Positions 1-32,876 of a DNA stretch of 32,876 nucleotides are shown in pieces (position 1 is the stretch's first letter; each line of letters opens with the position of its first letter). Below the pieces are notes generated by a model. It ran no database searches. It worked only from the letters and a program-made list of their open reading frames with translations, and was not told the DNA's origin. Both the position numbers and the translations under genes were made by a program. Origin of the DNA: Egibacter sp. (GTDB lineage: Bacteria; Actinomycetota; Nitriliruptoria; Euzebyales; Egibacteraceae); assembly GCA_003553795.1 (NCBI GenBank), contig PWFH01000193.1, positions 1-32,876 on the forward strand, in the 5' to 3' direction.

Positions 1-42
1 ACCACGCCGCGGTGGCCCGCCACGACGAAGGAGCACGCCTCG

Positions 43-1212
43 GTGGTCGCGCGCAGCTGGGCAGGGCCCCTCGGCATCGCCTACACGGTCACCTTCCTCA
101 CCTTCTTCGACACCTTCGCGTTCCTGCCGACGATCGGCCCGCGCGCAGCGTCGCTCGGGGCCGATCCCGTCCTCGTCGGGGCGATCGTCGGGGCCTACTC
201 GCTGACGAACCTCGCGACGAACCCCGTCGCGGGGGTGCTCCTCGACCGTCTGGGGCGGCGACGGCTGCTGATCGCCGGGCTCGCCATCGCCATCGCCACG
301 GTGCTCGCCTACCCCGTCGCCGCGACCCCCGGTCAGCTGCTCGTCGTCCGGCTGCTGCACGGTGTCGGCGGCGGGATCATCGTGCCCGCGGTGTTCACGC
401 TCGTCGGCGACCTCACCCGCGCTGAGCGCCGCGCCCGGGCGATGGGCCGCACCGGCGCGGCGATCGGCCTCGCGGCGATCGTCGGGCCGCCGGTGGCCGG
501 GGCGCTCGCCGAGGGCGTCGGCTTCGCCGGGGTGACGACGACGGTGGCCGCGGTGCTCGGCGTCGGGCTCGTCCTCGCCGCGACGCGACTGCCCGATCCG
601 CCACGGGAGCGGGCCGCCGCGCCGACCGAGGCGCTCGAGGCCGTCGACGTCGGGCGTCTCGCGCGCGCCGGCGTCGCGGTCTTCGGCTTCACCTTCGCCC
701 TCGGCGGCCTCACGGCCTTCCTGCCGTTCCGCGTCGAGGCGCTCGGGGGCTCCTCGGCGACCACCGGCGCGCTGCTCGGGCTCTTCGCCGTCGTCGCCGC
801 GGGGCTCATGCTCTCCCCGGTGGCCGACCAGACCCGCACGTCCTCGGCGCTGCGACCGCTCGCCACGGGCCTCGCGCTCGTCGCGGTCGCCCTCGCGCTG
901 CTCACGCTCGCGCCCACGATCGCCCTCGCCGCCGTCGCCTGCGCGGTCTTCGGCGCCGGCTACGCCTACGTCTTCCCCACCGCGGCGAGCGAGGCGAGCG
1001 CGGCCGCGCCGATGGGCCGGCGGGGCCGCGCCTTCGGCATCTTCCACGCCGCGTTCAGCCTGGGCTTCGTCGTCGGCCCCCCGCTCGCCGGCTGGGTCGA
1101 CGCGACCGCGGCGGGACCCTTCTCGATCGGCGCGCTCGTCGCGGTCACCGCGGCGCTCGCCAGCGCCGCGCTGTCGCGCCTCTCGACCCGCGAGCGCGCC
1201 GACGTCGACTGA
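43..1212 (+). CDS. MFS transporter, 12 membrane segments
   Basis: Major facilitator superfamily drug/metabolite exporter of the inner membrane. The 389-residue protein is hydrophobic along its length, with about 12 membrane segments in two halves split by a hydrophilic loop near residues 185-205. The first cytoplasmic loop carries the MFS motif A in the form LLDRLGRRRLL (around residue 66), and a G-rich segment ending GGGIIVP follows in helix 4. The GTG start at 43 is chosen because AAGGAG lies nine bases upstream. The frame is open to the window edge, so a longer protein starting outside cannot be excluded. Substrate unknown; no regulator or partner gene is visible beside it. Family call sure, function open. 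Confidence 0.88.
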   Translation: MVARSWAGPLGIAYTVTFLTFFDTFAFLPTIGPRAASLGADPVLVGAIVGAYSLTNLATNPVAGVLLDRLGRRRLLIAGLAIAIATVLAYPVAATPGQLLVVRLLHGVGGGIIVPAVFTLVGDLTRAERRARAMGRTGAAIGLAAIVGPPVAGALAEGVGFAGVTTTVAAVLGVGLVLAATRLPDPPRERAAAPTEALEAVDVGRLARAGVAVFGFTFALGGLTAFLPFRVEALGGSSATTGALLGLFAVVAAGLMLSPVADQTRTSSALRPLATGLALVAVALALLTLAPTIALAAVACAVFGAGYAYVFPTAASEASAAAPMGRRGRAFGIFHAAFSLGFVVGPPLAGWVDATAAGPFSIGALVAVTAALASAALSRLSTRERADVD

Positions 1213-1287
1213 CGCGCGTCCGCCGGGCCGGCCGGGGCGTCGTCGCGCAGGGCCTGCGACGGCCAGGCCCCGTGTCGTGGCCGCGCC

Positions 1288-1494
1288 TCAGCCCGCAGGG
1301 CCGCGCAGGACGCGCGCAGGCAGACGCAGCACGGCCTCGAGCAGCGAGAGCACCCCACGCACGGAGACGCCGACGAGGCGGAACGGCAAGGACAGCAGCC
1401 AGACCACCGGGTAGAGCAGGAGGGCCGCCAGCGCGAGCGGCCACGCCACGACGAGGAGGATGAGCCACAGCAGGAAGGTCGCCATGCGTCGCAT
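1288..1494 (-). CDS. Small two-helix membrane protein
   Basis: A 68-residue, very hydrophobic protein with two helices (about residues 5-28 and 30-50) rich in Leu, Val, Ala and Trp, followed by a short basic tail. Small proteins of this form (LLWLILL...YPVVWLLSLPFRLVG) occur widely in bacteria as uncharacterised conserved membrane proteins; I recognise the form but no function. Two ATGs are possible: 1494, or 1485, which sits at a better distance from GGGGAG. It faces the MFS gene, with about 75 bases between the stops. Real gene likely; role unknown. Confidence 0.65.
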   Translation of the reverse strand: MRRMATFLLWLILLVVAWPLALAALLLYPVVWLLSLPFRLVGVSVRGVLSLLEAVLRLPARVLRGPAG

Positions 1495-1846
1495 GCTCCC
1501 CGGTCGTCGCCTCGATGTCCAGTGGGCCCGACCCGCGCCGGTCCCGCGCCTTCGGGAGCCGAGGCGCGAGGCTCAGCCGCTCGGTGGGTCAGACCCCGCG
1601 CGGTCCGACCCACCGGGGCTGATCAGGGGCACGGTCTGCTCGTCGCGCGAGCGCAGGAGGGGCCACGGGGGCTCGTCGGTGTCCTCACCTCGCTCCCCAC
1701 CTCCTCATCGGCCGGCGCTCAGCCGGTGCTCAGCGCGTGGGGCAAGGTGTAGCGGCGGAGCGTGGATCCGGGCGAGGCGGGTCGGACCTTCCTCGCGGGA
1801 CGTCCGGCCCTCTTCGCCGTCGCTGGGGCCGCCCTGAGGAGTCCCG
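1495..1846. other. Gene-poor gap with one strong inverted repeat
   Basis: About 350 bases between the tiny membrane gene and the DUF302 gene. I find no convincing coding frame, only GC-biased open frames. The one clear structure is the inverted repeat at 1582-1615. The right part would hold the 3' end of the thioredoxin-DUF302 transcript. Confidence 0.5.
1582..1615. repeat. 34-bp inverted repeat (strong hairpin)
   Basis: Arms CGGTGGGTC (1582-1590) and GACCCACCG (1607-1615) pair perfectly. Inside them GACC (1592-1595) and GGTC (1602-1605) pair again after a single A/C mismatch, leaving a six-base loop. It lies in a non-coding gap upstream of the small membrane gene on the minus strand. It has no T-tract, so it is a poor classical terminator. 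It could be an operator, a boundary hairpin or part of a small RNA. Confidence 0.55.
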
Positions 1847-2266
1847 TCAGGATGCGGTCCCGAGCGTCGCGAGCGCGGCGTCGAGGCGGGCTGTGGCCTC
1901 AGCAGCGACGTCGTCGAGCAGGCCACCGCCGACGACGGTGGCCATGAGGCCGGGATCGAGGGCCTCGACCAGGGTGTCCTGCCCGTCGGCGCGGACGACG
2001 ACGTTGCAGGGCAGGAGCACGCCGATGCGCGGGTCGGCCGCGACCGCCTGCTCGGCGAGCTGCGGACGACAGGCCCCGAGGATGAGGTAGGGCTCGAGCT
2101 GCGCGCCGGTCTTCTGCGCGAGCGTCGCGGCGACGTCGATCTCGGTGAGCACCCCGAAGCCCTGCTCGGCGAGGGCCTCACGGGTGCGCTCGAGGGTGTC
2201 CTCGAAGGGGGCGCCGACGCGCACCCGCCGGGCGACGTGCTCGATGCCGAGCGCGGCGTCAGACAC
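1847..2266 (-). CDS. DUF302 family protein
   Basis: A 139-residue DUF302 protein. The family signature is clear: GFGVLTEIDV (residues 36-45), PYLILGAC (59-66) and GVLLPCNVVV (82-91), with two conserved cysteines at 66 and 87. DUF302 proteins have no firmly assigned reaction; they often sit beside thiol-redox, rhodanese or metal-stress genes, and the paired cysteines suggest thiol or metal chemistry. The GTG start at 2266 overlaps the end of the thioredoxin gene by eight bases and has GAGGAG about eight bases upstream, inside the thioredoxin gene. The two are therefore almost surely translated from one mRNA and probably act together. An N-terminal extension in the same frame was rejected because it lies antisense-free within the thioredoxin gene on the same strand and shows only Ser/Arg-rich shadow sequence. 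Confidence 0.88.
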   Translation of the reverse strand: MSDAALGIEHVARRVRVGAPFEDTLERTREALAEQGFGVLTEIDVAATLAQKTGAQLEPYLILGACRPQLAEQAVAADPRIGVLLPCNVVVRADGQDTLVEALDPGLMATVVGGGLLDDVAAEATARLDAALATLGTAS

Positions 2267-2627
2267 GGGAGGACTCCTCGGCGATGCTCGCGCGGACCTC
2301 GTCCATGTCGAGGGCGCGCACCTGCTCGAGGAGCTGGTCGATGGCCTCCTCGGGCAGCACCCCGGGCTGGCTGAAGACGACGACCTTCTCGCGGATCGCC
2401 ATGAGCGTGGGGATCGACATGATCCCGAACTCCGCGGCGAGGGCCTGCTGGTCCTCGGTGTCGACCTTGCCGAAGACGACGTCGGTGTGGCGCTCCGACG
2501 CGGTCTCGTAGATCGGGCCGAACATCTTGCAGGGGCCGCACCACTCGGCCCAGAAGTCGATGAGGACGACGTCGTTGTCCTCGAGGGTGTCGTTGAAGTT
2601 CTCGGTCGTGAGCGCGGTGGTCGCCAT
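2259..2627 (-). CDS. Thioredoxin with CGPC active site
   Basis: A complete 122-residue cytoplasmic thioredoxin. The active site reads WAEWCGPCK with Cys30 and Cys33; the cis-proline is Pro73 in SIPTLM; the usual beta/alpha order is intact. It reduces disulfides in partner proteins. The ATG at 2627 has GAGGAG nine bases upstream; a longer frame reading upstream would run through the promoter palindrome and is rejected. It is first in a two-gene operon with a DUF302 gene, so it looks like a dedicated stress thioredoxin rather than the housekeeping one. Its promoter region carries a perfect TACCC-N4-GGGTA palindrome (2683-2696) shared with two other loci in the window. Confidence 0.93.
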   Translation of the reverse strand: MATTALTTENFNDTLEDNDVVLIDFWAEWCGPCKMFGPIYETASERHTDVVFGKVDTEDQQALAAEFGIMSIPTLMAIREKVVVFSQPGVLPEEAIDQLLEQVRALDMDEVRASIAEESSRV

Positions 2628-2678
2628 GGCAGTGGACTCCTCGGCTGGGGTGGTCGTGTCGGTCTCCGTGGTGCAACC

Positions 2679-2697
2679 ACCGTACCCCGCGGGGTAT
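2679..2697 (-). promoter_or_regulatory. CsoR/CstR-like operator and -10 of the thioredoxin operon
   Basis: TACCCCGCGGGGTA (2683-2696) is a perfect 14-base palindrome of form TACCC-N4-GGGTA. On the minus strand the last TA of the palindrome begins TACGGT (2684-2679), a fair -10 hexamer, so a bound repressor would cover the promoter. The thioredoxin ATG is about 50 bases downstream. G/C-tract palindromes flanked by TA are typical of CsoR-family repressors (known). Assignment here is inference from shape and from two sister sites at 19474 and 23465. Confidence 0.6.
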
Positions 2698-2751
2698 TCC
2701 CAGGAGACCGGCACGCCGCGCCGAGGACCCGCCGGGCTGGCCACGCCGCGC

Positions 2752-2779
2752 CCCCGCGCCCCTGCGCAGGGGCGCGGGG
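2752..2779. repeat. 28-bp perfect palindrome
   Basis: CCCCGCGCCCCTGC (2752-2765) is followed directly by its exact reverse complement (2766-2779), centred on TGCGCA. It lies between the divergent thioredoxin operon and the VanW gene and ends 18 bases before the VanW ATG. It could form a long hairpin or bind a dimeric regulator. There is no T-tract. Confidence 0.7.
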
Positions 2780-2797
2780 CGTGGGAGACTAACGGGC

Positions 2798-4543
2798 ATG
2801 GCAGCGACGCGTACCGACGAGGTGCAGCCCGGCGACGGGTCGGCCCCGCGCACCCGCCGTCGCCAGCAGCAGCGGCGCCGCCGTCGCCGCCTCATCGCCT
2901 CGTGGGCCGCCGGGGCGGTCGCGGCGGTCGCGCTCGTCGTGATCGGGCTGCCCCTGCTGCTCGGTCTCGTCCGCGCCGACGCGCTCGACGCCACGTCGGT
3001 CCTCGGCGTCGAGGTCGGCGGCCTCGACGGCGACGAGCTCACCGCTGCGATCGAGGCGATCGCCGAGGAGCGTCGCGCCGACCCGGTCGTCGTCGAGCGC
3101 GGCCTCGTCGACGGACGCGAGAGCGGCGAGGCCAGCGAGGTCGAGGCCACCGCCGCTGAGGTCGGCTACGACCTCGACGTCGGCCTCACCGTCGAGTCGG
3201 TCACCCGCCGCGGTCGGCAGGCCAACCCCTTCGCCGCGCTCGGCGACCACTGGCGGTCACTGACCTCGGGACTCGTCGTCGCCCCCGTGGAGGGCATCGA
3301 CGCCGACGCCCTCGAGGCGTGGAGCGAGCAGGCCGCTGAGGAGCTCGGCAAGGCCCCGATCGAGGGCGCCGTCGCCATCGACGCCGACGGGGTGGAGCGC
3401 ACCGACCCCGAGCCGGGCATCGTCGTCGACGCCGAGGCCCTCGCCGCCGACCTGCGCCCCGTCGCCCTCGAGCCGGGCGGCGGAAGCGTCGAGGCCGAGC
3501 TCGCGACCGAGGCGCCCGAGACGACCGTCGCCGCCGTCGACGAGGCCACGGCCCTCGCCGAGGAGGCCATCGCCGGCGAGGTGCGACTCGAGCGCGGCGA
3601 CGGCGCGATCGAGCTCGCCGTCGATGAGCTCGCCGAGGTCCTCAGCGTCGAGCGCGACGGCAGCGAGCTCGCGCTCACCGCCTCGGCCGAGTCCCTCGAC
3701 GAGCTCGTCGACGAGTCGCGCCGGGAGGACGTCCAGCGCGACCCCGTCGACGCCGACATCTCCCTGTCGGGCGGGGACATCGTCATCGGCGAGTCCCGCG
3801 ACGGCATCCGCTTCGACGCCGACCGCACCGCCGAGCAGCTCCTCGCGATCGCGCGTGGGGAGGAGGAGCGCACGACGACGCTCGACGCCGAGGTGCTGCC
3901 CCCGGATCGCAGCACCGCCGACGCCGAGGACCTCGGGATCACCGAGCAGGTCTCCTCGTTCACCACCGAGTTCGTGGCCGGCCAGAGCCGGGTGACGAAC
4001 ATCCAGCTCATCGCCGACCTCGTCGACGGCGTCGTCCTCGAGCCCGGCGAGGAGTTCAGCATCAACGACCACGTCGGGCCCCGCACCGAGGAGAAGGGCT
4101 TCGTCGGTGGTGGCGCGATCCTGCGCGGGGAGTTCGTCGAGCAGATCGGCGGCGGCGTGAGCCAGTTCGCGACGACGTTCTACAACGCCGCGTACTTCGG
4201 CGGCTACGAGATCCTCGAGCACCAGCCGCACAGCTACTACATCAGCCGCTACCCGCCGGGGCGCGAGGCGACGCTGAACTACGACACGATCGACGTCCGG
4301 ATCCGCAACAACTCCCCCCATGGCCTGCTCATCGACACCTCCCACACCGACTCGTCGGTGACCGTCGCGATGTGGGGCACCGAGTGGGTCGAGGTCGAGA
4401 GCGTCACCGGGGAGCGGCGCAACGTCGTCTCCGGCTCGGTCCGCGACGGCTTCGACATCTCCGTCACCCGCATCCTGCGCTTCCCCGACGGCAGCGAGGA
4501 GCGCGAGGAGGAGTTCACCCGCTACCTCCCCGAGAACGGCTGA
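2798..4543 (+). CDS. VanW-family cell-wall protein with peptidoglycan-binding-like domains
   Basis: A 581-residue single-pass surface protein. Order: short Arg-rich cytoplasmic tail (residues 18-30), one membrane helix (about 31-56), a long acidic extracellular region with repeated segments of the kind found in YoaR-like/PG_binding_4 proteins (about 60-375), then a VanW domain (about 384-530). VanW hallmarks seen are NDHVGPRTEEKGF, GGGAILRGEF and EQIGGGVSQFATTFYNAA. VanW occurs in vancomycin-resistance clusters and in many actinobacterial envelope proteins, but its exact role is unsettled; no van genes are near. The extracellular part is extremely rich in Asp and Glu. ATG chosen with GGGAG about ten bases upstream. 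Divergent from the thioredoxin operon. Confidence 0.9.
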   Translation: MAATRTDEVQPGDGSAPRTRRRQQQRRRRRRLIASWAAGAVAAVALVVIGLPLLLGLVRADALDATSVLGVEVGGLDGDELTAAIEAIAEERRADPVVVERGLVDGRESGEASEVEATAAEVGYDLDVGLTVESVTRRGRQANPFAALGDHWRSLTSGLVVAPVEGIDADALEAWSEQAAEELGKAPIEGAVAIDADGVERTDPEPGIVVDAEALAADLRPVALEPGGGSVEAELATEAPETTVAAVDEATALAEEAIAGEVRLERGDGAIELAVDELAEVLSVERDGSELALTASAESLDELVDESRREDVQRDPVDADISLSGGDIVIGESRDGIRFDADRTAEQLLAIARGEEERTTTLDAEVLPPDRSTADAEDLGITEQVSSFTTEFVAGQSRVTNIQLIADLVDGVVLEPGEEFSINDHVGPRTEEKGFVGGGAILRGEFVEQIGGGVSQFATTFYNAAYFGGYEILEHQPHSYYISRYPPGREATLNYDTIDVRIRNNSPHGLLIDTSHTDSSVTVAMWGTEWVEVESVTGERRNVVSGSVRDGFDISVTRILRFPDGSEEREEEFTRYLPENG

Positions 4544-4679
4544 GGGACCACCCGGGGCGGCCCGTCGCGCCAGCGCTCCGACCCGCCCTCGTCCACTCGG
4601 CCCCCAGGGGACACCTCGCGCATCACCCTTCGCGGCCGACATCCTGCGCAAGGTGACGATCGCGGCGCGAGGAGACACG

Positions 4680-4973
4680 ATGACGGGCTGGCTGCGGCAA
4701 CTCGCGGGGACGGACTGGAGGGCCGCGGCGCGGACCGTCTACCGCTTCAGCGTGCTCATCGTCGTCTTGCACGCGGCGCTCGCGGCGCTCGGCACCGAGG
4801 GCATCGTCGCGGCGATCGCCAGGGTCGCGCTCTTGCCGTTGACGTTCCTCGTCCACCCCTTCACCGCGGACATGGTGCCGTTGCTCGTCATCGGACTGCT
4901 CGCCGGGATCCTCGCCGGGGCACCGAGCGCTCCCGCACCGTCGCGGACCCCCGACCGCGCGCAGGTGGCCTGA
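4680..4973 (+). CDS. Small putative membrane protein
   Basis: A 97-residue protein of unknown function with two hydrophobic stretches (about residues 18-50 and 60-80) and a proline-rich polar tail. The ATG at 4680 follows GGAG by a few bases; an upstream in-frame ATG at 4653 has no better site. It sits between the VanW gene and the convergent LacI-type gene. I do not recognise a family, and the coding call rests on the open frame, the ribosome site and the membrane pattern. Confidence 0.5.
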   Translation: MTGWLRQLAGTDWRAAARTVYRFSVLIVVLHAALAALGTEGIVAAIARVALLPLTFLVHPFTADMVPLLVIGLLAGILAGAPSAPAPSRTPDRAQVA

Positions 4974-5016
4974 GCCACCGCCCGGCCCTGCGGGTCCCGC
5001 GCGGCGCCGCGCCGTG

Positions 5017-6018
5017 TCAGTCCGGCCCGACGGTCGACTCGCGGACGACGATCGTCGGCGGCAGCCGCCAGACCACCGCCGGCCCACCGCCGGCGGCCCG
5101 GGCATGCTCGAGGCGCTCGACGGCTGCGGCGGCGATCTCGGCGAGCGGGCGGTGCACCGTCGTGAGCGAGGGGCTCGCGACCTCGGCGAGGCCGACGTCG
5201 TCGAAGCCGGTGACCGCGACGTCGCCGGGCACGGCGAGCGAGCGCGCGCGCAAGCCGTCGAGGGCGCCAAGGGCCACGAGGTCGTCGCCGCAGACGATCG
5301 CGTCGACTCCGCGATCACCGCCGACGGTGACGCGCTCGGCGACCTCCCGGCCCAGCGCCATGCCACCGCTGCCGAGGACCGGCTCGTCGACCGCGGTCGT
5401 GCGGCCGGCCTCGGCGGCCTGGCGGTAGGCCTCGAGGCGGGCGCTGCCGGCCTCGGGCCCCTCCTCGACGACCAAGAGCGTGCGCCGGCGGCCGATCTCG
5501 GCGAGATGGGCGAGCATGAGCCGCACGCCGGCGCCCTCATCGACGGCGATGAGGTCGACGCCTGAGACCCCGACGTCGTTCTCGACCTGGACGACGTGGA
5601 CGTGGCGGGAGATCGTCGCGACGAGGCCGCGGCTGCGCAGGACGTCGCAGGGCACGATGACGAGCCCGTCGACGGAGCGGTCGAGCAGGCGCAGCGCGCT
5701 CTCCTCCTCGATCTCCGGTGACCCCTGGGCGTGGGCCATGAGGACGGTGTCGCCGCGCTGGTGCAGCTCCTGGGAGAGCGCCTGCACGAGCCGGGCGTGA
5801 CGCAGGTCGCCGGCGTTGGGCACGACGACGCCGACGGTGCCGGTGCGCTGACGGCGCAGGCTGCTCGCGAGGAGGTTGCGCCGGTAGCCGAGCTCCTCGC
5901 TGACCTCGCGGACGCGCTCGGCGATGTCGGGGCGCACCGGCCGCGACCCGCTGAGCACGCGCGAGACCGTCGCGATCGACACTCCCGCGCGCTCGGCCAC
6001 GTCCCGCATCGTCGCCAA
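5017..6018 (-). CDS. LacI-family transcriptional regulator
   Basis: A 333-residue LacI/GalR-type DNA-binding regulator. The N-terminal helix-turn-helix is clear (TMRDVAERAGVSIATVSRVL, residues 3-22), followed by the hinge (NLLASSLRRQRTGTVGVVVP) and a periplasmic-binding-protein-like sugar-sensing core; the C-terminal half has the typical DVAVTGFDDVGLAEVASPSLTTV. The TTG start at 6018 fits GGAGAG eight bases upstream; ATG at 6009 is the alternative. It has no transport or sugar-enzyme operon next to it. A palindrome just behind its own -10 box (6045-6058) suggests it represses itself. The sucrose phosphorylase about 10 kb away is the only sugar-phosphorolysis gene in the window, and any link is speculation. 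Confidence 0.93.
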   Translation of the reverse strand: MATMRDVAERAGVSIATVSRVLSGSRPVRPDIAERVREVSEELGYRRNLLASSLRRQRTGTVGVVVPNAGDLRHARLVQALSQELHQRGDTVLMAHAQGSPEIEEESALRLLDRSVDGLVIVPCDVLRSRGLVATISRHVHVVQVENDVGVSGVDLIAVDEGAGVRLMLAHLAEIGRRRTLLVVEEGPEAGSARLEAYRQAAEAGRTTAVDEPVLGSGGMALGREVAERVTVGGDRGVDAIVCGDDLVALGALDGLRARSLAVPGDVAVTGFDDVGLAEVASPSLTTVHRPLAEIAAAAVERLEHARAAGGGPAVVWRLPPTIVVRESTVGPD

Positions 6019-6044
6019 CGGTCGACTCTCCGGTCAGCCCCGAA

Positions 6045-6071
6045 GGAAATGCTTTTCCAAGCGGCAAGGTA
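6045..6071 (-). promoter_or_regulatory. lacI-type gene promoter with palindromic operator
   Basis: On the minus strand TACCTT (6071-6066) is a good -10 box. Seven bases downstream begins GGAAAAGCATTTCC (6058-6045), arms GGAAA/TTTCC around a GC centre. This is the shape of LacI-family operators and is a rare AT-rich island in this DNA. It overlaps the expected transcription start, so binding would block the gene's own promoter. Autoregulation is inference. Confidence 0.6.
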
Positions 6072-6271
6072 CGCCGCGGTCACCGCCAGCGTCAACGCCG
6101 AGTTCGCCGCTGAGCCCGCCGGTCAACGCGGCCGGTCCGCGGCCTCGACGAGGGGCCTCACCCCCTCCCACGCGCGGCCGGCACGCGGAAGGCGTTAGGT
6201 CCCGCGCCCGACGGCCGACAGCACCACCGGGGCCGTCCGCCACGCGCCCGCCCACCGCCAGCGAGGGGCCG

Positions 6272-7522
6272 ATGTACCTCGAGAGGACCGAGCGACTGCG
6301 TACCGGTGACGTCGTCGCGCAGAGCATCCGCGCACTCGACGGCACCGTGCTGCTCGCCGAGGGCACCCGGCTCGACGAGCGGCTCATCTCCACGCTCGTG
6401 CGCCGGGGCATCCCCGCCGTCCAGCTCCGCGACGGCCTCGCCGACGACATCGTGCCCGAGCGGGTGGTCTCCGACGAGACGCGCTCGCGCACCGCGGTCT
6501 CGCTCAAGCGCGTGATCTCAGGGCTGCAGCAGCGCACGCTCGCGGCCACGACCGACGACGCCGCGAGCCCCACCGGGGTCGAGGAGACCGCCCGGCGGCT
6601 CGGCGACCGTCCCCTGCCGCTGTCCGAGCAGGAGCAGCGCGACCTCGAGGGCCTGCAGCGCGGCATCGAGTCCATCGTCGACGAGATCCTCGACGGCGGG
6701 GCGATCGGCAGCCTCACGAGCCTCAAGAGCCACTCCGACTACACCTTCCAGCACTCCGTCGACGTCGCGATCACCTCGACGCTGCTCGCCCACCTCATCG
6801 GCCTGCCGCGCGCCGAGCTGCGCACCCTCGCCCTCGGCGCCGCGCTGCACGACCTCGGCAAGACCTACATCGACCTCACGATCCTCGACAAGCCCGGCGC
6901 GCTCGACCCCGAGGAACGACGGGAGATCGAGCGTCATCCCCGCCTCGGCTTCGAGCTCGTCAAGCGGCTGCCGCTGCCGTCGATCCTGCCGGCGCACATC
7001 GCCCTGCAGCACCACGAGCGCCAGGACGGGACCGGCTACCCCAACGGGCTCGACGGCACGAACGCGGTCATGCGCTCGACCGCCGAGCGCCTCGACCGCC
7101 AGCGCATGCTCCTCGTCGCCGAGATCTGCGCCGTCGCCGACGTCCACAGCGCGCTGTCCTCCGACCGGCCCTACCGGCCGGGCATGCCACCCGAGCGGGT
7201 CCAGGCGATCCTCGAGGACATGGCGGGACCGCATCTCAACACCGAGATCGTCACGCTCTTCCTCGCCGGCGTGCCGCTGTACACCGCCGGCACGTGGGTC
7301 GAGCTCGCCGGGGGCAGTGCCGACGGCTGGCGTGGCGTCGTCGTGACCTCTCGCAGCTCCTCGCTCGACCGCCCCGTCGTGCGCGTCCTCGTCGGCCCCG
7401 ACGGCCGGGTGGCCCGCCGCCCCGAGGAGCTCGACCTCGAGCACCATCCCGAGATCCTCATCCGGGGGCTCCCACCGGGCGACCCCCTGCCCGAACGGTC
7501 GATGGAGCCCGCGAGCAACTGA
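6272..7522 (+). CDS. HD-GYP domain phosphodiesterase (probable c-di-GMP hydrolase)
   Basis: A 416-residue cytoplasmic protein. Residues 1-60 resemble the N-terminal domain often preceding HD-GYP (GDVVAQSIRALDGTVLLAEGTRL). The HD-GYP domain spans about 150-320: first His near 161-164, HDLGK (203-207), HPRLGFEL (232-239), HH (257-258) and DGTGYP (262-267), all catalytic or metal motifs kept. HD-GYP enzymes hydrolyse cyclic di-GMP (known family role). A short C-terminal domain follows. The ATG at 6272 has GAGGGG just upstream; reading further upstream gives only low-complexity shadow sequence. It is divergent from the LacI-type gene and runs toward the CAP-domain gene. A broken EAL-domain remnant 0.9 kb downstream points to a once larger c-di-GMP locus. 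Confidence 0.9.
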   Translation: MYLERTERLRTGDVVAQSIRALDGTVLLAEGTRLDERLISTLVRRGIPAVQLRDGLADDIVPERVVSDETRSRTAVSLKRVISGLQQRTLAATTDDAASPTGVEETARRLGDRPLPLSEQEQRDLEGLQRGIESIVDEILDGGAIGSLTSLKSHSDYTFQHSVDVAITSTLLAHLIGLPRAELRTLALGAALHDLGKTYIDLTILDKPGALDPEERREIERHPRLGFELVKRLPLPSILPAHIALQHHERQDGTGYPNGLDGTNAVMRSTAERLDRQRMLLVAEICAVADVHSALSSDRPYRPGMPPERVQAILEDMAGPHLNTEIVTLFLAGVPLYTAGTWVELAGGSADGWRGVVVTSRSSSLDRPVVRVLVGPDGRVARRPEELDLEHHPEILIRGLPPGDPLPERSMEPASN

Positions 7523-7621
7523 GGCGGCGGCGCCAGCGGGGGCGATCGCCCCTTCAGGTCGGCGCCGCGCACGCCGATACCACTCCTCGAAGTCGTTCAT
7601 CACGGAGAGGAGTCGGTCACG

Positions 7622-8419
7622 ATGCGCGTGCGGGCAGCCCGGCAGCGCCACGGCCTGGCCGCGTCAGCGGCGGTCCTCCTCGCGCTCGTGCTCGTGCTGG
7701 GCGCCCTGCCGACGAGCCCCGCGGCCGCCTCCGGCCACGCCGAGGGCCACCTTCTCGCCCGGCACAACGAGGCGCGCTCGGGCGCCGGGCTCGCGCCCCT
7801 GCAGGCCGACGGGGGCCTGGCCTCGGTCGCGCGGTCGTGGTCGGCGCAGATGCGCGACGCCTACGAGTCCGACGGGGACCGCAACGGGGCGCTGCGCCAC
7901 AACCCCTCCCTGGCCGCGCAGCTGCCCGGCGGCTTCCAGCGCGCCGGCGAGAACGTCGGCTACACCGTGCTCACCGATGCCTCGGAGACCGAGCTCGCAG
8001 GCCGCCTCCACGACGCCTACATGAGCTCGCCCGGCCACCGCGCCAACGTGCTCGGCGACTTCAACCGGGCCGGCGTCGGCATCGTCTCCGCCTCCGACGG
8101 GACGATGTGGTCGACGGTCGTCTTCGCCCTCGTCGCCGACGAGCCCGCACCCGAGCCGGAGCCTGAGCCTGAGCCAGCACCCGAGCCCGAGCCCGAGCCC
8201 GAGCCCGCACCTGAGCCCGAGCCCGCACCCGAGCCCGAGCCCGAGCCCGAGCCGGTCACCGCCGCGTCGCTCTTCGATGACGGTTGGCCCGAGGGCTACC
8301 TCGCGCCGGGGGCGGCCGACGCCGAGACCCTGCTGCCCGGGGCCCGCGACGCCCGCCTCGTGAGCCTGCTGCGCGCGGTGCCCGACCGGCTCCTCCACCT
8401 CACGCGGTATCCGCAGTAG
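7622..8419 (+). CDS. Secreted CAP/SCP-domain protein with Pro-Glu linker
   Basis: A 265-residue exported protein. A signal peptide (residues 1-36: basic start, hydrophobic core, small residues before SGHAEG) is followed by a CAP (SCP/PR-1) domain (about 40-172) with [16 protein letters not shown] and [18 protein letters not shown]. Next is a 38-residue run made almost only of Pro, Glu and Ala, then a 50-residue C-terminal segment. Bacterial CAP proteins are extracellular; several are linked to wall, spore or host interaction, but a reaction is rarely known. The PE-rich part is probably a stiff linker through the wall. GGAGAGGAG precedes the ATG. The 3' end overlaps the convergent EAL remnant by about 20 bases. 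Confidence 0.9.
8141..8254 (+). repeat. Coding low-complexity repeat (Glu-Pro / Ala-Pro)
   Basis: In-frame six-base units GAGCCC, GAGCCT and GCACCC encode 38 residues of EP and AP inside the CAP-domain gene. Such tracts can change length by slippage without losing frame when whole units are gained or lost. Confidence 0.85.
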
Positions 8420-8800
8420 CCCCGCGCGGCAGCGCGCCGTCGGCGAGCTGGCGCGGGGCGACGTTGACGGCGAACACCGTCGTGCGGTCCTCGGGGTGGC
8501 GCGCGCGCCACGCCGAGGCCTGCCGGCAGGCCTCGGTGAGCACCCACCGGCCGAGCGGCACGGTGAGCCCGCTGACCTCGGCGGTGTCGAGGAACGCCGC
8601 GGGGGTGAGCAGGCCGCGCTCGGGGTGCTGCCAGCGAACGAGCGCCTCGAGGCCGAACGGCCGACCCGTGGCGAGGCGCGGTCGATGCCGGGTTGCCGGA
8701 CGGGCGCGCGCTCCCCGCCGGGGATGCCGCAGCGCAGCGCGTTGGTGAGCACGAGCCGTCGGTGGGCCTCGACGCGCGCCTGCTCGGCGTGCAGCGGCCC
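8400..8800 (-). pseudogene. Degraded EAL-domain (c-di-GMP phosphodiesterase) remnant
   Basis: The minus strand between 8660 and 8410 encodes an unmistakable EAL start, GLEALVRWQHPERGLL, followed by PLGRWVLTEACRQASAW and NVAPRQLADG, then a stop after only about 80 domain residues, where about 240 are usual. The part just before it (8800-8690), AHRRLVLTNALRCGIPGGE, matches the helix that normally joins GGDEF to EAL domains but lies in another frame. A frameshift around 8665-8685 separates them. The metal-binding and catalytic residues beyond the first Glu are missing, so it cannot be active. The 3' end runs into the CAP gene. I could not trace a GGDEF domain upstream. Confidence 0.65.
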
Positions 8801-8961
8801 GATCGTGGTGGGGTCCTGGAGCCGGCGCCCGTCCGGCCCGCCGCCGTGCACGCCCACCGTTGCCGCCAGCCACCCGCCCTCCGCGCCTGACCCGCGAGCC
8901 CGTCCTGCCCGTCGGCCGTTGACCGCCTCGGCTCGAAGCCCGCCTGCACGCGAGGGCAGGG

Positions 8962-9585
8962 TCAACCACGCCTCGCGCGGCGCTGCCACCAGAGCCACCC
9001 GCCGAGTCCCACCACGGCGACGATCGTGAGCAGCAGGGCGTTGGTCTCGACGAGGTCGGCGATGGCGGCGAGGGGCAGCGGCACCACCCCGACGAGGAGC
9101 ACGAAGGCCGTCACCGACCACAGCGTGCCGAGGCCCTTGAGCAGGAGGAAGCGCCGCACCGGCGTGCCGACGACGCCGAAGACCGCGCTGAGCAGTGGCT
9201 GGGGCACGAGGACGATGACGACGTCGCGCACGCGCCACCAGCGCTCGTCGACGCCCTCGAGCGCCGCGAGGGGGTCGTGCCCGCGTCGCGCGTACCACGC
9301 GAGGGCCCGGGGCCCGAGCACACGGCCCGCGGCGAAGGCGAGGACCTCCCCCGCCCAGCGCCGCAGCACGGCGATCGCGATGATCGTCACGGGGTCGAGC
9401 CGCGTCGTGGCGAGCGCCATCTGGGCGTAGGAGGCCTGGACGACGAGCAGGAGCTCGGGCGAGATCCGCAGGAGCAATGGCGTGAAGGCGTTGCCGACGA
9501 TCGCCGCGGCCACGGACAGCGCGACGAGCGCAGCGACGATGGCCTGCGTCCTCGTGGTGGCCTGGGGCGGTGCGAGTGTGCCCAC
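8962..9585 (-). CDS. Membrane protein, possibly DedA/SNARE-associated family
   Basis: A 207-residue protein with about five hydrophobic stretches. The middle part (LRRWAGEVLAFAAGRVLGPRALAWYARRG) resembles the conserved core of DedA/TVP38 (VTT-domain) proteins, which act as lipid scramblases or flippases in the membrane. The match is partial, so the family is tentative. The C-terminus ends in a helix and a short Arg-rich tail (WWQRRARRG). GTG at 9585 is the most upstream sensible start; its ribosome site is weak. Divergent from menB with about 180 bases between. TACCGT at 9679-9674 on its strand could be its -10. Confidence 0.6.
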   Translation of the reverse strand: MGTLAPPQATTRTQAIVAALVALSVAAAIVGNAFTPLLLRISPELLLVVQASYAQMALATTRLDPVTIIAIAVLRRWAGEVLAFAAGRVLGPRALAWYARRGHDPLAALEGVDERWWRVRDVVIVLVPQPLLSAVFGVVGTPVRRFLLLKGLGTLWSVTAFVLLVGVVPLPLAAIADLVETNALLLTIVAVVGLGGWLWWQRRARRG

Positions 9586-9723
9586 GCCGCCCGCCCCGTC
9601 GGGCAGGCGCGCGTGGTCCTGGTGTGCGGGGATCGTCGATCACCTCGTCGCGGGTGGGGCGGCGCCTGCGGCGACGGTAGCCGATCGACCCGCCGGCGGC
9701 AGCGCGGCCGGGCTCCTGCGGCG

Positions 9724-9729
9724 TAGCCT
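9724..9729 (+). promoter_or_regulatory. -10 box of menB
   Basis: TAGCCT, a TAnnnT hexamer in otherwise GC-rich non-coding DNA, ends 36 bases before the menB ATG. No clear -35 element was seen. Confidence 0.5.
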
Positions 9730-9765
9730 GCTGCTCCCACCCACGCCCGAGGCAGGAGTGCGCCG

Positions 9766-10650
9766 ATGGTCTCCGCGCTGTTCGATCCCGAGGCCTACGA
9801 GCCCGTCGAGGGCTTCACCGACCTCACCGACGTCACGTACCACCGCGCCCGCGACGCCGGCGTCGTGCGCGTCGCCTTCGACCGGCCCGAGGTCCGCAAC
9901 GCCTTCCGTCCCCACACCGTCGACGAGCTCTACCGCGCGCTCGACGACGCCCGGCAGCGCGCCGACGTCGGCTGCGTGCTCCTCACCGGCAACGGGCCCT
10001 CCCCCCGCGACGGGGGCTGGGCGTTCTCCTCCGGCGGCGACCAGCGCATCCGCGGGCGCGACGGCTACCGCTACGGCGACGGCGACCTCGCGCGCACCGG
10101 GCGGCTGCACATCCTCGAGGTCCAGCGCCTCGTGCGCTTCATGCCCAAGACCGTCATCGCCGTCGTGCCCGGCTGGGCCGCCGGCGGAGGGCACTCGCTG
10201 CACGTCGTCTGCGACCTCACCCTGGCCTCGGCCGAGCACGCGCGCTTCAAGCAGACCGACCTCGACGTCGCGAGCGTCGACGCCGGCTACGGCTCGGCCT
10301 ACCTCGCGAGCCAGATCGGCCAGAAGCGGGCACGGGAGGTCTTCCTGCTCGGGCGGGCCTACACCGCCGAGGAGGCGGTGGCGATGGGCATGGCCAACGC
10401 CGCGGTGCCCCACGAGGAGCTCGAGACGGTCGCCCTCGAGTGGGGCCGTCGCGCCTGCGCCGTCTCACCGACCGCCCAGCGTCTCTTCAAGTTCGCGATG
10501 AACCTCCCCGACGATGGCCTCGTTGGCCAGCAGCTCCTCGCCGGGGAGGCCACCCGCCTGCTCTACGGCACCGACGAGGCCGCCGAGGGCCGCGACGCCT
10601 TCCTCGACAAGCGGACCCCGGACTGGTCGGCCCACCCGTACCACTTCTAG
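9766..10650 (+). CDS. menB: 1,4-dihydroxy-2-naphthoyl-CoA synthase
   Basis: Full-length MenB (294 residues) of the crotonase fold. It closes the second ring in menaquinone synthesis, turning o-succinylbenzoyl-CoA into 1,4-dihydroxy-2-naphthoyl-CoA. Seen: RPEVRNAFRPHTVDEL, FSSGGDQRIRG, the oxyanion segment PGWAAGGGHSLHVVCDLTLAS, DAGYGSAYLASQIGQKRAREVFLLGR and the typical C-terminus RTPDWSAHPYHF. The loop before DAGYG reads QTDLDVASV, with the Asp found in bicarbonate-independent (type II) MenB rather than the Gly of the E. coli type; this is inference from known types. GGCAGGAG lies upstream of the ATG. No other men gene is in the window. Its stop overlaps that of the convergent ggt gene inside one CTAG. 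Confidence 0.96.
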   Translation: MVSALFDPEAYEPVEGFTDLTDVTYHRARDAGVVRVAFDRPEVRNAFRPHTVDELYRALDDARQRADVGCVLLTGNGPSPRDGGWAFSSGGDQRIRGRDGYRYGDGDLARTGRLHILEVQRLVRFMPKTVIAVVPGWAAGGGHSLHVVCDLTLASAEHARFKQTDLDVASVDAGYGSAYLASQIGQKRAREVFLLGRAYTAEEAVAMGMANAAVPHEELETVALEWGRRACAVSPTAQRLFKFAMNLPDDGLVGQQLLAGEATRLLYGTDEAAEGRDAFLDKRTPDWSAHPYHF

Positions 10651-12110
10651 GCGACCGCGACGGTCCCGCCGCGGCGCGCGTCGCCGGCCGCGTCACCGTC
10701 GATGGCCACGGCGTGGACCCCGCCGAAGTAGAGGTCGCGGCGCGCCCAGTGGTTGACCGGCCGGTGCGCGGCGAGGGCGGCGCAGACCTCGGCGCCGATC
10801 GCCGGCTCGGCCTGCAGGGTGGCCCCGTCCCAGTGGACCCGCGGGGCGTCGATGGCCTCAGCCAGGCCCAGCCGCCCGTCGACGAGGTTGACGACGACCT
10901 GGGTCAGCGCGCTGCGGATGCGCTCGCTGCCGCCACTGCCGAGGGCGACGTCGGCGGCCCCGGGGCGCACGAGCAGCGAGGGCGCCATCATCGAGCCGAC
11001 GCGCTCGCCGGCCGGCGCGGCGTGGAAGCCGTCGGGGTGGAGGTCGGCCTCGCCCATGATGTTGTTCGCCATGACCCCGGTGCCGGCGAGGAAGACGCCG
11101 CTGCAGCTTCCGTTGGAGGTCGTCATCGCCGCGAGGTTGCCGTCGGCGTCGGCGACGCTGACGTGGGTCGTGCCGCGGCTCGAGCGCAGACGCCCGTCGA
11201 CGTGGCTGGCGGTGACCTCCTCGAGGACGCCCGCGAGGCGCTCCAGCGCGCCGACGCTGCCGAGCGGCTCGGCAGGCCCAGCGGCGTCGAGCGCGGCGAG
11301 GGCGTGCCCCACGAGTGCGCCACCGAACGACGGCGGCGGGTTCGTGACGAGCCGCGCCTCGCGGTAGGCCACCCGGGACGGCTCGCGCTCGACGACGGCG
11401 TACGCCGCGAGGTCCTCGGCGGTGAGCAGCCCACCGGCCTCGCCGACCTCCTCGGCGATGCGAGCGGCGAGGCCGGGCTCGTCGAAGCCGCGGATCTCCC
11501 CGCTGGCCACGCGGTCGAGGAACGCCGCGAGGTCGGGGTGGGCGACACGGTCGGTCGGGCCGACGAGGCGCCCGCCGGGGGCATAGCGGGCGCGGCCCTG
11601 CGCGCGCAAGGTGAAGATCGCCTCGAGCAGGCGCACGACCGCGACCTGCTCGCCGCCGAGGACGACCCCCTCGGCGGCGAGGCGCCGCGCCGGGGTGACG
11701 ACCTCGGCGAGGCCGAGGCGGCCGAGGCGGCGGTGCACGTGGAGGTAGCCGGGCAGGCAGCCGGGCACGGCGATCGCCCCGGCGCCGACGTTGAAGACCT
11801 GGTCGGCGCCACCGAAGCGCACGGTGACCGGGGTGAACTCCCCGGCGTGCACCGCGCCCGGCAGGCCCCGGCCAGGCGTGTCGACGAAGAAGTCGAAGAG
11901 GACCTCCTCGCCCTCGGCAGTGCGGGCGAGCAGGAAGCCGCCACCGGCGAGGCTCGTGAGACCCGGCTCGGCGATCGCCCCAGCGAAGCCGGCGGCCACC
12001 GCGGCGTCGTAGGCGTTGCCTCCGCGCTCGAGGACCTCGGCGGCAGCCGCCGCCGTCGCAGGATGCCCGGCGGCGACGACCCCGCGCTCGAATGTCCGCT
12101 CGCCGGCCAT
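10647..12110 (-). CDS. ggt: Gamma-glutamyltransferase family protein
   Basis: A 487-residue Ntn-hydrolase of the gamma-glutamyltransferase family, which transfers or hydrolyses the gamma-glutamyl group of glutathione-like peptides after self-cleavage into two subunits. The N-terminus ASxxPLAT-like part is seen as AAGHPATAAAAAEVLERGGNAYDAAVA (residues 13-39). The cleavage and catalytic Thr is Thr314 in GTTHVSVADADGN, and NNIMGE, GERVGSMMAPSLL and LGSGGSERIRSA follow. It is shorter than the usual 530-580 residues and has no signal peptide, so it is probably cytoplasmic, unlike E. coli Ggt. The ATG at 12110 follows AAAGGG. The TAGCGT box at 12151 gives it its own promoter even though the MFS gene upstream is on the same strand. 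Confidence 0.9.
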   Translation of the reverse strand: MAGERTFERGVVAAGHPATAAAAAEVLERGGNAYDAAVAAGFAGAIAEPGLTSLAGGGFLLARTAEGEEVLFDFFVDTPGRGLPGAVHAGEFTPVTVRFGGADQVFNVGAGAIAVPGCLPGYLHVHRRLGRLGLAEVVTPARRLAAEGVVLGGEQVAVVRLLEAIFTLRAQGRARYAPGGRLVGPTDRVAHPDLAAFLDRVASGEIRGFDEPGLAARIAEEVGEAGGLLTAEDLAAYAVVEREPSRVAYREARLVTNPPPSFGGALVGHALAALDAAGPAEPLGSVGALERLAGVLEEVTASHVDGRLRSSRGTTHVSVADADGNLAAMTTSNGSCSGVFLAGTGVMANNIMGEADLHPDGFHAAPAGERVGSMMAPSLLVRPGAADVALGSGGSERIRSALTQVVVNLVDGRLGLAEAIDAPRVHWDGATLQAEPAIGAEVCAALAAHRPVNHWARRDLYFGGVHAVAIDGDAAGDARRGGTVAVA

Positions 12111-12145
12111 GCCCACACCCTTTCCCCGCCCTCGTGGCGAGCGGC

Positions 12146-12151
12146 ACGCTA
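12146..12151 (-). promoter_or_regulatory. -10 box of ggt
   Basis: On the minus strand TAGCGT (12151-12146) lies 35 bases before the ggt ATG, in the gap after the MFS gene. No -35 was recognised. Confidence 0.45.
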
Positions 12152-12192
12152 GCCCATGCCCGCCCGCTGCGGGGCCACCGGGCGGCGCGGCC

Positions 12193-13602
12193 TCAGCCGG
12201 TGGGATCCGGTGGCAGGTCGGCGCTGCTCGTGCGGTGGCCGGGGGCGTGCGACAGCCCGCTGCGGCGCCGCGGACCCCGCCGGGGCCGCCGGCTGCCGGC
12301 CGCGCGCCGGTGCCCCGGCACGGAGGGCTCACGCCACCCACCGCGATGGCGCCGCGTCGGGCGGACCACCGAGGCCACCGCGACGGTGCGGGCGAGCACG
12401 GCGAAGGCCACCGCCGGGCGCTGGCGCGGCGCCATCGGCCGGACCGTCATGCGGTGCAGCGCGTAGACGCCGACGAGGAGGTAGGAGACCGCGAGGGTCG
12501 AGAACAGCCCGGAGGGGCCGACGAGCGACATCGCCGCCGACGCGAGCAGCGGCCCGACGATCGAACCGGCGCCGGCGGCGAGGACGAGCGTCGCGCTCGC
12601 GCCGATCATCTGCTCGCGGGTGAGCCAGTCGTTGGTGTGGGCGATCGACAGCGAGTACAGCGGCCAGGCGAGGGCGCCGAAGAGGCCTGCGGCGGCGAAG
12701 AGCCCGAGGCCCGTGGGCCCCGATATCGCGATGAGCGCGGCGACGCCCGCCGCGGCGAGGGCCGCCGCGGCGATGACGCTGCGCCGGTCGCGGCGGTCGG
12801 AGATCCGCGACAGCGGCATCTGCAGCACGACGCCGCCGAGGATGCACAGCGCCATGAACGCCGCGGTCTGCTCCACGCTGTGGCCGGTCCCCGTCGCGTA
12901 GACCGCGCCGAGGCCGATGACCGCGCTGTGGGCGAGCCCAGCGCCGGCAGCCCCGACGACGCCGAGCGGCGCAGCGGCGAGCACCGCGCGCAGCCCCATC
13001 GGACTCGGCTCGGTGATGTGTGGGGTGCTGCGCGCCCCCAGGGCGATGGGCACGAGGGCGAGGGAGATGAGGATCGAGGCGAGCAGGAAGAGCTCGATGC
13101 CACCGGGGTCGGCGGTGACGAGGAGGACCTGCCCGCCGCCGAGGCCGACCGCCGTCACGATCGCGTAGAGGCCGAGGACCCGCCCGCGGGTCTCGTTCGT
13201 CGCGAGGTCGTTGAGCCAGCTCTCGACGACGACGTAGAGCCCGGCGACCGCGAGCCCGGTGAGCGCCCGCACGAGCGACCAGCTCACCGGGTGGATCGTG
13301 AGCAGGTGGACGAGGACCGAGGCGGAGGCCAGGGAGGCCAGCGCGGCGAAGACGCGCACGTGGCCGACCGCGCGCACGACCGACGGGCCCCACCAGGTGC
13401 CCGCGACGAAGCCGGCGTAGTAGCTCGCGGCGATGAGGCCGAGCGCAGCATCGCTGAAGGACTCGAGGCTGCCGCGCAGGCTGATGAGGCTGCCCTGCAG
13501 ACCGCCCGAGAGCATCATGAGCAGCAGCCCGGCGAAGACGACCCCGGCGCCGGCTACGGGCAGGGGACGACGGTGGGTCGTGGGCACGAGGGGGAGGGAC
13601 AT
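12193..13602 (-). CDS. YcaD-like MFS transporter with basic C-terminal extension
   Basis: A 469-residue MFS carrier. Twelve hydrophobic segments span about residues 15-395. The segment VVESWLNDLATNETRGRVLGLYAI and HSVEQTAAFMALCILGGVVLQMPLSRISDRRDRRSV are typical of the YcaD-type MFS group, whose substrates are unknown. After the last helix a tail of about 70 residues is rich in Arg, Pro and Gly (from about residue 400) and has no recognisable domain; it may be real or the result of a lost stop. The ATG at 13602 follows a GAGG site and begins a good N-terminus (MSLPLVPTTHRR). A TACGCT box at 13729 could be its promoter, leaving a long leader of about 110 bases. Confidence 0.85.
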   Translation of the reverse strand: MSLPLVPTTHRRPLPVAGAGVVFAGLLLMMLSGGLQGSLISLRGSLESFSDAALGLIAASYYAGFVAGTWWGPSVVRAVGHVRVFAALASLASASVLVHLLTIHPVSWSLVRALTGLAVAGLYVVVESWLNDLATNETRGRVLGLYAIVTAVGLGGGQVLLVTADPGGIELFLLASILISLALVPIALGARSTPHITEPSPMGLRAVLAAAPLGVVGAAGAGLAHSAVIGLGAVYATGTGHSVEQTAAFMALCILGGVVLQMPLSRISDRRDRRSVIAAAALAAAGVAALIAISGPTGLGLFAAAGLFGALAWPLYSLSIAHTNDWLTREQMIGASATLVLAAGAGSIVGPLLASAAMSLVGPSGLFSTLAVSYLLVGVYALHRMTVRPMAPRQRPAVAFAVLARTVAVASVVRPTRRHRGGWREPSVPGHRRAAGSRRPRRGPRRRSGLSHAPGHRTSSADLPPDPTG

Positions 13603-13723
13603 GGGGCGCCTCGCGAGGGGGGACGAGTCCGACGCGCGGGGCCGGGGCCTCGCGCTGCGGCGGGAGGTGGTCGGGATGGGCCCTGAGCGGGCGTGTCCGC
13701 TGCCGTGGGGGCGGTGCCCGGGC

Positions 13724-13729
13724 AGCGTA
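13724..13729 (-). promoter_or_regulatory. Possible -10 box of the YcaD-like gene
   Basis: TACGCT on the minus strand, in the 230-base gap between the divergent MFS and hydrolase genes. CCCACG (13733-13738) and CGTGGG (13749-13754) form an inverted repeat just upstream that might be an operator. Weak evidence. Confidence 0.35.
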
Positions 13730-13833
13730 GGTCCCACGTCGGCCCCACCGTGGGCGCACTTGACCTGCCCCCTGGTGTCCCCCCGGCCGGGCCCGCGGCG
13801 CCCGCCGCCAGCGCTGGCGCGACGGTGTGCCCG

Positions 13834-14688
13834 ATGCGCCAGGCGGGGAAGGCTCGCGGCGTGCGTCCGACGCTCGTGATCCTGCTGGTCGTGGCGGTGC
13901 TGCTCGCGCTCGCCTGGGGTGGGCAGCGCCGGCTCATCTACCTGCCGATGCCCGCTGACGTCCCCCCGATCGACGAGGCACTTCCGGGGGCCCGCGAGCT
14001 CACCCTGGCCACCGACGACGGCCTCGACCTCGACGCGTGGCTCGCGCCCCCCACCGACGACGACCTCGGCGTCGGCGTGCTCGTCGCCAACGGCAATGCC
14101 GGGCACCGCGGGCTGCGCGCGCCCCTGGCCGAGGCCCTGCGCGAGCGCGGGCTCACCGTCCTGCTCTTCGACTACCGCGGCTACGCGGCCAACCCCGGGC
14201 GGCCGAGCGAGGAGGGCCTGCTCGCCGACGCCCGCGCGGCGCGCGCGGCGCTGCTCGAGGCCACCGACCTCGAGGCCGACGCGCTCCTCTACTACGGCGA
14301 GTCGATCGGCACCGGGGTCGTCACCGCCCTGGCGACCGAGGCGCCCCCGGGCGGGCTCGTGCTGCGCTCGCCGTTCCCCGAGCTCGCCGACGTCGGCCGG
14401 CGGCACTACCCGTTCCTGCCCGTGCGCACCCTGCTGCGCGACCGCTACCCGCTCGCCGAGCAGCTCGCCGGCATCGAGGTGCCGGTCACCGTCGTCTACG
14501 GCGAGGACGACCGCATCGTGCCGCCCGAGCTCAGCCGGCAGGCCGCAGCAGCCGCGCCCGACCTCCACGACGTCGTCGCGGTGCCCGGCGGGCACAACGA
14601 CCGCGCGCTGCTCGACGGCGAGGCGCTCGTCGACGCCGTCGAGCGCCTCGCCGTCGCGATCGCCCCGCCCACCGGCGAACGCCCCTGA
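13834..14688 (+). CDS. Membrane-anchored alpha/beta hydrolase (BEM46/ABHD13-like)
   Basis: A 284-residue hydrolase with an N-terminal membrane helix (about residues 12-28) and an alpha/beta hydrolase fold. The nucleophile elbow is GESIG with Ser157; the acid is in the strand-turn VVYGEDDRIVP (Asp225/226); the His is in PGGHND near residue 255. The opening GNAGHRGLR and FDYRGYAANPGRPSEEGL are typical of the BEM46/ABHD13 group, whose members are esterase- or thioesterase-like with unknown natural substrates. ATG at 13834 is chosen because it directly precedes the basic start of the anchor; a longer frame from 13693 would add a low-complexity leader. Convergent with the O-methyltransferase. Confidence 0.85.
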   Translation: MRQAGKARGVRPTLVILLVVAVLLALAWGGQRRLIYLPMPADVPPIDEALPGARELTLATDDGLDLDAWLAPPTDDDLGVGVLVANGNAGHRGLRAPLAEALRERGLTVLLFDYRGYAANPGRPSEEGLLADARAARAALLEATDLEADALLYYGESIGTGVVTALATEAPPGGLVLRSPFPELADVGRRHYPFLPVRTLLRDRYPLAEQLAGIEVPVTVVYGEDDRIVPPELSRQAAAAAPDLHDVVAVPGGHNDRALLDGEALVDAVERLAVAIAPPTGERP

Positions 14689-14728
14689 GCGCGCCGCCCG
14701 GGTCGCGGAGCCGCGCGGGTTCGTGGCC

Positions 14729-15400
14729 TCACCGCGGCCCGCGCACGACCGCCACGGCGATGCCGTCGTGGCGCTTGCGCCCGACGATCTGGAGGAACGC
14801 CGTCTCGAGGCGGGGGTCGCCAGCGAGGGCGGCGTTGAAGCGCCGGATGCCCTCGACGTCCTCGTCGCGGGTGGGCAGGGCGACGCGCCCACCGCGCACG
14901 ACGTTGTCGGCGACGAGGACCGCGCCGGGTCGGGTCAGCCGCAGCGACGCCTCGAGGTACTCGGGGTAGGAGGCCTTGTCGGCGTCGATGAAGACGAGGT
15001 CGAACGGTCCGGCGGGATCGCCCTCGAGCGCCTCCATGAGCGCGAGCGCCCGGCCGACGCGCACCTCGACGCGCTCGGCGAGGCCGGCGTCGGCGAGGTT
15101 GGCACGGGCCACCGCGGCGTGGGCGGGGTCGAGCTCGAGGGTGACGAGCCGGCCGTCGGCGGGCAGGGCGCGCGCGAGGCAGATCGCGCTGTAGCCGCCG
15201 AGGGTGCCGACCTCGAGGACCCGGCGCGCGCGGCAGGCCGCGACGAGCACCGCGAGCAGCCGACCCACCCCCGGAGCGATCTGGATGCGCGGCAGGCCCG
15301 CGGCGTGCGAGCGCTCGAGGGCGGCCTCGAGGTCGGGGTCGTCGTCGCCGAAGAGCCCCTCGAGGTAGGCGTCGACGTCGCCGTAGCCCAGCACCGCCAC
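14729..15400 (-). CDS. Cation-dependent O-methyltransferase (type 3, catechol-OMT-like)
   Basis: A 223-residue SAM-dependent methyltransferase of the small, metal-dependent O-methyltransferase family. Motif I is EVGTLGGYSAICLARAL; the metal-binding Asp is in LVFIDADKASYPEY; the second metal site is VADNVVRGGRV; the C-terminus has GRKRHDGIAVAVV. Family members methylate catechol-like phenolic hydroxyls; the substrate here is unknown. The GTG at 15400 is preferred because GGAGG lies eight bases upstream; ATG at 15430 would add ten residues. No biosynthetic cluster is beside it. It lies downstream of, and on the same strand as, the sucrose phosphorylase gene, about 100 bases away. Confidence 0.9.
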   Translation of the reverse strand: MAVLGYGDVDAYLEGLFGDDDPDLEAALERSHAAGLPRIQIAPGVGRLLAVLVAACRARRVLEVGTLGGYSAICLARALPADGRLVTLELDPAHAAVARANLADAGLAERVEVRVGRALALMEALEGDPAGPFDLVFIDADKASYPEYLEASLRLTRPGAVLVADNVVRGGRVALPTRDEDVEGIRRFNAALAGDPRLETAFLQIVGRKRHDGIAVAVVRGPR

Positions 15401-15504
15401 CGTGACCACCTCCGGGCGCCGTGCCCGCATCCGGAGGGTACCCAGGCGCGGCGCCGGCCCCCCACCGGGCCTGCACCGCGCTGCCCGCCCCGACGTCGGC
15501 GAGC

Positions 15505-16989
15505 TCAGTCCTCGGCGAGCTCGGCGAGGTCGGTGATCGTCCGCACCGCGCCGTCCTCGTAGAGGGTGAGCTCGGCACGGCGGGCGGCGAGGTCGATGCG
15601 CGCCTCGATCGAGGCCTGCGGGGCGATCCAGCGCAGCGTGAGCGCGTCGGGCTCGTCGGGGCCGAGCTCGAAGCGGCCGGCGAAGGCGGGATGGCGGTTG
15701 CGCAGGCGCACGAGCCCGAGGAGCCGCTCGACGACCGGCGTCGCGAGGGCGGCCTCGACCTCCTCGCGGGAGTAGCGGTGCCGGTTGATGTCGCGCCCGA
15801 CGCCGGTGGCCGCGAGCAGCTCCATGTCGTTGCGCCCGGCGAGCAGCCCGACGTAGTAGATCTGCGGCACCCCGGGGGCCAGCAGCTGGATGAGCCTGGC
15901 GAGGAGGTAGGCGTCGTCGTCGGCGCCGAGGGCGTCGTAGTACGTCGTGTTGACCTGGTAGAGGTCGACGTTGGACGCCGCCGCGCCGGTGGCCTCGCGG
16001 CTCTGCCCTCCGGTGTGCTCGTGGATGCGCTCGACGAGCGCGTCGATGGCGTCCTCGCCGAGCAGCCCCGGCCGGCTGCGGTCGGTGGGGTCGGGCCCGA
16101 CGTCGAGGACCCCGATGCCGTCGTGGGTGTCGAGGACGGTCACGGCGTTGGCGGGACGGACCTCGAGCCAGTGACGCAGCGGGCCGGCGTCTGCGGTGAA
16201 CAGGGCGTGGAGGACGAGCGGGGCGAGGCCGAAGTCGTAGACCCAGTCGACCTCGGCGGCGATGGCGATCTGCTGCTCGTAGTGCGCGTGCACCTCGACG
16301 AGCGTCTCGATGCCGCGCTCGCGCGCCCACCCGCGCAGCTGGGCGATGAACGCGAAGGTCTCGGGCGTCATGAAGCACGACGTGCCCGGGGTCTTGACCG
16401 CGTAGCCGACCGCGTCGAGCCGAGTGACGCGCACGCCGGCGGCGGCGAAGCGGTCGAGGATCGACCGCAGGTACTCCTGGGCGCGCGGGTGGCTGACGTC
16501 GAGGTCCATCTGGCGCTCGGTGAACGTCGCCCACATGATCCGCCGGCTGCGGTCGCCGAAGGTGACGTCGGCCAGCGGCAGGCCGGGCCGCGGCCGGTAC
16601 AGCCGCAGGAGGTCGGCCTCGGTGGCCCCGTCGGGGAAGACGTCGGCGAAGGTGAGGAACATCCCCGCCCACGGGCTCTCGGCGCCGCGGGCGAGCACGT
16701 CACGGAACTCCGGCGAGGCGTTGCTGACGTGGTTGACGATGAGGTCGACCATGACCTCGGCGCGGCGGCTCAGCGCCGCGACGTCGTCCCAGGAGCCCAT
16801 CCTCGGGTCGACCGCGGTGTGGTCGGTGGGGTCGAAGCCGGCATCCGAGCCGTCGATGGGCGTGAAGAACGGCAGGACGTGGAGGCCGCCGAAGAGCCCG
16901 TCGAGCGGCCCGTCGAGGAGCTCGGCGAGCCCGGCGAGCGAGCCTCCGAGGCGGTCGGCGTAGGCGATGAGCTGCGTGGCGTTGCGCAT
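15505..16989 (-). CDS. Sucrose phosphorylase (GH13_18)
   Basis: A 494-residue glycoside hydrolase family 13 enzyme highly similar in pattern to sucrose phosphorylase, which splits sucrose with phosphate into glucose-1-phosphate and fructose in the cytoplasm. Catalytic residues fall at the numbers known for the Bifidobacterium enzyme: nucleophile Asp192 (RLDAVGY), acid/base Glu232 (EVHAHY) and Asp290 (LDTHDGIG). Other hallmarks are QLIAYADRLGG, LHVLPFFTPIDGSDAGFDP, YRPRPGLP and DLYQVNTTYYDALG. Close relatives in this subfamily act on sucrose-6-phosphate, glucosylglycerol or glucosylglycerate, so the exact acceptor is open. The ATG at 16989 has GAGGAGG upstream. No sugar transporter or regulator adjoins it. 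Confidence 0.9.
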   Translation of the reverse strand: MRNATQLIAYADRLGGSLAGLAELLDGPLDGLFGGLHVLPFFTPIDGSDAGFDPTDHTAVDPRMGSWDDVAALSRRAEVMVDLIVNHVSNASPEFRDVLARGAESPWAGMFLTFADVFPDGATEADLLRLYRPRPGLPLADVTFGDRSRRIMWATFTERQMDLDVSHPRAQEYLRSILDRFAAAGVRVTRLDAVGYAVKTPGTSCFMTPETFAFIAQLRGWARERGIETLVEVHAHYEQQIAIAAEVDWVYDFGLAPLVLHALFTADAGPLRHWLEVRPANAVTVLDTHDGIGVLDVGPDPTDRSRPGLLGEDAIDALVERIHEHTGGQSREATGAAASNVDLYQVNTTYYDALGADDDAYLLARLIQLLAPGVPQIYYVGLLAGRNDMELLAATGVGRDINRHRYSREEVEAALATPVVERLLGLVRLRNRHPAFAGRFELGPDEPDALTLRWIAPQASIEARIDLAARRAELTLYEDGAVRTITDLAELAED

Positions 16990-17039
16990 GACGCCCTCCT
17001 CACCGTCAGGGTAGTCCCCCCATGGCCGCCTGGGGACCC

Positions 17040-17045
17040 TACGCT
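17040..17045 (+). promoter_or_regulatory. -10 box of the 17077 gene
   Basis: TACGCT 32 bases before the ATG, in the short gap between divergent genes. GTCCCC/GGGGAC copies (17016-17021 and 17032-17037) flank it upstream as a loose inverted repeat. Confidence 0.45.
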
Positions 17046-17076
17046 GGGGTGCGCGTCCGACGAGAGGAGGGTGGCG

Positions 17077-17616
17077 ATGGCCGCCGGGTCCGCCCAAGGT
17101 CCGCCCGGCCGCGGGTCCTCCGCGGACGGGCCCGCCCACGGCCTGCCGCACGAGGGCTGGGTCGAGGACCGCGCCCTCGGCGAGGCCCGCAGCGGCCCCG
17201 AGCAGCCCCACGTGAGCCCGCCGCTCGCGCGGCGCCTGCGCGAGGCCGGCCTGCCCTGGAGCCCCGCCAACGGGGACCGCTTCGTCATCCCCGACCGCGA
17301 ACTCGACGAGCACGTCTTCCTCGTCAGCCCCATGAGCGTCGAGGTCCGCGAGAGCCCGAGCGGGCTCCTGCTGACCTTCAACGGCGCGGTCGAGTGGGCC
17401 CTCGACGCGATCGTCGTCGGCGAGGCGGTGTGGCTGCCCAGCGAGGGCCAGGCCCGCGACCGCCTCGGCACCGCCTTCGCGGGGCTCGAGGCCCGCGACG
17501 ACGGGCACCGCTGCACGGTCGCCACCGGCGCCGGGCGTGCCTGCTTCGAGGCCACCGAGCCCGCCGACGCCTACGCCCTCGCGCTCCTGCACCTCCTCGA
17601 GTCGCGCCACCACTGA
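17077..17616 (+). CDS. Conserved-looking protein of unknown function
   Basis: A 179-residue soluble protein I do not recognise. Residues 1-50 are Gly/Pro-rich and probably disordered. From about 55 there is a folded domain with alternating strands and two helices: LPWSPANGDRFVIPDRE, VFLVSPMSVEVR, LLLTFNGAVEWALDAI, WLPSEGQARDRLG and a final helix ADAYALALLHLLESRHH. Codon usage is typical for the window and the start has a strong GAGAGGAGG site and a TACGCT -10 box, so the gene is real. It is divergent from sucrose phosphorylase. No function is proposed. Confidence 0.75.
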   Translation: MAAGSAQGPPGRGSSADGPAHGLPHEGWVEDRALGEARSGPEQPHVSPPLARRLREAGLPWSPANGDRFVIPDRELDEHVFLVSPMSVEVRESPSGLLLTFNGAVEWALDAIVVGEAVWLPSEGQARDRLGTAFAGLEARDDGHRCTVATGAGRACFEATEPADAYALALLHLLESRHH

Positions 17617-17620
17617 GGGC

Positions 17621-17747
17621 CGGGCGGCCGGCGCCGCCGAGCGCCGGGCCGCCGGGACGCCGAGCGCCGAGCAGCCGAGCCGCCGGCGCCGCCGAGCACG
17701 GGGCGGCCGGGCCGCCGGGACGCCGAGCGCCGGGCCGCCGGGACGCG
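17621..17747. repeat. GC-rich imperfect repeats between convergent genes
   Basis: The 130-base gap between the 17077 gene and the BCCT gene is built from repeats. The 15-mer GGGCCGCCGGGACGC occurs three times (17646, 17709, 17732), joined by GCCGAGC-type units. No coding or T-tract was seen. Confidence 0.75.
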
Positions 17748-17748
17748 C

Positions 17749-19347
17749 TCACGGCGAGCCGGTGACCCCGTCGTCGAAGGGGCTGCGCCCGGGGTCGCCG
17801 GCGTCGGGCACCCGCTCGTGGGCCGGGTTGGCGAGGCAGATCCGGTCGAGCGGCAGGAGGCGGTCGTCGGCGTAGAGCGCCCGCGCGAGCCCGTAGGCCA
17901 TGACGAGCATGATGACGCTGAAGGGCAGGGCCGTCGTGATCGCCGCGGTCTGCAGCGCCTGCAGGCCTCCCGCACCGGTGAGCAGCAGCACCGCGGCGAT
18001 CGCGCCCTCGAGCACCGCCCAGAACGCGCGCTGGATCTTCGGCGGGTCGGTGTTGCCGCCCGAGGTGAGGAGGTCGATGACGAGCGAGGCCGAGTCCGAG
18101 GAGGTCACGAAGTAGATCGAGACGAGCAGGATCGCGAGCACCGTCGTGATCTCGCTCAGCGGCAGCTGCCCGAGCAGGCCGAAGAGGGCGATCGCCGGGT
18201 CCTCGGCGACCTGCGCCGAGAGGGCGCCGTCGGTGGCGGCGTCGACGCTGAAGGCGGTGTTGCCGAAGACCGCCATCCACACGAACGTCAGCCCTGCGGG
18301 CACGAGCAGCACCCCGAAGACGAACTCGCGGATCGTCCGCCCCCTCGAGACCCGCGCGATGAAGAGCCCGACGAAGGGCGACCAGGCGATCCACCAGCCC
18401 CAGTAGAAGATCGTCCACGCCGCCTGCCAGGAGCCGTCGCCGGCGGCGTCGGTCCACAGCGTCGTCTCGGGCAGCGTCTGGACGTAGACGCCGATCTGCT
18501 GGACGAAGGCCGAGAGCACCCCGAGGGTCGGTCCCGCGAGCAGGACGAAGACCATGAGCAGCATCGCGATGACGAGGTTGGCCACCGACAGCCGCAGGAT
18601 GCCCTTGTCGAGCCCGGCCATGAGCGAGGCGATCGCCGCGAGGGTGATGACCGCGACGATCGACAGCTGCACGGTCGTGGACTGCTCGAGCAGCCCGAGG
18701 TCGGCGAGCCCGGCGTTGACCTGGAGCACCCCGAGGCCGAGCGAGGTCGCGACGCCGAACATCGTGCCGAAGACCGCGAAGGTGTCGACGGCGTCGCCCC
18801 AGCGGCCGTAGATGCGGTCGCCGAGCAGGGGGTACAGCGCGCTGCGGGTCGACAGCGGCAACCCGTGGCGGTAGGAGAAGTACGCGAGGGAGAGCCCGAC
18901 GAGGACGTAGACGCCCCAGGCGTGCACGCCCCAATGGAAGAACGTGAAGCGCATCGCCTCGACGCGCGCCTCGACGGTGCCGGCCTCGGCCATCGGCGGG
19001 TTGGCGAGGTGCGACAGCGGCTCGGCGACCGCCCAGAAGACGAGCCCGATGCCCATCCCCGCAGTGAAGAGCATCGCGAACCACGTGAGGTAGCGGTACT
19101 CCGGCTGCCCGTGCTGCTCGCCGAGGCGGATGCGACCGAAGCGGCTGGCCCCGAGCCAGACGATGAAGAGGAGGAAGCCGGCCACGGCGAGGACGTAGTA
19201 CCAGCCGAGGTACTCGGCGATGCCCGCCTGCAGCGTCTCGACGGCGCGCGCGACCGCATCGGTCGCGGCGACCCCGGTGATGAGGAAGACGACGATGACG
19301 AGCACGGACACGCCGAACACGACGGGGTTGGTCTCGAGACGGGGCAT
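17749..19347 (-). CDS. BCCT-family transporter (betaine/choline/carnitine type)
   Basis: A 532-residue secondary carrier of the BCCT family, which imports quaternary ammonium compatible solutes such as glycine betaine. Twelve membrane helices are expected. The signature stretch with aromatic box and sodium/betaine site is seen as AGMGIGLVFWAVAEPLSH (residues about 91-108) and YWGWWIAWSPFVGLFIARVSRGRT, with the GMGIG form of sodium-coupled betaine carriers. The C-terminal tail is short and polar with no long regulatory helix as in BetP. The ATG at 19347 has GAGGAGGGAG upstream, which overlaps a leader hairpin (19361-19385). It is divergent from the VKOR-like gene; whether the operator at 19474 also affects it is unclear. 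Confidence 0.92.
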   Translation of the reverse strand: MPRLETNPVVFGVSVLVIVVFLITGVAATDAVARAVETLQAGIAEYLGWYYVLAVAGFLLFIVWLGASRFGRIRLGEQHGQPEYRYLTWFAMLFTAGMGIGLVFWAVAEPLSHLANPPMAEAGTVEARVEAMRFTFFHWGVHAWGVYVLVGLSLAYFSYRHGLPLSTRSALYPLLGDRIYGRWGDAVDTFAVFGTMFGVATSLGLGVLQVNAGLADLGLLEQSTTVQLSIVAVITLAAIASLMAGLDKGILRLSVANLVIAMLLMVFVLLAGPTLGVLSAFVQQIGVYVQTLPETTLWTDAAGDGSWQAAWTIFYWGWWIAWSPFVGLFIARVSRGRTIREFVFGVLLVPAGLTFVWMAVFGNTAFSVDAATDGALSAQVAEDPAIALFGLLGQLPLSEITTVLAILLVSIYFVTSSDSASLVIDLLTSGGNTDPPKIQRAFWAVLEGAIAAVLLLTGAGGLQALQTAAITTALPFSVIMLVMAYGLARALYADDRLLPLDRICLANPAHERVPDAGDPGRSPFDDGVTGSP

Positions 19348-19360
19348 CGCCCTCTCCCTC

Positions 19361-19385
19361 CTCGGGGGCACCGGCGACCCCCGAG
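19361..19385 (-). promoter_or_regulatory. Leader hairpin next to the BCCT ribosome site
   Basis: CTCGGGGG (19361-19368) and CCCCCGAG (19378-19385) form a perfect 8-bp stem with a nine-base loop in the BCCT leader. On the mRNA the end of the 3' arm (GAG) is the first part of the GAGGAGGGAG ribosome site, so folding could partly hide it. Regulation is inference. Confidence 0.5.
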
Positions 19386-19464
19386 TGTGCAGGTCCACGT
19401 CGGCGCGGGCCACTCCCGGCGGTGGGCCAGCGCGCCGGCCTGCTCCCCTGGCCGGTCGGGAGGT

Positions 19465-19493
19465 TTGCATCCAGATACCCGGGGGGGTATCTT
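19465..19493 (+). promoter_or_regulatory. Promoter and CsoR/CstR-like operator of the VKOR-like gene
   Basis: A textbook promoter: TTGCAT (-35, 19465-19470), 17 bases, TATCTT (-10, 19488-19493). The spacer is filled by GATACCC-GGGG-GGGTATC (19474-19491), an inverted repeat with 7-bp arms of the same TACCC-N4-GGGTA form as at 2683 and 23467. As at 2683, the -10 begins with the TA of the second half-site. Such operator-in-spacer layouts are typical of repression. The leader to the ATG is about 55 bases. Confidence 0.7.
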
Positions 19494-19554
19494 GCCGTCG
19501 ACCTCGACGACACCGACCGACCGACCATCCGCCAGACGAGGAGATCCAGCGACG

Positions 19555-20139
19555 ATGCAAGACCTCATCACGCCGACCCCGCCGCAGACCGAGACGCGCC
19601 CGCTCGCCAACCGCCTCATCGCGACGTTCTTCGGCGTTGCCGTGCTCGGCTGGGGCGCGAGCGCGATCCTCACCACGATCCACTTGTGGGTGCTGCCGAT
19701 CCCCGAGGGCATCGACCCGCAGGGTCCGATCGCCGTGCTCATGAGCCCGTGGGCCTACGTCGGGCCGATCCCGCTCGCCCTCATCGGCGCGGTCTACTAC
19801 ATCGGGATGATGGCCGCGGCCGCGTTGTGGCTGTACACGAAGAGCCCGCTGCTGGAGAAGCTGCTGCTGCCGGTCACCGCGAGTGGCGTGGCCTTCTCGG
19901 CCTACTTCGTCTACCTCCAGCTCGTGCCGATCGGCGAGATCTGCCCGTTCTGCATGGTCTCCGCCGCCGCGACGACGACGCTCTTCCTCCTCGAGGTCGC
20001 GGTGAAGCGGGTCGGCGGCGCGGTCACCGCCCCGCCGGTCAACCCCGCGATCGCCTGGCCGGTGATGGTCGCCGCCCCGCTGCTCATGGCCCTCGCGGCG
20101 ATGTTCTCCCTCACCGTGCTGCCGCTGCCCGGCCAGTAG
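19555..20139 (+). CDS. VKOR-family membrane thiol oxidoreductase lacking loop cysteines
   Basis: A 194-residue membrane protein with four or five helices and the vitamin K epoxide reductase fold. The family segment SPWAYVGPIPLALIG (64-78) and the redox motif EICPFCMVS with Cys130 and Cys133 at the end of a helix are clear. VKOR proteins pass electrons between quinones and thiol-disulfide partners. Normal members have a second cysteine pair in the loop before the SPWA segment; here that region (residues 50-63) has none, and C130/C133 are the only cysteines. It may therefore need an outside partner such as a thioredoxin. The start follows GAGGAG; a strong operator-bearing promoter lies upstream and a hairpin terminator downstream. 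Confidence 0.8.
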   Translation: MQDLITPTPPQTETRPLANRLIATFFGVAVLGWGASAILTTIHLWVLPIPEGIDPQGPIAVLMSPWAYVGPIPLALIGAVYYIGMMAAAALWLYTKSPLLEKLLLPVTASGVAFSAYFVYLQLVPIGEICPFCMVSAAATTTLFLLEVAVKRVGGAVTAPPVNPAIAWPVMVAAPLLMALAAMFSLTVLPLPGQ

Positions 20140-20193
20140 CGCCGGCACTGCCCCGCGCCACACACGGCGCGCAGGACTCGGCACCGCCCATCG

Positions 20194-20220
20194 ACGGCCC
20201 CGGCCCCCGGCCGGGGCCGT
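20194..20220 (+). terminator. Hairpin terminator after the VKOR-like gene
   Basis: ACGGCCCCGG (20194-20203) and CCGGGGCCGT (20211-20220) form a perfect 10-bp stem with a seven-base loop, followed by TTCGCC. The T-run is short, as is common in GC-rich bacteria. It separates the VKOR-like gene from the TauE gene. Confidence 0.6.
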
Positions 20221-20235
20221 TCGCCTGTCGCGACG

Positions 20236-20241
20236 TAGGCT
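20236..20241 (+). promoter_or_regulatory. -10 box of the TauE/SafE gene
   Basis: TAGGCT just after the terminator hairpin and 48 bases before the GTG start. It suggests that the TauE/SafE gene has its own promoter in addition to any read-through. Confidence 0.45.
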
Positions 20242-20289
20242 CCCCCACGCCCCCGATCCACCCGGCCGACCGATCGGAGCGCGCCGCCC

Positions 20290-21021
20290 GTGCTGTCGGA
20301 CCTCACCGCCCTCGAGCTCGCGGTCACCCTCGTGAGCGTCGTCGCCGGCGCCCTCGTGCAGGGCACGATCGGCATCGGCTTCGGCATCGTCGTCGTGCCG
20401 GTCCTCGCGCTCGTCGCGCCGGCGGCGCTGCCGGCGGTGCCCCTCGTCATCGCCATGCCGCTCGTCGCGCTCATCTCCTACCGGGAGCGTCATGCCGTCG
20501 ACCGCCGCGGACTGCCGCGCCTGCTCGTCGGCCGCGTCCTCGGCACCGCCGCGGCGGTGGGCCTGCTCGTCGCGCTCTCCGACGCCGCGCTCGAGATGCT
20601 CTTCGGCCTCGTCGTCCTCGCCGTCGTCGCCCTGAGCCTGCTGCGCGCCGAGGTGCGCCCGACGCCCACGGCGCAGCTCCTCGCCGGGACCGCCTCGGGG
20701 CTCTTCGCCACGACCGCGGCGATCGGCGGGCCACCGGCTGCGCTGCTCTACCAGAGCCGGCCCGGGCCCGAGGTCCGCGCGACGCTCAGCCTGCTCTTCC
20801 TCCTCGGCGGGCTCATCAGCCTCGCCGGGCTCGTGCTCGCTGGCCGGCTCTCGCTGGCCCACCTCGGCCTCGCCGCCCTCCTCGCCCCCGCCATGGTCGC
20901 CGGCTTCGCGCTGAGCCGGCCGCTCGGGCGACGCGTGGACACCGGTTGGCTGCGTCCCGGGGTCCTGCTCTTCGCCGGCGCGGCAGGCGTGCTCGCCGTC
21001 GTGCGGGGCCTCACCGGCTGA
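20290..21021 (+). CDS. TauE/SafE-family permease (sulfite/organosulfur anion exporter type)
   Basis: A 243-residue membrane protein with about eight helices in two repeated halves, the TauE/SafE plan. The first repeat has the G-rich opening VAGALVQGTIGIGFGIVVVPVLALV (residues about 17-41), the second ASGLFATTAAIGGPPAALLYQSRPG. Family members export sulfite, sulfoacetate or related anions, though many have unknown substrates. GTG at 20290 follows GGAG at a rather long distance. A TAGGCT box precedes it. It is followed after 34 bases by a hypothetical membrane gene. TauE-like carriers also occur in CstR-controlled sulfide-detoxification operons, which fits the operator upstream of its neighbour. 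Confidence 0.88.
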   Translation: MLSDLTALELAVTLVSVVAGALVQGTIGIGFGIVVVPVLALVAPAALPAVPLVIAMPLVALISYRERHAVDRRGLPRLLVGRVLGTAAAVGLLVALSDAALEMLFGLVVLAVVALSLLRAEVRPTPTAQLLAGTASGLFATTAAIGGPPAALLYQSRPGPEVRATLSLLFLLGGLISLAGLVLAGRLSLAHLGLAALLAPAMVAGFALSRPLGRRVDTGWLRPGVLLFAGAAGVLAVVRGLTG

Positions 21022-21055
21022 GCGCGGCTTGCCCGCGACGGGATCGCGTCCGAGC

Positions 21056-21592
21056 ATGGCCTCCCCCACCGCCGGAGGAGCCGTGGCCCCGACCCCCGCG
21101 CAGCAGCGCCGCGCCCGCGTCGCCCCCTACCTCGCCGCGCCCGGCGGCGCGGTCCTCGCGGTGAGCCTCGCGATCGGGCTGTCGGGGCTCGTCGTCGCCG
21201 TCGATGGCGGGATCGACGGCCGCGGGCTCGCCGCGGTCCCGCTCACGATGGCCGCGAGCGCGGCGATCACCGCCTTCGTCGCCTACCCCCTCGGGATGCC
21301 GGCCATCGCCGCCGTCGAGTCGCTGCTGCGGCGCACCGCCGGCCGCGCCGACCGCCTGCGCTACCCCGTCTACGCGCTCGCGGGCACCGCGCCCGCGGCG
21401 CTGCTCAGCATGACGAGCGCCGCCGAGCCCGAGCGGGTCCTGCCGATCGCCCTGCTCGGCAGCGGCGCGGCGGTCGTCGCGGCGCTCACCCTGCAGCTCG
21501 CGCGACGGCGACCGGTGCTCGGCGCGCGACTCGCGGTCGGCGTCCCCGTCGCGCTCCTCGTCGCCGTGCTCGCCATCGAGGCCGCCACGTAG
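21056..21592 (+). CDS. Hypothetical membrane protein
   Basis: A 178-residue protein with about four to five hydrophobic segments after a polar N-terminus (MASPTAGGAVAPTPAQQRRARV). I recognise no family or catalytic motif. It starts 34 bases after the TauE/SafE stop on the same strand, so it is probably co-transcribed with it. The ATG at 21056 is preferred; a TTG at 21029 would lengthen it by nine residues. It converges on the SLC13 permease gene. Confidence 0.6.
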   Translation: MASPTAGGAVAPTPAQQRRARVAPYLAAPGGAVLAVSLAIGLSGLVVAVDGGIDGRGLAAVPLTMAASAAITAFVAYPLGMPAIAAVESLLRRTAGRADRLRYPVYALAGTAPAALLSMTSAAEPERVLPIALLGSGAAVVAALTLQLARRRPVLGARLAVGVPVALLVAVLAIEAAT

Positions 21593-21620
21593 CCGCCGGA
21601 CGCGCGGGGCGCCTGGCACC

Positions 21621-23423
21621 TCACGTGAAGAGGTTCACCGCCGGGATGAGCACGATGAGGAAGAGCACCGTCATGAGGCCCCCCGAGCGCAGGTAGTCCT
21701 TCACGCGGTAGCCACCCGGGCCCATGAGCAGGGCGTTGACCTGGTGGGTCGGCAGGAGGAAGGCGTTCGACACCCCGATCGCGACGATGAGGCCGAACTG
21801 CGCGGGGTCGGCACCCGCGCCGACGGCGACGTTGGCGGCGAGCGGGACGAGCAGCACCGTCGCGCCGACGTTGGAGACCACGAGGGTGAAGACCGTCGCG
21901 AGGACGGCGATCGCGAGCTGCAGGCCCCACAGCGGGAAGTCGCCGGCGAAGGCGAGGACGCCCTCGGCGATCCAGGCCGCGGTCCCGGAGTCCTCGACGG
22001 CCTGGCCGAGGGGGATGAGCGAGGCGAGGAGGAAGACGGTCTTCCACGACACCGCGCGGTAGGCCTCGTCGGGCGTGAGCACGCCGCTCAGCAGGATGCC
22101 GACCGCCCCGGTGAGCAGCGCGATCGACAGCTGGAGGTCGGTGAAGATCACGAGCGTGAGCGCGATCGCGAACGAGGCGAGCGCGAACGGCAGCTTCGCG
22201 CTGCGCGGGCGCTCGGCGGGGTGGTCGGTGAGCACGACGAAGGACGGGTCGGCGTCGACCTCGGCGAGGCGGTCCCAGGTCGACAGCAGGACGAGGACGT
22301 CGCCGCCGGCGAGCCGGCGCTCGCGCAGCCCCTCGGTGAGGACCTCCTCGCCCCGGCGGATCGCGACGACGCTGACCCCGAGGCGCTTGCGCATCCGCAG
22401 CTCGCGCAGCACGCGTCCCGCCGCCGGGGAGCCCGGGCGCACGACGGCCTCGGCCACTCCGGCGTGGGCGTCGTCGCCGAGCACCGAGAGCTCCCCCGCC
22501 TCGTCCTCCTCGCGCAGGCCGTGCTCGGTGACGAAGCGCTCGACTGCGGCGTCGTCGCCGACGAGGCCGAGGCGCGAGCCCGCCCGCAGCCGCAGCTCGC
22601 GCGCGGGGGCAACGGTCAGGCCCTCGTCGTCCTCGACGGCGACGACGACGACCCCGCCGGAGGACGCCTCGATGGACTCGAGGTCACGGCCGTCGAGCGG
22701 GCTGCCGGAGGGCAGGCGCACCGGGCGCACCCGGCTGTCGATGTCGGCGGCGTCGGCCACCTCGGCGATGACGGCCTCGGCGGTGCCGCGGGGCAGGAAG
22801 CGCGCCCCCACCGTCGAGAAGAACGCGATGCCGACGAGCAGGAGCGTGAGCCCGATCGGGGTCGGGGCGAAGAGCCCGAGCGGCTCGATCTCGACATCGA
22901 GGCTCGTCGCCGAGGCGTCGAGGAGGTCGTTGAGGAGGATGAGCGGGCCCGAGGCCACGAGGGTCAGGGTGCCACCGAGGATCGCGGCGAAGCCCATCGG
23001 CATGAGCAGCCGGGAGGGCTGGATGCCGGTGCGCTCCCCCACGCGCTCGACGACGGGCAGGAACAGGGCGGCGGCGCCGATGTTCTGCATGAACGCGCTG
23101 ATGCCGCCGACGGCGAGCGAGATGAGCGCGCGCAGGCGCCGCTCGGTCTCGCCCCCGATGCGCAGGATCCCCCGCGCCACCGCGCGCATCGCCCCCGTGC
23201 GGTCGAGCCCGGCGCCGAGGATCATCACGGCGATGATCGAGATCACCGCGTTCGAGGCGAAGCCCGCGAAGACGTCGTCGGCCGGGACGAGCCCGAGCAG
23301 GCCGATCGCGAGCATGATCCCGATCGCCGCGACGTCGATCCGGACGATCTCGGTGACGAAGAGGAGGATGGCCCCGGCGAGCACGACGAGCACCACGATC
23401 ATGTCGGTGGTGAGGGGCTCCAC
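21621..23423 (-). CDS. SLC13/DASS-family permease with two TrkA-C domains
   Basis: A 600-residue transporter of the SLC13 (ArsB/NhaD superfamily) type. Membrane helices fill residues 1-215 and about 400-600. Between them lie two soluble TrkA-C (RCK_C) domains (about 245-310 and 325-395). The motifs SAFMQNIGAAALFLPVV and TLVVSNVGATVLLVPLA are the paired SNT-like re-entrant loops where substrate and sodium bind. Relatives with inserted TrkA-C domains include sulfate permeases (SLT/SAC1 type) as well as carriers of unknown anions, so sulfate is a fair guess, not proven. The GTG at 23423 has GGGAG upstream; the frame continues further upstream but through the promoter. The promoter carries the third TACCC-N4-GGGTA operator. 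Confidence 0.88.
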   Translation of the reverse strand: MEPLTTDMIVVLVVLAGAILLFVTEIVRIDVAAIGIMLAIGLLGLVPADDVFAGFASNAVISIIAVMILGAGLDRTGAMRAVARGILRIGGETERRLRALISLAVGGISAFMQNIGAAALFLPVVERVGERTGIQPSRLLMPMGFAAILGGTLTLVASGPLILLNDLLDASATSLDVEIEPLGLFAPTPIGLTLLLVGIAFFSTVGARFLPRGTAEAVIAEVADAADIDSRVRPVRLPSGSPLDGRDLESIEASSGGVVVVAVEDDEGLTVAPARELRLRAGSRLGLVGDDAAVERFVTEHGLREEDEAGELSVLGDDAHAGVAEAVVRPGSPAAGRVLRELRMRKRLGVSVVAIRRGEEVLTEGLRERRLAGGDVLVLLSTWDRLAEVDADPSFVVLTDHPAERPRSAKLPFALASFAIALTLVIFTDLQLSIALLTGAVGILLSGVLTPDEAYRAVSWKTVFLLASLIPLGQAVEDSGTAAWIAEGVLAFAGDFPLWGLQLAIAVLATVFTLVVSNVGATVLLVPLAANVAVGAGADPAQFGLIVAIGVSNAFLLPTHQVNALLMGPGGYRVKDYLRSGGLMTVLFLIVLIPAVNLFT

Positions 23424-23464
23424 GGCGTCTCCCTTCGGCGCAGGCGGGGGCACCACCATCGATC

Positions 23465-23494
23465 GGTACCCCCATGGGTACCGCGAACAGCCTA
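23465..23494 (-). promoter_or_regulatory. Promoter and CsoR/CstR-like operator of the SLC13 permease
   Basis: GGTACCC-CCAT-GGGTACC (23465-23482) has 7-bp arms and the TACCC-N4-GGGTA core at 23467-23480. On the minus strand TAGGCT (23494-23489) is a good -10 box ending six bases before the operator, so the site would cover the transcription start. The GTG start is about 40 bases downstream. Third member of the set in this window. Confidence 0.65.
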
Positions 23495-23618
23495 GCCGCT
23501 CGCGCGGGCGCGCCCAACCGCGCTCGCGGCGCTCACCGCGGCGGACGATCGGCCCGCCGCGCCATGGCCGCAGGTCACCTCCGCGGATGACCGCTGTCGC
23601 CGGGACGCCGCCGACCTC

Positions 23619-23624
23619 TAGCAT
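23619..23624 (+). promoter_or_regulatory. -10 box of pta-ackA
   Basis: TAGCAT 35 bases before the pta ATG, in the gap shared with the divergent SLC13 gene. No clear -35. Confidence 0.5.
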
Positions 23625-23659
23625 CGGTGGCGGTCGTCCGACGATCGAGGAGCCCGACC

Positions 23660-25750
23660 ATGGCCCGCAGTCTCTACCTCGCCTCGCTCGAGCCCGCCGG
23701 CGGCAAGTCCGTCGTGACGCTCGGCCTCATGGAGCTGCTGTCCCGGCGCCTCGACCGCGTCGGCTACTTCCGCCCCGTCATCCCCGACGCCGACGACCTC
23801 GACCACCGCATCGAGCTCGTGCGTCGGCGCTACCAGCTCGACGTCGCCTACGAGGACTCCTACGCCTACACCGCCCAGGAGGTCGCCGACCTCCAGGCGC
23901 GTGGGCGCTCCGAGGACGTCTTCAAGGGGATCCTCGAGGCCTACCGCCAGCTCGAGCGCGAGCACGACTTCGTGCTCTGCGACGGCACCGACTACACCGG
24001 GGTGGCCTCGGCCCTCGAGTTCGACTTCAACGCCGAGGTCGCCAACCACCTCGCCACGCCCGTCGTCGCCCTCGTCAACGGCTCAGGCAAGGACGGCGGC
24101 GAGATCGTCGACGCCGTACGCCTGGCGCGCGAGTCCCTCGAGAGCCAGGGCTGCACCCTCGCGGTCACCGTCGTCAACCGCGTCGCGCCCGAGGACCGCG
24201 ACGACTGTGCCCGCGCGCTCGTCGAGGACCTGCCCGAGCACGAGCCGATCTACGTGCTGCCCGAGGTCGATCAGCTCGCGATGCCGACCGTCGGCGAGAT
24301 CGTCGACGCGCTCGACGGCAAGCACCTCCAGGGCGAGGTCGAGGACTTCTCCCGCGTGGTGACCGGCTACAAGATCGCCGCGATGACCCTGCCCAACGTC
24401 CTCGACCACATCCACGACGGCGCGCTCATGCTCGTGCCGGGTGACCGCGCCGATGTCATCGTCGGCGCGCTCACGACGTCGCTGTCGTCGAGCTACCCCA
24501 ACCTCTCCGCCCTCGTGCTCACCGGCGGGCTCGACCCCGACCCCCGCGTGCTGCGCCTCGTCGAGGGCCTCGGCGGACCGACGACGACCCCGCTGTTCGC
24601 CGTCGACGAGGACACCTACGCCACCGCCCACGCGGTCGGCGAGGTGCGCGCGGTCATCCGCCCGGAGAACGAGCAGAAGATCGCCACCGCGCTCGGCGTC
24701 TTCGAGGCCCACGTCGACACCGTCGAGCTCGAGGCCCGCATCGAGGTGGCGCGCTCCGAGCGCGTCACGCCGCTGATGTTCGAGTACGAGCTCATCGAGC
24801 GCGCGCGCTCCGAGCGCAAGCGCATCGTCCTGCCCGAGGGCGACGACGACCGCATCCTGCGGGCGGCCAACCTCCTGCTGCGGCGCAACGTCTGCGACCT
24901 CGTCCTGCTCGGCGACGCCGAGGAGGTGCGCGCACGCGCCGCAGCGCTGCGCCTCGACCTCGGCGACACCACGATCGTCGACCCGGTGACCTCGCAGGAC
25001 CGCGAGCGCTTCATCGAGCGCTACCTCGAGCTGCGCGCCCACAAGGGCATCAGCCGTGACCTCGCCGAGGAGGTCATGGCCGATGTGAGCTACTTCGGCA
25101 CAATGATGGTCAAGGAGGGCGTCGTCGACGGGATGGTGTCCGGCGCGGCCCATTCCACGGGCCACACGATCCGCCCGGCCTTCGAGTTCATCCGCACGAA
25201 GCCCGACGTCTCGATCGTCTCGAGCGTCTTCTTCATGGCGCTGCCCGACCGCGTCCTCGTCTACGGCGACTGCGCGGTCAACCCCAACCCCGACGCCGGC
25301 CAGCTCGCCGACATCGCGCTGTCGAGCGCGGAGACGGCCGCGTCCTTCGGCGTCGACCCGCGCGTGGCGATGCTGTCGTACTCCACGGGCGAGTCGGGTC
25401 AGGGCGCCGACGTCGAGAAGGTCCGCGAGGCCACCGCCCTGGCCCGCGAGCGCCGTCCCGAGCTCATGATCGACGGGCCGATCCAGTACGACGCCGCCGT
25501 CGACGTCAGCGTCGCGGCGACGAAGATGCCGGGCAGCGACGTGGCCGGGCACGCGACGGTCTTCATCTTCCCCGACCTCAACACCGGCAACAACACCTAC
25601 AAGGCCGTCCAGCGCTCCGCGGGAGCGGTGGCGATCGGACCGGTGCTCCAGGGACTCAACAAGCCCGTCAACGACCTCTCCCGCGGCTGCACCGTCAACG
25701 ACATCGTCAACACCGTGGCGATCACCGCGGTCCAGGCACAGGAGGCATGA
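23660..25750 (+). CDS. pta: Phosphate acetyltransferase, long form
   Basis: A 696-residue phosphotransacetylase of the long type, which interconverts acetyl-CoA plus phosphate and acetyl phosphate plus CoA. Domains: an N-terminal BioD/P-loop-like part (residues 1-210, with SLEPAGGKSVVTLGLMELL), a DRTGG domain (about 215-325) and the catalytic PTA domain (about 375-690, with LPEGDDDRILRAA, DGMVSGAAHSTGHTIRPA, LSYSTGESGQGADVEKV and FPDLNTGNNTYKAVQR). The ATG at 23660 has GAGGAG upstream and begins the expected N-terminus. Its stop overlaps the ackA start (ATGA), so the two are translationally coupled. Confidence 0.97.
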   Translation: MARSLYLASLEPAGGKSVVTLGLMELLSRRLDRVGYFRPVIPDADDLDHRIELVRRRYQLDVAYEDSYAYTAQEVADLQARGRSEDVFKGILEAYRQLEREHDFVLCDGTDYTGVASALEFDFNAEVANHLATPVVALVNGSGKDGGEIVDAVRLARESLESQGCTLAVTVVNRVAPEDRDDCARALVEDLPEHEPIYVLPEVDQLAMPTVGEIVDALDGKHLQGEVEDFSRVVTGYKIAAMTLPNVLDHIHDGALMLVPGDRADVIVGALTTSLSSSYPNLSALVLTGGLDPDPRVLRLVEGLGGPTTTPLFAVDEDTYATAHAVGEVRAVIRPENEQKIATALGVFEAHVDTVELEARIEVARSERVTPLMFEYELIERARSERKRIVLPEGDDDRILRAANLLLRRNVCDLVLLGDAEEVRARAAALRLDLGDTTIVDPVTSQDRERFIERYLELRAHKGISRDLAEEVMADVSYFGTMMVKEGVVDGMVSGAAHSTGHTIRPAFEFIRTKPDVSIVSSVFFMALPDRVLVYGDCAVNPNPDAGQLADIALSSAETAASFGVDPRVAMLSYSTGESGQGADVEKVREATALARERRPELMIDGPIQYDAAVDVSVAATKMPGSDVAGHATVFIFPDLNTGNNTYKAVQRSAGAVAIGPVLQGLNKPVNDLSRGCTVNDIVNTVAITAVQAQEA

Positions 25751-26952
25751 GCGTGGAGGTCCTCGTCCTCAACTCCGGCAGCTCGTCGCTCAAGCACCAG
25801 CTCTTCGACATGACCGACGGGCGGGTGCTCGCCTCCGGACTCGTCGAGCGCATCGGCGAGGCCGAGAGCCGGGTCGTGTCGCGCACCCCCGGCGCCGACG
25901 GCGCGCTCGTCGAGCACACCGAGACCGTCGCGGTCGCCGACCACGGCGCGGCGCTCGAGCGCATCGTCGCCGCGCTCGCCGACGCGGGCCTCGGGCGCGA
26001 CCTCGCGGGCATCGGCCACCGCGTCGTCCACGGCGGCGAGCGCTTCGTCGCCCCGACGCTCATCGACGCCGACGTCATCGCCGGCATCCGCGACCAGGTG
26101 CCCCTCGCGCCGCTGCACAACCCCGCGAACCTCGCGGGCATCGAGGACGCGCTGGCGCTGCGTCCCGACGTGCCCCAGGTCGCGGTCTTCGACACCGCGT
26201 TCCACCGCACGCTGCCCGAGCACGCCTACCGTTACGCGATCCCGACGACGTACTACGAGGAGCACGGCGTCCGCCGCTACGGCTTCCACGGCACGAGCCA
26301 CGCGTTCGTCGCCAAGCGCGCCGCGGACCACCTCGGGCGCGACCTCGACACGACGAACCTCATCACCGCCCACCTCGGCAACGGGGCGAGCATCACCGCG
26401 ATCGAGGCCGGCCGCAGCGTCGACACCTCGATGGGCCTCACCCCGCTGGAGGGCCTCGTCATGGGCACCCGCTCGGGCGACCTCGACCCCGCGGTGATCT
26501 TCCATCTCGAGCGCGTCGCGGGCCTCGACTCCGACGCCGTCGACACGGTGCTCAACAAGCAGTCGGGCCTCAAGGGCCTCTGCGGCGACAACGACCTGCG
26601 CACCGTCGAGGAGCGGGCGGCCGCCGGTGACGCCGAGGCCACGCTCGCCCTCGAGCTCTACGCCTACCGCATCCGCAAGTACGTGGGCGCCTACACCGCG
26701 GTGCTCGGCCGCGTCGACGCGCTCGTGTTCACCGCGGGGGTGGGCGAGAACTCCCCCGTCGTGCGCGGCATGGTCGTCGACGGGCTCACGGGGCTCGGCT
26801 ACGGCCTCGACGCCACGGTGAACGACCAGCGCGCCGAGGGGCGCCTGCTCGACGTCACCGGTGCGGGGGCCGCGGTGCGCACCCTCGTCGTGCCCACCGA
26901 CGAGGAGCTCGAGATCGCCGAGCAGACCCTCGCCTGCGTGCAGCAGGGCTGA
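25747..26952 (+). CDS. ackA: Acetate kinase
   Basis: A complete 401-residue acetate kinase, which makes ATP and acetate from acetyl phosphate and ADP, or runs in reverse for acetate use. Seen: NSGSSSLKHQLFDM (residues 8-21), IGHRVVHGGERF, FDTAFHRTLP, RYGFHGTSHAFV, HLGNGASI, DTSMGLTPLEGLVMGTRSGDLDP and FTAGVGENS, all ASKHA-fold signature pieces. The start codon overlaps the pta stop by four bases, and AGGAGG lies just upstream within pta. With pta it forms the complete acetate overflow/activation pathway. Confidence 0.97.
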   Translation: MSVEVLVLNSGSSSLKHQLFDMTDGRVLASGLVERIGEAESRVVSRTPGADGALVEHTETVAVADHGAALERIVAALADAGLGRDLAGIGHRVVHGGERFVAPTLIDADVIAGIRDQVPLAPLHNPANLAGIEDALALRPDVPQVAVFDTAFHRTLPEHAYRYAIPTTYYEEHGVRRYGFHGTSHAFVAKRAADHLGRDLDTTNLITAHLGNGASITAIEAGRSVDTSMGLTPLEGLVMGTRSGDLDPAVIFHLERVAGLDSDAVDTVLNKQSGLKGLCGDNDLRTVEERAAAGDAEATLALELYAYRIRKYVGAYTAVLGRVDALVFTAGVGENSPVVRGMVVDGLTGLGYGLDATVNDQRAEGRLLDVTGAGAAVRTLVVPTDEELEIAEQTLACVQQG

Positions 26953-26974
26953 TCCCCCGGCGCGCACCCGGGGA
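26953..26974 (+). terminator. Possible hairpin terminator after ackA
   Basis: CCCCGG (26955-26960) pairs with CCGGGG (26968-26973) across a seven-base loop just after the ackA stop. There is no T-tract, so this is a weak call. Confidence 0.35.
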
Positions 26975-27005
26975 CCGGCCCCGTGCAGACGCTCCCACGG
27001 TCGGT

Positions 27006-27040
27006 TAGAGTGATGGGCACAGACACCCGGTCGGGGTGTC
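27006..27040 (+). promoter_or_regulatory. csp promoter and leader hairpin
   Basis: TAGAGT (27006-27011) is a clear -10 box. The predicted RNA then begins almost directly with a stem-loop, GACACCC (27022-27028) / GGGTGTC (27034-27040) with a five-base loop. The leader to the csp start is about 75 bases, and unlike its surroundings is fairly AT-rich. Long structured leaders are common for cold shock genes, where they control mRNA stability or translation. Confidence 0.55.
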
Positions 27041-27095
27041 AGGTTTCAGTATGAGGAGCTACCCGGCCGGTCGTGTCAATGCGAGAGGAACTGCA

Positions 27096-27299
27096 ATGCC
27101 TGAGGGAACCGTGAAGTGGTTCAACGCCGACAAGGGGTATGGGTTCATCACCCCGGAGGGCGGCGGAGACGACCTCTTCGTACACTTCTCTGCGATCCAG
27201 ATGACCGGCTACAAGAGCCTCGATGAGGGGCAGCGCGTCTCCTACACCGAGACGCAGGGTCAGAAGGGACCGCAGGCAAGCGACGTCACGCCGGTCTAA
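27096..27299 (+). CDS. csp: Cold shock protein (CspA family)
   Basis: A 67-residue single cold shock domain that binds single-stranded RNA and DNA. Both RNA-binding motifs are intact: KGYGFI (residues about 14-19) and DLFVHF (27-32), with the family start [10 protein letters not shown] and the end [10 protein letters not shown]. The ATG at 27096 follows GAGAGGAA; an in-frame ATG at 27051 would add 15 residues but lacks a good ribosome site and is not part of the family. Codon use is less GC-biased than that of the neighbours, as expected for a highly expressed gene. It stands alone, with its own promoter and terminator. Confidence 0.97.
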
Positions 27300-27305
27300 C
27301 GGCGC

Positions 27306-27346
27306 GCACCGGCACCGCCGGTGCATCACGATCTCTCGGGCGTGAT
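27306..27346 (+). other. Two tandem hairpins in the csp 3' region
   Basis: GCACCGGC (27306-27313) / GCCGGTGC (27317-27324) gives a perfect 8-bp stem with a three-base loop. Directly after it ATCACG (27325-27330) / CGTGAT (27341-27346) forms a second stem. With the terminator at 27369 they make a three-hairpin 3' end that may protect the csp mRNA or form a separate small RNA. Confidence 0.5.
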
Positions 27347-27368
27347 TGCGACCGTAAGAGATCCTCGG

Positions 27369-27396
27369 AGCCCCGCCCCTCGGCGGGGCTTCGTCA
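27369..27396 (+). terminator. Intrinsic terminator of csp
   Basis: AGCCCCGCC (27369-27377), loop CCTC, GGCGGGGCT (27382-27390), then TCGTCAT. A perfect 9-bp stem with a four-base loop, the best terminator in the window. Confidence 0.75.
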
Positions 27397-27520
27397 TGTC
27401 CGGCCCTCGTCAAGCCGAGCCCTCGTCGGCGCCCGGCCCTCGACGGGGGCTTCGTCATGGCGGGCCCTCGTCGGCGTCCGGCCCCCATCGGCGTCCGGCC
27501 CTCGTCGGCGCCTCATCGGG
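27397..27520. repeat. Imperfect 17-bp tandem repeats
   Basis: Units like CGTCCGGCCCTCGTCGG recur; the two clearest are 27475-27491 and 27492-27508. GGGGCTTCGTCATG occurs twice (27385 and 27446), so the tail of the csp terminator is part of the repeated material. Confidence 0.65.
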
Positions 27521-27714
27521 CCACCGGGTCCGTCGACCGGCGCGTCCGGCGCCTCGCTCCTCCTCCGGCGGGGGGACCATCCAGCCCTGCTCGGGGGACG
27601 TTGGACCCCCTGTGAGAGCGCCGGCTGGACTCTTGCGCACACCGCCGTCATGCGCATCCTAGGGGCGCAGGGCGTAGCCCGGCGTGCCGTCCCGGGGTGA
27701 GGAGGAGCCCGATC

Positions 27715-28215
27715 ATGACCGCACCGACGGTCTTCGTGGTGTACGCGAGCCGCTCCGGTGGGACCGCGGGCATCGCCGAGCAGATCGCCCAGCACCTCGA
27801 GGAGGCCGGGGCCACGGTCGTGCTGAGCAACGCCGAGAGCGCGCTGCCACCCGACCGCGCCGACGCCGTCGTGCTCGGCTCGTCGGTCTACATGGGCCGC
27901 TGGGACGGCGACGCGCGCCGGTGGGCGAAGAACAACCGCGACGCTCTCCACGAACTGCCGGTCTGGCTGTTCTCCAGCGGCCCCCTCGACGAGACCGCGA
28001 CGAAGGGCGAGGCCGAGGCCCCACCGGGCGGGGAGCGCATCGCGAGCCTGGTCGAGGCCAAGGAGCACATGGTCTTCGGTGGGCGCCTCACCGAGGACTC
28101 CGGGGGCTTCGTCGCGCGCAAGCTCATCGAGCAGGGACGCTCCGGTGACTACCGCGATCCCGGGCAGATCCGCGAGTGGGCGGGCAAGATCGCCGCAGAG
28201 CTGGGCCTGACCTGA
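27715..28215 (+). CDS. Flavodoxin-domain protein (HemG-like)
   Basis: A 166-residue FMN-binding flavodoxin-fold protein. The FMN phosphate loop is near the start (YASRSGGTAGIAEQIAQHL, residues 10-28), followed by DAVVLGSSVYMGRW and LPVWLFSSGPL, the pattern of the protoporphyrinogen oxidase HemG/flavodoxin_5 group. Such proteins act in heme synthesis or as general electron carriers. No heme genes are near, so the substrate is unassigned. The ATG at 27715 has GAGGAGG upstream. It stands alone between non-coding repeats. Confidence 0.85.
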   Translation: MTAPTVFVVYASRSGGTAGIAEQIAQHLEEAGATVVLSNAESALPPDRADAVVLGSSVYMGRWDGDARRWAKNNRDALHELPVWLFSSGPLDETATKGEAEAPPGGERIASLVEAKEHMVFGGRLTEDSGGFVARKLIEQGRSGDYRDPGQIREWAGKIAAELGLT

Positions 28216-28250
28216 CCGACCGCGCGTGACGGACGGCATGGGGGCGGGCA

Positions 28251-28330
28251 CCGCGCGGGTCGGCCGGCGAGCACGCCCGCAACGCCCCGCGCGGGTCGGC
28301 CGACGAGCATCCCCGCAACGCCCCGCGCGG
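28251..28330. repeat. 36-bp tandem repeat, 2.2 copies
   Basis: Copies at 28251-28286 and 28287-28322 differ at three of 36 positions; a third begins at 28323 and stops after eight bases. Each unit holds CCGCGCGGGTCGGCC and CCCGCAACGCC. It is not a CRISPR because copies are adjacent with no spacers. It lies between the flavodoxin-like gene and the promoter of the glycine-zipper gene. Confidence 0.8.
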
Positions 28331-28368
28331 TCCTGTGGACAGCCGGTCTCGCGCCATGGCTGCTGCCC

Positions 28369-28374
28369 TAGCGT
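28369..28374 (+). promoter_or_regulatory. -10 box giving a leaderless mRNA
   Basis: TAGCGT ends six bases before the ATG at 28381. A transcript starting about seven bases after the box would begin at the start codon itself. There is no ribosome site before this ATG, which agrees with leaderless translation, common in actinobacteria. Confidence 0.55.
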
Positions 28375-28380
28375 GCGGCC

Positions 28381-29295
28381 ATGGCCTCTGCTCGCACGGT
28401 ACGCGCCGAGCCGGCGCGACTCGACCGCGTCGCCGCCGACTGTGCGCTGCCGCTCGCGCGCCTGCGCACCGCCGTGGAGGGCTACCGCGGCGACCTCGCC
28501 GGCTACCGCGCCGGCGACCCCTGCCTGGCCCCGCCGCCGGACCGCGGGGCCGACCTCGAGGAGGCGGCGGCAGGGCTCGAGCGCAGCGTCACGGGGCTCG
28601 TCGAGGCCGCCGAGGCGTTTGCCCGCGCCGAGTCGGGTCTGCCGCCCGCGGGCGCCGGACCCCCGGGCGGAGCCGCCGAGCGGGTCGTCGCAGGAGCCGA
28701 GCTGGGGGTGGGAGGACTCGACGTCGCGAGCCAACTGACCGCTGCGCGGCTCACCGAGGATCATGCCGGACCGACCTGGCGCCGCCGCGACGGCATGGCC
28801 ACCAGCGACCACGGCCGACGCAGCGCCGCCGCCGCGAGCCGCGCCCTGCCCTGGGCGGCGCGGGCAACCGGCACCGGCACCCTGCTCCTGCCCGGCATCG
28901 AGCAGGCCGCACGGGACGCCCAGGACCCGACGCTGAGCGGCGGCGTGCGGACCGCGCGCGCCGGCGCGGCGGTCACCCTCGAGGGCGGGCTCGGCCTCGC
29001 CGGCGGCGCGGCAGGCGCGAAGCTCGGGGTGGCCGGCACGGCGAAGGCCGGCGCGGCGCTCGGCTCGGTCGTGCCCGGTCTCGGCACCGTCGTCGGCGGC
29101 ATCGTCGGCGCAGCGCTCGGCGGCATCGCGCTCGGCGCGGCCGGCCGCAGGCTGCGGGAGTCCGGCAGCGGCCTCGTCGACGCGACTGGCCGGCGGCTCG
29201 AACGGGCGTCGCCGCCGCGGGGCTCGGCGTCGGTCCGCCGGGACGACGAGGCGGCGCCGGCGCGGGCCCGCCGGCGCGGGGGCCGGCGGGGCTGA
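28381..29295 (+). CDS. Ala/Gly-rich protein with helical N-terminus and glycine zipper
   Basis: A 304-residue protein of unknown function. Residues 1-90 are helical and resemble, in length and pattern only, WXG100/ESX-type secreted helical hairpins (RLDRVAADCALPLARLRTAVEGY, LEEAAAGLERSVTGLVEAAEAFARAESGL). The middle (about 155-260) is nearly all Ala, Gly, Val and Leu, ending in a strong glycine zipper (GSVVPGLGTVVGGIVGAALGG) able to enter a membrane. The last 40 residues are Arg-rich. Similar zippers are seen in secreted effector and polymorphic-toxin proteins, but no toxin domain or secretion gene is visible, so this is only a hint. It appears to be translated from a leaderless mRNA. Confidence 0.65.
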   Translation: MASARTVRAEPARLDRVAADCALPLARLRTAVEGYRGDLAGYRAGDPCLAPPPDRGADLEEAAAGLERSVTGLVEAAEAFARAESGLPPAGAGPPGGAAERVVAGAELGVGGLDVASQLTAARLTEDHAGPTWRRRDGMATSDHGRRSAAAASRALPWAARATGTGTLLLPGIEQAARDAQDPTLSGGVRTARAGAAVTLEGGLGLAGGAAGAKLGVAGTAKAGAALGSVVPGLGTVVGGIVGAALGGIALGAAGRRLRESGSGLVDATGRRLERASPPRGSASVRRDDEAAPARARRRGGRRG

Positions 29296-29301
29296 GCGCC
29301 C

Positions 29302-30642
29302 TCAGGCGTCCTCGTCGGGCAGGTGCCACGTCGTGGCGTCACGCCCATCGCGGATCTCGACGCCGAGCGCGGTGAGCCGGTCGCGCAACCGGTCGGCCTC
29401 GTCGTAGCGACCGGCGGCGCGCGCCTCGGTGCGCACGGCGAGGAGGAGCTCGAGGTAGGGGCCGAGGACCTCGCGCGGATCGCGGGCCCCCTCGCGGGCG
29501 AGCTCACCGAGTTCGACGACCATCGCCCGCAAGGCCCGGCGGGCGCGGTCGGCGTCGTCGCTCTCGAGCATGTCGGTGGCCCAGGCGGCGATGGCCCCTT
29601 CGAGCTCGAGGATCGCGGTGACGCAGCCGTCGACCTCCGACGCGGCGAGCGCCCGGTCGAACGCCGCCCGGGCTGCCTCGGCCTCCGCGCGCAACGACAG
29701 CTGCGCCGCCGGACCAGCGTCGGGCTCGTGCCCGCTCCCCGCCCGGTCGTCTCGCACCTCATCCTGCGCGTCGGGCACGTCCGGCGCCGGCTCGGGCGCG
29801 GGACCGGCCCGGCGGCGCGCTGCCGCGAGCGCCGGCCCTGCCGCCCCGTCGTCGCGGCCGGCGAGCAGCGCCGCGAGGTCGTCGACGCCGACCTCCTGCC
29901 CGGCGGCGAAGGCATGTTGGAGGCCCCGGCGCCGGGCGGTGACGGTCCCGGCGCCGCGCACCCGCGCGACGCCGGCGTCGAGGTCAATGACCAGGGCGGT
30001 GTGCTCGTCGACGCCGAGCACGCCGATCTCGTCTGGCAGGGTCGACTCGAGGCGGGTCAGCCGCGTCTCCCCGAGGTAGCAGTAGCGGGTGTCGTGGGTG
30101 CCGCCCTCGGCGTTGTCGAAGTGCGGGACGACCGCAGCGCGGATGCCGGTGAGGGGGCCGAGGAGGTCGAGACCCTCGACCCATGCCGGCTCGAGCCCGG
30201 CCTTGTAGATCTCGTAGACCGGCACGGCGTGGGTGCCGACGGTGACCGCTGCGGCGCTGCCGGCGACGACCGCGCCGCCGCGCTCGGCGACCGCGGCGAG
30301 CGCGTCGGGCACCGGCGTGCCGAGCCATTGGCGCAGGGCGTAGGTCGGACTGCCGGGCCCCGCGAAGGCCCAGCGCGCCCGCTCGAGCAGGGCGAGGGCG
30401 GCCTCCCGCTCGGCGACGGGCGCGTCGGCCCGGCGCCACCGGGCGACCTCGAGCTCGCGACCCACGGTCTGGGAGAAGTACGCGCGGGTGCGGGCGGTGA
30501 GGTCGTCGACGTTCATCTGGAAGGCGAAGGGGGTGTCGAGCAGCGCCGCCGGGCCGGGGCCGACGGCCTCGAAGACCTCCCGGTGGGTGCGCACCATCGG
30601 CGGGGCGGTCTCCCCCGAGCCCATGATGACGAACAGGCTCAC
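29302..30642 (-). CDS. S51 peptidase-like domain fused to a CysRS C-terminal-like domain
   Basis: A 446-residue two-domain protein. Residues 1-265 resemble peptidase S51/class I glutamine amidotransferase-like proteins: MGSGETAPPMVRTHRE at the start and a nucleophile elbow VVAGSAAAVTVG with Ser129. After a disordered Ala/Pro/Asp linker (266-320), residues 321-446 look like the C-terminal part of cysteinyl-tRNA synthetase: a helical DALR-like bundle, then ELLLAVRTEARAAGRYDEADRLRDRLTALGVEIRDGRDATTW. No synthetase catalytic domain is present, so it cannot charge tRNA alone. The GTG at 30642 overlaps the upstream hydrolase stop by four bases (GTGA) and has GAGGAG before it, so the two genes form an operon. 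Function unknown. Confidence 0.8.
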   Translation of the reverse strand: MSLFVIMGSGETAPPMVRTHREVFEAVGPGPAALLDTPFAFQMNVDDLTARTRAYFSQTVGRELEVARWRRADAPVAEREAALALLERARWAFAGPGSPTYALRQWLGTPVPDALAAVAERGGAVVAGSAAAVTVGTHAVPVYEIYKAGLEPAWVEGLDLLGPLTGIRAAVVPHFDNAEGGTHDTRYCYLGETRLTRLESTLPDEIGVLGVDEHTALVIDLDAGVARVRGAGTVTARRRGLQHAFAAGQEVGVDDLAALLAGRDDGAAGPALAAARRRAGPAPEPAPDVPDAQDEVRDDRAGSGHEPDAGPAAQLSLRAEAEAARAAFDRALAASEVDGCVTAILELEGAIAAWATDMLESDDADRARRALRAMVVELGELAREGARDPREVLGPYLELLLAVRTEARAAGRYDEADRLRDRLTALGVEIRDGRDATTWHLPDEDA

Positions 30643-31562
30643 GGCCGCTCCTCGAGGCGGGCCGCGAGCCGCGTGAGGTCGCCGGCGACGGCCTCGGGCT
30701 GCTCGGCGTGCAGGTCGTGGTGACCGCCCGGGTACCACGACGTCGCGACGTCGGGAAGACCCTCGATCGCACGGCCCACCGCCGGGGGGACCGCCGCCGC
30801 GTCGGCCCCGACGACGAGCAGCAGAGCGGGAACCTCGATCGCCCCGAAGCGCGTCGCGGGATCGATGGCGTGCAGCGAGTCGAGGATGGACCGGTGGGCG
30901 CGGCGGTCGAGGCGGGGTCGGGCGAGGCCGTCGCGCTCGACGTAGCAGGCGAGCAGCCCCGCGATCGACGCCTCGGGCCAGCCGGCGTGGCGCGCGCGCA
31001 GCGCCGCGGCGAGCTCGTCAAGACTGCGGTCGCCGAGACGCGGTGGGGCGAGGTCGGCCCAACAGGCCTCGGCATCGGGGTAGGCGGCGGCGAGGTGGAT
31101 CCATCCTCCGTCGACGAGCGCGACGGCGGCCGGCCCTCCGTGGCGCGCGGCGAGCTCCACGACGACGTTGCCGCCCCAAGACTGCCCGACGACGACGGGC
31201 GCGCGCTCGCCGATGAGCTCCTCGGCCTCGAGCAGCGCGGCGAGGTCAGCGGCGGCGGTCGGCGTGTCGTGGCCGACACCGGGATCCGCCGAGCGGCCGT
31301 GACCACGCAGGTCGACGGCGAGCACCTCGTGGCCGTCGGCGGCGAGCCGCGCGGCGACCCCGTCCCACAGCTGCGCGGATGAGGCGAGACCGTGGACGAG
31401 CAGGAAGGGGCGGCGCTCGCCGGCGTGGTGGCGCAGCGCGAGCGGCACGCCGCCGTGCCCCGCCGCGAAGCGGGTCGTCGGCTCGGCGACGGGCCGCGCG
31501 GCGGACGAGACGGCCGCCGGCGCACTCACCGGGGTGGCGGGACGATCGTGGTGGGCTCGCAT
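30639..31562 (-). CDS. Alpha/beta hydrolase
   Basis: A 307-residue soluble alpha/beta hydrolase. Seen: oxyanion strand FLLVHGLASSAQLWD, the loop VDLRGHGRSADPG, nucleophile elbow VVGQSWGGN with Ser between Gln and Trp, and the C-terminal YPGGHHDLHAEQPEAV with the catalytic His. The Trp in the elbow (GQSWGG) is common in esterase and meta-cleavage-type members; substrate unknown. The N-terminal 30 residues are low-complexity, so the true start may lie downstream of the ATG at 31562; the ribosome site there is weak. It is first in an operon with the S51/CysRS-tail fusion, which starts within its stop codon. Confidence 0.82.
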   Translation of the reverse strand: MRAHHDRPATPVSAPAAVSSAARPVAEPTTRFAAGHGGVPLALRHHAGERRPFLLVHGLASSAQLWDGVAARLAADGHEVLAVDLRGHGRSADPGVGHDTPTAAADLAALLEAEELIGERAPVVVGQSWGGNVVVELAARHGGPAAVALVDGGWIHLAAAYPDAEACWADLAPPRLGDRSLDELAAALRARHAGWPEASIAGLLACYVERDGLARPRLDRRAHRSILDSLHAIDPATRFGAIEVPALLLVVGADAAAVPPAVGRAIEGLPDVATSWYPGGHHDLHAEQPEAVAGDLTRLAARLEERP

Positions 31563-31645
31563 GCGTGCGCAAGCATGCCACGCTCGTCGCTGCGCGAGCA
31601 GGCGTGCAGGGGCTCGGCAGCGGCGAGTGGGCCGGCCTGGCGGCG

Positions 31646-31651
31646 TAGGCT
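31646..31651 (+). promoter_or_regulatory. -10 box of the RlmA-like gene
   Basis: TAGGCT, 29 bases before the GTG start, which itself has a strong AAGGAGG site. Confidence 0.5.
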
Positions 31652-31680
31652 CGCCCGAGCGGAGCCAAGGAGGGGCACCG

Positions 31681-32526
31681 GTGCTCGACGACATCCTCGC
31701 GTGGCTGCGCTGCCCGCACTGCCACGACCCCCTCACCCGTGACGCCGGGACCCTCGGCTGTGCGCAGGGCCACCGCTTCGACCTCGCGCGCCAGGGCTAC
31801 GTCTCGCTGCGGCAGGGACGCTCCCGCAACCCCGGGGACACCACGGCGATGGTCCTCGCCCGCGAGCGCGCCCTCACCGCAGGCCATCTCGCGGTCGTGA
31901 CCCGCGCGGTCACCGACACGGCGGCCGCCTGGCTCGGCGACGGTCCGCCGGGAGCGGTCGTCGACCTCGGCGCAGGCACCGGCCACTATCTTGCGAGCGT
32001 GCTCACCGCCTGCCCCGATCGCGTCGGCGTCGCACTCGAGCTCGCGCCCGCAGCGCTGCGGCGCGCCGCACGCGCCCACCCCCGCCTCGGCGCGGTGGGC
32101 TGCGACGTCTGGGAGCCGCTGCCCCTCGTCGACGACGCCGCCGCGGTCCTCCTCAACGTCTTCGCCCCCCGCAACCCCGCCGAGATGCACCGGGTGTGCC
32201 ACCCCGAAGGCATCGCCATCGTCGTCACGCCCACGCCGGCGCACCTCGCCGAGCTCGTCGCACCGCTCGGTCTGCTCTCGGTCGACCCCGCCAAGCAGCC
32301 GCGGCTCCACAGCGCCCTCGAGCCGCGCTTCACCCTGCTTGAGCGGCGCGAGATCACCGCCCCGCTGCGGCTCGACCGCGCCGCGGCGCACGCGATCGCC
32401 GCGATGGGCCCGAGCGCGCACCACGTCGACGACGCGACCCTGGCCGACCGCCTCGCGGCATGTCCCGAGCCGATCGAGGCGACCGCCGCCGTCGAGGTAC
32501 GGGTCCTCCGGCCCCTCGCGCGCTAG
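31681..32526 (+). CDS. RlmA/TlrB-family 23S rRNA (guanine-N1) methyltransferase
   Basis: A 281-residue SAM-dependent methyltransferase with the RlmA layout. The N-terminal zinc knuckle uses Cys11, Cys14, Cys27 and His31 (RCPHC, CAQGH), followed by the family line RFDLARQGYVSLRQG. The SAM-binding motif is VVDLGAGTGHYL (about residues 79-90); LLNVFAPRNPAEMHRV is the next core strand and loop. The family methylates N1 of G745 or G748 in helix 35 of 23S rRNA; the G748 form (TlrB) gives tylosin resistance in streptomycetes. Which G is used here cannot be told. GTG is chosen for its AAGGAGG site and TAGGCT box; longer frames upstream cross the promoter. Confidence 0.88.
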   Translation: MLDDILAWLRCPHCHDPLTRDAGTLGCAQGHRFDLARQGYVSLRQGRSRNPGDTTAMVLARERALTAGHLAVVTRAVTDTAAAWLGDGPPGAVVDLGAGTGHYLASVLTACPDRVGVALELAPAALRRAARAHPRLGAVGCDVWEPLPLVDDAAAVLLNVFAPRNPAEMHRVCHPEGIAIVVTPTPAHLAELVAPLGLLSVDPAKQPRLHSALEPRFTLLERREITAPLRLDRAAAHAIAAMGPSAHHVDDATLADRLAACPEPIEATAAVEVRVLRPLAR

Positions 32527-32657
32527 GACCGTGGGGCTGACATTGGGTCGCGGCGGGGGGGTCGGTGCCGCGGCGACGGGCCCTCACATCCCCTCGCGCC
32601 TGTCTCGCCCGCGCGCCTTGACCTCGCCGTGGTCTTGCTATCGGATGGCGTGGGTGT

Positions 32658-32682
32658 GCGCCCCGGGGGTCCTCCGGGGCGC
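32658..32682. terminator. Hairpin between convergent genes
   Basis: GCGCCCCGG (32658-32666) and CCGGGGCGC (32674-32682) form a perfect 9-bp stem with a seven-base loop. It lies between the RlmA-like gene and the convergent partial gene at the window edge and may end both transcripts. No T-tract. Confidence 0.5.
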
Positions 32683-32703
32683 AGCGAGGGTGGATGGGGG
32701 GGT

Positions 32704-32876
32704 CTAGAGGTCGAGGGTGGGCTGCACGGGTGGTGGGGGTTCGTCGTCGGGTGGTTCGGGCGGCGGCGGCTGGTCGGCTGGCCGGCTGGGCGGGTCGCCT
32801 CCCGAGGGTCGGCCTCGGTCGGGCGGGTCGCCTCCGGAGGGTCGGCTTCGGTCGGGCGGGTCGCCTCCGGGGGGGT
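32704..32876 (-). CDS. 3' end of a gene with an 11-residue repeat tail (partial)
   Basis: An open minus-strand frame runs from the window edge to a TAG at 32706-32704 and gives about 57 residues of C-terminus. It holds repeats of the form GGDPPDRxRPS, two full and part of a third, then a Pro-rich tail ending EPPPPVQPTLDL. Pro/Asp/Arg-rich disordered tails are common on membrane or wall proteins and regulators; the main domain is outside the window. The coding call rests on the repeat having a 33-base period that keeps frame and on the clean stop before a hairpin. Confidence 0.5.
   Translation of the reverse strand, partial: PPGGDPPDRSRPSGGDPPDRGRPSGGDPPSRPADQPPPPEPPDDEPPPPVQPTLDL
32788..32876. 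repeat. 33-bp tandem repeat
   Basis: Units start at 32788, 32821 and 32854 (cut by the window end), almost identical, each starting GGGCGGGTCGCCTCC. The period of 33 matches the 11-residue repeat in the minus-strand partial gene. Confidence 0.8.

Follow-up and report, generated by a model that had tools for sequence, protein, structure and literature searches.

A putative S51-like serine hydrolase fused to the anticodon-binding domain of cysteinyl-tRNA synthetase: a candidate tRNA-guided bacterial enzyme

The window analyzed here, the whole stretch of 32,876 nucleotides from contig PWFH01000193.1 of Egibacter sp., carries on its minus strand a gene encoding a fusion protein in which an S51 (cyanophycinase/PepE-like) hydrolase domain is followed by a probably disordered linker, a helical region, and CysS_C, the anticodon-binding domain of cysteinyl-tRNA synthetase (CysRS) (Table 1). 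The reading frame opens with a GTG start codon at 30642 and ends with a stop at 29302. A mechanical ORF list gives a longer frame with an upstream extension to 30738; however, alignment comparison shows that the same methionine begins the homologs, at MSLFVIMGSGET, and the start was therefore placed at 30642. The gene for an alpha/beta hydrolase lies upstream, its stop at 30639, and the two frames share 4 bp, an overlap typical of translational coupling; the coupling of these genes proposed in a preliminary description of the locus is thus real. The contig belongs to a draft genome of 3.13 Mb in 231 contigs, and the CysRS of this genome is encoded on a different contig.

Table 1. Coordinates of the fusion gene, the regions of its product, and the upstream gene in the window
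Feature	Position	Strand	Basis or remark
Fusion gene, S51-like hydrolase + CysRS anticodon-binding domain	29302..30642	-	446 aa; profiles, AlphaFold model, 104-sequence alignment
S51 (cyanophycinase/PepE-like) domain, residues 1-260	29863..30642	-	catalytic candidates S129, H174, E213; structure matches, motif alignment
Low-confidence linker, residues 267-316, probably disordered	29695..29844	-	pLDDT 39-74; <50 at 285-306
Helices (residues 317-384) in the position that the helical DALR_2 domain has in CysRS	29491..29694	-	profile and structure searches
CysS_C anticodon-binding domain, residues 396-441	29320..29457	-	Pfam, family profile, profile comparison, alignments
Alpha/beta hydrolase upstream of the fusion	30639..31562	-	nucleophile in GQSWGG; start codon approximate

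That annotation or assembly had joined two neighboring genes might be suspected of a genome in 231 pieces, but the stop-free fused frame recurs in more than 100 independent contigs, among them single-contig genomes and complete plasmids, and we rejected this explanation as having virtually no chance of being correct. The fusion of an S51-like hydrolase with a CysRS tail is real. We aligned 104 homologs from Actinomycetota, Dormibacterota, and Chloroflexota metagenome-assembled genomes (MAGs), and an AlphaFold model computed with this alignment as input had a mean pLDDT of 89.4 and a pTM of 0.82.

Homology of the N-terminal domain to S51 enzymes is clear in both profile and structure. The family profile matches the sequence of 6nqc with an E-value of 1.8e-9, and the AlphaFold model aligns to the same structure with a Z-score of 25.6 over 228 residues (rmsd 2.6), to the pseudo-CphB 7uqv with Z 24.8, to cyanophycinase 3en0 with Z 24.1, and to PepE 1fy2 with Z 20.5. 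In the model, the S51 (glutamine-amidotransferase-like) fold is predicted to extend across the whole domain, as had been proposed from the sequence. The Pfam Peptidase_S51 profile (PF03575) matches 36 of the 104 members, the window protein not among them, and the NCBIfam cyanophycinase model TIGR02069 matches the window protein weakly (1.6e-5), its 24.5 bits lying below the cut-off of 126.6 bits, so that the protein is not a cyanophycinase equivalog. The GSAAA sequence picked out earlier as an elbow corresponds to the nucleophile elbow of S51 enzymes. All 106 sequences have Ser129 and His174, and 104 have Glu213, the two exceptions, both from Chloroflexota MAGs, having Gly. The Ser-His-Glu order, aligned to 6nqc, is that of S51 enzymes, and we consider it quite probable that the S51 domain is catalytically active. 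The near-invariant R186 may be the equivalent of the arginine of PepE that binds the substrate carboxylate.

The fusion proteins share with the S51 enzymes CphB, PepE, and MccG the fold (Z 20-26), the triad order, and the motifs xSAxA, PHF, and DExT. They differ from them in the added C-terminal anticodon-binding domain, in a GPGSPTY loop where S51 enzymes have a GG[D/N] loop, in the long conserved insert NAEGGxHDTRFCYLGE and the motif VPVYEIYKVG, and in the substitutions DEHT for DEDT and SAAA for the usual SAGA. These family-specific changes suggest a substrate unlike those of the characterized S51 enzymes.

The strong match to CysRS is confined to the last ~46 residues. Pfam CysS_C (PF23493) matches residues 399-439 with an E-value of 2.3e-7 and 31.3 bits, above the curated cut-off of 23, and is found in 99 of 104 family members. 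The CysRS of the source genome matches residues 310-442 of the fusion protein (E 1.1e-7, 41% identity); when profiles of the 46-residue domain and of CysRS tails from related genomes were compared, the probability was 99.6% with an E-value of 4e-24 and 53% identity. The family profile also finds solved CysRS structures, including the 1li5/1u0b sequence of the E. coli CysRS-tRNA-Cys complex, at 3e-8. No class I synthetase catalytic core was found in the fusion protein, in agreement with the preliminary description: profile matches are limited to CysS_C and the tail of CysRS models. The protein thus has in common with bacterial CysRS the 46-residue anticodon-binding domain and its invariant residues, but lacks the catalytic core, is joined to a hydrolase, and has a very divergent helical region.

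Profile and structure searches align the helices at residues 317-384 collinearly with CysRS. When the helical region alone was compared with CysRS, there was no significant match (hhalign probability 1.6%, P 0.03); in a model of the tail alone, generic helical bundles matched as well as CysRS did, and structure searches with the helical region returned generic bundles only, although the helices may still be related to CysRS. The earlier proposal that the C-terminal 125 residues are CysRS-like therefore holds strongly for the last ~46 residues but not, on sequence alone, for the helices. Their "DALR-type" label fits by position and is plausible without being established; this part of the protein is strongly diverged and not clearly derived from CysRS.

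Aligned through the family profile, the last 40 residues of the fusion protein and of E. coli CysRS correspond without gaps, so that R404, R408, Y413, and D417 are equivalent to R423, R427, W432, and D436 of the E. coli enzyme, and R420, D432, and W439 to R439, D451, and W458. In the 1u0b structure, R427 and D436 hydrogen-bond G34 of tRNA-Cys (PMC12684709); R423 reaches G34 through a water network, and W432 stacks on it (PMC12684709). All of R404, R408, D417, R420, D432, and W439 are present in 104 of 104 full-length homologs, and position 413 is F, Y, or W in each of them. In a 67-sequence alignment of the tail, in which pairwise identity to the window tail drops to 32%, no column other than these six is invariant. 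In three of four additional members from plasmid records (Streptomycetaceae, Streptosporangiales), the six residues and the aromatic are all retained; in the fourth they are retained up to the end of its alignment. The divergent members L040-L043, 354-384 aa long, have shorter tails, yet the CysS_C segment is retained. Absence of a CysRS match or of the anticodon-binding residues had been named beforehand as evidence against the proposed fusion; instead, the G34-contact residues are invariant, which favors binding of tRNA-Cys over a simple scaffold. Such a pattern would be expected under selection for anticodon binding, though it falls short of proving that binding occurs. With its profile score above the cut-off and its anticodon-contact residues kept, the tail is by sequence a CysS_C domain, and it probably binds tRNA. 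The earlier idea that the tail may steer a peptidase or amidase to tRNA-Cys has partial support in these data.

G34 is found not only in tRNA-Cys but also in tRNA-Asp, -Asn, -Phe, -Tyr, -His, and others. Specificity for tRNA-Cys would consequently hinge on putative roles of the other invariant residues.

How widespread the fusion is was surveyed in a sample of 296 genomes of the phylum and in a wider scan. The scan was ranked by full-length score and is thus biased toward tail-bearing members, a bias from which the phylum sample is free. A strong S51 match was found in 21 of the 296 genomes, with a CysS_C tail in the same frame in 21 of 21. In the class to which the window belongs, 13 of 66 genomes have the fusion, which is an accessory gene of patchy distribution. 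The wider scan gave at least 560 related stretches, the best 80 of which come from Kineosporia, Micromonosporaceae, Acidimicrobiia, Nanopelagicales, Geodermatophilaceae, Dormibacterota, and Chloroflexota MAGs. Members were also found on Streptomyces plasmids, and those public plasmid records in which the gene is annotated call it "hypothetical protein". Three database titles deserve comment: "Bifidobacterium breve" (L077) and "Mycobacterium sp." (L113) appear to be wrong, the fusions being near-identical or very close to those of Microthrix/Acidimicrobiia, and L094 ("Mycobacterium sp.") has an isolated position in the fusion tree. An anti-phage or viral origin was dropped, as PADLOC and PHROGs gave no match.

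A paralog of CysRS resembling the mycothiol enzyme MshC is encoded in 17 of the 21 fusion-bearing genomes of the phylum sample. A mycothiol link was nevertheless rejected: the paralog is near-constant within families, is absent from one family that has the fusion, and is encoded in many fusion-free genomes; we treat it as phylogenetic background. The MshC-related paralog is present in the genome of the window (G000:C71:15221-16315) and in about 40 other genomes of the phylum, with scores of about 340-446 bits against a cut-off of 485 bits over approximately positions 15-385, and may be a divergent MshC or another ligase.

Among the 101 loci with enough sequence, 55 have a homologous alpha/beta hydrolase gene directly upstream on the same strand, at a spacing of -4 to +34 bp. 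Mapped on the fusion tree, this neighbor occurs in most large clades and requires 15 changes, 8 of them forced by well-supported branches, a distribution that fits an old operon with losses. The catalytic-motif residues S107 and H261 of the hydrolase (P0002 numbering) are at least 95% conserved. Other neighbors, which were named by eye and not by profile, are lineage-specific: a metal ABC transporter, Gfo/Idh-type oxidoreductases, and QueG-like, DUF2017-like, DUF164-like, and lycopene-cyclase-like proteins. The conserved neighbors of the fusion include no cysteine-metabolism gene and no inhibitor-synthesis cluster. The QueG-like gene (by eye an epoxyqueuosine reductase, which modifies tRNA position 34) adjoins the fusion upstream in opposite orientation in three Dormibacterota loci (L097, L106, L130). 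In two Streptomycetaceae plasmids (L131, L134), the fusion is near genes for DUF4331, TPR, "nickel transporter", and class F sortase proteins, a neighborhood not seen at the other loci.

A tRNA gene is present no more than 200 nt downstream of the fusion, on the same strand, at 22 of 104 loci, compared with a chance expectation of about 0.2 loci from which shared descent has not been removed. In 21 of the 22 it is tRNA-Glu(UUC) (for example, L108:11355-11518, L095:11281-11583, and L090:11320-11610), often followed by tRNA-Asp(GUC) and tRNA-Phe(GAA); none of the adjoining genes encodes tRNA-Cys. The arrangement occurs in separate clades, including the deep-branching L041, and at L070 the tRNA and the end of the fusion reading frame overlap. 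There is no tRNA gene in the window. Since tRNA-Asp and tRNA-Phe carry G34, the tail may read G34-containing tRNAs more broadly.

Architecture, conservation, predicted fold, and operon are observed features of the family; that the substrate is linked to a tRNA is our inference, and we would put it at somewhat under an even chance. The interpretation we prefer, although we hold it only tentatively, is that the fusion protein is a serine hydrolase docked on tRNA-Cys. The CysS_C domain would bind the anticodon loop at G34, and probably at C35 and A36, as in CysRS, and the S51 domain, tethered through the long flexible linker, would use Ser129, His174, and Glu213 to break a bond in a substrate that tRNA-Cys carries or that arrives together with it. 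The most plausible substrate would be tRNA-Cys with an aberrant acyl or peptidyl group attached, the enzyme acting in trans in quality control, and the co-encoded alpha/beta hydrolase would work in the same pathway. Consistent with docking are the equivalents of the G34 contacts, which lie among the sole invariant columns of the tail, the near-invariant triad on an S51 fold, the retention of CysS_C in L040-L043, the hydrolase upstream in many clades, and the excess of downstream tRNA genes. Against it stand the occurrence of G34 outside tRNA-Cys and the identity of the adjoining tRNAs (Glu, Asp, and Phe). The SAAA elbow is unusual, and the patchy distribution is unlike that of core proofreading. 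Characterized S51 enzymes, moreover, cut Asp-X amides, not aminoacyl esters. CysRS is reported to require no editing against serine (PMC7373986), so that the obvious mischarged substrate is missing; some other adduct may then be the substrate, or a peptidase may be regulated by the tRNA. Were the tail a mere scaffold or dimerization module that had lost RNA binding, with the hydrolase acting independently, a divergent and generic helical region would be expected of the reused structure; but the invariant tail residues occur only at the anticodon-reading site of CysS_C, and divergent members shorten the tail and yet keep that segment. The pattern of invariant residues thus disfavors this explanation, which we regard as improbable.

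If tRNA-Cys were instead a regulatory ligand, the tail would sense its level or charging and switch or localize an S51 dipeptidase, which together with the alpha/beta hydrolase would break down small peptides or thiol conjugates to release amino acids, cysteine perhaps among them. Known S51 enzymes such as PepE and cyanophycinase are dipeptidases or exopeptidases (PMC9239234), the partner is also hydrolase- or peptidase-like, and the reported lack of a need for CysRS to edit against serine and the accessory, patchy distribution are in keeping with such a role; but the anticodon is far from the acylated CCA end, which leaves no evident direct sensor of charging, and cysteine-metabolism genes are missing from the conserved neighbors. 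We consider regulation unlikely, though it deserves more weight than the scaffold. Rather less probable still is detoxification, in which the S51 domain would destroy an aminoacyl-nucleotide-like inhibitor of CysRS and the tail would concentrate the enzyme near CysRS or tRNA-Cys. The precedent is MccG, an S51 enzyme that destroys processed microcin C, an aminoacyl-nucleotide inhibitor of AspRS (PMC9239234), which shows that synthetase-related chemistry is within reach of S51 enzymes. The accessory spread and the members on Streptomyces plasmids would fit, but no inhibitor-synthesis cluster is a conserved neighbor and our literature search gave no CysRS-directed inhibitor of this kind. MccG, in addition, has Asp as the triad acid, and the available text of PMC9239234 does not describe it with a tRNA-binding CysS_C tail.

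Should the docked-hydrolase interpretation be correct, the protein would resemble the trans-editing factors YbaK, ProXp-ala, AlaX, and DTD in acting in trans on a particular aminoacyl-tRNA. The available text of PMC7373986 and PMC10164551 describes such factors as selecting mainly through the acceptor stem or synthetase binding, whereas the fusion protein, whose fold is unrelated, would select through the anticodon. No dedicated clearing enzyme for tRNA-Cys was found in the literature, and a search conducted mostly without subscription journals yielded no description of the S51-CysS_C architecture. The architecture adds a new form to the S51 enzymes and, should guidance by tRNA be proven, a new kind of tRNA-selective factor. 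It is conceivable, at somewhat less than even odds in our judgment, that the family is a new class of tRNA-guided hydrolases, S51 enzymes targeted by reading the tRNA-Cys anticodon. Such an anticodon-selected factor built from a peptidase would perform cleavage on, or controlled by, one tRNA species, and a widespread family now labeled hypothetical protein would thereby gain a function. Retention of the anticodon-reading residues of CysRS where the synthetase itself has been discarded suggests that in Actinomycetota tRNA-Cys meets a fate, or is put to a use, that has gone unrecognized.

Other genes surround the hydrolase-fusion pair in the window. A Gly/Ala-rich ORF at 28381-29295 (+) is convergent with the fusion gene and has no Pfam match; its weak likeness to large phage proteins (PHROGs, 4.9e-5) is probably compositional. 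Divergent from the pair, at 31720-32523 (+), is a gene for an RlmA-like rRNA methyltransferase with a zinc ribbon (2.3e-9) and a methyltransferase domain. Positions 32523-32876, at the end of the window, contain low-complexity, repeated ORF text (TRPTEADPPEATRPTEADP...), and a similar repeat is found near 27400-27600.
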